From Halosimplex salinum (GTDB taxonomy: Archaea > Halobacteriota > Halobacteria > Halobacteriales > Haloarculaceae): a stretch of 64,000 nt of DNA. The position numbers and the translations under genes were made by a program. The notes under the pieces are model-generated. The model saw nothing but the letters and a program-made list of their open reading frames with translations. It searched no databases and had not been told where the DNA came from. The stretch is from the NCBI RefSeq assembly GCF_003730195.1, contig NZ_QWGG01000006.1, forward strand, positions 186,001-250,000, written 5' to 3'. This document shows, one piece after another, positions 1 through 64,000 of the stretch. Position 1 is the stretch's first letter. Every line of letters begins with the position of its first letter.

Positions 1-984
1 CGCGCCCAGTCGGCGGCCTCGTTCGACGAGACGGGAGTCGTCGAGGACCGCTTCGGGCCCACGCGGCCACAGTACGTCCTCGTCGCCGAACCCCGCTCGC
101 CACACATCGACGGGGTCCCGTGGACCAACCTCGTCTTCTTCGTCCTGACGGTGCTGTCGACGCTCCTCGTGGGCACGCAGTGGTACTACGTCGAGATCGA
201 GGGGCCGCTCTCCCTGCTGGAGGCGTGGCCGTTCACCGCGGCCATCCTCGGGGTGCTCGCCGTCCACGAGTTCGGCCACTACGTCATGATCCGCTACCAC
301 GACGTGGACGCGAGCCTCCCCTACTTCATCCCGTTCCCCTCGCTCATCGGGACGATGGGCGCGGTGATCCGGATGCGCGGCCGCATCCCCGACCGGAAGG
401 CGCTGTTCGACATCGGCGTCTCCGGCCCGCTGGCGGGACTCGGGGCCACAGTCGTCGTCACGGTGATCGGCCTCCACCTCGATCCGATCACCGTCCCCGA
501 GCGCGTGCTACAGGGGTCGTCAACGTCGCTCCGGTTCAACGACCCCCTCCTGCTGGTCGCGCTCGCGGAGCTGACCGGACAGCCCCTCTCGTATTCGGAC
601 CCGACGCTGGCCGCCAATCCCGTCATCTTCGGCGGCTGGGTCGGCATGTTCGTCACCTTCCTCAATTTGCTTCCCGTCGGGCAGTTCGACGGCGGGCACA
701 TCGTCCGGGCCATCCTCGGTCCGCGTCAGGAGACCGTCGCCGCGGCCGTCCCGGCGGTGCTGTTCGGCCTCGCCGGCTACCTCTACGTCGCACAGGAGGC
801 GACGAACGCGGTCGTCCTCTGGGCGTTCTGGGGGCTGATCGCCGTCGGCCTGGCCTACGCCGGCCCCGCGACGCCGATCCGCGACGAACCCATCGACCGC
901 CGTCGCAAGGCGGTCGGCGCGCTGACGCTCGTGCTCGGGCTCCTCTGTTTCACGCCGGTGCCCTTCGAGATTCTGGCCGCGTGA
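1..984 (+). CDS. M50 (site-2 protease family) membrane metalloprotease, 5'-truncated by window edge
   Basis: Membrane-embedded zinc protease of the S2P/M50 type, which cuts substrates within or next to the membrane. The frame is open from base 1 with no start, so the N-terminus lies outside the window; the visible part is 327 residues. HEFGHY (visible residues 89-94) supplies two zinc-binding His and the catalytic Glu, and the NLLPVGQFDGG stretch (about 222-232) supplies the third, Asp ligand. At least five hydrophobic helices surround these motifs. The product ends 25 nt before the stop codon of the convergent thiL gene. The substrate cannot be inferred; the family assignment is firm. Confidence 0.9.
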   Translation, partial: RAQSAASFDETGVVEDRFGPTRPQYVLVAEPRSPHIDGVPWTNLVFFVLTVLSTLLVGTQWYYVEIEGPLSLLEAWPFTAAILGVLAVHEFGHYVMIRYHDVDASLPYFIPFPSLIGTMGAVIRMRGRIPDRKALFDIGVSGPLAGLGATVVVTVIGLHLDPITVPERVLQGSSTSLRFNDPLLLVALAELTGQPLSYSDPTLAANPVIFGGWVGMFVTFLNLLPVGQFDGGHIVRAILGPRQETVAAAVPAVLFGLAGYLYVAQEATNAVVLWAFWGLIAVGLAYAGPATPIRDEPIDRRRKAVGALTLVLGLLCFTPVPFEILAA

Positions 985-1009
985 GCGAGTAATCTGCGAC
1001 CAGCACCGC

Positions 1010-1876
1010 TCAGTGCGTGTACCCACGGTCCGGGAGCGCGTCGCCGTCCAGCGTGACGCCGGAGTCCACGACGGTCCCGATCCGGGTCAGGGCGACCGGC
1101 ATCTCCGCGCGAACCGCGTCGAGGTCCGATTCGGGGAGGGTACAGACGAGTTCGAAGTCCTCACCGAAGAACGCGCCCAGTTCGAGCCGTTCGTCGGTGC
1201 CGTCCGCTACTTCCTCGACTACGTCGTCGATGGGGAGCGGCGACTCGACGGCCATCCCGCAGTCGCTGGCCTCGGCGAGCTGGTGGAGCGACCGCGCCAG
1301 CCCGTCGCTGGAGTCCATCATCGCCGTCGCGCTGCCGGCGAGCGCTCGGCCCGCCGCGATCCGGGGATCGAACCGGAAGAAGTCGTTCGCGCGCTCGGTC
1401 TCACCGCGCTCGAACAGCCGGAGGGCGGCCGCGCTTCGACCGAGCGTTCCGGTCACGCAGACCGCGTCGCCGGGCCGGGCGCCCGACCGCAGAACGGGGT
1501 CGTCGGTCCGGCCCAGGGCGGTGGTGGCGACCGTGAACTCGACGTGGTCGTCGAGGTCGCCGCCGACGTACTCGGCGTCGACGGACTCGCAGGCGTCGGC
1601 CGCGCCGTCGACGAAGTCGACGAGTTCGCGTTCGTCGAAGGCGGGGGCGGCGTAGACGGCGACTGCCGCCGTGGCCGCGGCGCCCATCGCGGCCACGTCG
1701 GACAGGGAGGCGCCGACTGCCCGCCAGCCGGCGGTGTAGCGGGTCGTCCCGTCGGGGAAGTCCGTCCGGTCGTGGAGCATGTCGGTGGTGACGACCTGCC
1801 CGTCGACGACGGCGGCGTCGTCGCCCGCCGCCGGAAGCCGGTCGGCGAGCAGTCCCAGCGCGGTCCGTTCGTCCAT
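1010..1876 (-). CDS. thiL: thiamine-monophosphate kinase
   Basis: Phosphorylates thiamine monophosphate to thiamine diphosphate with ATP, the last step of cofactor B1 synthesis in the cytosol. The 288-residue product has the AIR-synthase/PurM-like layout. The N-terminal GDDAAVV (about residues 18-24) is the Mg-ATP-binding acidic motif, SLSDVAAMGA (about 57-66) is the second conserved loop, and MDSSDGLARSL marks the C-terminal half. The length is slightly below the bacterial enzyme, as usual in haloarchaea. It is convergent with the M50 protease gene and divergent from the membrane protein at 2005. No other thiamine genes are nearby. Confidence 0.93.
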   Translation of the reverse strand: MDERTALGLLADRLPAAGDDAAVVDGQVVTTDMLHDRTDFPDGTTRYTAGWRAVGASLSDVAAMGAAATAAVAVYAAPAFDERELVDFVDGAADACESVDAEYVGGDLDDHVEFTVATTALGRTDDPVLRSGARPGDAVCVTGTLGRSAAALRLFERGETERANDFFRFDPRIAAGRALAGSATAMMDSSDGLARSLHQLAEASDCGMAVESPLPIDDVVEEVADGTDERLELGAFFGEDFELVCTLPESDLDAVRAEMPVALTRIGTVVDSGVTLDGDALPDRGYTH

Positions 1877-2004
1877 AGCCCGCTTTCGCCCGCCGGGTCA
1901 AAACCCTCTGTGATCCGCTCGTCGGGGCGAGACACCGGCCGGCCGTCCGCCCGCGGTGGCGCCACTCCGGTGGGTTCAAGCCCGGGACGCCCTTCGTCGC
2001 GGAC

Positions 2005-3021
2005 ATGAACGGGGACAGGTGGGCGACTGTCGTCGGATTCGCCGGCGCGGCGGTCGTTCTCGCCGCTCTCGTGTGGGTCGTCGGCATCGACGACATCGTC
2101 TCGCAACTCCGCGGGATCGAGGTCGCCTACCTGTTCGCCATCCTCGGTGTCGCGGTGTGCTGGCTCGTCTTCTGGGGGCTGGCGCTCCGGGCGGTCCTCG
2201 GCGCGCTCGACGCCCCGATATCGGTCGTGATGAGCGCGCTCGTGTTCGCCGGCGCCGTCTTCTCGAACAACGTCACTCCCTTCGGGCAGGCGGGGGGCGA
2301 ACCGGTCAGCGGCTACCTCATCTCGCGGGCGACCGACCGCGAGTACGAGACCGGGCTCGCGGCCATCGCCTCGGTCGACGCCATCCACTTCGTCCCCTCC
2401 ATCGCGTACGCGACCGTCGGCCTGACGTTCGTGCTGGCCGGCGCCGCCCAGTTCGGCCGCAACCTCGTCTTCGCGACGAGCGCGCTGGTCACCCTCGCCG
2501 TCGGGATCCCGGCCGCCGCGTACTTCGGCTGGCAGTACCGCTACGAACTCGAAGCGGCCGTCGTCCGCGCGGTGACGCCGATCGTTCGGTTCCTCGGTCG
2601 GATCGTCCCGCGCAAGACGCCGCCGACGCCAGCGGACATCGAGCGTCGCATCGAGGGCTTCTTCGCCGCGATCGACCGCGTCGCGGGCAGTCGCTCGACG
2701 CTGATCGAGGCCATCGGCTTCTCGGCGCTGGGCTGGCTGGCGATGTGCTTCTCGCTGTGGCTCTCCCTGTTCGCGCTCGGCCACACGGTCGAGTTCTCCG
2801 CGGTGTTGCTCGTCGTCCCGATGGGTGCGGTCGCCGGGATGACTCCGTTGCCGGGCGGTCTCGGCGGGGTCGACGCGGTGCTGATCGCGCTCCTCGCGTC
2901 GACGACTCCGGTCCCCGCCGCCGCCGCGGGCGCGGCGGTGCTCGTCCACCGCGGCGCGACGTACGTCTTCCCGACCGTCGTCGGCGGCGGCGTCGCCTTC
3001 GCGCTCGGGGTTCGCGACTGA
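2005..3021 (+). CDS. UPF0104 / lysylphosphatidylglycerol-synthase-type transmembrane protein (putative flippase)
   Basis: A 338-residue integral membrane protein with about eight hydrophobic helices. It belongs to the AglD/YbhN (LPG synthase TM region) superfamily, recognised by the N-N-V-T-P-F-x-Q-x-G-G-E-P motif at about residues 91-103 and the PLPGGLGGVD motif near residue 285. There is no soluble acyl-transfer domain, so aminoacyl-lipid synthesis is not expected. Family members have been linked to lipid flipping or to helping glycosyltransferases. It starts 128 nt upstream-to-upstream from thiL, facing away from it. The 46-bp tandem repeat begins just after its stop. Confidence 0.8.
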   Translation: MNGDRWATVVGFAGAAVVLAALVWVVGIDDIVSQLRGIEVAYLFAILGVAVCWLVFWGLALRAVLGALDAPISVVMSALVFAGAVFSNNVTPFGQAGGEPVSGYLISRATDREYETGLAAIASVDAIHFVPSIAYATVGLTFVLAGAAQFGRNLVFATSALVTLAVGIPAAAYFGWQYRYELEAAVVRAVTPIVRFLGRIVPRKTPPTPADIERRIEGFFAAIDRVAGSRSTLIEAIGFSALGWLAMCFSLWLSLFALGHTVEFSAVLLVVPMGAVAGMTPLPGGLGGVDAVLIALLASTTPVPAAAAGAAVLVHRGATYVFPTVVGGGVAFALGVRD

Positions 3022-3036
3022 GGTCGTCGGTCCGCC

Positions 3037-3220
3037 CGCTCGTGGCTCGCGGGTCGCTTCGCTCACGCCTCGCACCGCTCCCCGCTCGTGGCTCGCGGGT
3101 CGCTTCGCTCACGCCTCGCACCGCTCCCCGCTCGTGGCTCGCGGGTCGCTTCGCTCACGCCTCGCACCGCTCCCCGCTCGTGGCTCGCGGGTCGCTTCGC
3201 TCACGCCTCGCACCGCTCCC
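3037..3220. repeat. 46-bp tandem repeat, four copies
   Basis: Four essentially identical 46-bp units, each beginning CGCTCGTGGCTCGCGGGTCG and ending in CGCACCGCTCCC, lie at 3037-3082, 3083-3128, 3129-3174 and 3175-3220; a fifth copy starts at 3221 and diverges after about 7 bases. The unit length is not a multiple of three, so it is not a coding repeat. Each unit contains inverted halves (CTCGCGGGT and GCTCACGCCTCGC) of the 'Gly/Arg-like' GC-rich kind seen in haloarchaeal spacers. Confidence 0.9.
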
Positions 3221-3304
3221 CGCTCGCATCTTTCCGAGGCCCCTCCCTCCGGTCGGGTCTCGCTCCCCCTGTGTCGCTCTGCCGTACCCGTCCGACGAAC
3301 GATG

Positions 3305-3313
3305 CCCTTAAAT
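3305..3313 (+). promoter_or_regulatory. TATA-box-like element of the S19e gene
   Basis: CCCTTAAAT is centred about 28 nt before the ATG at 3338. In a leaderless haloarchaeal transcript this puts the transcription start at or next to the ATG, which supports that start over upstream in-frame codons inside the tandem repeat. Confidence 0.55.
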
Positions 3314-3337
3314 GAACCGCACCGGAAGTCACCTGCA

Positions 3338-3799
3338 ATGGCGACACTCTACGACGTGCCCGCGGAAGCCCTCAACGAGGCTGTCGCGGAGCGTCTCACC
3401 GAGGAAGACGCAGTGGAAGCGCCCGACTGGCTCACCTTCGCGAAGACCGGCGTCGGCCGCGAGCTCCCGCCGGAGCAGGACGACTTCTGGCAGATCCGTG
3501 CCGCCAGCCTCCTCCGGAAGGTCGCCGTCGACGGCCCCACCGGCGTCGGCGCACTCCGAACGGCCTACGGCGACTCGAAGCAGGGCTCCAACCGCTACCG
3601 GGTCCGCCCGGACCACACGACGGACGGCAGCGGCAAGATCGTCCGCACCGCGCTCCAGCAGCTCGAAGACGCCGGCTACGTCCTGACCGCCGAGGGCGAA
3701 GGTCGCCGCGTCACCCCCGAGGGCCAGAGCCTCCTCGACGAGGTCGCCGGCGAGGTCCTCGAGGACCTCGACCGACCCGAGCTCGAACGCTACGCCTAA
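3338..3799 (+). CDS. rps19e: small-subunit ribosomal protein S19e
   Basis: A 153-residue archaeal/eukaryotic-type 30S protein needed for small-subunit maturation. The sequence opens MATLYDVPAEALNEA, followed by DWLTFAKTGVGRELPP and DFWQIRAASLLRKVAVDGPTG, hallmark S19e segments. A winged-helix-like C-terminal half contains IVRTALQQLEDAGYV. The open frame extends upstream into the tandem repeat, but the family start is at 3338. The next genes on this strand are the PDCD5-type protein and a PP-loop protein, a grouping common in archaeal ribosomal neighbourhoods. Confidence 0.97.
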   Translation: MATLYDVPAEALNEAVAERLTEEDAVEAPDWLTFAKTGVGRELPPEQDDFWQIRAASLLRKVAVDGPTGVGALRTAYGDSKQGSNRYRVRPDHTTDGSGKIVRTALQQLEDAGYVLTAEGEGRRVTPEGQSLLDEVAGEVLEDLDRPELERYA

Positions 3800-3992
3800 C
3801 TCCGTTCTGCAGGCCGTCTCTCGGTCTCCTCGCCCGACAGCTACGGCGCCGTCCGCGCGGGCTGTCCGGCGTTCGCCTCGGTGTTCGACCCGACGTTCGC
3901 GTCCGTGGCTCACCGTTTCGACGCGGACGTGAGCCGTTCGCGGCGCCGGTGGCTCCGAAATCGTTTTCCCCACGACTCGACAAGTGGTCCCT

Positions 3993-4352
3993 ATGAGCGG
4001 AGAACCGAACGACGAAGAGCTAGAGAAGCTCCGGCAGGAGAAGATGGAGCAGCTGCAGGAACAGGGCGGCCAGGGTGGCCAGGGCGTCGACGAGGAGGCG
4101 ATGAAGGCCCAGCGCGAACAGCAGGAGGCCCAGAAGAAGGCGATGCTGCGCAAGCATCTCACCGACGGCGCGCGCAAGCGCCTCAACACGGTGCAGATGT
4201 CCAAGCCGGAGTTCGGCGAGAAGGTCGAACAGCAGGTCCTCGCGCTCGCCCAGAGCGGGCGCATCCAGGGCAAGATCGACGAGGAGAAGATGAAACAGCT
4301 CCTCAAGGAGCTCCGACCCGACAAGCAGAGCTTCGACATCCAGCGCCGGTAG
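3993..4352 (+). CDS. PDCD5-family DNA-binding protein
   Basis: A 119-residue homologue of human PDCD5 (archaeal MTH1615-like), a small helical protein thought to bind nucleic acid or ribosomal partners. It starts with an acidic, Gln-rich helix (residues 1-45, many E/Q/K), followed by [22 protein letters not shown] and a C-terminal basic helix. I chose the ATG at 3993 because the extra upstream codons (GTG at 3984) add only three residues and the family begins M-S-G/D. Its TAG stop abuts the ATG of the following gene, so the two are almost certainly one transcript. Confidence 0.92.
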
Positions 4353-4976
4353 ATGGCGACCGTCGCCGCGCTGTTTTCCGCCGGGAAGGACTCGACGCTC
4401 GCTGCAGTCCTCCTCGACCCGTTCTACGACGTACGGCTCTGTAGCTGTACGTTCGGGCTGGACAGCGGCCCGTCCGTCGTCGAGACCGCCCGGGAGGCGG
4501 GCGAGCGGGCGGGGTTCCCGGTCGAGACGGTCGAGCTGGACGAGTCGGTCGCTCGCGAGGCCGTCTCGCGGATGGTCGACGACGGCTACCCGCGCGAGGG
4601 GATCCAGCTAGTCCACGAGCACGCGCTGGAAACTGTTGCGAGTCGCGAGGCGGTCGGTGGACGGGCGTTCGACGCCGTTGCGGACGGGACGCGCCGCGAC
4701 GACCGCGCGCCAGTGATCGAACGGCCGTTCGCCCAGAGCCTGGAGGACCGCAACGGCGTGGACTACGTCCGGCCGCTCGCGGGCTACGGCCGGAGCGCCA
4801 TCGACGAACTTGCCGAGCGACTGCTGGACGTGGAGACCGGCCCGAGCGAGGATATTCCGACGGGTGATTACGAGACAGAGCTTCGCGCACTGATGGCCGA
4901 CGAGTACGGTGAGGGAGCCGTCTCCGAGGTGTTTCCCGAGCACGTGCAGTCGCGAGTCGTCGGTCGACGTTCCTGA
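4353..4976 (+). CDS. PP-loop ATP pyrophosphatase family protein (COG2117-type)
   Basis: A 207-residue predicted adenylating enzyme of the N-type ATP pyrophosphatase fold. The PP-loop SAGKDS is at residues 9-14. Related proteins modify tRNA or make diphthamide, but this family has no assigned reaction. It lacks the tRNA-binding cysteines and the C-terminal domain of MnmA-like enzymes. It begins directly after the stop of the PDCD5 gene (TAGATG), which indicates translational coupling with a translation-related operon and favours an RNA or ribosome-related role. It is convergent with galT. Confidence 0.8.
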   Translation: MATVAALFSAGKDSTLAAVLLDPFYDVRLCSCTFGLDSGPSVVETAREAGERAGFPVETVELDESVAREAVSRMVDDGYPREGIQLVHEHALETVASREAVGGRAFDAVADGTRRDDRAPVIERPFAQSLEDRNGVDYVRPLAGYGRSAIDELAERLLDVETGPSEDIPTGDYETELRALMADEYGEGAVSEVFPEHVQSRVVGRRS

Positions 4977-5021
4977 CAAGTCGGTCGCCGAGCGTTCGCT
5001 CGACCGACCGGGGCCGCGCCG

Positions 5022-6005
5022 TCACTCGACCCGTTCGGGGACGAGTTCGGCCAGTTCCGACGCCGCTGCCTCGGGGAGTTTGTTGTTGATGTACGTGCCG
5101 GCGCCGAGTTCGCTCCCGGCGAGGTACTTCAGTTTCTCGGCGGTCCGGTAGGGCGGGTAGAACTCCAGGTGGAAGTGGGCGTACTCGGCGCCGGTCCCGT
5201 CGGTCGGCTGCTGGTGGGTCGCCATGACGAACGGCATCTCGAACCCGAACAGCGAGTCGTACGCGACGAGGAGGCGCTTGAGCAGCGACCCCAGTTCGCG
5301 GCACTCGTCGACGGAGCAGTGATCGAGGGAGGGTCGGTGGTCCTTGGCGTAGACGTGCACTTCGTAGGCGTACCGCGCAGAGAAGGGGACGACGGCCGCG
5401 AACGAGTCGTTCTCCGCGACGACGCGCTCGCCCTCGGCGACTTCCGACGCGACGAGGTCGCAGAACAGACACGTGCCTTCCTCGTCGTGGTAGGCGCGAC
5501 TGGAGTCGAGTTCCCGCTCGATGGTCGGCGGGACGAAGGGGTAGGCGTAGATCTGCCCGTGGGGGTGCTGGAGGGTGACGCCCATCTCCTCGCCCTTGTT
5601 CTCGAAGAGGAACACGTAGTCGACCTCCTCGCGCGAGCCCAGATCGCGGTAGCGGTCTCGCCAGACGCGGACGAGCTTTTGGAACGTGGACGCCGGGAGT
5701 TCCGACGCGACGGCCTCGTGGTCCGACGTGTAGAGGACTACCTCGCAGACCCCCTTCGCGGGCTCGACGGGGCGGAGGTCGTCGCCGTCGACCGCCGGCG
5801 CCGGCGGGTCTTCCTGCAGCGACGGGAAGCCGTTCTCGACGACGGCGACGTCGAAGTCCGACTCGGTGACCGCGGTCGGGACGCCGTCGTCGCGCGGCGG
5901 GCAGAACGGGCAGTAGTCCTTCGGCGGCTTGAACGTCCGGTCCTGGCGATGGGTGGCCGTGATGACCCACTCGCGCCCGACCGGATCCCATCGCAGCTCA
6001 GACAT
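5022..6005 (-). CDS. galT: galactose-1-phosphate uridylyltransferase
   Basis: Second Leloir enzyme: exchanges UMP between UDP-glucose and galactose-1-phosphate. The 327 residues contain a zinc-type pair CPFC (32-35), a C-terminal HIT-like half, and the catalytic HPHGQIYAY motif with the nucleophilic His at about 149. FENKGEEMG and the AHFHLEFYPP segment near 270 fit the family. It is preceded on the same strand by a 50-residue acidic ORF overlapping it by 8 nt, and by galK, giving a compact galK-orf-galT unit. No galE is visible nearby, though the epimerase-like gene at 63 kb could be related. Confidence 0.92.
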   Translation of the reverse strand: MSELRWDPVGREWVITATHRQDRTFKPPKDYCPFCPPRDDGVPTAVTESDFDVAVVENGFPSLQEDPPAPAVDGDDLRPVEPAKGVCEVVLYTSDHEAVASELPASTFQKLVRVWRDRYRDLGSREEVDYVFLFENKGEEMGVTLQHPHGQIYAYPFVPPTIERELDSSRAYHDEEGTCLFCDLVASEVAEGERVVAENDSFAAVVPFSARYAYEVHVYAKDHRPSLDHCSVDECRELGSLLKRLLVAYDSLFGFEMPFVMATHQQPTDGTGAEYAHFHLEFYPPYRTAEKLKYLAGSELGAGTYINNKLPEAAASELAELVPERVE

Positions 6006-6150
6006 CGGCCCCGTCGCTCCCGGAGTCGTCGTACTCGGACTCGTCGCGTTCGAGTTCGACGCCCTCGGCCTCGTCTCCGCTGGCCTCGTCGTCGAACTCG
6101 TAGTAGATCAGCCGATTGCCGTTCTCGTTTTCGACGTCTCGGCGGCGCAT
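5998..6150 (-). CDS. small acidic protein of unknown function between galK and galT
   Basis: A 50-residue open frame opening MRRRDVENENGNRLIYYEFDD and ending in a run of Asp/Glu/Ser. It is not recognised as a known domain. The basic N-terminus, the NGNRLIYYEF block and the very acidic tail look like a genuine haloarchaeal small protein rather than a chance frame. Its stop lies 8 nt inside the start of galT, which implies translational coupling. The gap to galK is about 104 nt. Confidence 0.65.
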   Translation of the reverse strand: MRRRDVENENGNRLIYYEFDDEASGDEAEGVELERDESEYDDSGSDGADV

Positions 6151-6254
6151 CGTATCCCATCGCTGTCTCGCCAGCGAAATAACCCTCCCGACTGCGCGAG
6201 CGGTCGTATCCTCAGTTCGGCCGCCCGACTCCCCCCGTTCCCGTCCGGCCGCCG

Positions 6255-7430
6255 CTATCGGTCGTGTCGCCGGACGCCGCCGTCGGGGTTGCAGACGTGG
6301 ACGTCGGGTTCGATACCCGTTCGGTCGCGATAGCGCTCGTCGATAGCGGCCGTCACCGCCTCGGCGACGTCCGGGCGGACCAACGTGACCACGCACCCGC
6401 CGAACCCCGCGCCGGTCATCCGCGACCCGAAGACGCCGTCGAGGTCGTCGGCGATGGAGGCGACGGCGTCGAGTTCGTCGATGCTCACCTCGTAGTCGTC
6501 CCGGAGGCTCGCGTGGGACTCGTCGAGGAGCGTCCCGACGCGGTCGAGTCTGCCCTCGCGTAGCGCGGCCGCGGCCTCGCGAACGCGCTCGTTCTCGGTG
6601 ACGACGTGGCGGACGCGCTTTCGCACTGTCTCCGGCAGTTCCGACGCGTGGGCCTCGAACGCTTCGACCGAGACGTCCCGGAGCGACTCGACCGGTTCGT
6701 CGAGCGCGTCGTCGAAAAAGTCGACTCCCTCCTGGCAGGTCGCCACGCGGTCGTTGTAGGCGGAGTCGACGAGTTCGCGCTGGACGTTCGTGTTCGTCGC
6801 GACGACGGTCACGTCCTCGGAGGGGAGCGGGACGTCCTCGTGCGTCTCGTCCCGGCAGTCGAGGAACAGGGCGCTCTCGCGTTCGGCGTGGACCGCGGCG
6901 TACTGGTCCATGATGCCGCAGCTCAACCCGACGAATTCCGTCTCGGCTTCCCAGCAGGCGGTCACGAGTTCCTCGTCGTCGAGCGAGAGGTCGTGGACCG
7001 CGGCCAGTGCCGCGCCGACGGCGACTTCGAACGCCGCCGACGAGGAGAGTCCGGCGCCCATGGGTACGTCGCCGACGACGGCGAGTTCCGTCCCGCCGAC
7101 GTCGTGGCCCCGGTCGAGGAGTCGCTCGGCGACCCCTCCCACGTAGTCGCTCCACGGGGCGTCTTCGGAGGGACTGACGTCCGCGAGGTCGAAGGAGGTG
7201 GTCTGGTCGAAATTCGACGAGCGGACGCGGACCGTCCGGTCGTCGCGCGGACGGGCCGCGACGACGGTCCGGCGGTCGATCCCTGCCGGGAGGACGAACC
7301 CCTCGTTGTAGTCGGTGTGGCCGCCGATCAGGTTGACCCGGCCGGGCGCCGAGACGACCGCGACCGGTTCCTCCGAGTCGCCGAACGCCTCGTCGAGTAC
7401 TCCGCGAGCACGCGCTGTCTGGTCGTTCAT
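6255..7430 (-). CDS. galK: galactokinase
   Basis: GHMP-family kinase that phosphorylates galactose at C1, the entry step of the Leloir pathway. Motif 1, PGRVNLIGGHTDY, is at residues 29-41 of the 391-residue product. Motif 2 (the ATP phosphate-binding loop, VPMGAGLSSSAA) is near 118-129 and motif 3 (RMTGAGFGGCVVTL) is near the C-terminus. The frame extends 42 codons further upstream, but MNDQTARARG at 7430 fits the family start, and the upstream part reads like non-coding sequence. It forms an operon with the small ORF and galT downstream. Confidence 0.92.
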   Translation of the reverse strand: MNDQTARARGVLDEAFGDSEEPVAVVSAPGRVNLIGGHTDYNEGFVLPAGIDRRTVVAARPRDDRTVRVRSSNFDQTTSFDLADVSPSEDAPWSDYVGGVAERLLDRGHDVGGTELAVVGDVPMGAGLSSSAAFEVAVGAALAAVHDLSLDDEELVTACWEAETEFVGLSCGIMDQYAAVHAERESALFLDCRDETHEDVPLPSEDVTVVATNTNVQRELVDSAYNDRVATCQEGVDFFDDALDEPVESLRDVSVEAFEAHASELPETVRKRVRHVVTENERVREAAAALREGRLDRVGTLLDESHASLRDDYEVSIDELDAVASIADDLDGVFGSRMTGAGFGGCVVTLVRPDVAEAVTAAIDERYRDRTGIEPDVHVCNPDGGVRRHDR

Positions 7431-7574
7431 CACGGATACTCCGTACGTCGACCGGGGAGACAATAAACGCTCACCGTCGCTGGTGGACGGTGTTCTGGCG
7501 AGCGTGCTTGTTGACGGTCGTTTCTGGTTGGGTTGGTGCGGAAGGAACCTGGACATGAACGACCGCAGGTGATA

Positions 7575-7910
7575 GCAGGCGATGAAAGCCCTCGGCGCGC
7601 TCGCTCACGGGTCACTCCGTTCCCCGTTCGCGTGTCGAGGCGCTCCCTTCGGTCGCCTCGCGCTCGCGGTCGCTGCGCGGGATATTCTCGGTCGCTGGCG
7701 CTCCCTCGGATAGTGGCCCACGCAGGCGACTAAATAAACGCGAGCCGCCTCGCCCTTTCAGTCCACCAGGAAGACGGCACCAGCACTGCACCACACACCT
7801 CCCCAGCCGATTGCGCTTCTCGCTTCGCTGCGATACTCATCCCTCGCACGGCTTCGCCTCGCGGCCTCGCTATCGCTCGGCACGCTCGTTAGCGCGCGCC
7901 ATCGCGATCG
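7575..7910. repeat. dispersed haloarchaeal intergenic repeat, copy 1
   Basis: Begins GGCGATGAAAGCCCTCGGCG. It shares ordered blocks with 10241-10660: GATGAAAGCCCTCGGC, a GATAGTG block, a GCCTCGCCCTTTCAGTCC block followed by ACCAGGAA, CCTCCCCA-CCGA-TGCG, and CTCATCCCTCGCACGGCT. The blocks are conserved while the DNA between them is not, so this is a related element rather than a recent duplication. It contains no coding frame with family resemblance. Confidence 0.7.
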
Positions 7911-7922
7911 TTCACGCCGCCG

Positions 7923-8056
7923 GCTGTACTGAGCATCCGCGCCGAGCGGAGCGAGGCGCGGTTCACGCGGCCGAACGGAGTGAGGCCGCGCCTTTTTCAC
8001 CCATGTTTTTGGCCGGGGGGTCGCGCGGTGCGCGACCCCCCGGCGAAAAAGATGGG
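7923..8056. repeat. T5-flanked long hairpin element, copy A
   Basis: Starts CTGTACTGAGCATCCG, passes GGTTCACGCGGCCGAACGGA and CCTTTTTCACCC, then forms a 27-nt inverted repeat (8000-8026 against 8030-8056, 25 of 27 positions matching, 3-nt loop). A run of five T lies in each arm as read on its own strand. The same composite structure occurs at about 29239-29373 and 33853-34104. Confidence 0.85.
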
Positions 8057-8087
8057 TTTGAAGCGACCCCTGCCCGAACGTCGTGGT

Positions 8088-9398
8088 ATGTACGAGGGAC
8101 TCAAGGGATTCACTGACTTCTACCCCGACGAGATGGCCCCGCTCCGGGAGGTCATCGACACCATCGAGGACACGGCCCGGGCGTACGGCTTCCGCGAGAC
8201 GTCGACGCCGGCGCTGGAACCGGCCGAGATGTGGACGGACAAGAGCGGCGAGGACATCGTCGACGAACTGTACGACTTCGAGGACAGGGGCGGCCGGCAC
8301 GTCACGCTGACGCCCGAGCTGACGCCGACCGTCGCGCGGATGGTCGTCGCCAAGCAGCAGGCGCTGTCGAAGCCGATCAAGTGGTTCTCGACGCGGCCGT
8401 TCTGGCGCTACGAGCAGGTCCAGCAGGGCCGCTACCGCGAGCTCTACCAGACCAACGCCGACATCTTCGGGTCGTCGGAACCGGACGCCGACGCCGAGGT
8501 GCTCGCCTTCGCCGCGGACTCGCTCACGAACCTCGGCCTCGACGGCTCGGAGTTCGAGTTCCGCGTCTCGCACCGCGACATTCTCGGGGAACTCCTGCGC
8601 TCGTTCGACGCGGACGTGGACACCACCGCGGCCATCCGCGCCGTCGACAAGCGCGCCAAGGTCGAGGACGAGGAGTACCTGGGCCTGCTCTCAGACGCCG
8701 GGCTCTCGTACGACCAGGCCCGCGAGTTCGACGATCTGCTCGTCGCCGGCGACGACGACCTCTCGGCGCTGACCGACTTCGCCGACAGCGAGGAACTGGC
8801 CGCGGCGGTCGAGAATCTGGAGAACGTCCTCGCCGCCGCCGAGGACTTCGGCGTCCGTCAGTACTGCGACGTGAGCCTGACCACCGCCCGGGGGCTGGAC
8901 TACTACACCGGCGTGGTCTTCGAGTGCTTCGACGCCTCGGGCGAGGTCTCCCGGTCCATCTTCGGCGGCGGCCGCTACGACCACCTCATCGAGGAGTTCG
9001 GCGGCCAGTCCACGCCCGCCGTCGGCGTCGGTATCGGCGTGATGAACTCGACGCTTCCCCTTCTCTTGCAGGTCCACGACGCCTGGCCCGGCGAGGGTAT
9101 CTCGACCGACTACTACGTCCTCCAGGTCGGCGACGTTCGGTCGGTTGCCTCGCGCATCTCGCGAGAGCTCCGCGAGCGCGGTCACGTCGTCGAGACGGAC
9201 GTGAGCGGCCGTTCCTTCGGCGGCCAAATGAACTACGCCGACTCCATCGACGCCGAGACGGTGGTTATCGTCGGCGAGCGCGACCTGGAGAACGACGAGG
9301 TGACGATCAAGGACATGAAGAGCGGCGAGCAGACGAACGTCCCCGTCGACGAGTTCCCCGGCGAGTCGGATCGGCCGACCTACGACGAGTTCGCCTGA
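8088..9398 (+). CDS. hisS: histidyl-tRNA synthetase
   Basis: Class II aminoacyl-tRNA synthetase that charges tRNA-His. The 436-residue length is normal. Class II motif 2 (FWRYEQVQQGRYREL, residues about 105-119), the histidine-A motif RGLDYYTG (about 267-274) and motif 3 near GGGRYDHLIEEFGG are all present, followed by an anticodon-binding C-terminal domain. The ATG at 8088 is preceded by a repeat hairpin, and in-frame upstream codons fall inside that element. truA starts 4 nt after the stop, so the two translation genes are co-transcribed. Confidence 0.97.
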   Translation: MYEGLKGFTDFYPDEMAPLREVIDTIEDTARAYGFRETSTPALEPAEMWTDKSGEDIVDELYDFEDRGGRHVTLTPELTPTVARMVVAKQQALSKPIKWFSTRPFWRYEQVQQGRYRELYQTNADIFGSSEPDADAEVLAFAADSLTNLGLDGSEFEFRVSHRDILGELLRSFDADVDTTAAIRAVDKRAKVEDEEYLGLLSDAGLSYDQAREFDDLLVAGDDDLSALTDFADSEELAAAVENLENVLAAAEDFGVRQYCDVSLTTARGLDYYTGVVFECFDASGEVSRSIFGGGRYDHLIEEFGGQSTPAVGVGIGVMNSTLPLLLQVHDAWPGEGISTDYYVLQVGDVRSVASRISRELRERGHVVETDVSGRSFGGQMNYADSIDAETVVIVGERDLENDEVTIKDMKSGEQTNVPVDEFPGESDRPTYDEFA

Positions 9399-9402
9399 GC
9401 GG

Positions 9403-10221
9403 ATGCGCGCCTACCGGGTCGCCTACGACGGCCGGCCGTTCCACGGCTTCCAGCGCCAGCCTGACGTGCCCACCGTCGAAGACGCGATGTTCGATTCGCT
9501 CCGGGATCTGGGTGCGCTGGACGGCGAGGAGAGGAAGCCCGACGGCTACGCCGCCGCGGGCCGGACGGACGCTGGCGTTTCGGCCCGGGCCCAGACCGTC
9601 GCGTTCGAGGCGCCCGACTGGCTCTCGGCGCGGGCGTTCAACAGCGAACTCCCGGCGTCGGTCCGCGCGTGGGCCAGCGCCGACGTAGACCCGGATTTTC
9701 ACGCGACGCACGACGCCGAGTCCCGGGAGTACGTGTACTACCTGTACGCGCCTGCTGGCGTGGAGGACGGCCTGAACCAGCAGTCGGTCGAAGACGCGTT
9801 CACTCATCTCTCCGGCGAACACGACTTCCACAACCTGACGCCCGACGACGAGGGGACGGTTCGAGACTTGCGCGCCACGGTGGAACGCGACGGCGACTTT
9901 CTGGTTCTGGGGTTGGAGGCCGGCGGCTTCGCCCGGCAGCTGGTTCGGCGGGTGGTCGGTCTCGCTGTCGAAATCGGGCGTGGGGAGTCCGAGATGGCGA
10001 AGATCGATCGGGTGCTCGATTCGGCGCCGCTGGACGGTCCCGAGGGCGTGGCACCGGCGCCGCCCTATCCGCTCGTGCTCTGGGATGTCGAGTATCCTGA
10101 TGTCGAGTTCGACGTCGACGAGGACGCGGCGGCGACCGCTCGCGAGGTGTTCGGTTCGCGGCACGCGGAGTTTCGGACTGTCTCCCGAGTTGCCGGCTCG
10201 ATTCGGGGCTCGCTGGAGTAG
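9403..10221 (+). CDS. truA: tRNA pseudouridine(38-40) synthase TruA
   Basis: Isomerises uridines 38-40 in the anticodon stem-loop. In the 272-residue protein the catalytic Asp is D56 in GRTDAGVSA (53-61). The N-terminal YDGRPFHGFQRQP motif (8-20) and the later SREYVYYLY and GGFARQLVRRVVG motifs are typical TruA segments. It lies 4 nt downstream of hisS. The following 500 bases are repeats. Confidence 0.96.
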   Translation: MRAYRVAYDGRPFHGFQRQPDVPTVEDAMFDSLRDLGALDGEERKPDGYAAAGRTDAGVSARAQTVAFEAPDWLSARAFNSELPASVRAWASADVDPDFHATHDAESREYVYYLYAPAGVEDGLNQQSVEDAFTHLSGEHDFHNLTPDDEGTVRDLRATVERDGDFLVLGLEAGGFARQLVRRVVGLAVEIGRGESEMAKIDRVLDSAPLDGPEGVAPAPPYPLVLWDVEYPDVEFDVDEDAAATAREVFGSRHAEFRTVSRVAGSIRGSLE

Positions 10222-10727
10222 TTTCTACAGTAACCGACGGCAAGCGATGAAAGCCCTCGGCCCGCTCGCTAGCAGTAGAGTCGACCGCCAATTTCAGTAA
10301 GCGACGAAAGCCCTCGACCCGCTCGCTAGCAGTAGAGTCGACCGCAAACGACAGCAAGCGACGAAAGCCCTCGGCCCGCTCGCGGTCGCTGAGCGAGATA
10401 TCCGCGCTCGGACAGCCGCACTGCACCGCACTCGCGCGGATAGTGCCCGCTCAGACGACTACACTGAACGCGACCGGGCCTCGCCCTTTCAGTCCACCAG
10501 GAACCGCACCGCTACCCCGAGCCTCACGCCTCCCCAACCGACTGCGGTGCTCAGTCGCTGCGCTCCCTGCGCTCCTCATCCCTCGCACGGCTCCGTCGTG
10601 CGGCCCTCGTGGACTCGGGCACGCACGACAGCGCGCGCCATCTATCTGAGTCACTGCTTCGAAACCTCGTGGCACACCCTTCCAAACGCACCCAAGACCT
10701 ATCTCTGACGGTCGAAACAGGTGAGAC
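10222..10727. other. repeat-filled intergenic region downstream of truA
   Basis: About 506 bases with no gene. It begins with three imperfect 56-57-bp tandem units (about 10241-10380) and continues into the second copy of the dispersed repeat family. A short AT-richer stretch near 10680-10720 precedes the methyltransferase start and may hold its promoter. Confidence 0.75.
10241..10660. repeat. dispersed haloarchaeal intergenic repeat, copy 2, with internal tandem units
   Basis: The core AAGCGAYGAAAGCCCTCGRC occurs three times at about 10242, 10298 and 10355. The first two are followed by the identical block CTCGCTAGCAGTAGAGTCGA. The third leads into the same series of blocks as the element at 7575 (GATAGTGCCCGCTCAGACGACT, GCCTCGCCCTTTCAGTCCAC, CTCATCCCTCGCACGGCT). 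This gives two ordered copies of one intergenic element within 3 kb. Confidence 0.75.
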
Positions 10728-11465
10728 ATGACCGAGGAAGTGAAGGAGTGGTGGGAGCTGACGGCCGGGTGGTTCCAGGACGAGATCGACCTGGACGTGG
10801 GGGTCAATTGGACGGGGACGACGAGCGACGACGACTTGACGCTCCTGCTCGACGTGGCGGGCAAGGACGTGCTCGAACTGGGCTGTGGCGGCGGCCAGTG
10901 CTCGGTTGCGCTCGCCCAGCGCGGCGCGAACGTGACGGGCATCGATATCTCCGAGGAACAGCTATCGTTCGCGCGCGAACTGGCGGCCGAACACGACGTC
11001 GACGTGGAGTTCGCGCAGGGCGACGTGACCGATCTGGGGATGTTCCCCGACGACAGCTTCGACGTGGCGTTCAACGCCTACGTCTTCCAGTGGGTCGACG
11101 ACCTCGCGGCCTGCTTCCGCGAGACCCGTCGCGTCCTGCGGTCGGGCGGGCGGTTCGTCTTCGCGATTCCCCACCCGGTCTACGACCTGGCCGACCCGGA
11201 GACCCACAGGGTCGAGGAGAGCTACTTCGACACCGGCCGGCAGGTCACGACGTACGACGACCTCGACACCGACATGGTGACCTATCGGCACACGGTGAGC
11301 GGCGTCCACAACGACCTCGTCGCGGCGGGCTTTCGCGTCGAGCGCATTCGCGAACCGGGCTCCGACGACCCGGACGACTGGGAGGAGGGGCCGTGGGGCG
11401 AGGAGAAACCGGAGTTGCTGGCGAAACTGCCGTCGACGCTGATCTTCGAGGCGCGGGCGGAATAA
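10728..11465 (+). CDS. class I SAM-dependent methyltransferase
   Basis: A 245-residue Rossmann-fold methyltransferase. The SAM-binding motif I DVLELGCGGGQCSVAL lies at about residues 46-61, the acidic motif GIDISEEQLSFAREL follows, and FDVAFNAYVFQWVDD forms the motif IV region. This is the methyltransferase 11/25 type that acts on small molecules, but the substrate cannot be told. It begins MTEEVKEWWELTAGWFQDE, with two Trp-rich aromatic segments that may close the active site. It stands alone, convergent with the dehydrogenase gene. Confidence 0.85.
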   Translation: MTEEVKEWWELTAGWFQDEIDLDVGVNWTGTTSDDDLTLLLDVAGKDVLELGCGGGQCSVALAQRGANVTGIDISEEQLSFARELAAEHDVDVEFAQGDVTDLGMFPDDSFDVAFNAYVFQWVDDLAACFRETRRVLRSGGRFVFAIPHPVYDLADPETHRVEESYFDTGRQVTTYDDLDTDMVTYRHTVSGVHNDLVAAGFRVERIREPGSDDPDDWEEGPWGEEKPELLAKLPSTLIFEARAE

Positions 11466-11486
11466 TCACGGCCGACCGTCGGCCGA

Positions 11487-12485
11487 TCACCACTCCAGAC
11501 GTACGGCCATCGCGTCGGTCCGATCGTCGAGCAGCGACTCGTAGAGGTCCGGTGCTTCCTCGGCGGGTCGGACGTGCGAGAACAGGTCGTCGACGGCGAG
11601 GCGACCCTGTCGGAGGTACTCGAAGTAGAGGTCTGCGTGACGGGCCTTCGTCCAGGGCGTCTGCGGGGTCGCGGTCGTCGGGTGGCTCAACTGGTGAGCG
11701 CCGATGATCTCGGTGCTCGGCGCGTTGACGTAGTCGTGGAAGTCGAGCGACGTTTCGCCGTGCGGACTGGACAGGAGGACGAGCCGACCCTGATCCCTGA
11801 GCACGTCGAACTCGTCGGGGATCGCGTCGGGGTTGCCGGTCACCTCGAAGACGGCGTCGGCCATGTGGCTGTTCGTGAGGTCGTCGATGGCGACTACGGG
11901 GTCGCTCGCCGTCGGATCGATCCCGACGACGCCCGACTCGTCGGGGAGGTACTCGACGCGCTCCGCCGCGAGGTCGACGCCGACGACCGTCTCGGCGCCC
12001 GCGATCCGCGCGAACCGGACGGCGAGTTGCCCGAGGATCCCGAGGCCGTAAACGGCCACGGTCTCGCCCCACTCGACGCGCCCGCGGCGGACGCCGTTCA
12101 TGACGATCTGGGCGATGGCGAACAGGCTGGCCTGCTGGTCGGTGACGTCCTCTGGGACGGGGACGTACTCGTCGGCGCCGGCGGTGACGTACTTCGCGTG
12201 GGGATTCCACGTCGCGACGCGCGTGCCGGGATCGAGAACCATCTCCGGGCCCGCTTCGACGACGGTCCCCACGTTCGTGTAGCCGGGGCCGAACGGATAG
12301 GTGCCGTAGTCGTCCCATACCGACCCCTCGGGGTAGTCGCCCGAGAGGACCGTCAGCTCGGTCCCGGCGCTGACGAGCGAGGTGTCGGTCTCGATCAGCG
12401 CCTCGTCCGCTCCGGGAGTCGGCCGCCCACGGTCCTCGATCACGACCTCGCGCGGTTCCGGGAAGGCGACGGTCGGGTTTTCCAT
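11487..12485 (-). CDS. medium-chain dehydrogenase/reductase family oxidoreductase
   Basis: A 332-residue MDR protein. The N-terminal GroES-like half contains SAGTELTVLSGDYPEG and PFGPGYTNVGTVVEAG. The Rossmann half contains the dinucleotide motif VYGLGILGQLAVRFARIAGA at about residues 146-165. The usual catalytic zinc Cys/His ligands (GHE, Cys38-type) and the four-Cys structural zinc lobe are absent, as in BchC-like or quinone-reductase-like subgroups. It probably oxidises a sugar or alcohol with NAD(P), but the substrate is unknown. It is the only gene of its unit. Confidence 0.8.
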   Translation of the reverse strand: MENPTVAFPEPREVVIEDRGRPTPGADEALIETDTSLVSAGTELTVLSGDYPEGSVWDDYGTYPFGPGYTNVGTVVEAGPEMVLDPGTRVATWNPHAKYVTAGADEYVPVPEDVTDQQASLFAIAQIVMNGVRRGRVEWGETVAVYGLGILGQLAVRFARIAGAETVVGVDLAAERVEYLPDESGVVGIDPTASDPVVAIDDLTNSHMADAVFEVTGNPDAIPDEFDVLRDQGRLVLLSSPHGETSLDFHDYVNAPSTEIIGAHQLSHPTTATPQTPWTKARHADLYFEYLRQGRLAVDDLFSHVRPAEEAPDLYESLLDDRTDAMAVRLEW

Positions 12486-12564
12486 ACGCGTCGTGCTCGC
12501 GGTGCCACCATGCGTGTTGGGGCACCGGAACGTTCCACCCGCTTCCGACGCGAATGGGTCGGCC

Positions 12565-13950
12565 CTACTCGCCGGGCCAGATGCCGGCCGCGCGCATCCC
12601 CTCGTCGGCGCCGTACTCCTCGAGTCGTCGCCTGAGGTCGTCGGGATCGAGGCGCGGCAGGTCCGTCGCCGCGACCGCCCGGACGAACAGCGCGGCGAGC
12701 ATCGCGTGCGCCCGCAGGTTCCGTCGGTCGGCCTTGTCCCGGGTGTCGGCGCGGGTGTGGGTCCACCCGCGGTCCCACGTCCCCTCCGCGTCGGGGCTCT
12801 TGCTGTGGAGCTGTAACGCGGGAATTCCCTCGCGCAGGAACGGCCAGTGGTCGCTGTAGGGGTGGGGCCGCTCCTGGACGGACACCGGATGCCCGACCGC
12901 GTCGGCGACGCCGGTCGCGAGGTCGGCGACGGCCTCGGAACCGTGGACGAGCGCGTTCAGGTCGCGATAGCGACCCGCGCCGTCCACGTTGACGACCGCG
13001 TGGACGTCCTCCAGCGGGCGGCTCGCGGCGAGCGCCTCACTCCCGATCAGTCCCAGTTCCTCGCAGCTCACGCCGGCGACCAGAACCCGACGGTCGAGGT
13101 CCATCTCGGCGAGGATCCGGGCCATTCCGGCTACCGTCGCGATGCCACAGCCGTTGTCGAGCGCTCCCTCGCCGACGTCGTGGGCGTCGAAGTGCGCGAC
13201 GACGACCACGTCGCCGTCCGCTGTGTCTCCGTCTCCCGCGTCCTCGGGGCCCGGACCCAGCGCACCGACGACGTTCCGACTCGTGCCGGGTTCAGTGTCG
13301 GCGTCCACGCGGAGGCGGGCGCGAGCGCCTTCGCTCGCGTACTCGCGGAGCCAGTCGCCCGTCTCCGCGCTGACGCCCACGCCGGGGATGGCCGCCTCGG
13401 CGTCGAACCGGAGCGAGCCCGTGGGCGGGAGCTGTCCGGGCACGTGGTTCGTGAAGACGAACGCCTCGGCGCCCGCCGCCGCGGCGTGGCCGACCTTCTC
13501 CGCGCGGTGGTACGGCCGACCGAAGTCCGGCGGGGTCGCAGTCCTCGTGACGGCGACTGCTCCCGCCACGTCGGCCGCGTCGAGTTCGGCGGGCGTCCCG
13601 TAGCCCACGTCCACCAGCGGCGCGTCCCCCTCGTAGGCCGGCGAGTACGGCAACGCGACGGCTTCGAACGAGCGCTCGACGCTCCGTTCGGGCACCGTGA
13701 CGGCGAGTTCCGTCCGCCCGCGCGTCCACCGGTTCAACTCGAACGGCTCTTCGCGGACGTTTCGGACGCCCGCGTCGGCGAAGGCGTCGGCGACCAGTTC
13801 GGCCGCGCGGCGGTCCCCGGGGTGTCCGCCGAGTCGGTCGTCCAGTTCCGTCAGTCGAGTGAGGAGGTCCCAGCCGTCGTCGGCTAGCCAGGCCCGACCC
13901 AGCGCCGCGGCGGCCGCGTCGGAGCGTACGAACTCGCGGCTGTCGTCCAT
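12565..13950 (-). CDS. M28-family zinc aminopeptidase with PA domain
   Basis: A 461-residue co-catalytic zinc peptidase. In order: an N-terminal helical segment, a protease-associated (PA) insert (about 110-215), then the M28 core. The first metal motif is HFDAHD at about 261-266, the bridging D-N-G-C-G follows, the catalytic Glu is in SCEELGLIGSE, and a later His ligand is in WTHTRADT. No signal peptide is visible, so it is probably cytosolic and degrades peptides. It is divergent from the oligoendopeptidase gene, so two peptidase genes share one intergenic region. Confidence 0.88.
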   Translation of the reverse strand: MDDSREFVRSDAAAAALGRAWLADDGWDLLTRLTELDDRLGGHPGDRRAAELVADAFADAGVRNVREEPFELNRWTRGRTELAVTVPERSVERSFEAVALPYSPAYEGDAPLVDVGYGTPAELDAADVAGAVAVTRTATPPDFGRPYHRAEKVGHAAAAGAEAFVFTNHVPGQLPPTGSLRFDAEAAIPGVGVSAETGDWLREYASEGARARLRVDADTEPGTSRNVVGALGPGPEDAGDGDTADGDVVVVAHFDAHDVGEGALDNGCGIATVAGMARILAEMDLDRRVLVAGVSCEELGLIGSEALAASRPLEDVHAVVNVDGAGRYRDLNALVHGSEAVADLATGVADAVGHPVSVQERPHPYSDHWPFLREGIPALQLHSKSPDAEGTWDRGWTHTRADTRDKADRRNLRAHAMLAALFVRAVAATDLPRLDPDDLRRRLEEYGADEGMRAAGIWPGE

Positions 13951-14092
13951 ATCACCCCTCGCGGCGCAGGCGACAAAAGCGTGGGCCGGAGTGGTCGGCG
14001 CCGACTCGGCGCCGAGTCGGGCCGAGGGAGTCGCTGTCGGCTGTCAACGGCACGATGAAAGGCTTACGGCGGTCGGTTGCGAACGCGTAGCC

Positions 14093-15883
14093 ATGAGTTC
14101 CGTACCCGAACGCGGCGACATCGACGAGGTGTACAAGTGGGACCTCGAATCTCTCTACGCGGACGACGAGGAGTGGGAAGCGGCGTTCGACTCCGTCTCG
14201 GAGCGTCTCGACGACCTCCGGGCCTTCGAAGGGCGGTCGACGGAGGACCCCGAGACGCTCCAGGAGACGCTGGAGACCTACGAGTCCGTCATGCGCGAGG
14301 TGGCGAACGTCGGCACCTACGCCCGACTGCGTCGCGACGAGGACACCGCCGATAGCCACTACCAGGCCCTCTCCTCGCGCGCTCAGTCACTCCGTTCCGA
14401 GGCCTCCAGCGCGGCGAGCTTCCTCGAACCGGAGATCCAGAGCCTCGACCGCGAGACCGTCGAGGCGTACGTCGAAGAGAACCCCGACCTCGAAGTGTAC
14501 GAGCACTACTTCGACGACGTGTTGCGGATGAAACCGCACACGCGCTCGGCGGAAGTCGAGAACCTGCTCGCCGATCTGGGCGAGGTCCTGGGCTCGACCG
14601 GCGAGGTGTACAACATGCTCGTCAACGCCGATGTGGAGTTCCCGACCGTCGAGGACCCCGACGGGGAGCCCCAGCGGATCACCCTCAACAACTTCACTAC
14701 GCTCCAGGAGGACCCCGACCGCGAGTTCCGCCGGGACGTGTACGAGACGTTCTACGACGAGTGGGCGGACTACCGCAATTCGATCGCCGCCGCCTACAAG
14801 AACAGCGTCAAGACCGACGTGAAACTGGCGCGAGCGCGCGACTACGACACCGCTCGCGAGATGGCGCTCGACGGCCCGAACGTCCCCGTCGAGGTGTACG
14901 ACACGCTCGTCGACACCGTCGACGACAACCTCGACGTGCTCCAGCGCCACGCCGACCTGAAGCGCCGCTCCATCGGCGCGGACGAACTGAAGATGTGGGA
15001 CCTGTACGTCCCGATGGTCGAGGGCGAGAGCCCCGACGTGGAGTACGACCAGGCCCGCGAGTGGGTGACCGGCGCGGTCGAACCGCTCGGCGAGGAGTAC
15101 CAGGGCTGGCTCGACGACGGCCTCGACGCCCGGTGGGTCGACGTGTACGAGACCGAGAACAAGCAGTCGGGCGCCTACTCCAGCGGGACCTACGACTCCC
15201 AGCCGTTCATCCTGATGAACTATCAGGACGACGTGGCGTCGATGTACACGCTCGCCCACGAGCTCGGCCACTCGCTGCACTCCGAGTACACCAGCGAACA
15301 CCAGCCGTACGTGTACAGCTCCTACGAGATATTCGTCGCCGAAGTCGCCTCCACCGTCAACGAGACCCTCCTCACGCACCACCTCCTCGACGTCGTCGAG
15401 GACGAGACGCTCCGCCGGCACGTCCTCAACCAGTACCTCGAACGGTTCCGCTCGACGCTGTTCCGCCAGACGATGTTCGCGGAGTTCGAACACGAGACCC
15501 ACAAACTCGAGGAGGACGGGGAGGCGCTCACCGCCGACCGCCTCGACCAGGTGTACGGCGACCTCAAGCGGGAGTACTACGCCGACGCCGACGTGGACGA
15601 CCGCATCGCTCGCGAGTGGATGCGCATCCCGCACTTCTACCGCGCGTTCTACGTCTACCAGTACTCGACGGGCATCTCGGCCGCCGTCGCGCTCGCCCAG
15701 AACATTCTGGAGGAGGGCGAACCCGCCGCCGAACGCTACCGCGAGTTCCTCGCCAGCGGCTCCCGCGAGTACCCCCTCGAACTCCTGGAGACCGCCGGCG
15801 TCGACATGACGTCCTCGGACCCTATCGAGGCCGCCATCGACACGTACGACTCGTTCCTCGACGAGTTCGAAGCGCTGATCTGA
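14093..15883 (+). CDS. pepF: M3-family oligoendopeptidase F
   Basis: Cytosolic zinc oligopeptidase that cleaves short peptides. It has 596 residues, the normal family length. The zinc site HELGH is at residues 389-393, and the third ligand lies in the downstream YEIFVAEVASTVNE segment. N-terminal helical sequence typical of PepF (Pz-peptidase) precedes it. The open frame continues upstream, but the ATG at 14093 (MSSVPERGDIDEVYKWDLESL) gives the family's standard beginning. It is divergent from the M28 aminopeptidase gene. Confidence 0.95.
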   Translation: MSSVPERGDIDEVYKWDLESLYADDEEWEAAFDSVSERLDDLRAFEGRSTEDPETLQETLETYESVMREVANVGTYARLRRDEDTADSHYQALSSRAQSLRSEASSAASFLEPEIQSLDRETVEAYVEENPDLEVYEHYFDDVLRMKPHTRSAEVENLLADLGEVLGSTGEVYNMLVNADVEFPTVEDPDGEPQRITLNNFTTLQEDPDREFRRDVYETFYDEWADYRNSIAAAYKNSVKTDVKLARARDYDTAREMALDGPNVPVEVYDTLVDTVDDNLDVLQRHADLKRRSIGADELKMWDLYVPMVEGESPDVEYDQAREWVTGAVEPLGEEYQGWLDDGLDARWVDVYETENKQSGAYSSGTYDSQPFILMNYQDDVASMYTLAHELGHSLHSEYTSEHQPYVYSSYEIFVAEVASTVNETLLTHHLLDVVEDETLRRHVLNQYLERFRSTLFRQTMFAEFEHETHKLEEDGEALTADRLDQVYGDLKREYYADADVDDRIAREWMRIPHFYRAFYVYQYSTGISAAVALAQNILEEGEPAAERYREFLASGSREYPLELLETAGVDMTSSDPIEAAIDTYDSFLDEFEALI

Positions 15884-15971
15884 GACGCGCGTTCGGCTCT
15901 CTTCGTCCGTTTTCCGTTCTCGAACCACCTCCGACGGAATCCATTTCCGCGTCACGCCCCAACTGCGATCG

Positions 15972-16319
15972 ATGAATGCACAGAACCAGCAACCGACGGA
16001 CGACACCGGGGACACCGCCGAGAGGGTCGTCGTCTCCTACCCCGAAGACCTCAGCACGTGGGGGCGCGACATCCTCGACGGGTCGCCGTTTCGCGCCTAC
16101 CTGACGAAGACGCTGGGCCGGGTCGAGGCGGGGGTGGTGAGAGAGGAGTTCACCGGCGTCGGGTGCTGTGGCGACACGCTCGACGTCCCACTGAAAATCG
16201 AGTCGGTCGAGGGGGGCGACCGGGTCGACGAGTCGACCGAGATCGAGTACACGGTCCGCGAGGCCTGCGGGATCGAGGGCGGGTGGCGGGTCCAGAGCGC
16301 GGGCGGGCCGACGGAGTAG
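15972..16319 (+). CDS. hypothetical protein with GCCGDTLDVPL motif
   Basis: A 115-residue acidic protein that I cannot assign to a named family. It has a disordered N-terminus, a central ILDGSPFRAYLTKTLGRVE block, and a Cys-Cys motif VGCCGDTLDVPLKIESVE followed by a third Cys in REACGIEGGWR. Three cysteines in so short a cytosolic haloarchaeal protein suggest metal binding or redox use, but this is inference. The stop is 4 nt from the 3' end of the convergent frameshifted toxin gene. Confidence 0.7.
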   Translation: MNAQNQQPTDDTGDTAERVVVSYPEDLSTWGRDILDGSPFRAYLTKTLGRVEAGVVREEFTGVGCCGDTLDVPLKIESVEGGDRVDESTEIEYTVREACGIEGGWRVQSAGGPTE

Positions 16320-16323
16320 CCCG

Positions 16324-16649
16324 TCAACGGAGATACGAAGTCAGCGTCTCGACGGCGTCGTCGACGGTGGACGACTGGATCCGGCCGAACCGTTCGCCGA
16401 CGTCGCTCTCTCCGGGCGACACGACGCCCACGGGACGACAAAACTGTCCTCCGGGACACCTCCCTCGACGAAATCGTCGTCGGTGAGCGGGAGCGTCCCG
16501 TCGAACCAGGTGCGGGTGGTGAGCGTCAGCGCGACGTACTGCTCGCCGTGAAAGGGGTGATCGTCGGTGTTGACGACCACGAACGGTCGAGTCTCGTTGT
16601 CGTCGAACGGGTCGCTCACCGCGACCACGTCGCCGCGTTCGAGCGTCAT
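16324..16649 (-). pseudogene. frameshifted PemK/MazF-like toxin gene
   Basis: Reading from the ATG at 16649, the protein MTLERGDVVAVSDPFDDNETRPFVVVNTDDHPF... looks like a PemK/MazF-type endoribonuclease (an initial R-G-D-V-V strand, then R-P-F-V-V-V-N). After SFVVPW at about 16430 the frame loses similarity. The expected ending, GVVSPGESDVGERFGRIQSS then an AVETLTSYLR tail, continues in the next frame to a stop at 16324. One missing base in a short C-run (plus strand 16427-16429) explains it. The start overlaps the upstream winged-helix gene by 4 nt. It is either a dead toxin or a sequencing error. Confidence 0.75.
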
Positions 16650-16996
16650 TCTCCGTCGCCGCTCCGTTCCGCCGCGTCGCGCCACTCGTCCATGTCCTCG
16701 GTCCCGAGCCGATCGTTGAGTGCGGCCAGCGATTCGCTCGTTCCACTCGCTTCTCGGAGTCGCTGCGGATCGCCGACCGCCCAGTACGGTCGCTTGTGGC
16801 GGACGAGGTCGCGCGTCTCCAGCCGGTGTAACACCGAACTCACGGTGTCGGCGTCGATGCCGGTCTCCGCCGCGATCTCGCCCCGCCGAAACGCCTTGTC
16901 GTCGTTCGCAGCGAGAAACCGGAGGACACGGGTCGCGTGGGTCTCCTCGCTCCCGAACTCCCCCTCGCGTTCGAACCGCTCGATGTCGATCGGCAC
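16646..16996 (-). CDS. winged-helix (MarR-like) antitoxin/regulator paired with PemK-like toxin
   Basis: A 116-residue protein with a winged-helix DNA-binding core: FLAANDDKAFRRGEIAAETG, then DADTVSSVLHRLETRDLVRHKRPYWAV (about residues 28-76), and an acidic tail that could neutralise a toxin. It starts at GTG 16996 and overlaps the toxin start as ATGA. Upstream, three TGTTTG hexamers (plus strand 17004, 17019, 17027) may be operator or promoter parts. This gene is intact although its partner is frameshifted. It is probably autoregulatory. Confidence 0.75.
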   Translation of the reverse strand: MPIDIERFEREGEFGSEETHATRVLRFLAANDDKAFRRGEIAAETGIDADTVSSVLHRLETRDLVRHKRPYWAVGDPQRLREASGTSESLAALNDRLGTEDMDEWRDAAERSGDGE

Positions 16997-17092
16997 GTCT
17001 GTCTGTTTGTTCGACTGTTGTTTGAATGTTTGCCCGTCTGCTGGTGGCGTCCGCTGTGAACGAAAAGACGCTGATTGGGCCGAGAACGTGAT

Positions 17093-17551
17093 TCAGGGCA
17101 GGTATCGCACGCTGACGACGCCGGGGCTCGACCGGATCTCGACGCGTTCGACGCCGAGGCGGGCGGCGCGCTCGACGGTCGCCTGGTCGTCGCGCACGTC
17201 GGTGACGGCGCTCTCGGTCGACTCCTCGGGGACGGTCAGGACGTGTACCTCGCCGGTACCGGCGCGCTCGCGGGTGGTCACCTCGCCGACGGGCTGGTCG
17301 GCGGCCAACTCGACCGCCTGCTGGGTCGGCGGTTCCGAACTCTCCCCGACGGAGACGGTGAACTGGCGGCGCAGTTCCTCGACGGTCCAGACGACGTCCA
17401 TCGGCGGTTCGGGCGCGAGCGTCGCCTCGATGGCGTCGCCGACGGTCAGGTCCGGGTTCGAAGCCAGCGTGTGGATCTGACTGTCGCTCACGTCGCGCAG
17501 TACCGCCGACTCCGCGTCGGCCTCGGTGACGACGAACGTCCCGTCTTTCAT
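17093..17551 (-). CDS. DUF5812-like haloarchaeal protein
   Basis: A 152-residue conserved haloarchaeal protein of unknown function. It begins MKDGTFVVTEADAESAVLRDV, which matches what I recall of the DUF5812 family. The central part contains PPMDVVWTVEELRRQF, and the acidic C-terminal part ends in ARLGVERVEIRSSPGVVSVRYLP. No membrane segments or signal peptide are present. The start at 17551 is chosen over a longer frame to 17641 because the extra residues are basic and unlike the family start. Confidence 0.7.
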   Translation of the reverse strand: MKDGTFVVTEADAESAVLRDVSDSQIHTLASNPDLTVGDAIEATLAPEPPMDVVWTVEELRRQFTVSVGESSEPPTQQAVELAADQPVGEVTTRERAGTGEVHVLTVPEESTESAVTDVRDDQATVERAARLGVERVEIRSSPGVVSVRYLP

Positions 17552-17683
17552 ACCTGACGGTAGCCCGCCGACCCATTTGGATGCCGCGGTCCCGGACGAA
17601 CCGCCCTCGCTGGCCGGTCGACGCCGCGACCGCCCGACCACAACCGCTTAGGACGGACGCGACCTACCACCGGCAATCGAACG

Positions 17684-18115
17684 ATGCACGGGAGCCCGCG
17701 GTACGCCGTCGTCGCCGTCCTGCTCGCCACGCTGCTGGCGGGCTGTGGCGCGGCCGTCACGCCCCCCGACAGCGTGACCGTCGACAGCACCGACGCCTAC
17801 GCAGTCGAGGACACGCACGTCTGGACCTCCGGCAGTACGACCGAGTACAGGTCGCAGGTCGTGGTGTCAGGGACGTTGCGGTCGACCGACGCGACGGGGA
17901 ACGTCTCTATCCCCGAGATCAGCGTTCGCTTCACGCTCGCCGACGGCGAGGCGCGGACCGTGGAGACCGTCTACGAACTCGACCGACGCCAGACCGCGTT
18001 CGAGGACCTGGAGAACGCCACGCTCGCGCCCGACGACCGGATCCCGGTCCGGGCCGTCTTCGACCCGGCCGGCGGCGTGACCGTCCGGGACGCGACGGTC
18101 CGCGTCGGCTCGTAA
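17684..18115 (+). CDS. small lipoprotein of unknown function
   Basis: A 143-residue secreted protein. The N-terminal hydrophobic segment (residues 7-20) ends in the lipobox LLAGC (Cys about 21), so it should be lipid-anchored on the outer face of the membrane. The mature part is beta-rich and Asp/Thr-rich, with an immunoglobulin-like pattern of alternating hydrophobic strands (YRSQVVVSGTLRS, ISVRFTLADGEARTVETVYEL). No catalytic motif is seen. It is convergent with the membrane protein gene at 18134. Confidence 0.7.
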   Translation: MHGSPRYAVVAVLLATLLAGCGAAVTPPDSVTVDSTDAYAVEDTHVWTSGSTTEYRSQVVVSGTLRSTDATGNVSIPEISVRFTLADGEARTVETVYELDRRQTAFEDLENATLAPDDRIPVRAVFDPAGGVTVRDATVRVGS

Positions 18116-18133
18116 TACCCTGCTTTTGGGCCG

Positions 18134-18730
18134 TCACCCGGCCGCGGCGGTGCCGGCGGGTGCGTCCTCTCGAAGTCGCCGGTGAGCGAGTACCATCACT
18201 CCGACGACGACCAGCGGCGGGACGAGCCCGGCCACTGCCGGGAGGTCGTACAACACCGCGACGACGGGGCCGAACACCCCCGTCGGCGGGCTCTGCTGCT
18301 GGGCCGGGACGCTGATCACGAGCATGACGTACAGCGCCGCGAGGAAGCCGTACCCCGAGAGCGCGAGGGCGCGGTCGTATCGCACGTCGGAACCCGTCCG
18401 CCGGTGTCGGCGCGCGACGAGCAACACGGGCGCGACCAGCGGCGCGATGACCAGCAGCATCAGGAAGACGAAGAAGGCTCGCGAGAAGGTGAACGACCCG
18501 CCAGGGGCGCTGGCCGACCCGCCCAGCAGCACTACGACCGCGAACGCGAACAGCAGGACGACGACGCTCGTACACAGCCCGCTGACGGCCACGTAGCTCC
18601 GAAACACTCGCGACTCGCTCGTCCTGAACGCGTACGGGAAGGCGGTCACGATGCCGCCGTAGGCGTCGTCCGACTCGTCGCCCGACGCCGCCGTCAGCGT
18701 TGCGGCCTCCCCGTCCGTGGCGTCGCTCAT
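18134..18730 (-). CDS. hypothetical multi-pass membrane protein
   Basis: A 198-residue integral membrane protein with about four or five hydrophobic helices, among them VVLLFAFAVVVLLGG, FFVFLMLLVIAPLVAPVLLV and PPLVVVGVMVLAHRRL. A polar N-terminus of about 45 residues precedes them. No transporter or enzyme signature is recognised. I chose the ATG at 18730; the frame extends to 18898, but that part overlaps the pgi start and looks non-coding. It is divergent from pgi. Confidence 0.7.
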   Translation of the reverse strand: MSDATDGEAATLTAASGDESDDAYGGIVTAFPYAFRTSESRVFRSYVAVSGLCTSVVVLLFAFAVVVLLGGSASAPGGSFTFSRAFFVFLMLLVIAPLVAPVLLVARRHRRTGSDVRYDRALALSGYGFLAALYVMLVISVPAQQQSPPTGVFGPVVAVLYDLPAVAGLVPPLVVVGVMVLAHRRLREDAPAGTAAAG

Positions 18731-18848
18731 CTGCCGGAGATTCGGCTCGGTCGGGAATAAACCACCCGTTCGACGCTCACCCCGGGTCTCCCTCGACCGG
18801 TTCGTGCGTGTAGACAGGCATATGCCCCGTCCGTTCGAGCGACCGAAC

Positions 18849-20144
18849 ATGAGAGTAGACATCGGGAACGCGCTGGCGAGCGAGGCCGACCCCGGCATCG
18901 ACCGGGCCGACCTCGACGACCTCGACGAGCGCGTCGCCGACGCCCACGACCGGATCGCCCGCGGTATGGCAGACGACGACTTCGGCTACGCCTCGTTGAA
19001 CCTCCCCGAACGCGTCGACGCCGCCAAGATCGAGGCCGCCGTCGAGGGGTTCGACCCCGAAGCCGTCCTCACCGTCGGCATCGGCGGCAGCGCGCTCGGC
19101 GCAGTCACGATCACGGAGGCCCTCGCAGCCGACTCCCCGGTCGACCACTACGCGCTGGACAACGTCGACCCGGCGCACGTGAACCGACTCCTCGACGACC
19201 TCCCGCTGGGCGAGACGGTCGTCCACGTCGTCTCGCGCTCCGGGACGACGGCCGAGACGCTGGCGAACTTTCTCGTCGTCCGCGAGGCGATGGATTCCGA
19301 GGGTATCGACTGGACCGACCGGACCGTCGTCACCACCGGCGAGTCGGGGCCGCTCCGCGACCTCGCCGAGTCGGAAGGCCTCCCGGCGCTCGACGTGCCC
19401 GACGGCGTCCCCGGCCGCTTCTCCGCCCTCTCGACGGTCGGCCTCGTCCCCGCGGCGATCATGGGCGTCGACCTCGACGCGCTCCTCGCCGGCGGGCAGG
19501 CGGGCGCCGACGCACTCACCGGCTCGCTCTACGATTGTCCCGCCTACGCCTACGGTGCGGTCGCGTACGCGCTGGACATGCGCGGCGCGAGCGTGAACGC
19601 GATGATGCCCTACGCGGAGGGCCTGGAGTCGTTCGCGGAGTGGTTCGCACAGCTCTGGGCCGAGAGCCTCGGCAAGGACGGCGGCGGGCAGACGCCCGCC
19701 CGCGCGCTCGGCGCGACCGACCAGCACTCCCAGCTTCAGCTGTATCGGGCCGGCCCGCGGGACAAACTCGTCACCGTCGTCCGCCCCCGAGAGCGCCCGG
19801 ACTGCCAGATCCCCGAGACCGACGTGGCCGACCTCGAATACCTGGGTGGGCAGGATCTGGGCACCCTCCTCGACGCGGAGTTCGAGGCGACCGAGGCGAG
19901 CCTCGCCGCCGCGGAACGGCCCTCGGTCCGGGTCGAGATCGACCGGCTGGACGCCGAGAGCGTCGGCCGCCTGCTCTTCGATATGGAGGTCGCCTGCATC
20001 CTCGCCGGCGAACTATACGGGGTCGAGACGTTCACGCAACCGGCCGTCGAGTGGGGGAAGAACGCCGCTCGCGGGCTGCTCGGTGGGGGCCAGTTCGAGG
20101 AGGCGGACGCCGTCCGCGAGAAGACGGAACTGGTCGTCGAGTAA
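18849..20144 (+). CDS. pgi: glucose-6-phosphate isomerase
   Basis: Interconverts glucose-6-phosphate and fructose-6-phosphate. The product has 431 residues with two SIS folds. GIGGSALGAVTI near residue 77, SRSGTTAETLANF near residue 131, GGGQTPARALGATDQHSQLQL (active-site signature) and the C-terminal EWGKNAARGLL with the conserved Lys are all present. I chose the ATG at 18849 over the longer frame from 18717, which overlaps the divergent membrane protein gene. Its product is the substrate of GlmS, encoded in the glycan locus at 48 kb. Confidence 0.95.
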   Translation: MRVDIGNALASEADPGIDRADLDDLDERVADAHDRIARGMADDDFGYASLNLPERVDAAKIEAAVEGFDPEAVLTVGIGGSALGAVTITEALAADSPVDHYALDNVDPAHVNRLLDDLPLGETVVHVVSRSGTTAETLANFLVVREAMDSEGIDWTDRTVVTTGESGPLRDLAESEGLPALDVPDGVPGRFSALSTVGLVPAAIMGVDLDALLAGGQAGADALTGSLYDCPAYAYGAVAYALDMRGASVNAMMPYAEGLESFAEWFAQLWAESLGKDGGGQTPARALGATDQHSQLQLYRAGPRDKLVTVVRPRERPDCQIPETDVADLEYLGGQDLGTLLDAEFEATEASLAAAERPSVRVEIDRLDAESVGRLLFDMEVACILAGELYGVETFTQPAVEWGKNAARGLLGGGQFEEADAVREKTELVVE

Positions 20145-20278
20145 CGCCCTCGCCGTCGAGTACCGTTCTCGCCGCCGAGTACCGCTCTCGCGCTCTGGTC
20201 GGGGATCGCGCGAGTCTCACCCGCTCTCTGGAGACCGGTGCAGTCAAACCCGTGGGACGCCAAGCGGACGCCACTCAG

Positions 20279-21043
20279 ATGGCATCGGAGTACTACCGCG
20301 TCGCCGATATGGAGACCCGCGTCGAGAGCCTGTTACACTCCGTTCTGCTCGTCGTCGCCGCGTTCGTCGCCGGAACGCTCGTCTACCTGAGCGCCGGGTC
20401 GGTCCTCCAGTCGGCGGGGTACGACGTGACGGAGACGGCGACGCTCCCGCCGCTGCCCTACGCCACGCTGACCGCGATGCAGTTCGTCGGCTTCTTCGTC
20501 GTCATCGGCCTCTATCTGCGATTCCGCGACGGCGACGAGCTGTTCTCCGTCGACGTGCCGTCACTCCGCGACGCGGGGCTGGTCGTCGTCGGGTTCGTCG
20601 CGCTGTTCGTCGTCGCGGCCGCCCTCTCGACGTTCCTCGAAACTATCGGGGTCGACACGGCCACCAACCAGGTCATCACGCAGGGCCAGCAGGACCCCGT
20701 CCGGTTCCTCTATCTCATCCCGGTCACGTTCCTGTTCGTCGCGCCCGCCGAGGAGTTGCTCTTCCGCGGGCTCGTTCAGGGCCTGTTCCGTCGAGCGTAC
20801 GGCGTCGTCCCCGCGATCCTGCTCGCGAGCGTCCTCTTCGGCGCGCCCCACTACCTCGCCCTGATGGGATCCGACGGGAGTATCGTCCCCAAACTCGCTC
20901 TCATCGCAGTCCTCGGCGTCATTCTCGGGACGCTGTACGAACTGACCGACAACCTCGCGGTCCCGATCCTCGTCCACGGGTTCTGGAACTCGTTCAGTTT
21001 CGTCTCGCAGTACCTGAACGCGACCGGGCTCCTGGGCGCCTGA
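20279..21043 (+). CDS. CPBP-family intramembrane metalloprotease (CAAX protease/bacteriocin-processing)
   Basis: A 254-residue membrane protein with about eight hydrophobic segments. The three active-site motifs of the Rce1/CPBP family are in order: EELLFRG (Glu-Glu-x3-Arg), FGAPHY (His) and HGFWNS (His-x3-Asn). It would cleave within the membrane; its substrate is unknown. I chose the ATG at 20279; the same frame is open far upstream through pgi as a shadow. An RHH-like small gene follows about 107 nt downstream. Confidence 0.85.
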   Translation: MASEYYRVADMETRVESLLHSVLLVVAAFVAGTLVYLSAGSVLQSAGYDVTETATLPPLPYATLTAMQFVGFFVVIGLYLRFRDGDELFSVDVPSLRDAGLVVVGFVALFVVAAALSTFLETIGVDTATNQVITQGQQDPVRFLYLIPVTFLFVAPAEELLFRGLVQGLFRRAYGVVPAILLASVLFGAPHYLALMGSDGSIVPKLALIAVLGVILGTLYELTDNLAVPILVHGFWNSFSFVSQYLNATGLLGA

Positions 21044-21150
21044 CCGACCGACTCTCGTTCACTCGCGTTCACTCGCGCCCGTCCGGTCAGATCCCCGTGC
21101 GACGACTGTCTGACGGGTTATTAAGCGGACCGGCGGGAAATCTGCGAGAT

Positions 21151-21297
21151 ATGCCGACCCGCTACACGGTCGTCTGTGACGACGACCGCGCCCGGGAGAT
21201 TCAGGCGATCGCTCGGCAGTACGACCTCACGGAGGAGGAAGTGCTCCGCCAGCTCGTCGAGACCGGGCTCGAACACCTGGAAGAACACGCACCGTAG
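21151..21297 (+). CDS. small ribbon-helix-helix-like protein
   Basis: A 48-residue protein opening MPTRYTVVCDDDRAREIQA. A short beta strand (YTVVC) is followed by two helices (REIQAIARQYD, then EEEVLRQLVETGLEHLEEH), the CopG/MetJ RHH order, so it probably binds DNA as a dimer. A TATA-like TTATTAAG lies at 21118-21125, about 29 nt before the ATG, which supports expression from its own promoter. No toxin partner is visible downstream on the same strand. Confidence 0.65.
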   Translation: MPTRYTVVCDDDRAREIQAIARQYDLTEEEVLRQLVETGLEHLEEHAP

Positions 21298-21372
21298 CGG
21301 GTGGGGTTCGGGGAGCGCGAGCGGCTGGCCCGGCCGGGGTCCGGGGTGAGCGCTGCGGTCGAGCGACCGCGA

Positions 21373-21837
21373 TCAGGCGCTCGACGGGTTCTTGCGCGTG
21401 AGGTCGCTCCCACAGACCGGACAGCGGTCGTGGTTCTCGTCGAACTCGCGGCCACAGCCGGCGCACTGGAACTGCCAGTCGCGCTGTTCGCTGATCCCCT
21501 CGCGAGCGATGAGTTCGACCGCGACTTCGAGCTTCTCGGCGACGTTCTGCATGGCGTAGTCGTCGGTGACGAGGCGGCCGTCGAGTTCGAAGGTGGCGGC
21601 GATCAGACGGATGTCGGTCTCCGAGAGCGTCTCGAGGTCACCCGTCTCGCGTGCGGCGCGCTCGATGCGCTCGACGGTCTCCTCGTCGGGGATGTGGATG
21701 TGCATGCCCGACCCCTCCATGGCGTCGTAGCGGTAGGCGCTCTCGTCTTCGAGCTCCTCCCGGACCATGGGGACCGTCGCCTGCTGTTCGGTCGTGTGAT
21801 ACTCGTTGATAAAAGCGGACGCGTCGAGAACGTACAT
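21373..21837 (-). CDS. nob1: Nob1-type ribosome maturation endonuclease
   Basis: Archaeal Nob1: a PIN-domain RNase that trims the 3' end of 16S rRNA. In the 154 residues, the PIN domain begins MYVLDASAFIN with Asp5. Acidic residues recur at E28, E91-D93 (ETDIRLIAA) and D108-D111, completing the PIN metal site. A C-terminal zinc ribbon has C-x2-C (CAGC, about 129-132) and CPVC (about 141-144). The start ATG is directly joined to the stop of the upstream PRC-barrel gene (TAA-ATG), a common archaeal pair. Confidence 0.93.
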   Translation of the reverse strand: MYVLDASAFINEYHTTEQQATVPMVREELEDESAYRYDAMEGSGMHIHIPDEETVERIERAARETGDLETLSETDIRLIAATFELDGRLVTDDYAMQNVAEKLEVAVELIAREGISEQRDWQFQCAGCGREFDENHDRCPVCGSDLTRKNPSSA

Positions 21838-22077
21838 TTAACGCTGGACGATCATGTGGTCTTTCACTGCCTGCACGCGGTCGACGGGGACCAGGAGGTG
21901 GCCCTGCTCGTCGACGTCGAACTGCGTGTTGTTCAGGTGTTCGTTGGGATCGATGATCAGATTCTGGAGGCGGCCCGTCTCCAGGTCCATCGTGATGTTG
22001 TACAGCATCCCCATCTCGGCGCCGTCGGTTCCGGTGACGGCCTTGCCGGAGAGGTTCTCGGCGAGTATCTCGGCCAT
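21838..22077 (-). CDS. PRC-barrel domain protein
   Basis: A 79-residue single PRC-barrel protein: MAEILAENLSGKAVTGTDG, then MLYNITMDLETGRLQNLIID and LLVPVDRVQAVKDHMIV. The start ATG is at 22077; the frame continues 12 codons upstream without family resemblance. PRC-barrels occur in RNA-processing (RimM) and photosynthetic proteins. Its immediate coupling to Nob1 (TAAATG) suggests a role in ribosome maturation, which is inference from context. Confidence 0.88.
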   Translation of the reverse strand: MAEILAENLSGKAVTGTDGAEMGMLYNITMDLETGRLQNLIIDPNEHLNNTQFDVDEQGHLLVPVDRVQAVKDHMIVQR

Positions 22078-22193
22078 GCTCTCGACTACCGAGTGAGGCC
22101 CCATAAACGCCACGGGGCGTCTGACGGCCGCGTGACGATGCGTGCGACGGCCGATCTCCGGGGATTTATCCGGTCACGAACCGAAGCGGAGCC

Positions 22194-22775
22194 ATGGATC
22201 GCCGACGCTTTCTGCGACTGAGCGGCGTTGGCCTCGCGGCCGCCGCCGCCGGCTGTGGACAGGACGACGGGGAGGACACCGCCGCGCCGGGGGACGACGG
22301 CGGGGGCGACGGGGAAACCCCGACGCCGACCGCCACTTCGACGACGGTGCCGGCCGAGACGACCGATCCCGGGGCGACGCCGACGGCCTCGCCGACGGCG
22401 CCCTCGGGCACGGGCGAGACGCCGACGCCGTCGCCGACACCCGAGCCCACGCCGTCACCGACGCCCACGGCGACGCCGCGACAGGCCGCCCAGGTCGTGG
22501 CCGTCGCCGACGGCGCACTCACCTTCGAACCCCAGGTGTTCGAGATCAGCACCGGCGACACCGTCGTCTGGGTCTGGCACAGCAACGGGCACAACGTCCG
22601 CCCGTCGGCCATCCCCCGCGGGTCGGAGTTCTCGGGGACGCCGGGCGACGACGGCGACCTCTACGAGGAGGGGTACGAGTTCTCCCACACGTTCGAGGTC
22701 GCCGGCGAGTACGAGTACTACTGCAACCCCCACGAGAGCGCGGGCATGTTCGGGTCGTTCACCGTCACCGAGTAG
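22194..22775 (+). CDS. halocyanin-like blue-copper lipoprotein
   Basis: A 193-residue type I copper protein, expected to carry electrons on the outer membrane face. The Tat signal MDRRRFLRLSG ends in a lipobox-like AAAGC (Cys 21). A Thr/Pro-rich linker (about residues 40-95, repeated TPTPSPTP-like units) follows. The cupredoxin domain runs from about 98, with copper ligands His in SNGHNVRP and the cluster YYCNPHESAGMFG (Cys, His, Met). The long linker would hold the domain away from the membrane. It stands alone, upstream of infB. Confidence 0.92.
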   Translation: MDRRRFLRLSGVGLAAAAAGCGQDDGEDTAAPGDDGGGDGETPTPTATSTTVPAETTDPGATPTASPTAPSGTGETPTPSPTPEPTPSPTPTATPRQAAQVVAVADGALTFEPQVFEISTGDTVVWVWHSNGHNVRPSAIPRGSEFSGTPGDDGDLYEEGYEFSHTFEVAGEYEYYCNPHESAGMFGSFTVTE

Positions 22776-22925
22776 GCACCGACCGGTCTCGGGACGCCGT
22801 CGGTGCGACAGACCGGACGCCCCCGGAGTTCGCCCACGCACTCAGATGAATGCGCGCGCTCAGATGGATGCACTTATCCGGCGCGCAGGGTTGATCCAAG
22901 ATAACCGAACTTTTGTGGTGATAGG

Positions 22926-24740
22926 ATGGCAGACTCACAACCCACAGACACTGACGACACGTCCGGGTCGACCCTCCGGACGCCGATAGTCGCCGTACTC
23001 GGTCACGTTGACCACGGCAAGACGAGCCTGCTCGACGAGATCCGCGGTTCCGCGGTCACCGAGGGCGAGTCCGGCGCGATCACCCAGCACATCGGCGCGA
23101 CGGCCGTCCCGCTCTCGGTCATCTCCGAGATCGCCGGCGAACTCGTCGACCCCGACGACTTCGACCTGCCGGGCCTCCTCTTCATCGACACGCCGGGCCA
23201 CCACTCCTTCTCGACGCTCCGCTCCCGTGGTGGCGCGCTCGCCGACATCGCGATCCTCGTCGTCGACGTCAACGACGGCTTCCAGCCCCAGACGCTCGAA
23301 GCCGTGGACATCCTCCAGCGGACCCAGACGCCGTTTATCGTCGCCGCGAACAAGATCGACACCGTCCCCGGCTGGAATCCGAACCCCGACATGCCGGCGA
23401 AGCAGACCATCGACGCCCAGACCGACCGCGTCGAGCGCGACCTCAACGAGAACCTCTACGAGCTCATCGGCGACCTCTCGGACAACGGCTTCTCCGCGGA
23501 CATGTACTGGCGCGTCCAGAACTTCCAGAACAACATCGGGGTCGTCCCCGTCTCCGCCGAGACCGGCGAAGGCATCCCCGACCTGCTCACCGTCATGATG
23601 GGCCTCTCCCAGCGATACATGAAAGAGGAGATGGCCGTCGACGTGGGCGGTCCGGCCGCCGGTACCGTCCTCGAAGTCACGGACACGCAGGGCTTCGGCA
23701 AGACGGTCGACGCCATCGTCTACGACGGCACGCTCCGCTCGGACGACCAGATCGTCGTCGGCGGGGTGGAGGGTCCGATCGTCACCGAGGTCCGCGCCCT
23801 GCTCCAGCCGCGCCCGCTCGAAGAGATCCGCACCGAGGGCGAGTTCGAACAGGTCGACTCCGTGGCGGCCGCGGACGGCATCAAGATCGCCGCGCCGGAC
23901 CTCGACGACGCGATGGCCGGCGCGCCCATCCGCGCCGTCGGCGACCGCGACGTGGACGAGGTCGTCGAGGAGGTCCAGTCCGAACTCGCCGACATCGCCG
24001 TCGAGACCGGCGAGGAGGGCGTCGTCGTCAAGGCCGACACGCTCGGCAGTCTCGAAGCGATCGCCTCCACGCTCGAAGAGGAGGAGATCCCGGTCGTCCG
24101 CGCCGAGGTCGGGGACATCGCGCCGCGGGACGTCCGCGTCGCCGAGACCGCCAACGAGGAGAAACACCGCACGATCCTCGGGTTCGGGGTCGACGTGCTC
24201 GAGGACGCGAAGGACCTCGCCGAGCAGGAGGGCGTTCGCATCTTCGAGCACGACGTCATCTACCGGCTCGTCGAGGGGTACGAGGAGTTCGTCGAGGAGC
24301 GCGAGCGCGCCCAGCAGGACCAGGTGCTCGACAACATCACCCGGCCCGCGCGCTTCCAGATCCTCGCCGACCACACGTTCCGCCAGTCCGACCCCGCGGT
24401 CGTCGGGGTCGAAGTGCTGGGCGGGTCGCTCCGGCGCAACTCCAACGTCGCGAAGTTCGAGAACAACGAACCCGAGCGGGTCGGCATGATGAAGTCCATC
24501 CAGGACGAGGGCGAGGACGTCGACGAGGCCCGCACCGGCGAGCGCGTCGCCGTCTCCATCGACGGCCCGACCGTCGGCCGCCAGATCGAGGAGGGCGACG
24601 AACTCTGGACCGAGATCCCCGAGAAACACGCGAAGATCCTCGAACAGGAACTCACCGGCGACATCCCCGCCGACGAGATCGAGACGCTCAACCTCTACCT
24701 CGAGAAACGCCGCAGTCGAGACCCCTTCTGGGGGAAGTGA
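22926..24740 (+). CDS. infB: translation initiation factor aIF5B (IF-2 homologue)
   Basis: Ribosome-dependent GTPase that promotes subunit joining. The product is 604 residues. GTPase motifs in order are GHVDHGKT (residues 26-33), DTPGHHSF, and NKID with its context AANKID. Domains II-IV follow, ending in NLYLEKRRSRDPFWGK. The length is that of archaeal eIF5B-type factors without a long N-terminal extension. It has a short, AT-richer upstream region. Its 3' end borders a TnpB element that stops about 40 nt short of the gene. Confidence 0.97.
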   Translation: MADSQPTDTDDTSGSTLRTPIVAVLGHVDHGKTSLLDEIRGSAVTEGESGAITQHIGATAVPLSVISEIAGELVDPDDFDLPGLLFIDTPGHHSFSTLRSRGGALADIAILVVDVNDGFQPQTLEAVDILQRTQTPFIVAANKIDTVPGWNPNPDMPAKQTIDAQTDRVERDLNENLYELIGDLSDNGFSADMYWRVQNFQNNIGVVPVSAETGEGIPDLLTVMMGLSQRYMKEEMAVDVGGPAAGTVLEVTDTQGFGKTVDAIVYDGTLRSDDQIVVGGVEGPIVTEVRALLQPRPLEEIRTEGEFEQVDSVAAADGIKIAAPDLDDAMAGAPIRAVGDRDVDEVVEEVQSELADIAVETGEEGVVVKADTLGSLEAIASTLEEEEIPVVRAEVGDIAPRDVRVAETANEEKHRTILGFGVDVLEDAKDLAEQEGVRIFEHDVIYRLVEGYEEFVEERERAQQDQVLDNITRPARFQILADHTFRQSDPAVVGVEVLGGSLRRNSNVAKFENNEPERVGMMKSIQDEGEDVDEARTGERVAVSIDGPTVGRQIEEGDELWTEIPEKHAKILEQELTGDIPADEIETLNLYLEKRRSRDPFWGK

Positions 24741-24777
24741 TATCTATTCAGCTGATTGAAACGAGCAGTAATAATAT

Positions 24778-24905
24778 GTGAACTGCCCTTTCCGATTTGC
24801 TTAGCGGTGTGGGCTTCCTGTTTCTACGACGCGCTTTGCGGGCACAGTGGTGTCCACAGGGAGCGCAGTCTCCACAGGCGGTAATTCGGAGTGTCCCACT
24901 CCTAC
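24778..24905 (-). ncRNA. candidate TnpB-associated reRNA (omega RNA) and right end of the IS element
   Basis: On the minus strand the tnpB 3' end runs into GGAAGCCCACACCGCTAAG, and then into CGGAAAGGGCAGTTCAC ending at 24778. The GCCC/GGGC and CCG/CGG pairs form a hairpin with a symmetric ACA/AAA internal loop. In IS200/IS605 elements as I recall them, a right end of the form GGAAGCCC...GGG-AGTTCAC marks the guide-RNA scaffold terminus, and flanking DNA (here ATATTATTACTGCTC onwards) acts as guide. The 5' limit is arbitrary. Inferred from sequence form only. Confidence 0.45.
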
Positions 24906-26000
24906 TTGTTCAAGACCGCGAGAAAGGACGTTCCACGCTGCGTTCGCGTCTCTATCTATCTCGAACCCACACGTCGGACACGAATGCTCACGCACCCACA
25001 GCGATTTGTCCGTCTCCGTTCCGCACGACGCACATTCTCTGGTCGTTCCTCGGGGGTTTACAGCAGCGAAGTGCGTTCCTTCGCGTTCACACTTGTATTC
25101 AAGCATTCGGAGGAACGTTCCCCACGAGGCTCCGGCTCGGTTCCGAGAGTTGCCGGGGAGTTCGATCAGCCCCTTCGCGTCCAAATTTTCGACGGCCACA
25201 AGGTCATATTCCTCGGCGTAGTAGTTTGATAACTTGTGGAGGAAGTCTCGGCGCTTCCGTTTCAGGTCGGCGTGACGCTGGGCAACCGCCTTGCGCTGTT
25301 GTTCCCAATTGTTTGAGCCGTGTTCCTTCCGAGAGAGTTCGCGTTGGGCGCGTTCCAACCTTTCGCGCTCGTCAGAGAAGTCTAGTGACTCGACAGCGGT
25401 TCCGTCCGTATCGTGTGTATACTTCAGGATCCCAACGTCGATCCCGACGACTCGCTCTGGATTCTCCGGTTTCTCGGGTGTCTCTCCGTCCACGTTGACA
25501 CCAAACGTGGCGAACCACTCGCCCGTGGGTTCTTGCTTGACCGTGACCTGTTTGATAGTCGCGTTCTCGGGAATGTCTCGGTGGAGGTGAATCGGAATCT
25601 CACCGATTTTGCTCAACCACAACGTAGGCCGACCACTCGTATTCTTGAGTTTGAAGCCGGACTGGTTGTATGTGAACGACCGATACTCCCGGGGAGGTTT
25701 CCACTTGAGCATCCCCACGGCACGTCCGCTCTCTTTCTGAGCTTTGAGTGTGGAGAGATTGTCGTAGACGCGCTTGACGACCATCTGCAACACTTTCGAG
25801 TGAACGTCGTTAAGCTCGCCCCACCATTCTTTCAGGTCGGGAAGTGTCCCCTGTATCTTGTAGCGGGCAGGAATCTCGTCTGCTTCGGTGAGTTTGTGGA
25901 GGACATGATTATAGAGTTGCCTACAAGTATCGACGTGGTGCAGAAGCGTCTCAGTCAGAGCTTCCGGTGGGTCGAGTCGATACTTGTAGTTGTAGTGCAT
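24801..26000 (-). mobile_element. tnpB: solitary TnpB (IS200/IS605 OrfB, IS1341-type) RNA-guided nuclease gene
   Basis: A 399-residue TnpB, full-length and apparently intact. The RuvC-type catalytic residues are D188 (GIDVGI), E271 (VAVENLD) and the final Asp at 349/351 (EIDRDANAAWN). A Zn ribbon lies between, with C323-x2-C326 and C341-x2-C344. The helical N-terminal region (1-180) is normal. There is no tnpA nearby, so it depends on a transposase elsewhere or persists as a nuclease. A small RHH gene ends immediately before its ATG (TAG-ATG). The coding sequence is visibly richer in A+T than its neighbours. Confidence 0.92.
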
Positions 26001-26126
26001 CTATGACTCTCGTTCCTCGATAAGTTCATCTAATTTCTCTTGGACGAACGAGGAAAGACTCAGGTGATTGTCCTGAATCCACTCCTCTTGGTCGTCGCGG
26101 ATTGAAATCGTTTTACGCGTTGCCAT
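26001..26126 (-). CDS. small ribbon-helix-helix-like protein coupled to tnpB
   Basis: A 41-residue open frame from the ATG at 26126, beginning MATRKTISIRDDQEEWIQDN and continuing with HLSLSSFVQEKLDELIEE. The basic beta strand KTISIRDD followed by two helices is a CopG-like RHH arrangement. Its TAG stop is directly followed by the TnpB ATG, so the two are translated together. It may repress the tnpB promoter or limit the nuclease. Similar short frames precede tnpB in other haloarchaea as far as I recall; the role is inference. Confidence 0.7.
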   Translation of the reverse strand: MATRKTISIRDDQEEWIQDNHLSLSSFVQEKLDELIEERES

Positions 26127-26255
26127 AGTTAACTTATGTACAATGCGTATTTTATTCTTTCTTTCCCAACGGAGACACGGCGTCTAATAACATTTAATTA
26201 CGTCGCGCTCCACCGTTGACACGTGCTTCGACCAGCGACGAGCGAGGCTCGCGGT

Positions 26256-26438
26256 GTGGTTTCGATCCACGACGCGATACTGGCGCTGATCCCGGCGATT
26301 CTGCTCGCTGCGACACTCGTGGGGGCGCTGCTCTCCTGGTCGTGGGGGACGGCGCTGGCCGTCGGGAGCGTGCCGGCCAGCGGGACCATCGGCTACGCGC
26401 TGTTCTACAATCCGCCGGCTGGCGTCGGCGACGACTGA
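26256..26438 (+). CDS. small hydrophobic membrane protein
   Basis: A 60-residue protein from the GTG at 26256 (VSIHDAILALIPAILLAATL). Two hydrophobic helices (residues about 6-26 and 28-50, the second Gly/Ala-rich with GTIGYALFY) are followed by a short acidic tail. It is not recognised further. A longer start at GTG 26223 would add 11 polar residues, and the choice is uncertain. It is convergent with the gene at 26488. Confidence 0.6.
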   Translation: MVSIHDAILALIPAILLAATLVGALLSWSWGTALAVGSVPASGTIGYALFYNPPAGVGDD

Positions 26439-26487
26439 GTTCGGAAACTCCCGAATCGAAAACGACGGCGAGTGGGGAGTGGCGAGT

Positions 26488-26841
26488 TTACCGCGCGGTT
26501 TGACTGGTGCTACCGGAGAGGGCCTGCTTGACCTGGAGGGCGGCGCTGGCGGCCAGTCCCTGCGCGAGGTCGGTCTGTTCGTCTTCGGTGATGGTGGCGT
26601 CGGCCTCCTCCGGCGTGTAGCCGGCTGAGACCACGGGGCCAACCGGAGGGCGGACGGCGACGGTGGCCTCGGGGCCGTCGGACCCGGCGGTCAGGTCCGA
26701 TCCGACGACGAACTCTTCGGGGAGCAGTTCTCGGGTGTGCTGGGCGACTTGCGAGAGGTCCCGTTCGAGACGGCGGCGCTGGTCGTCGGTCAGCGTCTCG
26801 GGGTCCAGGCTCTCGTCTCCGAACGGCGCGTTTCCGTACAT
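26488..26841 (-). CDS. DUF5811-like haloarchaeal protein
   Basis: A 117-residue acidic cytosolic protein of unknown function. It opens MYGNAPFGDESLDPETLTDDQ, then RDLSQVAQHTRELLPEEFVVG, and VAVRPPVGPVVSAGYTPEE. This resembles the DUF5811 family as I recall it, but I cannot verify this. It ends with a helical segment LAQGLAASAALQVKQAL. It is followed upstream on the same strand, about 96 nt away, by pdaD; whether the two are one transcript is not clear. Confidence 0.65.
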   Translation of the reverse strand: MYGNAPFGDESLDPETLTDDQRRRLERDLSQVAQHTRELLPEEFVVGSDLTAGSDGPEATVAVRPPVGPVVSAGYTPEEADATITEDEQTDLAQGLAASAALQVKQALSGSTSQTAR

Positions 26842-26937
26842 GAAGCTCTTCTCCGCCCGTATGCGTCCGAGGGTCTTAACGTCTGGGAGTGGCGTAAGCG
26901 GAGACTTCTCACACGATCGATCGTGATTACTTCGCGA

Positions 26938-27423
26938 TCAGTCGAGTAGCGACTCGCTATCGCCGTAGGCCGCGACGACGACGGCCGTCGCGTGGTCGGC
27001 GTCGTGGGCGGGGACGGACTCGACGACGACCTCGGGGTCGGCCGAGAACGTCCACTCTCGCAGTTCCGTCCCGCGCTGGAGGCCGGCCCTGACCGCGCGC
27101 TCGACGGCGTCGGGGTCGGTGCCGCTCGCTTCGTAAAACAGGCCGCGACCGGACTCGCTGCGGATCCACCCCAGTCCGGCGCAGGCATCGCCGTCGACGC
27201 CCGGGAGGAGCGTCTCGCGCCCGACGACGGCGTAGAGGGCGTCGCCCGCGGGGCCGAGGTCGGGTGCCGTCCCGACGCGCTCGACGCTGGCCTCGGCGGG
27301 GACGACCGACGAGAGCGCCACGAGGTTGTAGTTGTGGACGCCCGCTTCGGCCAGCGCCGCGTCGAACGAGGACATCGCCGTCGGGCCGGTGGCCGAGCCC
27401 CACGCGACCCGGATAGTGCTCAT
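26938..27423 (-). CDS. pdaD: pyruvoyl-dependent arginine decarboxylase
   Basis: Decarboxylates arginine to agmatine, the first step of archaeal agmatine/agmatidine and polyamine synthesis. The 161-residue proenzyme self-cleaves at a Ser-Ser pair. Here NYNLVALSSVVP places S38-S39 at the cleavage site, giving a short beta subunit and an alpha subunit with an N-terminal pyruvoyl group. The early GSATGPT segment and the GLFYEASG segment (catalytic region) agree with the PvlArgDC family. Agmatine also supplies agmatidine at tRNA-Ile position 34 in archaea. Confidence 0.93.
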   Translation of the reverse strand: MSTIRVAWGSATGPTAMSSFDAALAEAGVHNYNLVALSSVVPAEASVERVGTAPDLGPAGDALYAVVGRETLLPGVDGDACAGLGWIRSESGRGLFYEASGTDPDAVERAVRAGLQRGTELREWTFSADPEVVVESVPAHDADHATAVVVAAYGDSESLLD

Positions 27424-27535
27424 ACCACCGCATCGTCGACTCTCGCGCTAAGGGGTTTCGTTTCCGGTCGAACCGCCCTCGCGATCCGGTCTGTCGGCGA
27501 GAAAGTATTTACCGGCGGCCCCGCCCGTTCCTCTC

Positions 27536-28144
27536 GTGACGCCGACACGCCGCTCGGTCCTCCGGGCGGTCGGTACAGCGAGTGCGCTCGCGCTGACCGG
27601 CTGTCAGACGGGAGATTCGAACGACTCGGACGCCGACAGTGCGCCGTCGTCGGCCCCCACCCAGTCACGGACCCCGTCGGAGACGCCGGAACAGACGCCA
27701 GCCTCGACGGAATCGCCCTCGCCGACGCCGGATCGCGATGCCGAGGACGTGCTCCCGGAATCGGGCAAGGGATGGTCACTGATGGAGACGCGCGAGATGA
27801 GCGCGCGCATGCTCGGTGCCGAGACGGGTATCGTCGGAGAGTACGAGGCCGCCGACGGCACGCGGTTTCGCGTCGTCGTGCTGGAGCGGTTCCCCCGCCA
27901 CGACCCAACTCGCAAAGCCGAGCGCTGGGCCTGCATCGGCTGGGACGTGGCGGTCGCGTACGAGGATTTCGCGCTCGCGGCCGGGACCGGGACCGAACAG
28001 CGGGACTACACGCCGGAGACGCCACCCCACATGGACCAGACAGCGATTCCGGGGAGCGCCGAGCGATCTCGCGAACTCCTCGCTCGCTCGCCGTTGCTGT
28101 CCGTTGAGCGTGTCGACGCGAACGAGGTCGACTGCGAGTCGTGA
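27536..28144 (+). CDS. Tat-exported lipoprotein of unknown function
   Basis: A 202-residue protein starting at GTG 27536. Twin-arginine TRRSVLRAVG, a hydrophobic stretch and the lipobox LALTGC (Cys about 22) predict Tat export and lipid anchoring. A Ser/Thr/Pro-rich linker (about residues 25-65) precedes a globular part with GKGWSLMETREMSARM, RFRVVVLERFPRHD and GWDVAVAYEDFALAAG. No known domain is recognised. It is convergent with nadE: the stop ends one base before the nadE stop. Confidence 0.75.
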   Translation: MTPTRRSVLRAVGTASALALTGCQTGDSNDSDADSAPSSAPTQSRTPSETPEQTPASTESPSPTPDRDAEDVLPESGKGWSLMETREMSARMLGAETGIVGEYEAADGTRFRVVVLERFPRHDPTRKAERWACIGWDVAVAYEDFALAAGTGTEQRDYTPETPPHMDQTAIPGSAERSRELLARSPLLSVERVDANEVDCES

Positions 28145-28145
28145 C

Positions 28146-29063
28146 TCACAGTCCGTTCGCCATCGCGGCGAGGTGGAGCGGGTAGGACTCGCCGCCCTTC
28201 CCGCGGCCGCCGACGCCCGGCGTCGGCGGGACGGCCCGCTTGTGGAGCGAGTCGACGTACATCTGCGCGACGGTCTCGGCGGTCTCCGGGCTCACGTCGA
28301 GGGCTTCGAGCACGTCCTCGACGCGCTGGCTCCTATCGACGACCCTGCGGAGGACGGGGTCGATCTCGGAGTAGCGGGCACCGATGTCCTCGGCGTCGGT
28401 CTGGCCGGCCCACAGGTCCGCGGTCGGTTCCTTGGCGATTATCCGGCGCGGGACGCCGACCCGCTGGGCGAGCGACTGGACCTCCGTCTTGTACAGGTCG
28501 CCGAGCGGGAACAGGTCCGCGCCGCCGTCGCCGTACTTCGTGAAGTAGCCCAGCAGGAGCTCCGAGCGGTTTGCGGTCCCGCAGACCAGATACGAGCGCG
28601 CGTTCGCCGCGTAGTACAGCGCGCACATCCGCAGGCGAGCGGTGACGTTGCCGACTGCGCGGCGGCCCCCAGACGGCGCCACCGCGGCCGCCGCGTGGTC
28701 CTCGAACACGTCGACCAGCGGCAGGAGGTCGACCTCACGGAACTCGATCCCCAGCCCCTCGGCTATCGTCCGCGCTTCCTGTGCGTTCTCGTTGTCGGTG
28801 TGAGCCGGCAGTCCAAGTCCCAGAACGCGGTCGCTCCCCAGCGCCTGGACGGCCAGGTTCGCCGTCAGCGTCGAGTCGACGCCCCCGCTCATCCCGATCA
28901 CGACCCCCCGCGCGCCTGCTTTCGTCACTGTGTCCTTGACGAACGCGACCGCTTCCTCGCGTACCACGTCCAGGTCCTCGCGATCCGTGATGAAGCCGGG
29001 TTCGGACTCGCGCCCCGTGCCGGTACTGTCGTCGATGTCGTCCGAGAACATAGGTTCGGTCAC
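28146..29063 (-). CDS. nadE: NH3-dependent NAD+ synthetase
   Basis: Amidates nicotinate adenine dinucleotide to NAD+ using ammonia, the last step of NAD synthesis. It has 305 residues and no glutaminase domain. The PP-loop SGGVDST is at about residues 59-65. NVTARLRMCALYY and GTANRSELLLGYFTKYGDG are the deamido-NAD and ATP contact regions. A start at ATG 29051 is equally possible (four residues shorter). Upstream, ATATACTGTATAAC on the minus strand lies about 15-25 nt before the longer start. Confidence 0.94.
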   Translation of the reverse strand: MTEPMFSDDIDDSTGTGRESEPGFITDREDLDVVREEAVAFVKDTVTKAGARGVVIGMSGGVDSTLTANLAVQALGSDRVLGLGLPAHTDNENAQEARTIAEGLGIEFREVDLLPLVDVFEDHAAAAVAPSGGRRAVGNVTARLRMCALYYAANARSYLVCGTANRSELLLGYFTKYGDGGADLFPLGDLYKTEVQSLAQRVGVPRRIIAKEPTADLWAGQTDAEDIGARYSEIDPVLRRVVDRSQRVEDVLEALDVSPETAETVAQMYVDSLHKRAVPPTPGVGGRGKGGESYPLHLAAMANGL

Positions 29064-29374
29064 CGTTATACAGTATATCTGGTCGAACGTATCGCATTTA
29101 GTCCTAGTCCTTAAACAACTACTAGTAAATGAGGGTAGATGTGATCGGGGACGATTCGAGTAATGCAGTAGCCGGGCAGTGGCGGGGCGGTAGCGGGGGC
29201 GGTGGCTGTGCGGTAGCGGGGCGGGAGCGGCGAACGTCCGGCGAGTGAGCGGAGCGAACGAGCCGGTTCACCGCTCGCGCGGAGCGCGAGCGGCCTTTTT
29301 CGCCCACGTTTTTGTCGGCGGGGTTCCCGCAGCGAACGGAGTGAGCGAGGAAACCCCGCCGGGAAAAAGGTGGT
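29064..29374. other. intergenic region between nadE and pan
   Basis: About 311 bases without a gene. Next to nadE lies its AT-rich promoter (ATATACTGTATAAC and TTAAACAACTACTAG). The middle (about 29169-29235) is a G-rich low-complexity tract with repeated GCGGTAGCGGGG-like units. The right third is copy B of the T5-flanked hairpin, ending 1-2 nt from the pan stop codon. Confidence 0.75.
29239..29373. repeat. T5-flanked long hairpin element, copy B
   Basis: Shares the AGTGAGCGGAGCGAACGAGC/CCGGTTCACCG and CCTTTTTCGCCCACG blocks with copies A and C. The inverted repeat is 29303-29327 against 29349-29373 (arms GTTTTTGTCGGCGGGGTTCC and GGAAACCCCGCCGGGAAAAA), with a 21-nt loop. The right arm ends directly after the pan stop codon, so on the minus strand a T5 run and strong hairpin follow the gene. 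This position would suit a terminator. Confidence 0.85.
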
Positions 29375-30595
<1,221 letters not shown>

Positions 30596-30786
30596 CGGAT
30601 TACTGGGAGGTAACAAGCGGAAGAAAAAGTGCCTTTGGGTGTGACTGGGCGACGGATCCTCGCTCTCTCGGGCGGTCACGCGGTGTCGCTGGGGGCTCGG
30701 GCGGCCGACGACGGGCCGCTCGCGGGCCGACGGCGCGACGAGAGGAATGGAGAAGGCTTATTCGGAGGCGTCGCACACCCACCGGC

Positions 30787-31644
30787 ATGGTCGAGTTCGT
30801 AGTACCGGAACCGGATTACGACCGGTACTCAAATCGCCAGCTCGCGGCCGTTCCGCTCGCGCTGCTGGCACTGGCGTTGCTGGTCCTCGCGGGGTGGTAC
30901 CTGATGACCGGGGCTCCGGTCACACCGGGTATCGAGTTCACCGGGGGGACCGAGATTCAGATAGCGACCGACGCGTCGCAGACGGAGGTGAGACAGGCGT
31001 TCGACTTCGAGCCGGACAGCGTCCAGCCGGTGGCGGGGTCGAACGAGTTCATCGTCACCACGCAGTCGGCGGACAACGAGGCGATCCGCTCGCAGGCCGA
31101 GTCGGCCGGCTACGAGATCGTCTCGATACAGACGCGGTCGGCGAGCTTCGGCGCCGACGCCCAGCGACTCGCGCTCATGGGCATCGCCGTCGCCTTCGTC
31201 GGGATGAGCATCCTCATCTTCGTCCTCTTCCGCTCGTTCGTCCCCTCTCTCGCGGTCGTCCTCTCGGCGTTCTCCGACATCATCATCCCGCTCGCGCTGA
31301 TGAACCTCTTCGGAATCAAGCTCTCACTGGGGTCGGTCGCGGCACTCCTGATGCTGATCGGGTACTCCGTCGACTCCGACATCCTGCTGAACAACCACAT
31401 CCTCCGGCGGCGGGGGAGTTTCTACGAGAGCACGTACCGCGCGATGCAGACCGGTGTGACGATGACAGTCACCTCCATCTCGGCGATGACGGTGATGTAC
31501 ATCGTCTCGTCGCTGTTCAAGATCCCGCTCCTGCCGGATCTCGCGATCGTGCTCGTCTTCGGGCTCGTCGTCGACCTGATGAACACCTACATGATGAACC
31601 TGAGCCTGCTTCGCTGGTACAAGTACGAGGGGGTCGCCCGATGA
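30787..31644 (+). CDS. secF: protein-export membrane protein SecF
   Basis: Auxiliary Sec translocon subunit driven by ion gradients. It has 285 residues with six transmembrane helices: one N-terminal, then a periplasmic P1-type loop (GIEFTGGTEIQIATD), and a five-helix block (e.g. SVAALLMLIGYSVDSDILLNN, the conserved D-x2-L-x2-N). It starts with the ATG at 30787. Its last four bases (ATGA) contain the ATG of secD, so the archaeal F-before-D order is translationally coupled. Confidence 0.95.
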   Translation: MVEFVVPEPDYDRYSNRQLAAVPLALLALALLVLAGWYLMTGAPVTPGIEFTGGTEIQIATDASQTEVRQAFDFEPDSVQPVAGSNEFIVTTQSADNEAIRSQAESAGYEIVSIQTRSASFGADAQRLALMGIAVAFVGMSILIFVLFRSFVPSLAVVLSAFSDIIIPLALMNLFGIKLSLGSVAALLMLIGYSVDSDILLNNHILRRRGSFYESTYRAMQTGVTMTVTSISAMTVMYIVSSLFKIPLLPDLAIVLVFGLVVDLMNTYMMNLSLLRWYKYEGVAR

Positions 31645-33236
31645 ACCTGCGCGACAACTGGCGGATCATTATGCTGACCGTGTTCGTGCTCGCGTCCACG
31701 TTCGCCCTGTTCGGTCCGGCCTCGGCGCCGGACGCCGACGTGAACAACAGTTCGTCCGTCGGCGCGTCGACCGACCCGACGAACCTGAAGTACGGGCTGG
31801 AACTCGCGGGCGGGTCGCGAATCCGCGCACCGCTCGTCGGGACGACCGCCGAGAATCTCGATATCGAACAGGACAACCGGGCGGACATCCGCTCGACGGT
31901 GGCGTCCGAGATGGACGTCGGCGGCGGCGACGTGAACGTCCGACTGAACACCGAGAACGGCGACGCCGTCGAAGTGCTCGAACGGAACGTCAGCGAACAG
32001 CGACTGCGGGCCGCGCTGGAGGCCGCCGGCGTCGGCACCGAGGACGCGACAGTCCGTTCGGGCGTCACCGGCGAGACCCGCCAGCAGACCGTCGAGACGA
32101 TCCAGGCGAAGATCAACCGCGGCGGGCTGAGCGGTGGGACCGTGACCGACCAGCGCTCCGCCACCGGGGACCACTTCGTCGTCGTCGACGTCCCCAACGC
32201 GAACACGACGCAGGTACTCGACCTCATCGGCGACCAGGGCGAGGTCCGGGTCGTCGCGCACTACCCCGTCAGCGGCGACAACGGCACCGAGTACCGCAAC
32301 CAGACGGTGCTCACGAACCGTCAGCTCGAGCGCTCGCAGATCGGCGTCGCCGACACCGACCGCAACGGCCGGCCGATGGTTCCGATCACCCTGCAGGAAG
32401 AGGACGCTCAGAACTACTCGCAGGCGCTCGTCGACACGGGTTTCACCTCCAGCGAGGCGACCGGTGGACAACGCTGTCGCTACCGAGAGCAACCGTCTGA
32501 CTCCGGGTACTGCCTGTACACCGTCCTCGACGGCGAGATCGTGTACGCGGCGTCGCTCAACAGTAACCTCGCCGAGTCTATCGAATCGGGCGAGTTCGAG
32601 AAGGCGCCGACCTTCCAGATGCAGACCACCTCGATGGACGAGGCACAGTCGCTGCAGGTCAACCTGCGCGCCGGTGCGCTCCCGACCGAACTCGCCACGG
32701 ACGAGGGGACCGTCCTCTTCCTCCAGCAGAGCCTCGGTGACCGCTTCAAGTCACGCGCGCTCCTGACTGGACTGATCGCCTGGCTCGCGGTCAGCGGGAT
32801 GGTGTTCCTGCGCTACAAGAACCCGCGGGTCGCCCTCCCGATGCTCATGACCGCCGCCGCGGAGGTGTACATCCTGCTCGGGTTCGCCGCGGCCATCGGC
32901 CTCCCGCTCAACCTCTCGTACATCGCGGGGTTCATCGCCGTCATCGGGACGGGGGTTGACGACCTGCTGATCATCGCCGACGAGATCCTCAACGAGGGTG
33001 AGATCGCGACCGGCAGGGTGTTCCAGAACCGCTTCCGCAAGGCGTTCTGGGTCATCGGCGCCGCCGCGGTGACGACCATCATCGCGATGAGCCCGCTGGC
33101 CTTCCTCTCGCTCGGGGACCTGCAGGGCTTCGCCATCGTCACCATCGTCGGCGTCCTCATCGGGGTGCTCGTCACCCGTCCGGCCTACGGTGACGTGCTG
33201 CGGAACCTGATGCTCAACCAGCAACAGCGCGAATAA
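31641..33236 (+). CDS. secD: protein-export membrane protein SecD
   Basis: Partner of SecF in the holotranslocon. It has 531 residues with an N-terminal membrane anchor (about 9-27), then a large extracytoplasmic domain (LKYGLELAGGSRIRAPL is the conserved 'DL(R/K)GG' region), and five C-terminal helices including SYIAGFIAVIGTGVDDLLIIADE. The start ATG at 31641 overlaps the secF stop by 4 nt. The long extracytoplasmic region is rich in Asn/Thr/Asp, as expected in a halophile. Confidence 0.95.
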   Translation: MNLRDNWRIIMLTVFVLASTFALFGPASAPDADVNNSSSVGASTDPTNLKYGLELAGGSRIRAPLVGTTAENLDIEQDNRADIRSTVASEMDVGGGDVNVRLNTENGDAVEVLERNVSEQRLRAALEAAGVGTEDATVRSGVTGETRQQTVETIQAKINRGGLSGGTVTDQRSATGDHFVVVDVPNANTTQVLDLIGDQGEVRVVAHYPVSGDNGTEYRNQTVLTNRQLERSQIGVADTDRNGRPMVPITLQEEDAQNYSQALVDTGFTSSEATGGQRCRYREQPSDSGYCLYTVLDGEIVYAASLNSNLAESIESGEFEKAPTFQMQTTSMDEAQSLQVNLRAGALPTELATDEGTVLFLQQSLGDRFKSRALLTGLIAWLAVSGMVFLRYKNPRVALPMLMTAAAEVYILLGFAAAIGLPLNLSYIAGFIAVIGTGVDDLLIIADEILNEGEIATGRVFQNRFRKAFWVIGAAAVTTIIAMSPLAFLSLGDLQGFAIVTIVGVLIGVLVTRPAYGDVLRNLMLNQQQRE

Positions 33237-33377
33237 TCGCCGTTTCGTTTTTCGGTGTCGCTGCTTTTCGGGTGACGATCGGTCGGAATCGCCGTTCACT
33301 AGACGTGCGAACAGAACGCTTGATTACTGCCTTCTATCTGCAGAAAAGATTTAGTTCAGTTGGCTATTATTCTGTTT

Positions 33378-33803
33378 ATGTCTGAAACGTCTCTCGGCTA
33401 CGTCGGTACACAAGACAATATTATTCTTGGGAGAGTCGGCGCGTTCATACTTGACCAGATTCTCTCACTCGTCATCGGCGGGATACTTGGTTTCGGGTTA
33501 GCGACTCTGCTCGATTCGGTCGTAGGTATATACATCGGTATGCCTGTCGGGGTACTGGGTTATTATATCGCCCTTGAGGGGGCAACCGGGCAGACCGTCG
33601 GAAAGCGCCTCGCTGGGATTGTTGTTGTCAACCGTCATGGAGGGCCTATCACGCTTCGTCAGGCGACCACTCGTAATCTCCTACGCGCCGTAGATGGGGT
33701 TTTCAGTTACGCGCTTGGCCTCGTTGTCATGCTACTGAGCAAGGACATACAACGTGTCGGAGACCACGCCGCTGACACACTTGTCGTCCGCGCCAAGCGA
33801 TGA
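33378..33803 (+). CDS. RDD-family membrane protein
   Basis: A 141-residue membrane protein of the RDD family. The family name residues R, D and D appear as R25 and D31 (LGRVGAFILDQILS) and the later Asp in RNLLRAVDGVFSY. Three hydrophobic helices are seen (about 23-45, 50-70, 110-128), and the typical GQTVGKRLAGI loop sits between helices 2 and 3. I chose the ATG at 33378 over one at 33360. The gene is visibly AT-richer than its flanks, compatible with horizontal acquisition. RDD proteins have unclear transport roles. Confidence 0.85.
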   Translation: MSETSLGYVGTQDNIILGRVGAFILDQILSLVIGGILGFGLATLLDSVVGIYIGMPVGVLGYYIALEGATGQTVGKRLAGIVVVNRHGGPITLRQATTRNLLRAVDGVFSYALGLVVMLLSKDIQRVGDHAADTLVVRAKR

Positions 33804-34104
33804 CGCGCCTCCCACGATAATCATTTTTCTGCACATGGCGGTCAATTGTTCGTCTGTACTGAGCATCCGGTGCCGAAGGCGCCGGTTCACGCGGCCGAGC
33901 GAAGCGAGGCTCCGGCCTTTTTCACCACCGGGAGAGCAAAGCTCTCCCGAGCCTCGTCTCACTTCGCTCGACGAGACCGTGTTTTTGGCGGAGGGGTACC
34001 CGCAGGCAGCGGTGCGAGGTCGAACGGAGTGAGACCTCGATGCGAACGGCGCGAAGCGCCGTGAGCGTAGCGACCGAGGATACACCCCTCCGCCAAAAAG
34101 ATGG
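33804..34104. other. intergenic region between RDD gene and rnhB
   Basis: About 301 bases, almost wholly occupied by copy C of the T5-flanked hairpin element. A short AT-rich start (33800-33850) may hold the RDD terminator. No gene is supported. Confidence 0.8.
33853..34104. repeat. T5-flanked long hairpin element, copy C (expanded loop)
   Basis: Begins CTGTACTGAGCATCCGG, then CGCCGGTTCACGCGGCCGAG and CCTTTTTCACCACC. The left hairpin arm (33979-34000, GTTTTTGGCGGAGGGGTACC) pairs with the right arm (34078-34104, ending CCTCCGCCAAAAAGATGG). The loop is about 78 nt and contains smaller inverted repeats such as CGGCGCGAAGCGCCG and GAGGTCGAACGGAGTGAGACCTC. The right arm touches the rnhB stop at 34105. 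Confidence 0.85.
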
Positions 34105-34863
34105 TTAGAAATCGTCGAGCGTCGTCCGCTGGGGCCCGCCGCCGTCCGAGCGCACTTCCGTCTCGTCGGCGGATTCGTCCACCGCCCGGCCGCCGTCGGG
34201 TTCGAACTCCCCGAGCGAGGCCTGGGAGGCGGCCGCGAGCACGTCCTTGCTGGTCTGCCAGGACTCGCGGGCGCAGGCCGGGAGTTCCTCGTGGTCGGCG
34301 ACGTAGGCTTCGAGGAAGTCGCGAGTCGTGCTGTCGCCGGGGTAGCCGCTGCCGACCTCGCCGAACTCGTCGGCGAGCGCGTCGACGTGGGCGTCGCGGG
34401 CCACCTTCGCGACGATGCTCGCCGCGCCGACCACCGGGTAGGTCTCGTCGGCGCCGTGCTCGGCTCGCGCGTCCACGTCGGCGCCCGCGGCGTCCTCGAC
34501 GCGGCGCTCGAAGCGGACGGCGTTCGTGTCGCCGGCGTCGACGTAGCCCGAGAGCGAGTCCGCGGGAGCGGGCGACTCCACGGCCGCGTCGACGAGCGCG
34601 TCGATGGCCTCGGCGTGGGCGGCGACGGTCAGGGAGTTCATGTCCGTCTCCTCGTCGTCGATCCGCTCCACCGGGATCTCGGCGACGCCGACGACGCCGG
34701 CCTCGCGGATCGCCGCGTCGAGTTCCTCGCGGCGCTCGGGGGCGATCCCCTTCGAGTCGCCGACGTCGTCGGGGAGGTCGCCGGGATCGACCGCGACCGC
34801 CGCCGCGAACATCGAGCCCAACACCGGCCCCTTGCCGGCCTCGTCGACGCCGAACTCGTGCAT
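34105..34863 (-). CDS. rnhB: ribonuclease HII
   Basis: Cleaves the RNA strand of RNA-DNA hybrids and removes ribonucleotides. The start is MHEFGVDEAGKGPVLG with D7 and E8 as the first two metal ligands. ADETYPVVGAASIVAKVARD is the conserved central region and GSGYPGDSTTRDFL carries further conserved residues. It has 252 residues and an acidic, non-conserved tail ending GPQRTTLDDF, a PIP-box-like C-terminus (Q-x2-L-x-D-F) that should dock on PCNA. The minus-strand TATA-like CTTTTATACC lies about 25 nt before the ATG, supporting a leaderless start. Confidence 0.94.
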   Translation of the reverse strand: MHEFGVDEAGKGPVLGSMFAAAVAVDPGDLPDDVGDSKGIAPERREELDAAIREAGVVGVAEIPVERIDDEETDMNSLTVAAHAEAIDALVDAAVESPAPADSLSGYVDAGDTNAVRFERRVEDAAGADVDARAEHGADETYPVVGAASIVAKVARDAHVDALADEFGEVGSGYPGDSTTRDFLEAYVADHEELPACARESWQTSKDVLAAASQASLGEFEPDGGRAVDESADETEVRSDGGGPQRTTLDDF

Positions 34864-35075
34864 GGCGGCGGTTTGTGGCTTCTGGTATAAAAGGTGTCGC
34901 GGTCGAGACGCCGACTGTCTGACGCGCGTCTGCCGTCTCCGGGTCGTTCGTGGCGGTTCTGGGGGCACGAGCCGGTGACGCGGTCTGGCTTCTCCCGCGT
35001 ACCGGCCGGCAAAAGGGGGGCATCCGCGGTCGCGCGCGGTCGGGAGTCGGCCGAGACGGCGCTCGACCGGTGTCG

Positions 35076-36089
35076 TCACTCGATCCGTTCGTCGAGTTCC
35101 CGGGCGAGGCTGCGGCCGATCTCCTCCATGCCGGCGTCGCCCGGGTGGAGGATGTCGGCGCTGTAGCCGGACACGCCGGTCAGGTCGCGACCCTCGACGA
35201 CGAAGAGATCTGGATGCGAAGTCTCGGCGACGATGTCGCGGAGCGTCGCTCGGTAGTCCTCCGCGCGTTCGGCGTCGCCACCCTCGATCACGTCCGGGTA
35301 GTACGGGAACAGCGTGATGCAGGCGATCGGTTTGTCGGGGTGGGCTTCGGCGATCGTCTGGACGAACGCCTCGGCCTTCTCCTCGAACTCCGCGACGGGG
35401 AAGTCCTGGTTGGCCATGTTGATCGAGAGGGCGAGCGTGGCCACGTCCCAGTCGTCGCGCTCGGCGATGTGCTCCGCCATCGGCAGGTCCGCGTAGGCCG
35501 AACCGGAGCACCCGAAGTTCAGCGGGTCCCACTCCAGCGCGCGGGCGGCCCGGGAGACGTAGTTGAGGTGGTCCGCCGACGAGGCGGCGCCCTCTGTGAT
35601 CGAGGTCCCGTAGGCGAGATACCGGGTGTCGGGCAGTTCCTCGTCGGTCGGTGGCCGGCAGTCACCGGTCACGTCGTGGACGGCGACCGCGGGGACGCGC
35701 TCGAAGCAGATCCGACAGACGCGCGGGTCGAAACGACCCTCGACCTCCGTGTCGAGCTTCCGCAGTCGCTCGGGCAGCGAGAGCGTGAGTGTCGTCGGCT
35801 CCGGCCCGATGTCCGTCGGCTTCCAGGGCTGGAACCCGCCCCAGAACACGTGGAGCTCGCCCGGTTCGTCGGCCGAGAGCGTGACCTCGATCTCGGCGTC
35901 GTCGGTCTCCGGCACGAACCGGAGTTCGCTCCCCGTGGGGTGGCGCACGCGGTCGTCCGCCATCTCGTTCAGCTGCGAGGCCACGTCGGCGGGGAGTCGA
36001 TGGAGCCGGTCGCCGTCGTCCGTCCAGTCGGCGGGCACCGTCTCCGCGACGTTGTGCAGCGAGACCGAAGGGTACTCGTCTAGCTTCAT
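35076..36089 (-). CDS. SGNH/GDSL-family hydrolase
   Basis: A 337-residue serine esterase of the SGNH fold. A beta-rich N-terminal domain (about 1-140, with HVFWGGFQPWKPTD) precedes the hydrolase domain. Block I is YGTSITEGA (Ser nucleophile), NFGCSGSAY is the Gly block, SINMAN the Asn block, and the catalytic Asp-x2-His equivalent is in DILHPGDAG. This two-domain form resembles sugar-ester hydrolases in carbohydrate metabolism. The exact substrate is not known, and no export signal is seen. Confidence 0.82.
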   Translation of the reverse strand: MKLDEYPSVSLHNVAETVPADWTDDGDRLHRLPADVASQLNEMADDRVRHPTGSELRFVPETDDAEIEVTLSADEPGELHVFWGGFQPWKPTDIGPEPTTLTLSLPERLRKLDTEVEGRFDPRVCRICFERVPAVAVHDVTGDCRPPTDEELPDTRYLAYGTSITEGAASSADHLNYVSRAARALEWDPLNFGCSGSAYADLPMAEHIAERDDWDVATLALSINMANQDFPVAEFEEKAEAFVQTIAEAHPDKPIACITLFPYYPDVIEGGDAERAEDYRATLRDIVAETSHPDLFVVEGRDLTGVSGYSADILHPGDAGMEEIGRSLARELDERIE

Positions 36090-36149
36090 TCGCCCGTATT
36101 ACTCGAACCATCCCCCTTGGGTTCGTCGGTGTCGGCGGCTCCGGCCGCT

Positions 36150-37532
36150 TCACTCGGCGTCGCCGTCGGTTGCGGTCGAGTCGCCGTCGCCGTCTGCTTC
36201 CTCTTGCCCGTCTCCGTCGGCTGAATCGTCCGGACTGTCTCGGAAGAACGCCTCGTCCGCGAACGGTTCGTCCTCGCCCTGCACGTCGAGCACGTCCAGC
36301 GCCGTCACTTCGGCGCCGACGCCGAGCAGACCGGCCAGACTCGGCTCGGTGCGCCCCTCGTCGCTGGAGACGAGTTCCTTCACGTAGAGGCCGCCCTCGC
36401 CGTGGAGTTCGACGGTCGCGTGGCGCTCGTCTTCGAGGTCGCCCTCGATGTCGTACACGTCGCGGGTCCGCTCGATGTCCGCGCGCCGGTGGTCGACGCG
36501 CTGGGGCGTCCGCTGTTCGACGGTCGTCCCCTGCAGTTCGTCGAGCGCGTCGGCGAAGGCGTCCTCCTCGACCGCCTCCGCGAACTCGACGTCCATGCGG
36601 TAGGTCTTGCTCGCGTCGAGTTCCTTGACGCGCTCGACCATCTCGTAGGTGGCCTGGCGCAGGTCGAGCACCTCGACCTTGCCGTCGGCGTACTCGTTGA
36701 CCTCGGGCTGGAGCGCCCCGGCGTCGACGGTTCGCTGGCGTGGCTCGTCGATCTCGATGACGAACGGGCGCCCGCCCTCCAGCATGAGGGCGTCCACGTC
36801 CTCGCGGCCGGCGCCGTGGAAGGTCGCCGACTCCCCGTCCATCGCGTCCTCGACGACGGGCGCGGTGAGTTGCTCGACGCTCTCGTCGTAGCGATACCCC
36901 GACCCGTCACAGCCGTCGCAGATCTCCCCGCGGTTCAGGCCGGTGCCGTTGCAGTCCGAGCAGGGCCACTTCGTCTGGGGGATGTCGCGTTCGAGCTTCC
37001 GGTAGCGGCCGTAGACGAACGCGGAGTTGACCTGCGCGTCGATGGTGTCGTCCGCGAGATTGAGCGTGACCTGCACGTCCGGGCGCTGGAAGTCGACCTC
37101 CGAATCGGTCTCGCGGCCGAACCGCTTCCCCACTTCTCGGTTGAGTTCGGTCTTGAGCGCCTCGCCGGCGTCGTCGTCGAGGTCCAGGTCCTCGCGCAGG
37201 AGCCTGTCGTTCTCCTCGAACAGCGGCGGGACGCGCGTCCCGACCTGGAAGGTCTCGAAGTCGTACTCCCGGACGGCGTAGGCGGCCCGCTCGGCCCACT
37301 CCTGAGTGCGCTCCTCGGTCGATTCGCCCTCGCAGACCCAGCAGGATTCCTCTGACTGGAGGTCGGCGACGGGGCGGTCGTCGGCGAGCGCGACGGCGAC
37401 CCGGAGGCTCCGGCCGCGCTCGCGGTTGGTGAGGCCGAAACTCCGGTCGGCGACGAGGCGGCCCAGACAGGGGTCACAGAGCGGCCCCGTCTCGACGGCC
37501 CGTCGGGCCAGATCGAGAACGTCGTCGGTCAT
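36150..37532 (-). CDS. pus10: tRNA pseudouridine(54/55) synthase Pus10
   Basis: Archaeal enzyme that makes pseudouridine 54 and/or 55 in the T-loop of tRNA. In the 460 residues, an N-terminal THUMP-containing half has zinc-like cysteines (CDPCLGRLV at about 19-27; CWVCEG about 64-69; and CSDCNGTG, CDGCDGSG about 195-220). The catalytic half has FHGAGREDVDALMLEGG with the putative catalytic Asp, and RPFVIEIDEP. The acidic tail is disordered. I chose the ATG at 37532; the frame to 37574 adds non-conserved residues. Confidence 0.93.
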   Translation of the reverse strand: MTDDVLDLARRAVETGPLCDPCLGRLVADRSFGLTNRERGRSLRVAVALADDRPVADLQSEESCWVCEGESTEERTQEWAERAAYAVREYDFETFQVGTRVPPLFEENDRLLREDLDLDDDAGEALKTELNREVGKRFGRETDSEVDFQRPDVQVTLNLADDTIDAQVNSAFVYGRYRKLERDIPQTKWPCSDCNGTGLNRGEICDGCDGSGYRYDESVEQLTAPVVEDAMDGESATFHGAGREDVDALMLEGGRPFVIEIDEPRQRTVDAGALQPEVNEYADGKVEVLDLRQATYEMVERVKELDASKTYRMDVEFAEAVEEDAFADALDELQGTTVEQRTPQRVDHRRADIERTRDVYDIEGDLEDERHATVELHGEGGLYVKELVSSDEGRTEPSLAGLLGVGAEVTALDVLDVQGEDEPFADEAFFRDSPDDSADGDGQEEADGDGDSTATDGDAE

Positions 37533-37622
37533 TGGGCGTGAGTGGACGGCGAACGCGTAATTCCCTTTCGACACGCCGCGGGCGGTACGCGAGACGGAGC
37601 GGACGTGGTCGTCACCGCGGGA

Positions 37623-38732
37623 TCAGTCGACAGACCCGGGGACGTCTCCGCCCGAGGCGTGCGTGCCGAGTTCCGCGCCGCTCGCGCCCGCTCCGTTCAT
37701 CGTCACGACGCGCTGGGGGAACGGGATCTCGACCCCTTCCTCGACGAACGCCTTGTAGACGGCCTTGTTCAGGCGATGGGTCGCCCGGCCGCGCAGGACG
37801 GGCGCGGGGATCCAGCAGAGCAGGTCCACGTCGAGGGCGGAGTCGCCGAACCCCCGGAAGCGAACGCGCGGTTCGGGTTCCTCCAGCACCACGTCCTCGG
37901 CCTCGGCGACCGCGAGCAGGGTCTCCTCGACGTGGTCGACGTCGCTGCCGTAGGCGACGCCGACGCTGACCTCGACGCGGCGCTCTCGCTCGGGCGAGGA
38001 CTCGTTCGTGATCGTCGCGGTGTTGAGCACGGAGTTGGGGACAGTGACGAGGAGGTCGTCGCGCGTCCGCAGGACCGTCGAGCGGATCGAGATGTCCTCG
38101 ACGCGGCCACGCTGGCCCGACTCGAGGACGACGAAGTCGCCGACGGCGTAGGTCCCGTCGACGTACAGCGCGACCGACCCGAAGAAGTTCGCGATGGTGT
38201 CTCGTGCCGCCAGCCCGATGACGATGCCGAGGACCCCGGCCGACGCGAGCAGCGGGGTGACGTTGACCTCCCAGAACGAGAGCACGAGAAAGGCCGAGGC
38301 GCCCAGCAGGAACGCGGACCAGACGTTCTGGAAGATAGGAGCCATCTGGTTGCCGACCGTGTCGTCGCTGGTCAACTCGTCGGAGACGCCGCGACCCATC
38401 CGCGCCAGCTGGACGGCCCAGAGGACGGTCACGAGCGTCAGCGTCGCCGCGTGCGAGGGCTCGATCCACGCCGGCACGTCGACGAGGAGCCGGATCCCGA
38501 GATACGCCCCGACGAGGACGACCGTCACGTACAGCGCCGGGTGGACGCTCCGGAAGATGACCGCGTCGACGTCGCCGGGGATCCGCCGAGTGAGCCTGCG
38601 TATCGCGACGTCGCCGACGACCTGGATCAGCCACGCCGTGACCAGGGACGCGCCGACGACCAGGAGGACGCCCTGCCAGCGCGGGAGCGCCTGCAGCCCC
38701 TCCCAGAGGTCGATCGCGAGTTGCGTTTGCAT
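37623..38732 (-). CDS. small-conductance mechanosensitive channel (MscS family)
   Basis: A 369-residue membrane channel that releases solutes upon hypoosmotic shock. Four hydrophobic helices are followed by the pore helix region (LLASAGVLGIVIGLAARDTIANFFGS, about residues 165-190), the beta domain (GQRGRVEDISIRSTVLRTRDD) and a cytosolic C-terminal domain. The Gly/Ala pattern of the pore helix and the following P-N-S-V motif fit MscS. The gene ends 90 nt from pus10 on the same strand. The C-terminal tail is short and non-conserved. Confidence 0.92.
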   Translation of the reverse strand: MQTQLAIDLWEGLQALPRWQGVLLVVGASLVTAWLIQVVGDVAIRRLTRRIPGDVDAVIFRSVHPALYVTVVLVGAYLGIRLLVDVPAWIEPSHAATLTLVTVLWAVQLARMGRGVSDELTSDDTVGNQMAPIFQNVWSAFLLGASAFLVLSFWEVNVTPLLASAGVLGIVIGLAARDTIANFFGSVALYVDGTYAVGDFVVLESGQRGRVEDISIRSTVLRTRDDLLVTVPNSVLNTATITNESSPERERRVEVSVGVAYGSDVDHVEETLLAVAEAEDVVLEEPEPRVRFRGFGDSALDVDLLCWIPAPVLRGRATHRLNKAVYKAFVEEGVEIPFPQRVVTMNGAGASGAELGTHASGGDVPGSVD

Positions 38733-38888
38733 GCGGATACTACCCGGTCAGTAGCGATAACCTTGCCGTCACTCCCGTTCGCACGGTGGGTCGGCCGCGA
38801 CGGCGCGGACGGGGGCGCCGCGGGCGGTCGGCTTCGCCGGTGCGTTTCGGACCCGAACGCCTTTACCCGCGAAGCACACGCTCCCGCT

Positions 38889-39731
38889 ATGGATCTGCAG
38901 GCGGTAGTGCTGGCGTTGCTGGTCGGACTCGTCCAGGGGGTACTGGAGTGGCTCCCCGTCTCTAGCGAGGGCGGCGTCGCGCTCGTCGTCGCGCTCGCTG
39001 CCGACGAATCGGCCTTCGACGCCACGCGCTTCGCGCTCTTTCTCCACGCCGGGACCGCCGTCGCCGCACTCGCCTTCTATCGCGCCGAGGCGGTCGCGCT
39101 CGCCGCCGACGTGCCCGCCTGGCGGCCCCGCGACGCGTTCGGCGTCGACCGCGCGGACCTCACCTTCTACGGCGTCGCGTCGCTCGTCTCGGGCGTCGTC
39201 GGGCTCTCCCTCTACGCGGCGCTCTCGGAGGCGGCCTCGGAACTCGCAGGGGGCGCGTTCGTCGCCGCCGTCGGCGTCCTGCTCGTCGGAACTGGACTGA
39301 TCCAGCGCGCCGCCGACCGCTGGGGGCTGGGCGCGCGCTCGACGCCTGACGCCCCGGACGCGGTGCTGGTCGGCGTCTGCCAGGGACTCGCGCTCCTCCC
39401 CGGGGTTTCCCGGTCGGGGACGACCGTCAGCGCGCTCCTCCTGCGCGGCCACGAGGGCGAGCGCGCGCTGCAACTGTCCTTCCTCCTCTCCATCCCGGCG
39501 TCGCTGGGCGCGGGGCTACTCGTCGTCCTCGACGACGGCGTGCCGACGATTCCCCTCGCCGAGGCGCTCCTCGCGCTCGCGGTCAGCGCCGTCGTTGGGT
39601 ACGTCACCGTCGGCGCGCTGGTCGCGCTCGTCCGCCGGGTCGCATTCTGGGGCGTCTGCGTCGGCTTCGGCGCGCTGGCGATTTTCGGGGGCGGGCTGCT
39701 CGTCGTCGTGGAGCAGGGGCTGGTCGGGTAG
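38889..39731 (+). CDS. undecaprenyl-diphosphatase-like (UppP/BacA) polyprenyl diphosphate phosphatase
   Basis: A 280-residue membrane phosphatase with about eight helices. The two active-site regions of the BacA family are visible: EWLPVSSEGG (early, about residues 20-29; bacterial form EFLPISSTGH) and PGVSRSGTT (about 175-183) with the conserved Arg and Ser. In archaea it would recycle dolichyl/polyprenyl diphosphate used for glycan assembly, which may serve the glycan locus downstream. The frame is open far upstream as a shadow of MscS, so I use the ATG at 38889. Confidence 0.85.
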   Translation: MDLQAVVLALLVGLVQGVLEWLPVSSEGGVALVVALAADESAFDATRFALFLHAGTAVAALAFYRAEAVALAADVPAWRPRDAFGVDRADLTFYGVASLVSGVVGLSLYAALSEAASELAGGAFVAAVGVLLVGTGLIQRAADRWGLGARSTPDAPDAVLVGVCQGLALLPGVSRSGTTVSALLLRGHEGERALQLSFLLSIPASLGAGLLVVLDDGVPTIPLAEALLALAVSAVVGYVTVGALVALVRRVAFWGVCVGFGALAIFGGGLLVVVEQGLVG

Positions 39732-39755
39732 GGAGTACCGCGTAGCCCAGTCGTC

Positions 39756-40163
39756 TCAGTCCCAGAGGGTGTCGAAGTCCGTCCCTCGGATCACACCGTC
39801 GGATGTGAGGATCGCTTCGCTCTCCGAGGAACAGTGACTCGCGACGACCAGCGCGTCGTGAATACTGAACTCGGCGATCAAGTCCGCGTATTCGGCCAGC
39901 TCCTCGTCGCCGATGGGCGCGACCGAAACAGGCCCGTCTGTCAAGAGCGCCTGTTTCGCGTCTGCCGGCGTCCCGGTCAGCGTGACTCCGCGGACGTTTT
40001 TGTCCCGAGACACAGCGTAGAGCACTTCTGCTAGCGCAGTACTGGGCGCCTCTATGGTTGTTTCTCCGGCTTCTGCCTCCGCGAACACGCGGTCCGCATC
40101 CTCTGGAAGCGCGTCGACGAGATACGATAGGAGAGCGACCGCGTCAGCAGTGTACGGCGTCAC
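39756..40163 (-). CDS. PIN-domain toxin (VapC-like)
   Basis: A 135-residue PIN-fold nuclease that begins at GTG 40163 (VTPYTADAVALLSYLVDAL). Asp7 near the start, a central Glu (APSTALAEVLYAV) and a later acidic site (EFSIHDALVVASH, D about 109) give the three or four acidic residues of a PIN site. It lies 1 nt downstream of the AbrB-type antitoxin stop, a standard vapBC order. The longer frame to 40409 is out of keeping with the antitoxin that occupies it. Confidence 0.82.
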   Translation of the reverse strand: MTPYTADAVALLSYLVDALPEDADRVFAEAEAGETTIEAPSTALAEVLYAVSRDKNVRGVTLTGTPADAKQALLTDGPVSVAPIGDEELAEYADLIAEFSIHDALVVASHCSSESEAILTSDGVIRGTDFDTLWD

Positions 40164-40164
40164 G

Positions 40165-40425
40165 CTACTGCTCCTCGTAGTTCCGTTCACGACGGTCGCG
40201 AACGCGCCGACCGAGTTCGGCCGCGACCTCCTCACGCTTCTCGTCCGACACGTCGTCGGGAACGAGCATCCCACGACCGCCGGTACGGGTCCGCTTTTTG
40301 ACGACGATTCCCTCGTCCGTGTCGATCCAGACGACTTCGTCACCGGGTTCGAGACCGTACTTCTCTCGCAGGTCTTTCGGTATCGTTGCCTGCCCTTTCT
40401 CCGTGACACGCGTAGACTCGCTCAT
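40165..40425 (-). CDS. AbrB/SpoVT-type antitoxin (VapB-like)
   Basis: An 86-residue protein. The N-terminal swapped-hairpin domain is RVTEKGQATIPKDLREKYGLEPGDEVVWI (about residues 6-34), the AbrB DNA-binding signature, and the charged C-terminus would wrap the PIN toxin. It is encoded directly before the toxin gene, with a single base between stop and start. Its upstream region has GTAATAC repeats that could be its operator. Confidence 0.85.
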   Translation of the reverse strand: MSESTRVTEKGQATIPKDLREKYGLEPGDEVVWIDTDEGIVVKKRTRTGGRGMLVPDDVSDEKREEVAAELGRRVRDRRERNYEEQ

Positions 40426-40430
40426 GGTGG

Positions 40431-40461
40431 GTAATACTCGCTGTAATACTATAGTGATTAC
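40431..40461 (-). promoter_or_regulatory. repeat-containing operator/promoter of the AbrB-PIN pair
   Basis: GTAATAC occurs at 40431-40437 and again at 40443-40449, 12 bp apart. The second copy is part of an imperfect palindrome GTAATACTATAGTGATTAC centred on ACTATAGT. The stretch lies 6-36 nt upstream of the antitoxin start, an expected place for autorepression. Confidence 0.45.
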
Positions 40462-40573
40462 GCGGTTGTTCGAGGACGGACTCCTGCACATCTGGCCGCT
40501 GCAAAGCGTGGGGAGTCCGGGCAACGTCACCCGGACGGAGAGCCGAATCGGGGGACCGTTTCGTTCGCTCGCG

Positions 40574-40825
40574 TCACTCGACAGCGGGTCGTCGCTCGAC
40601 GGTCAGCCGTCGGTGGGCACGCACGACCGGAACCGTGACGACGCGGCGCGCTCGAACGGCCAGCGCGACGACCGCGACGGCGACAAGCAGCGCGGGCTGA
40701 GCGACGACCGCGACCAGACCGACCGTCACCAGCACCGCGACCAGCGCCGCGACGACGACCTGACCGAGCGTGTAGGACGCGAGGGGAGCCGATACCGCAG
40801 CCGAACCGCGCGAATACTCTCTCAT
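40574..40825 (-). CDS. small two-helix membrane protein
   Basis: An 83-residue protein from the ATG at 40825 (MREYSRGSAAVSAPLASYTL). Two hydrophobic helices (about 20-38 and 42-58) are separated by only a few residues, then a strongly basic tail of Arg/Val/His residues follows. Not recognised. The minus-strand TATA-like TTATACTTATGG is about 32-35 nt upstream of the ATG and supports it as a real gene. It is divergent from the cheF-like gene. Confidence 0.55.
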   Translation of the reverse strand: MREYSRGSAAVSAPLASYTLGQVVVAALVAVLVTVGLVAVVAQPALLVAVAVVALAVRARRVVTVPVVRAHRRLTVERRPAVE

Positions 40826-41031
40826 CTCTATCTGATCGTAGGAGCGGTTCCACCATAAGTATAATCTGAAATACATTTCTGTAACTCGGAATACTGAAAC
40901 GCAGTCCGGTAACTGGGTTGTCAGGATCGGGCGGGATCCGCCGAACCCATTCGGTGACGAGGTCGGTGCCGCGCGTTCGGCCCCAGTGGAAGTTATATAC
41001 CGCGGAGGCACAATTCCCCGACAGTACGGAC

Positions 41032-41901
41032 ATGAGCGGGGACGAAGCGAAACTCGTGGACGCGTCCGGGGACTACGCGTTCGTCGTCAGGGACGGCGAG
41101 CCGGTCGCCGAGCCGCGCTGGCGCTCCTCGCGGCTGGTGCTCACCAGCGAGCGCCTCGTCCTCGCGGACACGGACGGGAACAAGTCCTTCCCCCACAGCG
41201 CGCTCGAACTCGTTGACGACACCGAGAGCGTCGTCCCAGAAGGGTTCCCCGCGGAGGGGGCGACGGCACTCCGCGCGGGGAACCACGTCCTCCTCGTCGA
41301 CGCGCCCGAGGTGGACGCCTTCGACCGGGAGTACTGCCGCGCCGCGCTCGACGCGGAGGTCATCCTCGTCAAACACCCGGCCGTCGTCGGCGGCGTGGTC
41401 CAGGACACCGAGTGGTCGAAGGCGCGCTTCCGATTCGCCGAGGACACGGTCAAACTCGCGCTCCCCGGCGGCCGGACGACCTCCTTCGCCGTCGCCGACG
41501 TCGGTACCGTCGAGACGGGCACCCAGGGCGTCATGGGGACCGAGCGCCGCGTCGTCCAGCTCGAACACACCGACGAGGACGGCCGCAGCGTCGAGACCCA
41601 CTTCTCTGGGACGGAGTCGCACTGCCGCGCGCTCTCACACCTGTTCGAGGCCGTCGTCTCCGACCGCCAGAGCGAGGAGTACGAGCTCACCGACGTCGAG
41701 AACCAGGTGCTGATGGCGCTGTACTCGGGCGTCTCGCCGTTCGAGATGGCCGAATTCGTCGGCATCGACGTCGACGAGGTCGAGGAGATTTACCAGAAGC
41801 TGCTGGAGATGGACGCCGTCGACGAGGTCCGCGTGCGCACCGAGGTGTCGCTCAACGCGCACGGACGGAATCTGGCGAGCGAAGCGATGAGCGAGCAGTG
41901 A
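41032..41901 (+). CDS. CheF-family chemotaxis protein, paralogue 1
   Basis: A 289-residue protein of the archaeal CheF/DUF439 type, which links the Che signalling system to the archaellum motor. Two beta-rich PH-like repeats can be seen (about 20-100, RLVLTSERLVLAD; about 110-200, ARFRFAEDTVKLALPGG), followed by a helical winged-helix-like tail (VLMALYSGVSPFEMAEFVGID). TATA-like GTTATATAC lies about 36 nt upstream. A fragment of a PIN toxin follows the stop at once. No other che or arl gene is in the window. Confidence 0.85.
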   Translation: MSGDEAKLVDASGDYAFVVRDGEPVAEPRWRSSRLVLTSERLVLADTDGNKSFPHSALELVDDTESVVPEGFPAEGATALRAGNHVLLVDAPEVDAFDREYCRAALDAEVILVKHPAVVGGVVQDTEWSKARFRFAEDTVKLALPGGRTTSFAVADVGTVETGTQGVMGTERRVVQLEHTDEDGRSVETHFSGTESHCRALSHLFEAVVSDRQSEEYELTDVENQVLMALYSGVSPFEMAEFVGIDVDEVEEIYQKLLEMDAVDEVRVRTEVSLNAHGRNLASEAMSEQ

Positions 41902-42107
41902 GAACGATCGCGACGGACGACATGGCTGCACGCGATCTCGCGAGAACGCAACGTATCCCCGTTACCGGATCGATCGGGGTGCTGGTCGTCGGTGTCGAAC
42001 GCGGAGAAATCGAACCGAGCACGGCAAACGAGTGGCTCGCGGTCTGGCAAGCGGAGAGAGGGTACTTTGCGCCCGTGGACCGGATCGAAGACGTGCTCGA
42101 CGGGTAG
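41898..42107 (+). pseudogene. 3' remnant of a PIN/DUF3368-type toxin gene
   Basis: The last 69 codons read VRTIATDDMAARDLARTQRIP and then VTGSIGVLVVGVERGEI, matching the C-terminal third of DUF3368-type PIN toxins (a conserved T-D-D near the active site, then VTGSIGVL). The first two thirds are missing, and the upstream DNA is the cheF-like gene itself. Similarity starts right at the cheF stop. A GTG at 41898 overlapping the cheF stop (GTGA) could still give a 69-residue product. Confidence 0.7.
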
Positions 42108-42127
42108 GTCCTGGGTGAACAGGTAGT

Positions 42128-42421
42128 TCAGAATCCGTATCGCTTGTGCGCCTCGTCGATCGGGATGATCTCGAGAACGCGAACCTCTGCGTCGTCTTCT
42201 AACACCGTATAAATCGCCGTGTACGTCCGCGAGATATGCAGCCGAAATCTATCGCGGTTGGCGTCGATCGGGAGTTTCTCCTTGTCTCCGCGGCCTCGTC
42301 CGGGATACGGATTCTCGGCCAGATAGCCGAGTTTCTCTCTGCAGACGCGCGTCGTCTTCTCGTCGGCGACCTCGAGGAATTCGCGGGCTTCGTCGCCGAG
42401 AAGGACCTTGTATTCAGACAT
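42128..42421 (-). CDS. RelE/ParE-family toxin
   Basis: A 97-residue RelE/ParE-fold protein: MSEYKVLLGDEAREFLE, then a helical hairpin, and the beta sheet with DRFRLHISRTYTAIYTVLEDDAEVRVLEIIPIDEAH. The C-terminal ending (HKRYGF) with several Arg/His residues resembles ribosome-dependent mRNA interferases. It overlaps the upstream antitoxin gene by 8 nt and lies 20 nt past the PIN remnant, on the opposite strand. Confidence 0.85.
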   Translation of the reverse strand: MSEYKVLLGDEAREFLEVADEKTTRVCREKLGYLAENPYPGRGRGDKEKLPIDANRDRFRLHISRTYTAIYTVLEDDAEVRVLEIIPIDEAHKRYGF

Positions 42422-42608
42422 CCTCGAGGGGCGTCAGCTCGTCACGATCCGCTTCTTCGAGGTCCTGAAAACGCTGCTCTAGCTCCTCTCGCCGTCGTTG
42501 CTGTGCGAGCTCCTGCAGGAGGTCGTCGTACGTCTGTCCCGGCTCTTTCAGCTCGTGGAGCTCCTTTCGCGTCTCCTCCGTCACTGGGATCCGCTTGTCA
42601 GCCGACAT
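42414..42608 (-). CDS. antitoxin of the RelE-like toxin (VapB/DUF7557-like)
   Basis: A 64-residue helical protein beginning MSADKRIPVTEETRKELHEL, then KEPGQTYDDLLQELAQQRR, and a long acidic helix that should cover the toxin. The basic beta strand (KRIPVTEETRKEL) plus two helices suggests RHH-type DNA binding. Its stop is inside the toxin start (8-nt overlap), typical of antitoxin-first operons. On the minus strand, TTAAGACTG upstream may be the TATA box. Confidence 0.8.
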   Translation of the reverse strand: MSADKRIPVTEETRKELHELKEPGQTYDDLLQELAQQRRREELEQRFQDLEEADRDELTPLEDV

Positions 42609-42694
42609 GGCTATACACGCCCGTACAGTGCTGTCAGTCTTAACAGTTTCTCCGCGAACGCCGTGTCGGCTGTCCGAGAGTCGAAACGCCGTTC

Positions 42695-43780
42695 TCACTC
42701 CTCGTCGACGCTCACGCACGTCCCGGCCTCGGCCGACCGGTAGATCCCGTCCATGACGCGCTGGACGGTCAGCGCTCGCTCGACCGTGTTGCCCGCGGGC
42801 GGTTCGCCGCTCCCGACCGCGTCGAGGAACCGCCTGTCGCTCCCCTTCCAGCCCGTTTCGTCGAGCGACCCATCCGTGAGTTCGGCCTCCATGACGTGGT
42901 CGGTGCCCTGCCGACCGGACTCGATCAGCGACAGTTCCTCGCCGCCCAGGTCGAGGCGCGCGCCGGCGTCGGTCCCGCGGACGACGAACTCCTGTGTCTC
43001 CGTCTGATTGGCCGCCCACGCGACTTCGAGCGATATCGTCCGATCGTCCGCACAGCGGATCATCGCCGTCGCGGAGTCCTCCACGTCGAAGACGGCTTCG
43101 TCCATTTCGTCGTACCAGTCGCCGGGGTCGGCGTAGTCCTCGCGGTTCCCGAACTCCGTCCGGGTCACCGCAAACACCTCCTCGACGGGCGGGAAGTCCA
43201 TGAGGTAGAGCGCGAAGTCGATGGCGTGGACGCCGATGTCGACCACACAGCCCCCGCCCGAGAGCTCCTCGTTCGTGAACCACGAGCCCACGCCGGGAAT
43301 CCCCCGGGAACGGACGTAGTTTGCCTGGACGTGGGTCACGTCGCCGAAGCGTCCCTCCTCGCGGTAGCCCGTGAACACCTCCGCGGCCGTCGAGATCCGG
43401 TTGTGGAAGTTCACCGCGCAGAACCCTTCGGAATCACGGGCGGCCGCCGCGATGCGTTCGGCGGCCGCGAGGCTGTCGGCGAGCGGTTTCTCACAGAGGA
43501 CGTCGTAGCCGCGTTCGAGCGCGCCGACGACCGCGTCCTCGTGGAAGGCGTTGGGCGTCGACACGACGACCGCGTCGAGGGCCTCGGTGTCGTACATTTC
43601 GTCGAACGCCTCGTAGGTCGTCGCGCCGTACGAGCGTGCGAACTCGTCGCGACTGTCGGCGACGACGTCGGTGCCCGCGACCACGTCGTGGCCGAGCTCC
43701 ACCGCGTTCGTCGCGTGCGTCTGTCCCATGAATCCGAGTCCGACGACGCCGAGGCGTACCGGTTCGTGTCCGTTCGACAT
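42695..43780 (-). CDS. Gfo/Idh/MocA-family oxidoreductase
   Basis: A 361-residue NAD(P)-dependent sugar or inositol dehydrogenase-like enzyme. Rossmann motif VVGLGFMGQTHATNAVE is at about residues 11-27. The CEKPLADSLAAAERI signature is near 97-111, and GGGCVVDIGVHAIDFALYLM is the catalytic Asp-x3-His region. The start ATG is at 43780; the longer frame adds basic, non-family residues. No obvious sugar operon surrounds it, but the glycan locus is 3 kb away. Confidence 0.9.
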   Translation of the reverse strand: MSNGHEPVRLGVVGLGFMGQTHATNAVELGHDVVAGTDVVADSRDEFARSYGATTYEAFDEMYDTEALDAVVVSTPNAFHEDAVVGALERGYDVLCEKPLADSLAAAERIAAAARDSEGFCAVNFHNRISTAAEVFTGYREEGRFGDVTHVQANYVRSRGIPGVGSWFTNEELSGGGCVVDIGVHAIDFALYLMDFPPVEEVFAVTRTEFGNREDYADPGDWYDEMDEAVFDVEDSATAMIRCADDRTISLEVAWAANQTETQEFVVRGTDAGARLDLGGEELSLIESGRQGTDHVMEAELTDGSLDETGWKGSDRRFLDAVGSGEPPAGNTVERALTVQRVMDGIYRSAEAGTCVSVDEE

Positions 43781-43928
43781 GGTCCGTGTTCGCTCCTCCG
43801 GCGGGTGAGTCTTGGGGAACGGGCGCATCGTTCCGGTGGAGTCGGCCGATTTCCGCAACCGATAATCGGCCCGCAAGCCCTATTGTGGCCCGCTGGGTAG
43901 CCCCGACAGCACGGTCGATCCCCGAGCA

Positions 43929-44789
43929 ATGAGCAACTCTGAGAAGAAGATAACCGACGTACAGGGCCGGTACATGCAGGCCGTGGCGTCGGGCCACCAC
44001 CGCGACGACGCGACCTGGGAGTCGTGTCGGATCGTCCTCACCACGGAGCGACTGGTGCTCGTCTCGGAGGAGAAGCTCACGATCCCGCTCGGGGAGATCG
44101 ACGAGGTCGGCGGCCGCTACGACGTCAACCAGCGCGCCGCGAGCGTCGCCAGCTACATCGGGCTCTCGGTCGGCGACGACGCCGTCCTCGTCTCGGCGGC
44201 CGAACACGACGAGTTCGAGACGGACTTCTACCACGCCTGTCTCAACGGCGAGGTCGTCTACGCCGACCACCCCGCCGTCGAGGGGGGCGTCGTCCAGGGC
44301 ACCGACTGGACGAAGGCCCGCATCCGGATCACCGACGAGGAGATCCGACTGGCGCTGGCCAACGGCGAGCAGGTCGTCATCGAGCGCGACGACATCGGCG
44401 AGGTCGAGGAGGACGAACGCCAGGCCGCGGGGGAGGAACGCCCCGTCATCGAGGTCGAGCACAGCCAGGGCGAGATCAGCGTCGAGACCCACCTCACCGG
44501 CGACGAGTACGACCTCTCGGTCCTCCGGCAGGTGCTCGAGGAAGGCGTCGAGCGCAACCGGGCGGACCTCGATCTCGGCCCCGTCGAGAAACAGGTCGTT
44601 ATGGCGCTGCACTCGGGCGTCTCGCCGTTCGAGATCCCGGACTTCGTCGACAGCGAGGTGGCCGAGATCGAGGCGATCTACGACCGACTGATCGAACTCG
44701 ACGTGATCGAGGTGGTCCGCGAACGTACCGAGGTCGAGATGACTGCCCGCGGCCGCTCGGTCGCCGGCGACACGATGGGCGAGCAGTAA
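43929..44789 (+). CDS. CheF-family chemotaxis protein, paralogue 2
   Basis: A 286-residue CheF homologue with the same arrangement as the one at 41032 (shared VEGGVVQGTDWTKARIRIT / VVGGVVQDTEWSKARFRF, and VVMALHSGVSPFEIPDF). The two are clearly paralogues, but differ too much to be a recent tandem duplication. The last 63 bp (TEVEMTARGRSVAGDTMGEQ and stop) are repeated at 45451-45513, across the toxin-antitoxin cassette that follows. The likely function is motor switching with CheY. Confidence 0.85.
   Translation: MSNSEKKITDVQGRYMQAVASGHHRDDATWESCRIVLTTERLVLVSEEKLTIPLGEIDEVGGRYDVNQRAASVASYIGLSVGDDAVLVSAAEHDEFETDFYHACLNGEVVYADHPAVEGGVVQGTDWTKARIRITDEEIRLALANGEQVVIERDDIGEVEEDERQAAGEERPVIEVEHSQGEISVETHLTGDEYDLSVLRQVLEEGVERNRADLDLGPVEKQVVMALHSGVSPFEIPDFVDSEVAEIEAIYDRLIELDVIEVVRERTEVEMTARGRSVAGDTMGEQ
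44727..44789 (+). repeat. 63-bp direct repeat, copy 1 (3' end of cheF paralogue 2)
   Basis: Covers ACCGAGGTCGAGATGACTGC to the TAA stop. It is identical to 45451-45513 except for three bases: one in ACT/ACC, one in GGGC/GGGG and one in TAA/TGA. The protein reading is unchanged. The repeat brackets a RHH/RelE cassette. Confidence 0.9.
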
Positions 44790-44842
44790 GACTCCGAGAG
44801 TGGCAGTACTGTTTTGTGTGTGCGTGGCCGACGTACACGCGT

Positions 44843-45118
44843 ATGTCGAAAGCCGGTTCGGACGAGAACGATCCCGAGATCGACCGGATTAATCTCCGGA
44901 TCTCTCGGGCGTTTCTCGATGTGGTCGACGAGACGTGGCGCGAGCGTGGATTCAATAGCCGAAGCGAATTCATCAGATACGCACTGCGTGATTCAGTGAA
45001 CCACCCCGAAGGCGCAGGTGTCTGGAAAGATCTGGCGATCAGTGAAGCGCAGTTCGAGGATAGCGAGGGGATTTCGAGCGACGAGATGCGGGAGAAGTAT
45101 GGGACAGACGCCGAGTGA
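44843..45118 (+). CDS. ribbon-helix-helix antitoxin
   Basis: A 91-residue protein starting at the ATG at 44843: MSKAGSDENDPEIDRINLRI, where the strand DRINLRISRA and helices FLDVVDETWRERG, SRSEFIRYALRDSV form a CopG/ParD-like RHH domain; the acidic C-terminal part should neutralise the toxin. It overlaps the RelE-like gene by 20 nt. The sequence is AT-richer than the adjacent cheF gene, consistent with acquisition. Confidence 0.8.
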   Translation: MSKAGSDENDPEIDRINLRISRAFLDVVDETWRERGFNSRSEFIRYALRDSVNHPEGAGVWKDLAISEAQFEDSEGISSDEMREKYGTDAE

Positions 45119-45392
45119 CGATGTGTGGGACTGGAAGTTCTCCCCGCGCGGAGAATCGCAGTTCGCACAGCTAGATCCAGATACGCAGGATAGGATCATG
45201 GAGAAACTCGACGAGGTTGTCGCGTCCGAGTGGCGCGAACCGAGCGACTTTCTCGAACCACTGACGGGCTCACCGTACCAGAAACTTCGTGTCGGTGGCT
45301 ATCGAATCGGATGTCGTCTTCACCAAGAATCGAAGACACTCCGTGTCGAGAGCGTCCGAAAACGGGAGGGTGCGTACAAAGGCGACGACTGA
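45099..45392 (+). CDS. RelE-family toxin
   Basis: A 97-residue RelE-fold protein: MGQTPSDDVWDWKFSPRGES, then a helical pair (QDRIMEKLDEVVASEW), and the sheet PYQKLRVGGYRIGCRLHQESKTLRVESVRKREG. The GxYRIGCR and VxKREGAY motifs are typical of RelE endoribonucleases. It overlaps its antitoxin by 20 nt. It is followed 58 nt later by the second copy of the cheF 3' repeat. Confidence 0.85.
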   Translation: MGQTPSDDVWDWKFSPRGESQFAQLDPDTQDRIMEKLDEVVASEWREPSDFLEPLTGSPYQKLRVGGYRIGCRLHQESKTLRVESVRKREGAYKGDD

Positions 45393-45450
45393 ATGGGTCT
45401 CACTGAACGACTTTTCAGGTTGCCGCAGGATCCGGTCGTTCGTCATCGAT

Positions 45451-45513
45451 ACCGAGGTCGAGATGACCGCCCGCGGCCGCTCGGTCGCCGGCGACACGAT
45501 GGGGGAGCAGTGA
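45451..45513 (+). repeat. 63-bp direct repeat, copy 2 (orphan cheF 3' end)
   Basis: Second copy of the cheF 3' sequence, with no cheF upstream of it: the preceding bases (ATCCGGTCGTTCGTCATCGAT) do not match those before copy 1. It encodes TEVEMTARGRSVAGDTMGEQ plus stop. Confidence 0.9.
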
Positions 45514-45519
45514 CGAGTT

Positions 45520-46002
45520 TCAGGGCGGATTCTCGGCGTCGTTGATCCCGTCGAACGTCCCGCTCTCGTAGGCGTCACGCCATCGCTGGAGTACTGCCCG
45601 GGTGACGAGCGGCGCTTCGGTGACAGTGATACACGACGGCTCGACGGCGTGACTCGGCGCGTCCGGTGGTGGATGGAAGTGTCGGGTCGGCGCGTCGGGT
45701 TTGGGGTGGCAGTCGAACCGAAAATCACGGTCGAGGTTGTCTGTGTAGTGGACGGCGTAGTTTCCCGACAGGCTCCACCGGATATCGAACCGAGCGGTCG
45801 GCGCATCCCCGATCCCGTCAGCGAACTCGACCGAGAGCGTCTGCGGGTTCAGCGGGTTGTCGAGCGACGCGGTCTCGACGAGTGGTTCCAACTCGACGAA
45901 CAGGTCCCTGATCTCCCGCAACGCACCCGGATCGATGGGACCGAACGCCTCGAAGTCGGTCTCGGCGTTCTCCCGACGTGACGAATTCCCGCCGTCGGTC
46001 AT
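45520..46002 (-). CDS. hypothetical protein, possibly TumE-like toxin partner
   Basis: A 160-residue acidic protein, overlapping the upstream HTH gene by 4 nt (ATGA). The centre reads RFDIRWSLSGNYAVHYTDNLDRDFRFDCHP, then TRHFHPPPDAPSHAV and a Cys/Thr segment. This order (a beta sheet with F-R-F-D, then a His-rich segment) recalls the TumE/DUF6516 toxin fold, but the match is from memory and weak. The pairing with a winged-helix gene is the stronger hint of a toxin-antitoxin or regulator pair. Confidence 0.6.
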   Translation of the reverse strand: MTDGGNSSRRENAETDFEAFGPIDPGALREIRDLFVELEPLVETASLDNPLNPQTLSVEFADGIGDAPTARFDIRWSLSGNYAVHYTDNLDRDFRFDCHPKPDAPTRHFHPPPDAPSHAVEPSCITVTEAPLVTRAVLQRWRDAYESGTFDGINDAENPP

Positions 46003-46598
46003 ACAGTGAGAGAGCTACCGTCGTCGCCGTCTCGGTCCGTGCCGGTGAGGTGCCCGCTCCGACTCGCTTCGGCGATCGCGAGTGCCGCCTGTGCGAGCGC
46101 GACGTTCCGTCGAGTCGTCTGCCACTCCCGCAGGAGTGCGCTGTGTTCGTCGTCTGCGTCGACGACGTTCAGTTCGCGGGCGAACTCCTCTGGCGACTCG
46201 ACGCCGTATTCCTCGCGCCACTCCTGCATCGTCGCCTTCATGTCCGCGATCCCGGTCGCGATTTCCTCGGGCGTCCGCTCCGCCAGGAGTGACTGGGCGT
46301 GTTCGGTGACGATGGCCGTCTCCGACCGCCGATAGCGCGTCGTCCGCCCCTCCTGTGTCGTCGTGACTTCGCCGGCGTCGGCGAGTGTTCGGAGATGTTT
46401 TCTCGCCGTCGTCGGTGAGACGCGGGCGCGGTCGGCCACCTCGTCCGCGGGCTCGGCCTCGTACGTCCGCTTGACCACGTCGTGTACTCGTTCGAACGGT
46501 GTCGTCTCCTCGATCCACTCCGCTTCCACTGCCTCGTTCACATCCCGAGGCTCGGTGCCGCCGTCCGCTCGACTCGGTGAGATGGGCTCTTCGGTCAT
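45999..46598 (-). CDS. winged-helix transcriptional regulator (DUF7342-like), probable antitoxin
   Basis: A 199-residue protein with an acidic N-terminus, then a winged-helix domain (ADRARVSPTTARKHLRTLADAGEVTTTQEGRTTRYRRSET, about residues 57-95), and a helical C-terminal half (IATGIADMKATMQEWREEYG and LREWQTTRRNVALAQAALAIAEASR). Its start is 23-55 nt from two direct repeats likely to be its own operator. It overlaps the next gene by 4 nt. The family name is from memory. Confidence 0.75.
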   Translation of the reverse strand: MTEEPISPSRADGGTEPRDVNEAVEAEWIEETTPFERVHDVVKRTYEAEPADEVADRARVSPTTARKHLRTLADAGEVTTTQEGRTTRYRRSETAIVTEHAQSLLAERTPEEIATGIADMKATMQEWREEYGVESPEEFARELNVVDADDEHSALLREWQTTRRNVALAQAALAIAEASRSGHLTGTDRDGDDGSSLTV

Positions 46599-46620
46599 AC
46601 ACTGTGCCGTAGTTTTGCTA

Positions 46621-46653
46621 AGTATAATAATCTCTGTATCAGTATAATGATCT
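46621..46653 (-). promoter_or_regulatory. direct-repeat promoter/operator of the winged-helix gene
   Basis: AGTATAATAATCT (46621-46633) and AGTATAATGATCT (46641-46653), as read on the plus strand, form a 13-bp direct repeat 20 bp apart. The nearer copy is centred about 29 nt from the start codon on the minus strand (ATTATACT as TATA box), and the other about 49 nt. This suits autorepression by the encoded regulator. Confidence 0.5.
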
Positions 46654-46709
46654 GGACTCGAACGAAGCTCACTCTATCCGGGACGAACGTGCAATCGGGC
46701 GTCTCGAAC

Positions 46710-46811
46710 TCACTCGGACCTGTCGTACAGGACTTCGTCGACGCTCTCCGATACCGCCGACTCTCCGGACGCGCCCGGCTGGACCGTCCAGATCAGGTCG
46801 TCTGGGTCTAC
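46710..46811 (-). pseudogene. possible 3' remnant of an antitoxin-like gene
   Basis: A 33-codon open stretch without a start reads VDPDDLIWTVQPGASGESAV then SESVDEVLYDRSE and stop. The acidic ending with S-V-D-E-V-L-Y resembles C-termini of small haloarchaeal antitoxins, but it is too short to assign. An in-frame TAG lies directly upstream. It is probably debris from another toxin-antitoxin gene. Confidence 0.3.
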
Positions 46812-46984
46812 CTACAGAGACGGTGGTACTGTTCCAGTAAAGATCTTCTCTGTGGCGTGCCGGACGCGGGATCGACACAGCCGAACGAACCTCGTTCCAT
46901 TTCGGACGAAAGCCGACGGTTCGTTCGGCGCGCGTCAGATCCGCCGCCCAGAAAGTTGAAAGTGGCTCGCCGTGTCCATCTATT

Positions 46985-48175
46985 ATGAGCATCGACACTG
47001 CGGTGGTCCTCGCGGCCGGTGAGGGGACGCGGCTGCGTCCGCTGACCCGCAACCGGCCCAAGCCGATGTTGCCGGCGGCCAACCGGCCCATCATGGAGTA
47101 CGTCTTCGACGCGCTCGTCGCGGCCGACGTGCGACGGATCGTGGTCGTCGTCGGCTACAAGCGCGACCGCGTCCAGGACCACTTCGGTCCGACCTACGAC
47201 GGCGTCGACCTGAAGTACGTCACCCAGCACAAGCAACTCGGCAGCGGCCACGCCCTCCTCCAGGCCCGTCACGCCGTCGACGGGCCGGCGCTCGTCGTCA
47301 ACGGCGACCGCGTCATCGACGCCAACATCGTCCGCGACGTCTGTGACGAGTTCGAGCGCAGCGGCGAACCCACGATGGCCGTCCTCGAACGGCCCGAGAC
47401 GAGCCAGTACGGCGCCGTCGTCCTCCACGAGGGCGACGTGTCCCAGCTCGTCGAGAAACCCGACACCGACGAGTACCGACTGATCAACGCCGGCGTCTAC
47501 GCCTTCGAGCCCTCTATCTTCGCCGCGATCGACGACACCGAGCGCGCCGACGGGGAACTCGCGCTCACCGACACCATCGGCGACCTGATGGACGCGGGGC
47601 GGGTGCGAGGGGTTCGGACCGAGGGGATGTGGGTCGACGCGACCTACCCCTGGGACCTGCTGACCGTGGCCGACGAGGTGCTCGCCCGCGGCCACGTCGA
47701 CGAACCCCAGCGCGAGGGCCAGGTCTGGGTCGACCCCGCCGCGAACGTCCACGAGACGGCAATCTTACAGGGCCCGGTCGTCGTCGGCCCCGACTGCGAG
47801 GTCGGGCCCGGTGCGGTCGTCGGCGCGAACACGGCGCTCGGCCAGAACGTCACCGTCGGCGCGAACGCGACGGTGCGGAACTCGGTGCTCGACACCGACA
47901 CGCGAGTCGAGTCCGGGTCGACGCTCATCGACGCCGTCACCGGGCAGGACGTGACCCTCGGCGCGGGGACGGTCGTTCCGGGTGGTCCGGCCGACGTGCG
48001 CATCGGCCAGACAGTGTTCGAGGACCGACGCCTCGGCGCGGTCGTCGCCGACCGCGTCGTCGCCGAGGGCGACGCGAGTTTCTCGCCCGGGACGCTCGTC
48101 GGCCCCGGCGCCCACATCGGGACGAGCGTCCGCGCGAGCGGCACCGTCGTCGGCGGCGCGGAGGTGGTTCGATGA
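46985..48175 (+). CDS. GlmU-like bifunctional sugar-1-phosphate nucleotidylyltransferase/acetyltransferase
   Basis: A 396-residue two-domain enzyme that should make UDP-GlcNAc (or a related sugar nucleotide) from glucosamine-1-phosphate. The N-terminal domain has VLAAGEGTRLRPLTRNRPKPM (about 8-28) and the metal Asp in VNGDR. The C-terminal left-handed beta helix has hexapeptide repeats (VVGPDCEVGPGAVVGAN and more, about 250-350). It ends with ATG(A) overlap into a 22-codon ORF and then glmS, so it is coupled to amino-sugar production. Other sugars (glucose/mannose-1-P) cannot be excluded. Confidence 0.9.
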   Translation: MSIDTAVVLAAGEGTRLRPLTRNRPKPMLPAANRPIMEYVFDALVAADVRRIVVVVGYKRDRVQDHFGPTYDGVDLKYVTQHKQLGSGHALLQARHAVDGPALVVNGDRVIDANIVRDVCDEFERSGEPTMAVLERPETSQYGAVVLHEGDVSQLVEKPDTDEYRLINAGVYAFEPSIFAAIDDTERADGELALTDTIGDLMDAGRVRGVRTEGMWVDATYPWDLLTVADEVLARGHVDEPQREGQVWVDPAANVHETAILQGPVVVGPDCEVGPGAVVGANTALGQNVTVGANATVRNSVLDTDTRVESGSTLIDAVTGQDVTLGAGTVVPGGPADVRIGQTVFEDRRLGAVVADRVVAEGDASFSPGTLVGPGAHIGTSVRASGTVVGGAEVVR

Positions 48176-48240
48176 ACGAATCGAGCAGCGGTTCGACGGA
48201 CGGATTCGGAGCGAGCGACCGAAGCGAGGTGACTCACTGA
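48172..48240 (+). other. 22-codon bridging ORF between glmU-like gene and glmS
   Basis: ATG at 48172 overlaps the glmU stop (ATGA), and its own TGA at 48238 overlaps the glmS start (TGATG). The peptide is MNESSSGSTDGFGASDRSEV followed by TH. It has no recognisable features. Its use may be to pass ribosomes from one gene to the next; it may also be chance. Confidence 0.35.
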
Positions 48241-50030
48241 TGTGTGGAATCATCGGCTGTGTGGGTCGTGACGGCGAGACGCTCGACGTGCTCGTCCACG
48301 GCCTCTCGAAACTGGAGTATCGCGGCTACGACTCGGCCGGCGTCGCTCTCTCGGGCGACCGCGTCGAGATCTGCAAGCAATCCGGCAAGATCGAGGAGTT
48401 GCGCGACGCGCTCGAATCGCGCACCCTCGGTGGCGCGGCCGGCATCGGTCACACTCGCTGGAGCACGCACGGCCCGCCCACCGACGAGAACGCCCATCCG
48501 CACCTCGACTGCACGGGCGGCGTGGCCGTCGTCCACAACGGCATCATCGAGAACTACCAGGCGCTCCGCGACGAACTCGTCTCCGCGGGCCACACGTTCA
48601 AGAGCGACACCGACACCGAAGTCGTCCCGCACCTGATCGAGGACGCACTCGCCGACGGCGCGGACAACGAGGCCGCCGTCCGCGAGGCCATCGCGCGACT
48701 GGAGGGGAGCTACGCCGTCGCCGTCGTCCTCTCGGGCGACGACACCATCTACGCCGCGCGCAACGACTCGCCGCTGGTGCTGGGGTTAGATGACGACGCC
48801 TACTACCTCGCCAGCGACGTCCCCGCCTTCCGCGATTTCACCGATCAGGTGATCTACCTCGCGGACGGCGAGTTCGCGACGCTCCGCGCCGACGGCTGGA
48901 CCGTCTCCGACGTGGACGGCGAGGTCGTCGACAAGGACGTCGACACCGTCGACTGGGACCCCGAGGACACCGGGAAAAGTGGGTACGACCACTTCATGCT
49001 CAAGGAGATCCACGAGCAACCCCGTGCCATCCGCCAGTGTCTCCGCGGCCGCGTCGACGAGATGAGCGCGCAGGTCGACATCGGCGACCTCGGGGGTCTT
49101 TCGCCGACCGGCGTCCAGTTCGTCGCCTGCGGGACGAGCTATCACGCGGCGCTGTACGGCGCACAACTCCTGCGTAATGCGGGGATCCCCGCCCAGACGT
49201 TTTTGGGCAGCGAGTACGCCACCTCGCCGCCGCCGATCGGCGACGCGCTCGTCGTCGGGGTCACCCAGAGCGGCGAGACGGCCGACACCCTCTCGGCGCT
49301 CCGGGAGGCCCGCAAGCGCGGTGCGCGGACGCTGGCCGTGACCAACACTGTGGGATCGACTGCTGCTCGGGAGTGCGACCACGCGCTGTACATCCGCGCG
49401 GGGCCGGAGATCGGCGTCGCCGCCTCGAAGACCTTCGCCTCCCAGCTGGCCGCGCTCAACCTCTTCGCGCTCGGGACGACCCGCGTCGATGGCAAGCGAG
49501 ACATCATCAGCGCGCTCCGCGACTTGCCGAGTAACATTCAGGCGATCCTCGACGAGTCGAAGGCGGAGGCGGTCGCCGAGGAGTACGTCGACAGCGATGC
49601 CTACTTCTTCATCGGCCGCGGCCACCAGTACCCCGTCGCGCTCGAGGGCGCGCTGAAGATGAAGGAGATCACCTACAAGCACGCCGAAGGGTTCGCGGCC
49701 GGCGAGTTGAAACACGGACCGCTCGCGCTGGTGACCCAGGACACGCCCGTCTTCGCCGTGGTCACCGGCGACGGCGAGATGGCGCGCAAGACCATCGGGA
49801 ACGTCAAAGAGGTTGAGGCCCGCGACGCACCCGTCGTGGCCGTTACGGACGGCCAGAGCGACGTCGAACGGTACGCCGATGCGGTGCTGGAGGTGCCCGA
49901 GACGCACCCGCAGGCCGCGGCCGTGCTGGCGAACGTGCAGTTGCAGTTGGTGTCCTACCACGTCGCCGACAAGCTGGGACGGTCTATCGACAAGCCGCGG
50001 AACCTCGCGAAGAGCGTGACTGTGGAGTAG
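48240..50030 (+). CDS. glmS: glutamine--fructose-6-phosphate aminotransferase (isomerizing)
   Basis: Makes glucosamine-6-phosphate from fructose-6-phosphate and glutamine, the entry to amino sugars. It has 596 residues. The mature N-terminus is the catalytic Cys2 in MCGIIGCVGRDGETLDVLV. The glutaminase domain covers about 1-215, then a linker, and two SIS domains (CGTSYHAALYG about 298-308; TQSGETADTL about 342-351; EITYKHAEGFAAGELKHGPLAL near 475). It ends with NLAKSVTVE, the family's tail. The substrate comes from Pgi (18.8 kb), and the product feeds the GlmU-like enzyme just upstream. Confidence 0.97.
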   Translation: MCGIIGCVGRDGETLDVLVHGLSKLEYRGYDSAGVALSGDRVEICKQSGKIEELRDALESRTLGGAAGIGHTRWSTHGPPTDENAHPHLDCTGGVAVVHNGIIENYQALRDELVSAGHTFKSDTDTEVVPHLIEDALADGADNEAAVREAIARLEGSYAVAVVLSGDDTIYAARNDSPLVLGLDDDAYYLASDVPAFRDFTDQVIYLADGEFATLRADGWTVSDVDGEVVDKDVDTVDWDPEDTGKSGYDHFMLKEIHEQPRAIRQCLRGRVDEMSAQVDIGDLGGLSPTGVQFVACGTSYHAALYGAQLLRNAGIPAQTFLGSEYATSPPPIGDALVVGVTQSGETADTLSALREARKRGARTLAVTNTVGSTAARECDHALYIRAGPEIGVAASKTFASQLAALNLFALGTTRVDGKRDIISALRDLPSNIQAILDESKAEAVAEEYVDSDAYFFIGRGHQYPVALEGALKMKEITYKHAEGFAAGELKHGPLALVTQDTPVFAVVTGDGEMARKTIGNVKEVEARDAPVVAVTDGQSDVERYADAVLEVPETHPQAAAVLANVQLQLVSYHVADKLGRSIDKPRNLAKSVTVE

Positions 50031-50161
50031 CGAGCAGGTGACCGCGGAGTAGACCGTCGGTTTTAGCGGCGATAATTCGACCGGACTCGTTTTATATCGG
50101 CGTCTTCGATAGCGGGACAGGAGCCGCGCAGCGCGCGCAGGCCGACCGAACTGGTCCATCG

Positions 50162-51949
50162 ATGAGCGAGGAGATCACCACCGAAGAGAAAGTCCGAGCG
50201 CTCTACGGCGTCGCTCGATACCGACCGCTGTTTACTGTCGGCGTCGTCGGGCTGAGCATCTTCGCCGCGATGCTCGAGGGCATCGGGCTCAGCTTTCTAC
50301 TGCCGATCATCGAGCTCGCCCGCGGCGATATCGATCCCGCGACTGCCGACGGAGCGCTCGGGCTGTTCGTGACTGCCTACGAGTTCCTCGGGATCAGCTT
50401 CACGCTCGAGGCCGTCGTCGTCGGCGTTACAGTCGTTATGACGGCCCGATACACGTCGAGCTTCCTCGTCGCGTGGCTCAGGGCCGCACTGAAGACGACG
50501 TACGTCCGTCACCTCCAGGTCGAGGCGTTCGACCACGCGCTCGACGCGCGGGTCGAGTACTTCGACGCGGAAGGATCGGACGACATTCTCAACGCCATCG
50601 TCACACAGGCGACGCTGGCCGGGCGCGTCATCGAACGGGTCGTCCAGTTCATCGAACAGGCGTTTCTGACCGCGATGTACGGCGCAGTCGCGCTGTACTT
50701 CGCCCCGCGACTGACACTCGGGTCGGTGCTGCTCCTCGGGATATTCGCACTGCTGTCGCGGACTGTCCTCGAGTCCGGTTACTCCGTCGGTGACCGCGTT
50801 GCCGACGCCAACGAGGAGATCCAGACCGCAGCGCAAGCGGGTACACAGGGGATCAGGGACGTCAAACTGTTCGGACTCGGCGAGGAACTGTTCGAGCGGT
50901 TTCGGACGGCTGCCGACCAGTACACGAACGCACAGATCAGACTCAGCCGAAACGAGGCGGCGCTGAGCAACTTCTACGAACTTGGTGCGGCGGTCATCGT
51001 CTTCCTGTTGCTGTACGTCGCGCTGGCACTGCTGGAGTTGCCCCTCGCCAGTCTCGGCGTCTTCCTGTTCGCGATGTTCCGCCTCGCCCCGCGGGCGAGC
51101 ACGCTGAACAACTACCTCTACAAGATCGAGAGCGACCTTCCACATCTGGTTCGGACACAGCACTTCGTCGAGGAACTTGCCGCACGGGCCGAACCGGACG
51201 GGGCTACCGAACCGGTCCCGGACCCGATAGAACGGATCGCGTTCGAGGACGTCTCGTTTAGCTACGAGAGCGACGACCACACGATTCGGGATCTGACGCT
51301 TTCGGTCGACAGCGGTGAGTTCGTCGCCTTCGTCGGTCCCTCCGGCGCCGGCAAGTCGACGATCGTCTCGCTGCTCGCCGGGCTGTACGAACCCGACGAC
51401 GGGGAGATCACGGCGGACGGGACGCCGATCACCGCGTTCGACCTCCGTGAGTGGCGTGAGAACGTCGCCGTCGTCCGCCAGCAGCCGTTCGTCTTCAACG
51501 ACACGCTCCGGTACAACGTCACCGTCGGTAACCGGGAGGCGAGTCAGGCGGAGATCGAACGTGCGTGTGAGACCGCACAGGTGACCGAATTCCTCGACGG
51601 CCTCCCGAACGGTTACGACACGGTACTCGGCGACGACGGCGTTCGACTGTCCGGCGGACAGCGCCAGCGCATCGCCATCGCGCGAGCGCTGTTGAAAGAC
51701 GCCGACGTACTCGTCCTTGACGAGGCCACTAGCGACCTCGATACGTCCCTGGAGGAAGCGGTTCACGCCGGCATCGAGTCGATGGAGCGCGACTGTTCCA
51801 TGTTCGTGGTCGCTCATCGGCTCTCGACAGTTCGCAACGCCGACCGGATCTACGCGATGGAGGACGGGTCGGTCGTCGAATCCGGGTTCCACACCGCCCT
51901 GTTGGAAGCGGACGGCGTCTACGCGAAACTGTACGGGGCACAGCAATGA
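50162..51949 (+). CDS. ABC exporter (fused TM and ATPase), PglK/MsbA-like flippase
   Basis: A 595-residue half-transporter with about six membrane helices (residues 15-320) and a C-terminal nucleotide-binding domain. Walker A GPSGAGKST is near residue 392-400, the ABC signature LSGGQRQRIA near 497 and Walker B VLVLDEATSD near 517; a Q-loop (RQQPF) and H-loop (VAHRLST) complete it. PglK-type members flip lipid-linked oligosaccharides and fit the glycan locus. TATA-like TTTATATC is at 50091. The gene starts the nonulosonic-acid unit. Confidence 0.9.
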   Translation: MSEEITTEEKVRALYGVARYRPLFTVGVVGLSIFAAMLEGIGLSFLLPIIELARGDIDPATADGALGLFVTAYEFLGISFTLEAVVVGVTVVMTARYTSSFLVAWLRAALKTTYVRHLQVEAFDHALDARVEYFDAEGSDDILNAIVTQATLAGRVIERVVQFIEQAFLTAMYGAVALYFAPRLTLGSVLLLGIFALLSRTVLESGYSVGDRVADANEEIQTAAQAGTQGIRDVKLFGLGEELFERFRTAADQYTNAQIRLSRNEAALSNFYELGAAVIVFLLLYVALALLELPLASLGVFLFAMFRLAPRASTLNNYLYKIESDLPHLVRTQHFVEELAARAEPDGATEPVPDPIERIAFEDVSFSYESDDHTIRDLTLSVDSGEFVAFVGPSGAGKSTIVSLLAGLYEPDDGEITADGTPITAFDLREWRENVAVVRQQPFVFNDTLRYNVTVGNREASQAEIERACETAQVTEFLDGLPNGYDTVLGDDGVRLSGGQRQRIAIARALLKDADVLVLDEATSDLDTSLEEAVHAGIESMERDCSMFVVAHRLSTVRNADRIYAMEDGSVVESGFHTALLEADGVYAKLYGAQQ

Positions 51950-52040
51950 CCGCTCGACTCCCTCGGAGCACGGTGGCCGCTCACCATTCCAGTCGCGGCA
52001 GAGCGGGAGCGATCGTAGATGAATCCAACCAACCACACAG

Positions 52041-53030
52041 ATGAAAGACAACGAACTTCACCTGAACGTACACGGTCTCGACGTCCGTTTTCGAACAACT
52101 TTGAGCGATTTTCGAGCATTCATCGACGAGAACTACGCCCTTTTCGGGTCGTACCGGACAGGGGAAGTCGACGTTTCCGTTCAGTTCGACCCGCAATCGG
52201 GAGCGGACGCACGGGACCGGGCTAAGTCCTTTCGGCAGGTCGGCGACGGGATCCGGTATGGCGATTCCGCGGTTTATTGGGAGAACAACTTCGGTTTCAA
52301 TATCCTCGTAGAGCGGACGACAGACGCGCTACGGGTCCGTGCGTTCCACCGGGAGCTTGCCGAGGACCAGTCGGCTGAGGAGCGGTACAAGAATTTCCAG
52401 CGGTCGATGCGATGGGTCGTTCACTTCCCGGTGTTCACCCTGTTGCAGTACCGGCGGGAATGGAGACTGGTGCACGGCGCCGCGGTAACGGACGGCGATC
52501 GTACGTTCGCGTTCTGTGGGCTGAACAAGATCGGAAAATCGACGCTGGCAACTTACCTCTGTCGGGAGGAGGGGTATTCACTCATCACGGACAACTACCT
52601 CCTGGTCGGCTCGGAGCGAGTCTACGCGTTCCCGGAGGTCGTCCGATTGGATCCGGCGTCGGCGGATCGGTTCGGTCTGGAGGGGATCTGGTCGCATCTT
52701 GTGTATGGAAAAGAGCACGTTTCCCCGACAGCTATCGGAACGGCCTCGGAGGCTGTCCCGGACGCGTTCTTCCTACTGTCCCGAGGGGGCGAAGTCTCAT
52801 CGGCTGAAATCGAACCGCAAACTGCTTGGCAGTCAATGCAAAACCTGCATGCAATGCTCGGAGAGTTCCCACAACACGGCTTCATGTCGGTCTGGCCCGT
52901 CGCCACTGGGGAGACGAGACCGGTTTCTAGCGCGGAGACGATACTATTCGATACGCCGTGGTACTCGCTGAGCTACGACCCCAACTGGGAGTTTCGAGCG
53001 GTCACGGAGGAGGTACACGGATGTATTTAG
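52041..53030 (+). CDS. HPr-kinase-like P-loop protein 1
   Basis: A 329-residue protein. The N-terminal ~120 residues are beta-rich and unassigned. From about 145, the sequence HGAAVTDGDRTFAFCGLNKIGKSTLA carries a complete Walker A (G160-x4-G165-K166-S167), followed by YSLITDNYLLV, where HprK has A-D-D (here T183-D184-N185). It resembles the C-terminal kinase domain of HPr kinase/phosphorylase. Haloarchaeal HPr is an uncertain target; the context suggests action on a sugar, lipid or protein in glycan assembly. It overlaps the second kinase-like gene by 10 nt. AT-richer than its neighbours. Confidence 0.75.
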   Translation: MKDNELHLNVHGLDVRFRTTLSDFRAFIDENYALFGSYRTGEVDVSVQFDPQSGADARDRAKSFRQVGDGIRYGDSAVYWENNFGFNILVERTTDALRVRAFHRELAEDQSAEERYKNFQRSMRWVVHFPVFTLLQYRREWRLVHGAAVTDGDRTFAFCGLNKIGKSTLATYLCREEGYSLITDNYLLVGSERVYAFPEVVRLDPASADRFGLEGIWSHLVYGKEHVSPTAIGTASEAVPDAFFLLSRGGEVSSAEIEPQTAWQSMQNLHAMLGEFPQHGFMSVWPVATGETRPVSSAETILFDTPWYSLSYDPNWEFRAVTEEVHGCI

Positions 53031-54100
53031 ACATCTTCGGAGACGTGGTACTGCGGTTCCATGGGAAGAACACGGACACCGTCCAGCACGTCAGGAAGGA
53101 CTACCAGCCGTTTGAAGTGGACGGGGAGTCGGTCGACCACATCGACATCGACGTCCAGTTCGTCGAGGAGACCTCCAGCGAGGAGGAGAGCGTCCACATC
53201 CGGGACCCGGTCGCCTACGACGGCCAGGGCGTTTTCTTCCATCCCAGCGGGTCGTGGAGCGTCATGCGGATCGATTTCGACGCTATCGGGAACGGGACGT
53301 GCCGAGTCACCTGCGACGTCAACTTCAACCGGTACCTGATGGCGAAACTGGTCGACCACCTCATCCACCTGTCCCTCCTCAAGGAGGGCGCTGCCTTCTG
53401 TCACAGTGCCGCGTTCGAACACGAGGGCGATGTCGTCGTCTGTCCGGCGTGGCGCGACGTTGGGAAGACGAACCTGTTGCTGTCGGTACTGGACGACGGC
53501 GCCGATTACATCGCCGACGACCTGTGTATCGTCCGCCGGGACGGAACCGTCCACTCGCTGCCGAAGCGGCTGAACCTCCTCCACTACAACTTCAAAGAAT
53601 ACCCGCACCTGCTGAACGAGACCTCACAGGAGTTTCAGGGGCTCTGGGACTTCGTCGAGCGCGCACGGTCGGGGGAGTTCGGACTCGACGACGATGAGAT
53701 CGCCACGCTGACGAGTCAGGCCAGGATGCGCGTCTCCCCCTACGAGGCGTTCGATCTCGAACCGAACGTCGAACCCCGTCCGATCGACAGGCTCTGCCTC
53801 CTGCGCCGGGTGAACCCCGACGACTGCCCGGTGACCCACGCGCCTGTCGATGGGCAGGAACTGGCCCACCGGATGTACGCCACGATGGAGTTCGAGATGT
53901 CGTACTTGCTGCTCGGGTACAGGGCACACAAAGCGCAGGTCGGATCCGTGAATGAGTATCTCGAGCGGGCGAAGCAGCGCCACCTTGAGGTGTACGAGGA
54001 GGCGATCGATTCCGTGTCCGACCTCCTCAAATTGAACGTTCCGTCGCAGAACCACGCGAAGGACGTCCAGCGCGAGATCGAGACGCTGATCCGGACATGA
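53021..54100 (+). CDS. HPr-kinase-like P-loop protein 2
   Basis: A 359-residue protein, same two-part arrangement as the gene before. FCHSAAFEHEGDVVVCPAWRDVGKTNLLLS has a P-loop-like stretch at about 141-151, but the first Gly of G-x4-G-K-T is Ala143. DYIADDLCIVRRD (A165-D166-D167) matches the HprK ADD motif. The C-terminal ~150 residues are helical and unassigned. Start ATG at 53021, overlapping the first gene's stop; its last bases (ATGA) overlap the SpsF-like gene, so five genes are coupled. Function unknown; related to HprK by motif only. Confidence 0.72.
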   Translation: MYLDIFGDVVLRFHGKNTDTVQHVRKDYQPFEVDGESVDHIDIDVQFVEETSSEEESVHIRDPVAYDGQGVFFHPSGSWSVMRIDFDAIGNGTCRVTCDVNFNRYLMAKLVDHLIHLSLLKEGAAFCHSAAFEHEGDVVVCPAWRDVGKTNLLLSVLDDGADYIADDLCIVRRDGTVHSLPKRLNLLHYNFKEYPHLLNETSQEFQGLWDFVERARSGEFGLDDDEIATLTSQARMRVSPYEAFDLEPNVEPRPIDRLCLLRRVNPDDCPVTHAPVDGQELAHRMYATMEFEMSYLLLGYRAHKAQVGSVNEYLERAKQRHLEVYEEAIDSVSDLLKLNVPSQNHAKDVQREIETLIRT

Positions 54101-54798
54101 CGGTCGTCGCTCTCATCCCCGCTCGGTTGGACTCGACGCGGTTGCCGCGCAAACAGCTCAGGGAGATCGCGGGACGACCGATGATCGACTACCTCGCGGC
54201 GCGCATGGCGGCGGTCCCCGCGGTCGACGAGGTCGCCGTCGCGACGACGGACCGCCCGATAGACGACGAGTTGGCCTCCTGGGCCGACCGTATGGACGTC
54301 GGGTGCTACCGGGGCGACCTGGCAGACGTGCTCGGCCGGCTGACCGCCGCCGCAGACGCGTTCGACGCCGACGTCGTCGTCCGCGCGAACGGGGACAACC
54401 CCCTCTTGGCGCCGGAGGTGACTGCGGCGGGACTGGGAGCGTTGAAACGAGCCGGGGACGAGTACGTGACTGGCAAGAACATGTTTACCGGGATCCCGGT
54501 CGGGCTCGGGCCGGGAATCATCGAGACGGACACGCTCGTGCGACTCAGCGAAGTCGCGACCGCCCCGTACCACCGGGAGCACGTGACGACGTACGTGTTT
54601 GAGAACCCAGACGAGTTCGACTGGTCGCCGATCCCGGTCGAGAGCGGCTGGATCGCACGGGAGCTCAGTCTGACGGTCGATACCGCCGAACAGTTCGAGT
54701 ACGCCGCGGAAACCGTCGATCGGCTCCCCGGCGGCCAGTCGGGCGAGTGGTCGGTGAAAGATATAATTGCGGCCGCCGAAGAAGTGGATGGTACGTGA
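54097..54798 (+). CDS. SpsF-like cytidylyltransferase/glycosyltransferase-fold protein (CMP-nonulosonate synthetase candidate)
   Basis: A 233-residue nucleotidyltransferase of the SpsF/CMP-KDO synthetase-like group. IPARLDSTRLPRKQL (residues 7-21) is the CTP-binding loop. RANGDNPLL (about 97-105) supplies the metal Asp. It probably activates a nonulosonic acid with CMP, or acts as SpsF does in Bacillus spore coat synthesis. It overlaps the kinase-like gene by 4 nt and is followed, after 2 nt, by the NeuB-like synthase. Confidence 0.82.
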   Translation: MTVVALIPARLDSTRLPRKQLREIAGRPMIDYLAARMAAVPAVDEVAVATTDRPIDDELASWADRMDVGCYRGDLADVLGRLTAAADAFDADVVVRANGDNPLLAPEVTAAGLGALKRAGDEYVTGKNMFTGIPVGLGPGIIETDTLVRLSEVATAPYHREHVTTYVFENPDEFDWSPIPVESGWIARELSLTVDTAEQFEYAAETVDRLPGGQSGEWSVKDIIAAAEEVDGT

Positions 54799-54800
54799 CC

Positions 54801-55826
54801 ATGCGAGACCACTTCTCCATCGGGGGGCGGACGATCGGCCCCGACCAGCCGCCATTCGTTGTTGCAGAGGTCGGAATGAACCACAACGGCGATCTAGACC
54901 TGGCGCGGGACCACGTCGAAGCGGCGGCCGACGCGGGCGCGGACGCCGTCAAGTTCCAGACGTACGAAACTGACGCCTATTTCTCCGACGAGTACGGGGA
55001 CCTGGACACCCGCCGGGAGTACGAACTGCGACCGGAGTGGCACCGGGAGCTCAAAACGCTGGCGGCGGAGCACAGTCTCGCGTTCCTCTCGACCCCGTTC
55101 GACCGCCGGAGCGTCGAACTCCTCGACGACCTGGAGGTCCCCTGTTACAAGATCGCGTCGTTCGACGTCACGAACCACCAGCTGATCAGGCAGATCGCGG
55201 AGAAAGGCGAACCGATCATCCTCTCCACGGGGTACTCGACCCACAGTGAAATCGCCGAGGCCGTCGAGGTCGTACTGTCGACCGGAAACGACCGACTCGC
55301 ACTGCTACACTGCATCTCGTCGTACCCGACGCCCCTCGAATGGATGAACGTCAGTGCCGTTGAGACGCTCGCCGACGCGTTCGGGACCCCGGTCGGGCTC
55401 TCGGACCACACGCACGGTTCCCACACGGCGGCGGTACTGGCCACGGCGATGGGCGCAAGCGTGATAGAGAAACACTTCACCATCGACAACGACCTGCCCG
55501 GCTACGACCACGCGATGAGCGAGACCCCCGAGACATTCTCCAAGCTGACGACGGAGGTCAGAAACGCACACGAAGCGCTCGGGGACGGCGACCTCTCGCC
55601 ACTGCCGGAAGAGACCGACAGCCTCCCGGAGGCGCGACGGACGCTCCACTGGCGGGGCTCCTACGAGGCCGGGACGGAGATCGCCCCGGAGATGTTCCTA
55701 CCGCTCCGACCGGGCGGGGGACTGCCGGTCAAGCGGATTGACGAACTCGCTGGCCGCCGGCTCGGGAAGTCGGTCGAGGGGCGAGAACGGGTTCAACTAG
55801 GCCAGATCGACTGGGACGAGGACTGA
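54801..55826 (+). CDS. NeuB/SpsE-family nonulosonic acid synthase
   Basis: Condenses phosphoenolpyruvate with an N-acyl amino sugar to a nine-carbon sialic-acid-like sugar. 341 residues: a TIM-barrel NeuB domain (VGMNHNGDLDLARDHV about 25-39; KFQTYETD; STPFDRRSV; YKIAS; LHCISSYPTP; GLSDHT; IEKHFTIDND) and a C-terminal SAF antifreeze-like domain (about 280-341, LYWRGS-type segment GLPVKRIDELAGRRLG). The start ATG is at 54801, two bases after the SpsF-like stop. It is part of the coupled unit ending with a PseG-like gene. Confidence 0.93.
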   Translation: MRDHFSIGGRTIGPDQPPFVVAEVGMNHNGDLDLARDHVEAAADAGADAVKFQTYETDAYFSDEYGDLDTRREYELRPEWHRELKTLAAEHSLAFLSTPFDRRSVELLDDLEVPCYKIASFDVTNHQLIRQIAEKGEPIILSTGYSTHSEIAEAVEVVLSTGNDRLALLHCISSYPTPLEWMNVSAVETLADAFGTPVGLSDHTHGSHTAAVLATAMGASVIEKHFTIDNDLPGYDHAMSETPETFSKLTTEVRNAHEALGDGDLSPLPEETDSLPEARRTLHWRGSYEAGTEIAPEMFLPLRPGGGLPVKRIDELAGRRLGKSVEGRERVQLGQIDWDED

Positions 55827-55831
55827 CAGAG

Positions 55832-56878
55832 ATGCGGTGGCTCTTCCGGTGTAACGTCGCGAGCGAGCGCTTCGCCGACGACGACGCGGATGTACAGGGG
55901 ATCGGCCACGCGATGCGTTGTCTCTCAGTGGCCAGGGCGGCGGAGGCAGCGGGCGACGTGGCGATGTTCACCATCGAGGGCGCGGACGACATCGTCCCGT
56001 TCCTTGAGAAGACCGGTCTCGACTTCCGTCTGAACCGGGACCATTTCGACGTCGCGCAGAGGTACGACCCCGACGTCGTGGTCACCGACGTCAACTACTG
56101 CGATAGGCGGGCGGTCGAGCGGTTCCGGGACATCGCGCCAGTCGTCAACTTGGCGCCCCGCGGCGAAGTGAAGTATTACGCCGACCTCACGTTCACGAGC
56201 GAGGCGATCCGGGACGTTCCGGAGCCGGACGACGCGATGTTCGATCGCTGGTACAGCGGCCCTGAATACACAATTATCAGCGACGATTTCGTCAGACGAC
56301 GGGCGGTGATGGACGGGGCGGATCCGCCGGTCGAACGCGGAAAAGTCGTGATCAACATGGGCGGGGTCGACGAGTCCGACCGGACGGGCAAGGTCCTGGA
56401 GCTGCTCTCAGCGGACCTCGTCGAGCGGCTCGACCTTACGATCACCGCCGGTCCGTTCAATCCGAACGCGGACGCGCTCCGGGCCCGCTGCGACGAACTC
56501 GGCGGTGCCGTCGAGTTCCTCCACGCACCGGACGACCTCGCCGCGGTTCTGTCCGGTTCGGAGTTCGCCGTCCTCGGGGCCGGCATCTCGACATACGAGG
56601 CGCTCGCGATCGGCGTACCGAGTCTGAACGTCGGTCTCTCGTCGTTCCACGACGAGCGGGGGGCCGTACTCGAATCCGAGGACCTCGGTGTGTACCTCGG
56701 GAACGTCGAGGACCTGACAGCCGACAGGGTCAACGATACGATCGGGTCGCTACTCGGCGGCGACGACCGCCTCGACCGGATCCGGTCGAAGGGGTTCCAC
56801 GCCGTCGACGGGTCGGCGAGCGAACAGATCCTCTCGCGCGTCCGCACGTACCTGAACGACGGGTCGTCGCGCGAATGA
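55832..56878 (+). CDS. PseG/SpsG-family protein (UDP-sugar hydrolase or GT-B transferase)
   Basis: A 348-residue GT-B-fold protein. The N-terminal VQGIGHAMRCLSVARAAEAAG (about 21-40) carries the G-x-G-H-x2-R motif of PseG, which removes UDP from altrose-type sugars before the synthase acts. The C-terminal half has GAGISTYEALAIGVPSLNVGL, the nucleotide-binding loop. It matches SpsG of the spsE-spsF-spsG set. It is 5 nt after the NeuB-like gene. Confidence 0.85.
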   Translation: MRWLFRCNVASERFADDDADVQGIGHAMRCLSVARAAEAAGDVAMFTIEGADDIVPFLEKTGLDFRLNRDHFDVAQRYDPDVVVTDVNYCDRRAVERFRDIAPVVNLAPRGEVKYYADLTFTSEAIRDVPEPDDAMFDRWYSGPEYTIISDDFVRRRAVMDGADPPVERGKVVINMGGVDESDRTGKVLELLSADLVERLDLTITAGPFNPNADALRARCDELGGAVEFLHAPDDLAAVLSGSEFAVLGAGISTYEALAIGVPSLNVGLSSFHDERGAVLESEDLGVYLGNVEDLTADRVNDTIGSLLGGDDRLDRIRSKGFHAVDGSASEQILSRVRTYLNDGSSRE

Positions 56879-57018
56879 GGACCGCCCACTACCGACCGAC
56901 AACGGTCCCACGCGCCGTCCACTCGGATCGCGGCCCCGTACCCACAGACAACTACAATACGCTGGCCGACATCCTCACCGAGAACTTCGAATGTACGGGA
57001 CGATCAAGGGCACGATAG
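56875..57018 (+). other. 47-codon open frame between PseG-like and acyltransferase genes
   Basis: ATG at 56875 overlaps the PseG-like stop (ATGA), as for real coupled genes. The peptide contains HSDRGPVPTDNYNTLADIL and TENFECTG, which looks protein-like, but the frame stops 27 nt inside the acyltransferase gene in another frame. It may be a gene remnant or a small coupled ORF. Confidence 0.35.
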
Positions 57019-57749
57019 CGACGGTCGCTTCTGCGACCCGGTATCCGGGCGTCCTCTGTTGGGCGATAAACCGGAGCCCCGTCGCGACGACGATCCGCCG
57101 CGGATCCGGCGTTTCGATCGGGCGAAGCTGTACCATTCGGGGGACCGTGTCACTGGGGAACCGTTCCAGGGTCGGCCACGACTGCACGCTCCGGGGCAAA
57201 ATCGAGACGGGGCCGCACGTCACCGTGGGCGACGACGCGCTACTCAGAGGGGACGTGACCGTCGGACGGCGTTCAAACCTCGTCGAGAACAACGACTTGG
57301 TCGGCGAGATCTCGATCGGGAACTTCTGTGCCATCGCTCCCGACGTTCGCTGCCAGGCCAAAGACCACGTCACGAACAAGGCCGGACTGCAAACGGACTT
57401 CTATCGCGACCTTCTAGATGCCGAACTCGGCTACACCGCCGACGGCCCCATCCGGATCGGCAACGACGTGTGGATCGGCGCTCGGTCGATCGTTTTATCG
57501 GGGGTCACGATCGGCGACGGTGCCATCGTGGCCGGTGGATCGGTCGTTACGAATGACGTGGAGCCGTACTCCTTGGTCGCAGGTGTCCCGGCGGAACACA
57601 AGCGCTGGCGGTTCCCGGAGCGGATCCGCGAGGAACTCCTTGACATCGAGTGGTGGACGTGGAGCGACGAGCGGATCCGGGCCAACGAGGAGTTCTTCGT
57701 GAGTGAGCTTGACGACCGGGAGTCTGTCCGCGAACTGATCGTGGAGTGA
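56991..57749 (+). CDS. left-handed beta-helix (hexapeptide) acyltransferase
   Basis: A 252-residue acyltransferase of the CatB/WbbJ group. Isoleucine-patch hexapeptide repeats run from about residue 45 to 120 (VSLGNRSRVGHDCTLRG, VTVGDDALLRG, ISIGNFCAIAP). An inserted loop with FYRDLLDAELGYT precedes the second helix part (GNDVWIGARSIVLSGVTIGDGAIVAGGSVV). It would N- or O-acetylate a sugar, for instance the amino sugar for the NeuB-like synthase. It starts with the ATG at 56991, 112 nt after the PseG-like gene. Confidence 0.88.
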   Translation: MYGTIKGTIATVASATRYPGVLCWAINRSPVATTIRRGSGVSIGRSCTIRGTVSLGNRSRVGHDCTLRGKIETGPHVTVGDDALLRGDVTVGRRSNLVENNDLVGEISIGNFCAIAPDVRCQAKDHVTNKAGLQTDFYRDLLDAELGYTADGPIRIGNDVWIGARSIVLSGVTIGDGAIVAGGSVVTNDVEPYSLVAGVPAEHKRWRFPERIREELLDIEWWTWSDERIRANEEFFVSELDDRESVRELIVE

Positions 57750-57753
57750 CCGT

Positions 57754-59352
57754 TCACTCCGGAGTGTGGACTGGTCCGTCGGCGAGGACCCCCTCCACGG
57801 CGGTGTCGAAGTTGACGTTTCCAGGCTCGATATCGTCGTGCGATACCGGCAGCCAACGCGTCTGGTTGTCGACCGTCTCGTAGAAGGGGAAGTCGACGTG
57901 CGTGCGAACCATGAACATGTAGGCGTAGCGCTTGGCGGTCCTGCGCATCTCCTCGGTCAGTTCGAGTTCGTCAAGTCGTGAGAGCGTGTCCTCGTACTCC
58001 GACTTCGTCTCAGGGTCGTAGGTGAACCCGGCCCCGCGGTAATGGGTCTCGCCGCCGACGACGACCGGGTCGCCGAAGTACGGCATCTCCATGCCGACGG
58101 TCGAGTTGTACACGATCCCGACGTCGAGCTGGTCGATGAGTCGGTAGGTGTCGACCTCGGTCTCGGGGGGGAGGAGGACGACGTTGCCGGGCAGTGATCC
58201 GTACTGATCAGTTATCCACTCCGATACCCGCTCGTTCGTCCGTTTCATCGCCTCGACGGGGTGGGTCTTGATGACCAACTGCACGTCCCCGTGGTCCGCG
58301 ATCGTCTCGATGGTCGCCGAGATCCACTCGAAGGGATCATGGAACGCGCCGCCGGTCGCCGTGAGCGAGGCGTCCCAGATGAGGTTAGTGAACATCCCGG
58401 CCGTCACCTCGTAGTCGGCGCTCGAATCCAGCGCCTCGTCGGCCTCGCCGACCACGTCGAACCGGGTCGTCTCCCCCTCACGACGCCCCTCCATGATCTC
58501 GTCGATCCGCGCCTCCTGCGAACCACTCAGCGGCTCGGAGACCGCCGCTTCGATCGTCGCTTCGTCGGAGAACTGGTGCATCGGCGAACGGTTCTTAGCG
58601 TTGCCGAACATCACCGTCCGGTCGCGGTAGCCGCTCGCGTACGTCATCGAGGCGATCCCCGCTTCCGCGGCGACGGCCGCGAAGAGCCCGCCGTAGACGT
58701 ACGGGGCGTGGTTGACTAAGGTCGCGTCGACATCGTACTCCGCTATTGCTGCGTATCCGGCGTCAACGATGTCCATCGCGGTGTCGAGGAACCTGAGGTA
58801 CGTCTCCCGGTCCCCGGAGTCGTCGAGATCGAAGTGGTACCGTCGCAGGAACCGACGGGCCGACGCTTCCGCGTAGTCGGAGACGCGGATCCCGCGGTAC
58901 TCAAGGGAACGAGGGTCTGACAGCGCATACGGGTCAGGCCTCGACTCCCCACCTGCGAGGGCCGAGAGCGGGACGGGATCCAGGCCGAACGCACTGAACA
59001 GGTTCTCCCCGTGGTGGTGACAGAGGGCGCACGCACTCAGATCGTCGTGCTGTTCCCGGGCGTGACAGATAGCCACGTCGTTGTCACATAGCGTCACTAT
59101 CGGCTCGTACCCGCGGCACCGAAACGCATGAGCCATGATACAGTACTTGAAGACCCCCGATGCGTCCCGACCCTGGACGACCGGCAGGAGGACACGCCCA
59201 TCCACCTCCGAATCGGGCAGTTCGTACGAGCGGATGCGTTCGTCGACGGCGAAGTCGTATCTGTCGCTGTTCGCAAAGTACGCGTCGAGAAGGTGATCCT
59301 CGACGTTCAGTCGATACCCGAGTCGGAGGATCTCCCGCTTCAGACCGGACAT
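57754..59352 (-). CDS. GT-B-like surface-polysaccharide (capsule/CDP-glycerol-type) transferase
   Basis: A 532-residue protein that I place in the capsule polysaccharide/Kdo-transferase-like GT-B group, mainly on its C-terminal half: VIKTHPVEAMKRTNERVSEW, LIDQLDVGIVYNSTVGMEMPY and DPVVVGGETHYRGAGFTYDP are typical donor-binding segments. The N-terminal half contains a CHAREQ...CALCHHHGENLF cysteine/histidine cluster (about 95-130) that may bind a metal. Start ATG at 59352, set by a TATA box 29 nt upstream. It faces the acyltransferase gene, 4 nt away. Confidence 0.72.
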   Translation of the reverse strand: MSGLKREILRLGYRLNVEDHLLDAYFANSDRYDFAVDERIRSYELPDSEVDGRVLLPVVQGRDASGVFKYCIMAHAFRCRGYEPIVTLCDNDVAICHAREQHDDLSACALCHHHGENLFSAFGLDPVPLSALAGGESRPDPYALSDPRSLEYRGIRVSDYAEASARRFLRRYHFDLDDSGDRETYLRFLDTAMDIVDAGYAAIAEYDVDATLVNHAPYVYGGLFAAVAAEAGIASMTYASGYRDRTVMFGNAKNRSPMHQFSDEATIEAAVSEPLSGSQEARIDEIMEGRREGETTRFDVVGEADEALDSSADYEVTAGMFTNLIWDASLTATGGAFHDPFEWISATIETIADHGDVQLVIKTHPVEAMKRTNERVSEWITDQYGSLPGNVVLLPPETEVDTYRLIDQLDVGIVYNSTVGMEMPYFGDPVVVGGETHYRGAGFTYDPETKSEYEDTLSRLDELELTEEMRRTAKRYAYMFMVRTHVDFPFYETVDNQTRWLPVSHDDIEPGNVNFDTAVEGVLADGPVHTPE

Positions 59353-59375
59353 GCGATTCAGTACCGGCGCTGACG

Positions 59376-59385
59376 CGTTTATATC
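59376..59385 (-). promoter_or_regulatory. TATA box of the capsule-type transferase gene
   Basis: GATATAAACG on the minus strand is centred about 29 nt upstream of the ATG at 59352 and supports that start over the in-frame ATG-like codon at 59394, which lies upstream of the box. Confidence 0.65.
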
Positions 59386-59567
59386 TTCGCCCACCTGGCC
59401 GTGCGGGTCACGCCGATCCGAGGTGTGCGACGAGCGTTCGGCTCGCGATCCGGTGGCGGTACCGACCAGTTCGGCAGTATCGAACTGTCTCAGTCATAGA
59501 GCGACCCGGTATAATCGCCGCCGCGCCACGGCCCCCTTCTGTTGCGAGGCTGACTCCGGGCGGATCA

Positions 59568-59578
59568 ACCTTTATGTA
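59568..59578 (+). promoter_or_regulatory. TATA box of the FkbM methyltransferase gene
   Basis: ACCTTTATGTA is centred about 27 nt upstream of the ATG at 59601. The ATG at 59574 lies within the box itself, so the leaderless start at 59601 is preferred. Confidence 0.6.
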
Positions 59579-59600
59579 CCGGGATAAATTACGGGAGCCA

Positions 59601-60404
59601 ATGCCGCTCCCACCGAGACTGAAAGTGGCGGTCGACCGCACAATGATCTCGATGAGGTCCGTGTTCGGTGGATCGATCGTCAGCGATATACCCGGGGTAA
59701 AGGCAGTGTACCGGCGATTCAGAAATTCGTACGACGGGCAGTACATCGACGGGCATCTCATGCTCACGGCAGAGACCGAACTCGGGGACATCTCCTACAA
59801 CGAGAACTACGAGCGGGGTCCACGGTCGGTGTTCACGTCCCTGATCGCCTCGGGAGACACCGTCGCAGACGTCGGAGCCAGCACCGGCCTGTATACGCTC
59901 CCCGCGGCCTCGGCCGCCGGGCCGGAGGGGGAGGTGGTCGCGTTCGAGCCGTCGGACCGAGTTGAGACGCTCGCGCGGAACCTCGAAGTGAACGGCTATG
60001 AGGATGTGCGGATCGAGAATTGCGCCGTCTCCGATTCCGCCGGTGAGACGGAGTTCATCGAACGGAAAGAGCCTCGACAGCGAAGTCGGTCGGTATCGCT
60101 TGACGAGTACTTCGAGCGACCTCCCGATGTCGTGAAGATAGACGTCGAGGGTCACGAGGTGAGTATCCTCCACGGAATGAGAGAGACCCTCGCACAGCGA
60201 ATTACGGACGTCCTCTGTGAGACCCACCCCGAGAAGTGCGCCGTGTTCGGGGACGACCTCACCGACATCGACGACATACTGTCCGAGTTCGGGTACGAGG
60301 TGTACGCCGTCTCGGACGACGGAGAGCTGACGCCGACGACCGCCAGCGGTGACAAACAGCGCTGTCTGTTCACTCCCGCGTCGGACACGGGACCGCCCGA
60401 GTAA
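59601..60404 (+). CDS. FkbM-family SAM-dependent methyltransferase
   Basis: A 267-residue methyltransferase: SAM motif I DVGASTGLYTLPAASAAGPEGEVVAFEP (about 84-111), and the FkbM signature VVKIDVEGHEVSILHGM (about 175-191). FkbM enzymes O-methylate sugars in glycans and antibiotics; here it would modify the surface glycan. Start at 59601 by promoter position (alternative 59574 adds nine residues). Divergent from the capsule-type transferase gene, convergent with the sulfatase-like gene. Confidence 0.87.
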   Translation: MPLPPRLKVAVDRTMISMRSVFGGSIVSDIPGVKAVYRRFRNSYDGQYIDGHLMLTAETELGDISYNENYERGPRSVFTSLIASGDTVADVGASTGLYTLPAASAAGPEGEVVAFEPSDRVETLARNLEVNGYEDVRIENCAVSDSAGETEFIERKEPRQRSRSVSLDEYFERPPDVVKIDVEGHEVSILHGMRETLAQRITDVLCETHPEKCAVFGDDLTDIDDILSEFGYEVYAVSDDGELTPTTASGDKQRCLFTPASDTGPPE

Positions 60405-60485
60405 CCACGCGCATCTTCCGACATCTTCACGGGATTGGGCCGACCGGGTGGTCTGTCCGGAGGGACGCGACGCAGGCTCCTCGGG

Positions 60486-61796
60486 TCACATGTATCCCAG
60501 GTCTTCGAGGTGTGACTCGGCGCCCGAAGGGACGCGGTCTCCCTCTCCGCCCGCCCGTGGCAGCCCCTCTCTGTGTCGATCGATCCGTTCCGTGAGGTTC
60601 TCGACCGTCGTCGAGCCTTGCTCCTCGAAGCCGTCGACCGTGTCGTATCCATAGTAGTCCGGGGGAGCTGCGCCACCGCACAGCGGCTCGCCGATATCGG
60701 TCGTCCGTTCTCGTGCCCCCAGACGCTCCAACCGGTCCCGAGCGATCCCGTGACACTCCGTGAACGCAGGCTCGTCCCGCGACCGGGAGCGGAGGTCGCG
60801 GCCGGCGGTCTCCGTCGAGACACCGGCCATCTCGGCGACCGTCGCGTGGATGTCGATCAGACTGACGGTGTCGGCTCTCGACTCCGTTCCCCGCTCCCCG
60901 GACCAGACGACCAGGGGGACGTTCGTCAACTCGGGATCGAGGCCGTAGAAGTGTCCCCACAGTCCGCGCTCGGCGAAGAGCTCGCCGTGGTCCGCGCAGG
61001 TGATGACGTGGTCGAACTTCGTCCGCAGCTCCGCGAAGATGGACCGGTACACGTCGGAGAGATACGCGACGCAGTCGTCGTAGCACGATCGGATCCGCTC
61101 CGGGTCGAACGATTCAGCGGTGAACGACGCCTCGACGGTCGACGGGAACTCCCCCAGATCCACCGACCGGTACTCCGACGGCGCGACGTACGGTTCGTGC
61201 GCCTCCATGAGATTGACGAAGAGGAACCGGTCATCCCCGTCGTCGAGGCTGCGGACCAACGACAACGCCTCGCTGGCACCGTCCCCTCCCGAGCTCGATG
61301 TCACGCGGCCGTCGAGCCACATGTCGAGGCCGACCCTGAGCGACTCCAGCGACCGGGAGTCGCTCCGGAGACAAGCGGCGACCGCTCGCAGGTACTTCGA
61401 GACGCCGCCGGCGTCGGCCCGTTCGGCGAACTCTCCCCAGTCGAAGATCTCGTCGCGGAGCGTCGCCAGTTCCGAAGGGAGGTGAAACCGGTCGAACCCT
61501 CTGTCGTAGCCGAACGACGGTGAGATGTAGGGGTTCGCGCTGAACCCGACCGTCTCGTACCCCGCGGCCCCGAGCGCCTCAGCGATGGTCTCTCCGTCCG
61601 TATCGAGGGCGTCGCTGTCGCTGTACACGCCGATCGAGCTCGGGTAGTCACCACAGAACAGCGAGGCGTGAACAGGCGGCGTCCGGTGGCTCGGCGACCA
61701 GGCCCGCTGGAAGTGGACGCCCGGAAGCCAGTCGAAGTGCTCGTCGAACGCGTCCTTCCTGACAGTGTCGAGTACGACGACCGCAATCCGGGCCAT
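60486..61796 (-). CDS. sulfatase/alkaline phosphatase superfamily protein
   Basis: A 436-residue protein of the type I phosphodiesterase/sulfatase fold. IAVVVLDTVRKDAF (about 4-17) has the first metal Asp. SPSHRTPPVHASLFCGDYPSS (about 35-55) is the nucleophile region, in which a Thr lies where sulfatases have the formylglycine Cys/Ser. ITCADHGELFAERGLWGHFYG is the second metal site. With Thr it may be a phosphodiesterase or phosphoglycerol-like transferase rather than a sulfatase. Start at 61796 from a TATA box 27 nt upstream. Confidence 0.8.
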   Translation of the reverse strand: MARIAVVVLDTVRKDAFDEHFDWLPGVHFQRAWSPSHRTPPVHASLFCGDYPSSIGVYSDSDALDTDGETIAEALGAAGYETVGFSANPYISPSFGYDRGFDRFHLPSELATLRDEIFDWGEFAERADAGGVSKYLRAVAACLRSDSRSLESLRVGLDMWLDGRVTSSSGGDGASEALSLVRSLDDGDDRFLFVNLMEAHEPYVAPSEYRSVDLGEFPSTVEASFTAESFDPERIRSCYDDCVAYLSDVYRSIFAELRTKFDHVITCADHGELFAERGLWGHFYGLDPELTNVPLVVWSGERGTESRADTVSLIDIHATVAEMAGVSTETAGRDLRSRSRDEPAFTECHGIARDRLERLGARERTTDIGEPLCGGAAPPDYYGYDTVDGFEEQGSTTVENLTERIDRHREGLPRAGGEGDRVPSGAESHLEDLGYM

Positions 61797-61817
61797 AGGC
61801 CACGTTGCGGACTCGCT

Positions 61818-61828
61818 CATATAAACCC
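61818..61828 (-). promoter_or_regulatory. TATA box of the sulfatase-like gene
   Basis: GGGTTTATATG on the minus strand, centred about 27 nt from the ATG at 61796. The ATG at 61820 is part of this box, so a leaderless start at 61796 is favoured. Confidence 0.65.
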
Positions 61829-61892
61829 TTCAGCGACACTCCCGCCACCGCGACCGCCGGAGACGGCCCGTCGTCCGGTCGGAGACGGGCAC

Positions 61893-63014
61893 TCACACCT
61901 GGGTCACGACGTCGTACAGTTCGGCGGTCTGTTCGGCGACGGCGGTCCAAGAGAGCGATTCCGCTCGCCGCCGGTTGGCTGCACCGACCGCGTTGAGGTC
62001 ATCCGATTCGAGGCCGTCACGGAGCGCGTCTTCGAGCCCATCGGGGCCGTCCGGGTCGTACAGCAACCCATCGTGTCCCCGGACGACCGCCGGGACACAG
62101 CCCATCGTGGGGGCGACGACCGGCCGACCGAACGAGGCGGCCAGCAACGCCGACCCGGAGGTGAGGATGTCGCGGTACGGCAGCGCCACGATGTCGGCCG
62201 CGTTCATATACAGCTGTACCTCGTCGTTCGGGACGAACCGCAGGTCGGTCGTGACGTCTGGCTCCGTCTCCGTCCGTCGGAGCACGTCGCGCCGGATCTC
62301 CTCGTTCAGCGGCGACCCCGCGATCAGGAGGTGGCTGTCCGACGTCCGGACCGTCCTGTACGCGTCCACGAGCCGCGCAACTCCCTTGTAGGGGCGTATC
62401 CGGCCGAAGTTGACTACGACTGTCGCGTCGCTCGGAAGCCCGAGTCGCTCGCGCGCTTCTGCTCGGGACACGTCGTTCGGATACGCGTCGATGTAGTTCC
62501 CCTCCGGGATAACCGTGACCTTCGTCTCCGCTACGTCGAAGGAGTCACAAACGATGGATCTTGCTCGTTCGCATTCGACCGTCAGGGCGTCACAAGCCGC
62601 CGCGAACTGTCTGTTCACGGCGAGGTTGATCGCCAGATGCTCCCTCTCGTGGTTGTGCTCGTTGTGAACCGTCCAGACCAGTCGGACCCCGAGCCCCCGG
62701 AGCGCGTACGCATTGAGAACCAGTATCGCCCCTCTGACGACGGAGAGAATCTTGTTCAGCGTCCCCCACCGAGTGTACCCCGCTTGCAGAAACAGGGGCG
62801 CCGTCCAGACAACGTGGACGACATCAACGTCGAACTCGGAGTCGAAGATGAATCTCACGAGCGGAAGAAACAACCCGAGAATTGCTTCTCGCGATGAGAA
62901 ACCCGCACGAGTACTGCCTTCGTGCGCTCGAACTCCGTGGTCTGCCAGCGAATCCGTTAGAAGGTTGTGGTACTCGTTCTGGTCGCTGTACGGGACGAAC
63001 ACTACATCACGCAT
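61893..63014 (-). CDS. GT4-family glycosyltransferase
   Basis: A 373-residue GT-B glycosyltransferase: N-terminal acceptor-side domain (VDVVHVVWTAPLFLQAG, VWTVHNEHNHEREHLA), and a C-terminal donor domain (VVNFGRIRPYKGVARLVDAYR, NAADIVALPYRDILTSGSALLAASFGRPVVAP). The usual E-x7-E is altered: Ser replaces the first Glu (TSGSALLAA). It would add a hexose or amino sugar to a lipid-linked glycan. It overlaps the epimerase gene upstream by 8 nt. Confidence 0.9.
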   Translation of the reverse strand: MRDVVFVPYSDQNEYHNLLTDSLADHGVRAHEGSTRAGFSSREAILGLFLPLVRFIFDSEFDVDVVHVVWTAPLFLQAGYTRWGTLNKILSVVRGAILVLNAYALRGLGVRLVWTVHNEHNHEREHLAINLAVNRQFAAACDALTVECERARSIVCDSFDVAETKVTVIPEGNYIDAYPNDVSRAEARERLGLPSDATVVVNFGRIRPYKGVARLVDAYRTVRTSDSHLLIAGSPLNEEIRRDVLRRTETEPDVTTDLRFVPNDEVQLYMNAADIVALPYRDILTSGSALLAASFGRPVVAPTMGCVPAVVRGHDGLLYDPDGPDGLEDALRDGLESDDLNAVGAANRRRAESLSWTAVAEQTAELYDVVTQV

Positions 63015-63948
63015 GTCTCAACTGTTCGTACTCAGTTTCGATTAGTTGCTGGAGACCCGCTCGGAGGTCGTACGACGGAGTCCAGTCCAGTTCACTCTCG
63101 ATCTGTTCGATGTCGGCACAGAGGTACGGGCGGTCGGAATCCCTGATACGTTCATCGTCTTGGTCGACCACGAATTCGGTCGTCACGAGTTCTCGAATGG
63201 TCTCTACTAGTTCGGCGACCGAGTTCGCAGAGCCGGTTCCGACGTTGTACCGGCGGGCCGACATCTCAGAACCATTCAGGGGAAGCAGTAGAGCATCGAC
63301 GACGTCCGCCACGTGGACGAAATCACGTTCCGGCCGTAGATTCCCGAGAGATATCGAGTCTGTTTCCTCTTCGATCTGGTCTAAGATAGCGGGGATGACG
63401 TGCGGATTCGTCTCGCTGGGGCCGTAGACATTGAACAGGCGGAATACGACTGGATCGAACGCGGCATCGGTCGCAAACTTCTCTACTAGGTCTTCGCCGA
63501 CGAGTTTCGTTCGTCCGTAGATATCGGTCGGCCGGGGCTGCTCCGATTCCACGTGTGGTTTCGTGTCCGGCCCATACACCGCGGCGGACGATGCGAAAAC
63601 GACTGTCTCGACGTCCGCACGGGTAGCACCCTCCAAGACGCGTCTCGTACCTATGACGTTCACATCGAACGCGTCCTCCGGATTCTCGTTGCAGTCCGGA
63701 ATATAATGTCGCGCAGCGAGATGATAGACGACGTCTGGATCGAAATCTGCGACGATATCAGTGATTGCCGGGTCACGAATGTCCTGCCGGATCAACGATA
63801 CGCCGTCCGGTCGAGCGTCGCTCCGACCAGCGGAGAAATTGTCGACGATCAATACTTCGTGACCGCGTTCGGACAGCGCCGCTGTGAGGTGAGACCCGAT
63901 AAATCCCGCACCGCCAGTCACGGCGATCTTCAGTTCCGAATGACTCAT
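63007..63948 (-). CDS. NAD-dependent nucleotide-sugar epimerase/dehydratase
   Basis: A 313-residue extended SDR. TGGAGFIGSHLTAAL (about 10-24) is the NAD-binding loop, VYHLAARHYIPDCNENP the second contact, SSAAVYGPDTKP and YGRTKLVGEDL (Tyr-x3-Lys) the active site. It could be a UDP-glucose/GlcNAc 4-epimerase (GalE-like), which would also complete the galK-galT pathway; the specificity cannot be read from sequence. ATG at 63948 is preferred over a TTG just upstream. Visibly AT-richer than its neighbours. Confidence 0.88.
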   Translation of the reverse strand: MSHSELKIAVTGGAGFIGSHLTAALSERGHEVLIVDNFSAGRSDARPDGVSLIRQDIRDPAITDIVADFDPDVVYHLAARHYIPDCNENPEDAFDVNVIGTRRVLEGATRADVETVVFASSAAVYGPDTKPHVESEQPRPTDIYGRTKLVGEDLVEKFATDAAFDPVVFRLFNVYGPSETNPHVIPAILDQIEEETDSISLGNLRPERDFVHVADVVDALLLPLNGSEMSARRYNVGTGSANSVAELVETIRELVTTEFVVDQDDERIRDSDRPYLCADIEQIESELDWTPSYDLRAGLQQLIETEYEQLRHA

Positions 63949-64000
63949 CAACAGAAGGAGAAGGAGAGGGCCTAAGAAGGTTTCTCCCCACTTTCGAGTC

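Follow-up and report, generated by a model that had tools for sequence, protein, structure and literature searches.

The window, a stretch of 64,000 nucleotides from the haloarchaeon Halosimplex salinum (contig NZ_QWGG01000006.1), carries two consecutive genes for proteins resembling HPr kinase (HprK), here called P1 and P2, within a cluster of nonulosonic acid glycan genes. As a preliminary description of this DNA had stated, the two genes overlap each other, by 10 bases, and P2 in turn overlaps an SpsF-like gene (54097-54798), by 4 bases; these overlaps suggest that P1, P2 and SpsF may be translationally coupled. The genes of this region, in order along the window, are:

46985..48175, + strand: sugar-1-phosphate nucleotidylyltransferase, GlmU-like; 58% identity to a gene near the PAWR-type HprK gene of locus L095
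48240..50030, + strand: GlmS, glutamine-fructose-6-phosphate aminotransferase, assigned from sequence; 68% identity to the GlmS near the L095 HprK gene
50162..51949, + strand: ABC exporter of 595 aa; its closest paralogue within the genome is the ABC of a lasso cluster on contig C27 (52%)
52041..53030, + strand: P1, divergent HprK-like protein, 329 aa; His145, GLNKIGKS at 160-167, Asp184-Asn185
53021..54100, + strand: P2, candidate kinase of the HprK/PEPCK fold, 359 aa; His128, AWRDVGKT at 143-150, Asp166-Asp167
54097..54798, + strand: SpsF/NeuA-like cytidylyltransferase (CTP_transf_3)
54801..55826, + strand: NeuB-type nonulosonic acid synthase; an earlier GTG start at 54747 is possible
55832..56878, + strand: SpsG/PseG-like protein; weak TIGR03590 match, below cut-off
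56991..57749, + strand: left-handed beta-helix (hexapeptide) acyltransferase
57754..59394, - strand: Capsule_synth (KpsS-like) glycosyltransferase-type protein

The first of these genes is one that we take to be GlmU-like from its sequence, and the NeuB gene was the sole NeuB in a search of the genome itself. A legionaminic acid cluster is known in the haloarchaeon Halorubrum sp. PV6, where a kinase is not mentioned (PMC6137143). Within 6 kb of P1 or P2 we found no homologues of Asn synthase (AsnSyn), PqqD or NTP_transf_5, and within 6 kb of P2 no genes for a dockerin phosphoesterase or a cohesin protein; no lasso precursor gene was seen in the window, in a non-exhaustive search of short precursor ORFs.

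Both proteins had been proposed to be relatives of HprK, a kinship that is remote, yet beyond chance. The Pfam model of the C-terminal HprK domain (PF07475) matched neither of them at E values up to 1, and PDB sequence searches with P1 and P2 gave nothing usable, whereas the NCBIfam models HprK_rel_B and HprK_rel_A matched both weakly over the P-loop region (E 4e-4 to 0.011), with scores of 15-20 bits vs a curated cut-off of 200. GLNKIGKS in P1 and AWRDVGKT in P2 both conform to the Walker A pattern (G/A)xxxxGK(S/T). The predicted model of P2 (pLDDT 72.7) aligns with ATP-dependent PEP carboxykinase (PEPCK) over 285 residues (Z 16.9) and also matches HprK structures in Foldseek, and one fold group is common to HprK and PEPCK (PMC7758060), a superfamily in which P2 can safely be placed and to which P1 probably belongs. 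The AlphaFold model of P1 (pLDDT 47.7) is in itself too poor to interpret, although its few good Foldseek matches are again to PEPCK, with HprK next. The best relatives of P1 (E 2e-6) are about 30-34% identical to it over the P-loop region, and its 177 bits against a profile of haloarchaeal HprK-like proteins are a score by construction, P1 itself being in the profile. A search of 291 haloarchaeal genomes turned up relatives of P2 in 20 others (best E 6e-23).

The active-site residues are as they had been described, P1 having H145, an intact Walker A (G160-LNKI-G165-K166-S167) and D184-N185, and P2 having H128, A143-WRDV-G148-K149-T150 and D166-D167; we tabulated the catalytic positions in 69 HprK-like proteins from haloarchaeal searches, both window proteins included. 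In HprK, Asp179 acts as proton acceptor/donor and the Walker A motif reads (G/A)xxxxGK(S/T) (PMC9399212), and the set H-K-D-D is essential in lasso kinases (PMC9266682). By alignment, the equivalents of HprK His140 and Asp179 are H128 and D167 in P2, and that of Asp179 in P1 is N185 rather than an Asp, so that P1 carries H-K-D-N. Of the two deviations that had been read as complementary, Asn185 of P1 is thus a real change, whereas Ala143 of P2 is a trait conserved in its family: the first Walker A position is Ala in each of the 23 P2 relatives that make up the haloarchaeal PAWRxxGKTN (PAWR) family, and the HprK pattern allows it. Ala143 was therefore rejected as a lesion, and the catalytic set of P2 is complete. 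The invariant columns of this family in P2 include P142, A143, W144, R145, G148, K149, T150, N151, D166 and D167. Judged by these residues, P2 looks fully competent and P1 alone impaired. The change of the catalytic base to Asn is rare, being found among the 69 haloarchaeal sequences in P1 and at loci L054 and L097, and also in an alpha protein (L127) described below. The proteins at L054 (9293-10336) and L097 (9761-10954), in which the Asp-Asn type is retained in two genera, have Ser at the first Walker position and are both encoded in sulfatase/glycosyltransferase clusters.

Haloarchaeal HprK-like genes occur in three settings: lasso-like clusters (31 loci) containing Asn synthase, PqqD or NTP_transf_5; loci (19, with examples Pfam-checked) in which a PAWR gene adjoins one gene for a dockerin-bearing calcineurin-like phosphoesterase and another for a cohesin-domain protein; and the remaining 21 loci, 9 of which have two or more homologues of glycan genes within 6 kb, a rough count like those that follow. 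Such glycan neighbours are also present at 9 of the 31 lasso-like and 6 of the 19 phosphoesterase/cohesin loci, and at none of 40 control genes from the window's initial 38 kb, a control that is small and drawn from one place. Neighbours were labelled by BLAST matches with E below 1e-4, using window or locus proteins as queries, and genes in the other genomes were called by a simple prediction of our own. At L095, genes for GlmU, GlmS and a flippase lie upstream of a PAWR-type HprK gene, an arrangement that resembles the one in the window. Most relatives of P2 are single and stand beside the dockerin phosphoesterase and cohesin genes rather than NeuB, and no second pair of neighbouring P1 and P2 genes was found in 391 haloarchaeal genomes.

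The trio of a PAWR-type HprK-like protein, a Tat-type secreted calcineurin-like phosphoesterase with dockerin (sometimes also with CBM96) and a cohesin-domain membrane protein recurs at L036-L045, L047-L049, L089-L092, L094 and L112. Its composition suggests a cytoplasmic kinase and a cell-surface phosphatase as partners, and we found no description of such a trio in the literature. Lasso-like clusters (NTP_transf_5, ABC, HprK-like kinase, Asn synthase, PqqD) are likewise common in haloarchaea (L063, L058-L062, L085-L088, L098-L111), with two or three kinases at L085-L087, and their combination of kinase and nucleotidyltransferase resembles the tailoring of pseudomycoidin.

As to the origin of the two proteins, P2 stands beside the PAWR family in two trees (support 98/89 and 80/85), as an outlying member with identities of 20-28%. 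P1 is placed on a long branch beside the lasso-type kinases in one tree (95/81), and without firm support in the other. Forcing P1 and P2 into one clade was mildly rejected (AU p 0.042), which together with the separate tree positions disfavours a recent tandem duplication; by these phylogenetic analyses, P1 and P2 come from different HprK-like lineages. An all-species scan with the PAWR family returned 13 loci, every one haloarchaeal. No close homologue of P1 was found in 146 genomes of its taxonomic family, and nothing was found for P1 in viral contigs. In plasmids, tblastn returned a PAWR relative of P2 in Halobaculum and otherwise weak P-loop matches, to HprK_rel_B proteins in Tritonibacter, Streptomyces and Amycolatopsis. 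On a Streptomyces plasmid (L081, NZ_CP107915.1, around 164020-165153), an HprK-like hypothetical protein has as neighbours a nucleotidyltransferase, a ribulose-phosphate epimerase, HAD phosphatases and an inositol monophosphatase, in what looks like a sugar-nucleotide pathway.

Contig C27 of the same genome carries a lasso-like cluster in which an ABC gene is followed by an HprK-like gene (L063), and the window ABC matches the ABC of that cluster with 613 bits, the next match in the genome scoring 235 bits. This own-genome search is cleaner than our other ABC comparison, which is biased, covering HprK-centred loci only. From the tree placement of P1 and the likeness of the two ABC proteins, we infer that the glycan cluster acquired an exporter-kinase pair of lasso type, which came to lie upstream of its PAWR-type kinase.

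With such different origins, P1 and P2 could be independent enzymes with different substrates, P1 serving the ABC exporter in the manner of a lasso cluster and P2 sugar chemistry, and their overlap would then be ordinary operon packing. Their separate lineages, with a single clade disfavoured at the AU p value given above, would agree with this, as would the adjacency of ABC and HprK genes that is usual in lasso-like clusters and the fact that most P2 relatives act alone. We nevertheless consider it somewhat unlikely: P1 is without the catalytic-base Asp, the window has no PqqD, Asn-synthase or NTP_transf_5 gene near P1, and tandem HprK-like pairs recur in glycan clusters. A second alternative is that the glycan cluster took in a lasso-type exporter-kinase module of which P1 is now a decaying remnant, and that P2 and the ABC exporter alone matter; it has to be set against an open frame of 329 codons in which His, Lys and the first Asp are retained, an unbroken 10-base overlap with P2, and the retention of the Asp-Asn type in two genera (L054/L097). 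The long branch of P1, its Asp-to-Asn change, its want of a close homologue and its base composition (GC 58.5% and GC3 71%, below the GC3 of 82-86% in ABC, P2 and NeuB) would fit a relic, and we regard this alternative as improbable.

Tandem HprK-like genes were also found in non-haloarchaeal genomes of the phylum, referred to here as methanogen-side and covered by one phylum search and two class searches: there are pairs in G725, G761, G568 and G922 (loci L124, L125, L127 and L129) and a triple in G760 (L121), all in the vicinity of glycosyltransferases and further glycan genes. Some of these pairs have radical SAM/B12 and glycosyltransferase genes on their flanks. The alpha and beta proteins form sister clades (support 97/93 and 100/98), and the Walker A Gly before Lys is lost in all six beta rows (FK or SK vs GK), which retain His, Lys and the acidic pair. 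This lends support to the wider idea of a paired design, since several methanogen-side lineages have tandem pairs of which one member is damaged. Their pairing is not obligatory, since two of the six beta genes (L130 and L131) are without an alpha neighbour; both of these (L130 6592-7668, L131 7114-8196) are beta-type with GMGGAFKT and Asp-Glu, and each adjoins a thymidylate-kinase-like P-loop gene. P1 as a member of the beta clade was rejected by the tree: P1 and P2 both fall outside the alpha and beta clades, and P1 keeps the Walker Gly that is lost in beta.

The pair in G568 (L127) is literally complementary, alpha having an intact P-loop with Asp-Asn and beta GRGGSFKT with Asp-Asp, and it would agree with the model of the preliminary description, a heteromer whose subunits each contribute the active-site part missing in the other. 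The active sites of HprK lie between the subunits of a hexamer (PMC9399212), which also speaks for such a model. For the window proteins we hold it to be very improbable, given that P2 is without any defect, its Ala being a family trait, and that the P1-P2 pair is not conserved.

In a distant archaeon (G619), a single HprK-like gene (L132 9084-10094) lies inside a NeuC-NeuB-NeuA cluster, the label NeuA being given from sequence and position; the KpsS-like protein of the window showed no kinship with the genes of this cluster in phmmer searches. The proposed link between HprK-like proteins and glycan assembly is partly supported: HprK-like proteins tied to surface-glycan genes are supported as a recurring archaeal theme, once within a Neu cluster, but the P1-P2 pair itself is not conserved.

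Bacterial carbon control and lasso peptides are the settings in which kinases of the HprK fold are known. The lasso-peptide tailoring kinases (PadeK, ThcoK and PsmK; HprK_rel_A-like) share with the window proteins the HprK-like family, the H-K-D-D set seen in P2 and a gene beside an ABC exporter, their haloarchaeal counterparts cluster with P1, and the window ABC is of their type; unlike them, the window pair lies in a nonulosonic glycan cluster, P1 has Asp-Asn, and the window is without Asn synthase, PqqD, NTP_transf_5 and any precursor gene seen. HPr kinase/phosphorylase itself (PF07475, TIGR00679), a hexamer that phosphorylates HPr at Ser46, has in common with the pair the Walker A motif, the His and Asp-Asp of P2 and, for P2 and probably for P1, the fold superfamily, but P1 and P2 are without a Pfam match and P1 is without the catalytic base. 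The PAWR family is the tree neighbour of P2 and shares its P-A-W-R-x-x-G-K-T-N motif and Asp-Asp, whereas its identity to P2 is only 20-28% and most of its members adjoin the secreted dockerin phosphoesterase and cohesin gene, as P2 does not. The methanogen-side pairs are likewise tandem HprK-like genes within surface-glycan clusters, one of the two having a damaged active site; in contrast to P1 and P2, which belong to separate lineages and show damage at Asp-Asp, alpha and beta are sisters from one duplication, with damage in the P-loop. Finally, HprK_rel_B of the GAK system (TIGR04355) is a weak P-loop profile match of both P1 and P2, at about 19 bits vs the cut-off of 200, and the ATP-grasp and amphi-Trp neighbours of that system are absent here.

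The reading that we favor, tentatively and at less than even confidence, is that P2 is an active glycan-assembly kinase and P1 its catalytically impaired partner. P2 would be an ATP/GTP-dependent kinase of the HprK/PEPCK fold, phosphorylating a hydroxyl on a component of the nonulosonic acid glycan pathway of this operon, with a peptide or carrier protein, or a glycan or lipid-linked intermediate, as candidate substrates. P1 would be a lasso-type HprK relative that arrived along with the ABC exporter, had its catalytic base changed from Asp to Asn, and may bind nucleotide and aid P2 in its activity, its choice of substrate or its coupling to export. What is observed are the genes and how they overlap, the residues, the family placements and the fold predicted for P2; the kinase activity, a contact between P1 and P2, the substrate and the tie to export are proposed. 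This reading draws on the full H-K-D-D set, conserved Ala143 and PEPCK/HprK-like model of P2, on Asn185 of P1 at the proton-acceptor position, on the gene overlaps, on the lasso-type window ABC together with the place of P1 among lasso kinases, on the recurrence of active-plus-damaged pairs in methanogen-side glycan clusters, and on the HprK-like gene in the NeuC-NeuB-NeuA cluster of G619. It is weakened by the uniqueness of the P1-P2 pair in our searches, the long branch of P1, the P-loop that P1 keeps unlike methanogen-side beta subunits, the beta genes at L130 and L131 without an alpha neighbour, and the PAWR relatives that mostly lie beside phosphoesterase/cohesin genes and not NeuB. Most of the probability that the kinase with an impaired partner leaves over falls to the independent enzymes, the relic P1 and the strict shared-site heteromer. 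In pseudomycoidin, PsmK phosphorylates a Ser to which PsmN then adds a hexose (PMC9266682), one precedent linking HprK-like phosphorylation to sugar transfer, and a phosphate placed by P2 might, speculatively, be an attachment point for a glycan.

In a more general form, which we consider unlikely though worth stating, archaeal two-subunit kinases of the HprK/PEPCK fold, one subunit catalytic and one degenerate, would phosphorylate an intermediate or anchor in surface-glycan assembly, and the design would have arisen more than once, as alpha and beta on the methanogen side and as P1 and P2 here, through a lasso-type kinase recruited beside a PAWR-type one. The literature that we found on HprK-like proteins consists of lasso/RiPP papers alone, and among the top ten matches on the subject in archaea no paper mentions HPr kinase. 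With about 330-360 aa, P1 and P2 are proteins of unremarkable length that could be made and assayed directly. A recurring link of HprK-fold kinases to archaeal surface glycans, through paired genes of which one is consistently damaged, would add to archaeal glycan assembly a phosphorylation step that is undescribed in the literature found, and would offer a natural test case for the pairing of a kinase with a pseudokinase, in a fold that is not related to that of eukaryotic kinases. Together with the window pair, the similar kinase pairs with one damaged partner in surface-sugar clusters of other archaea suggest an undescribed two-part phosphorylation step in the assembly of cell-surface glycans.
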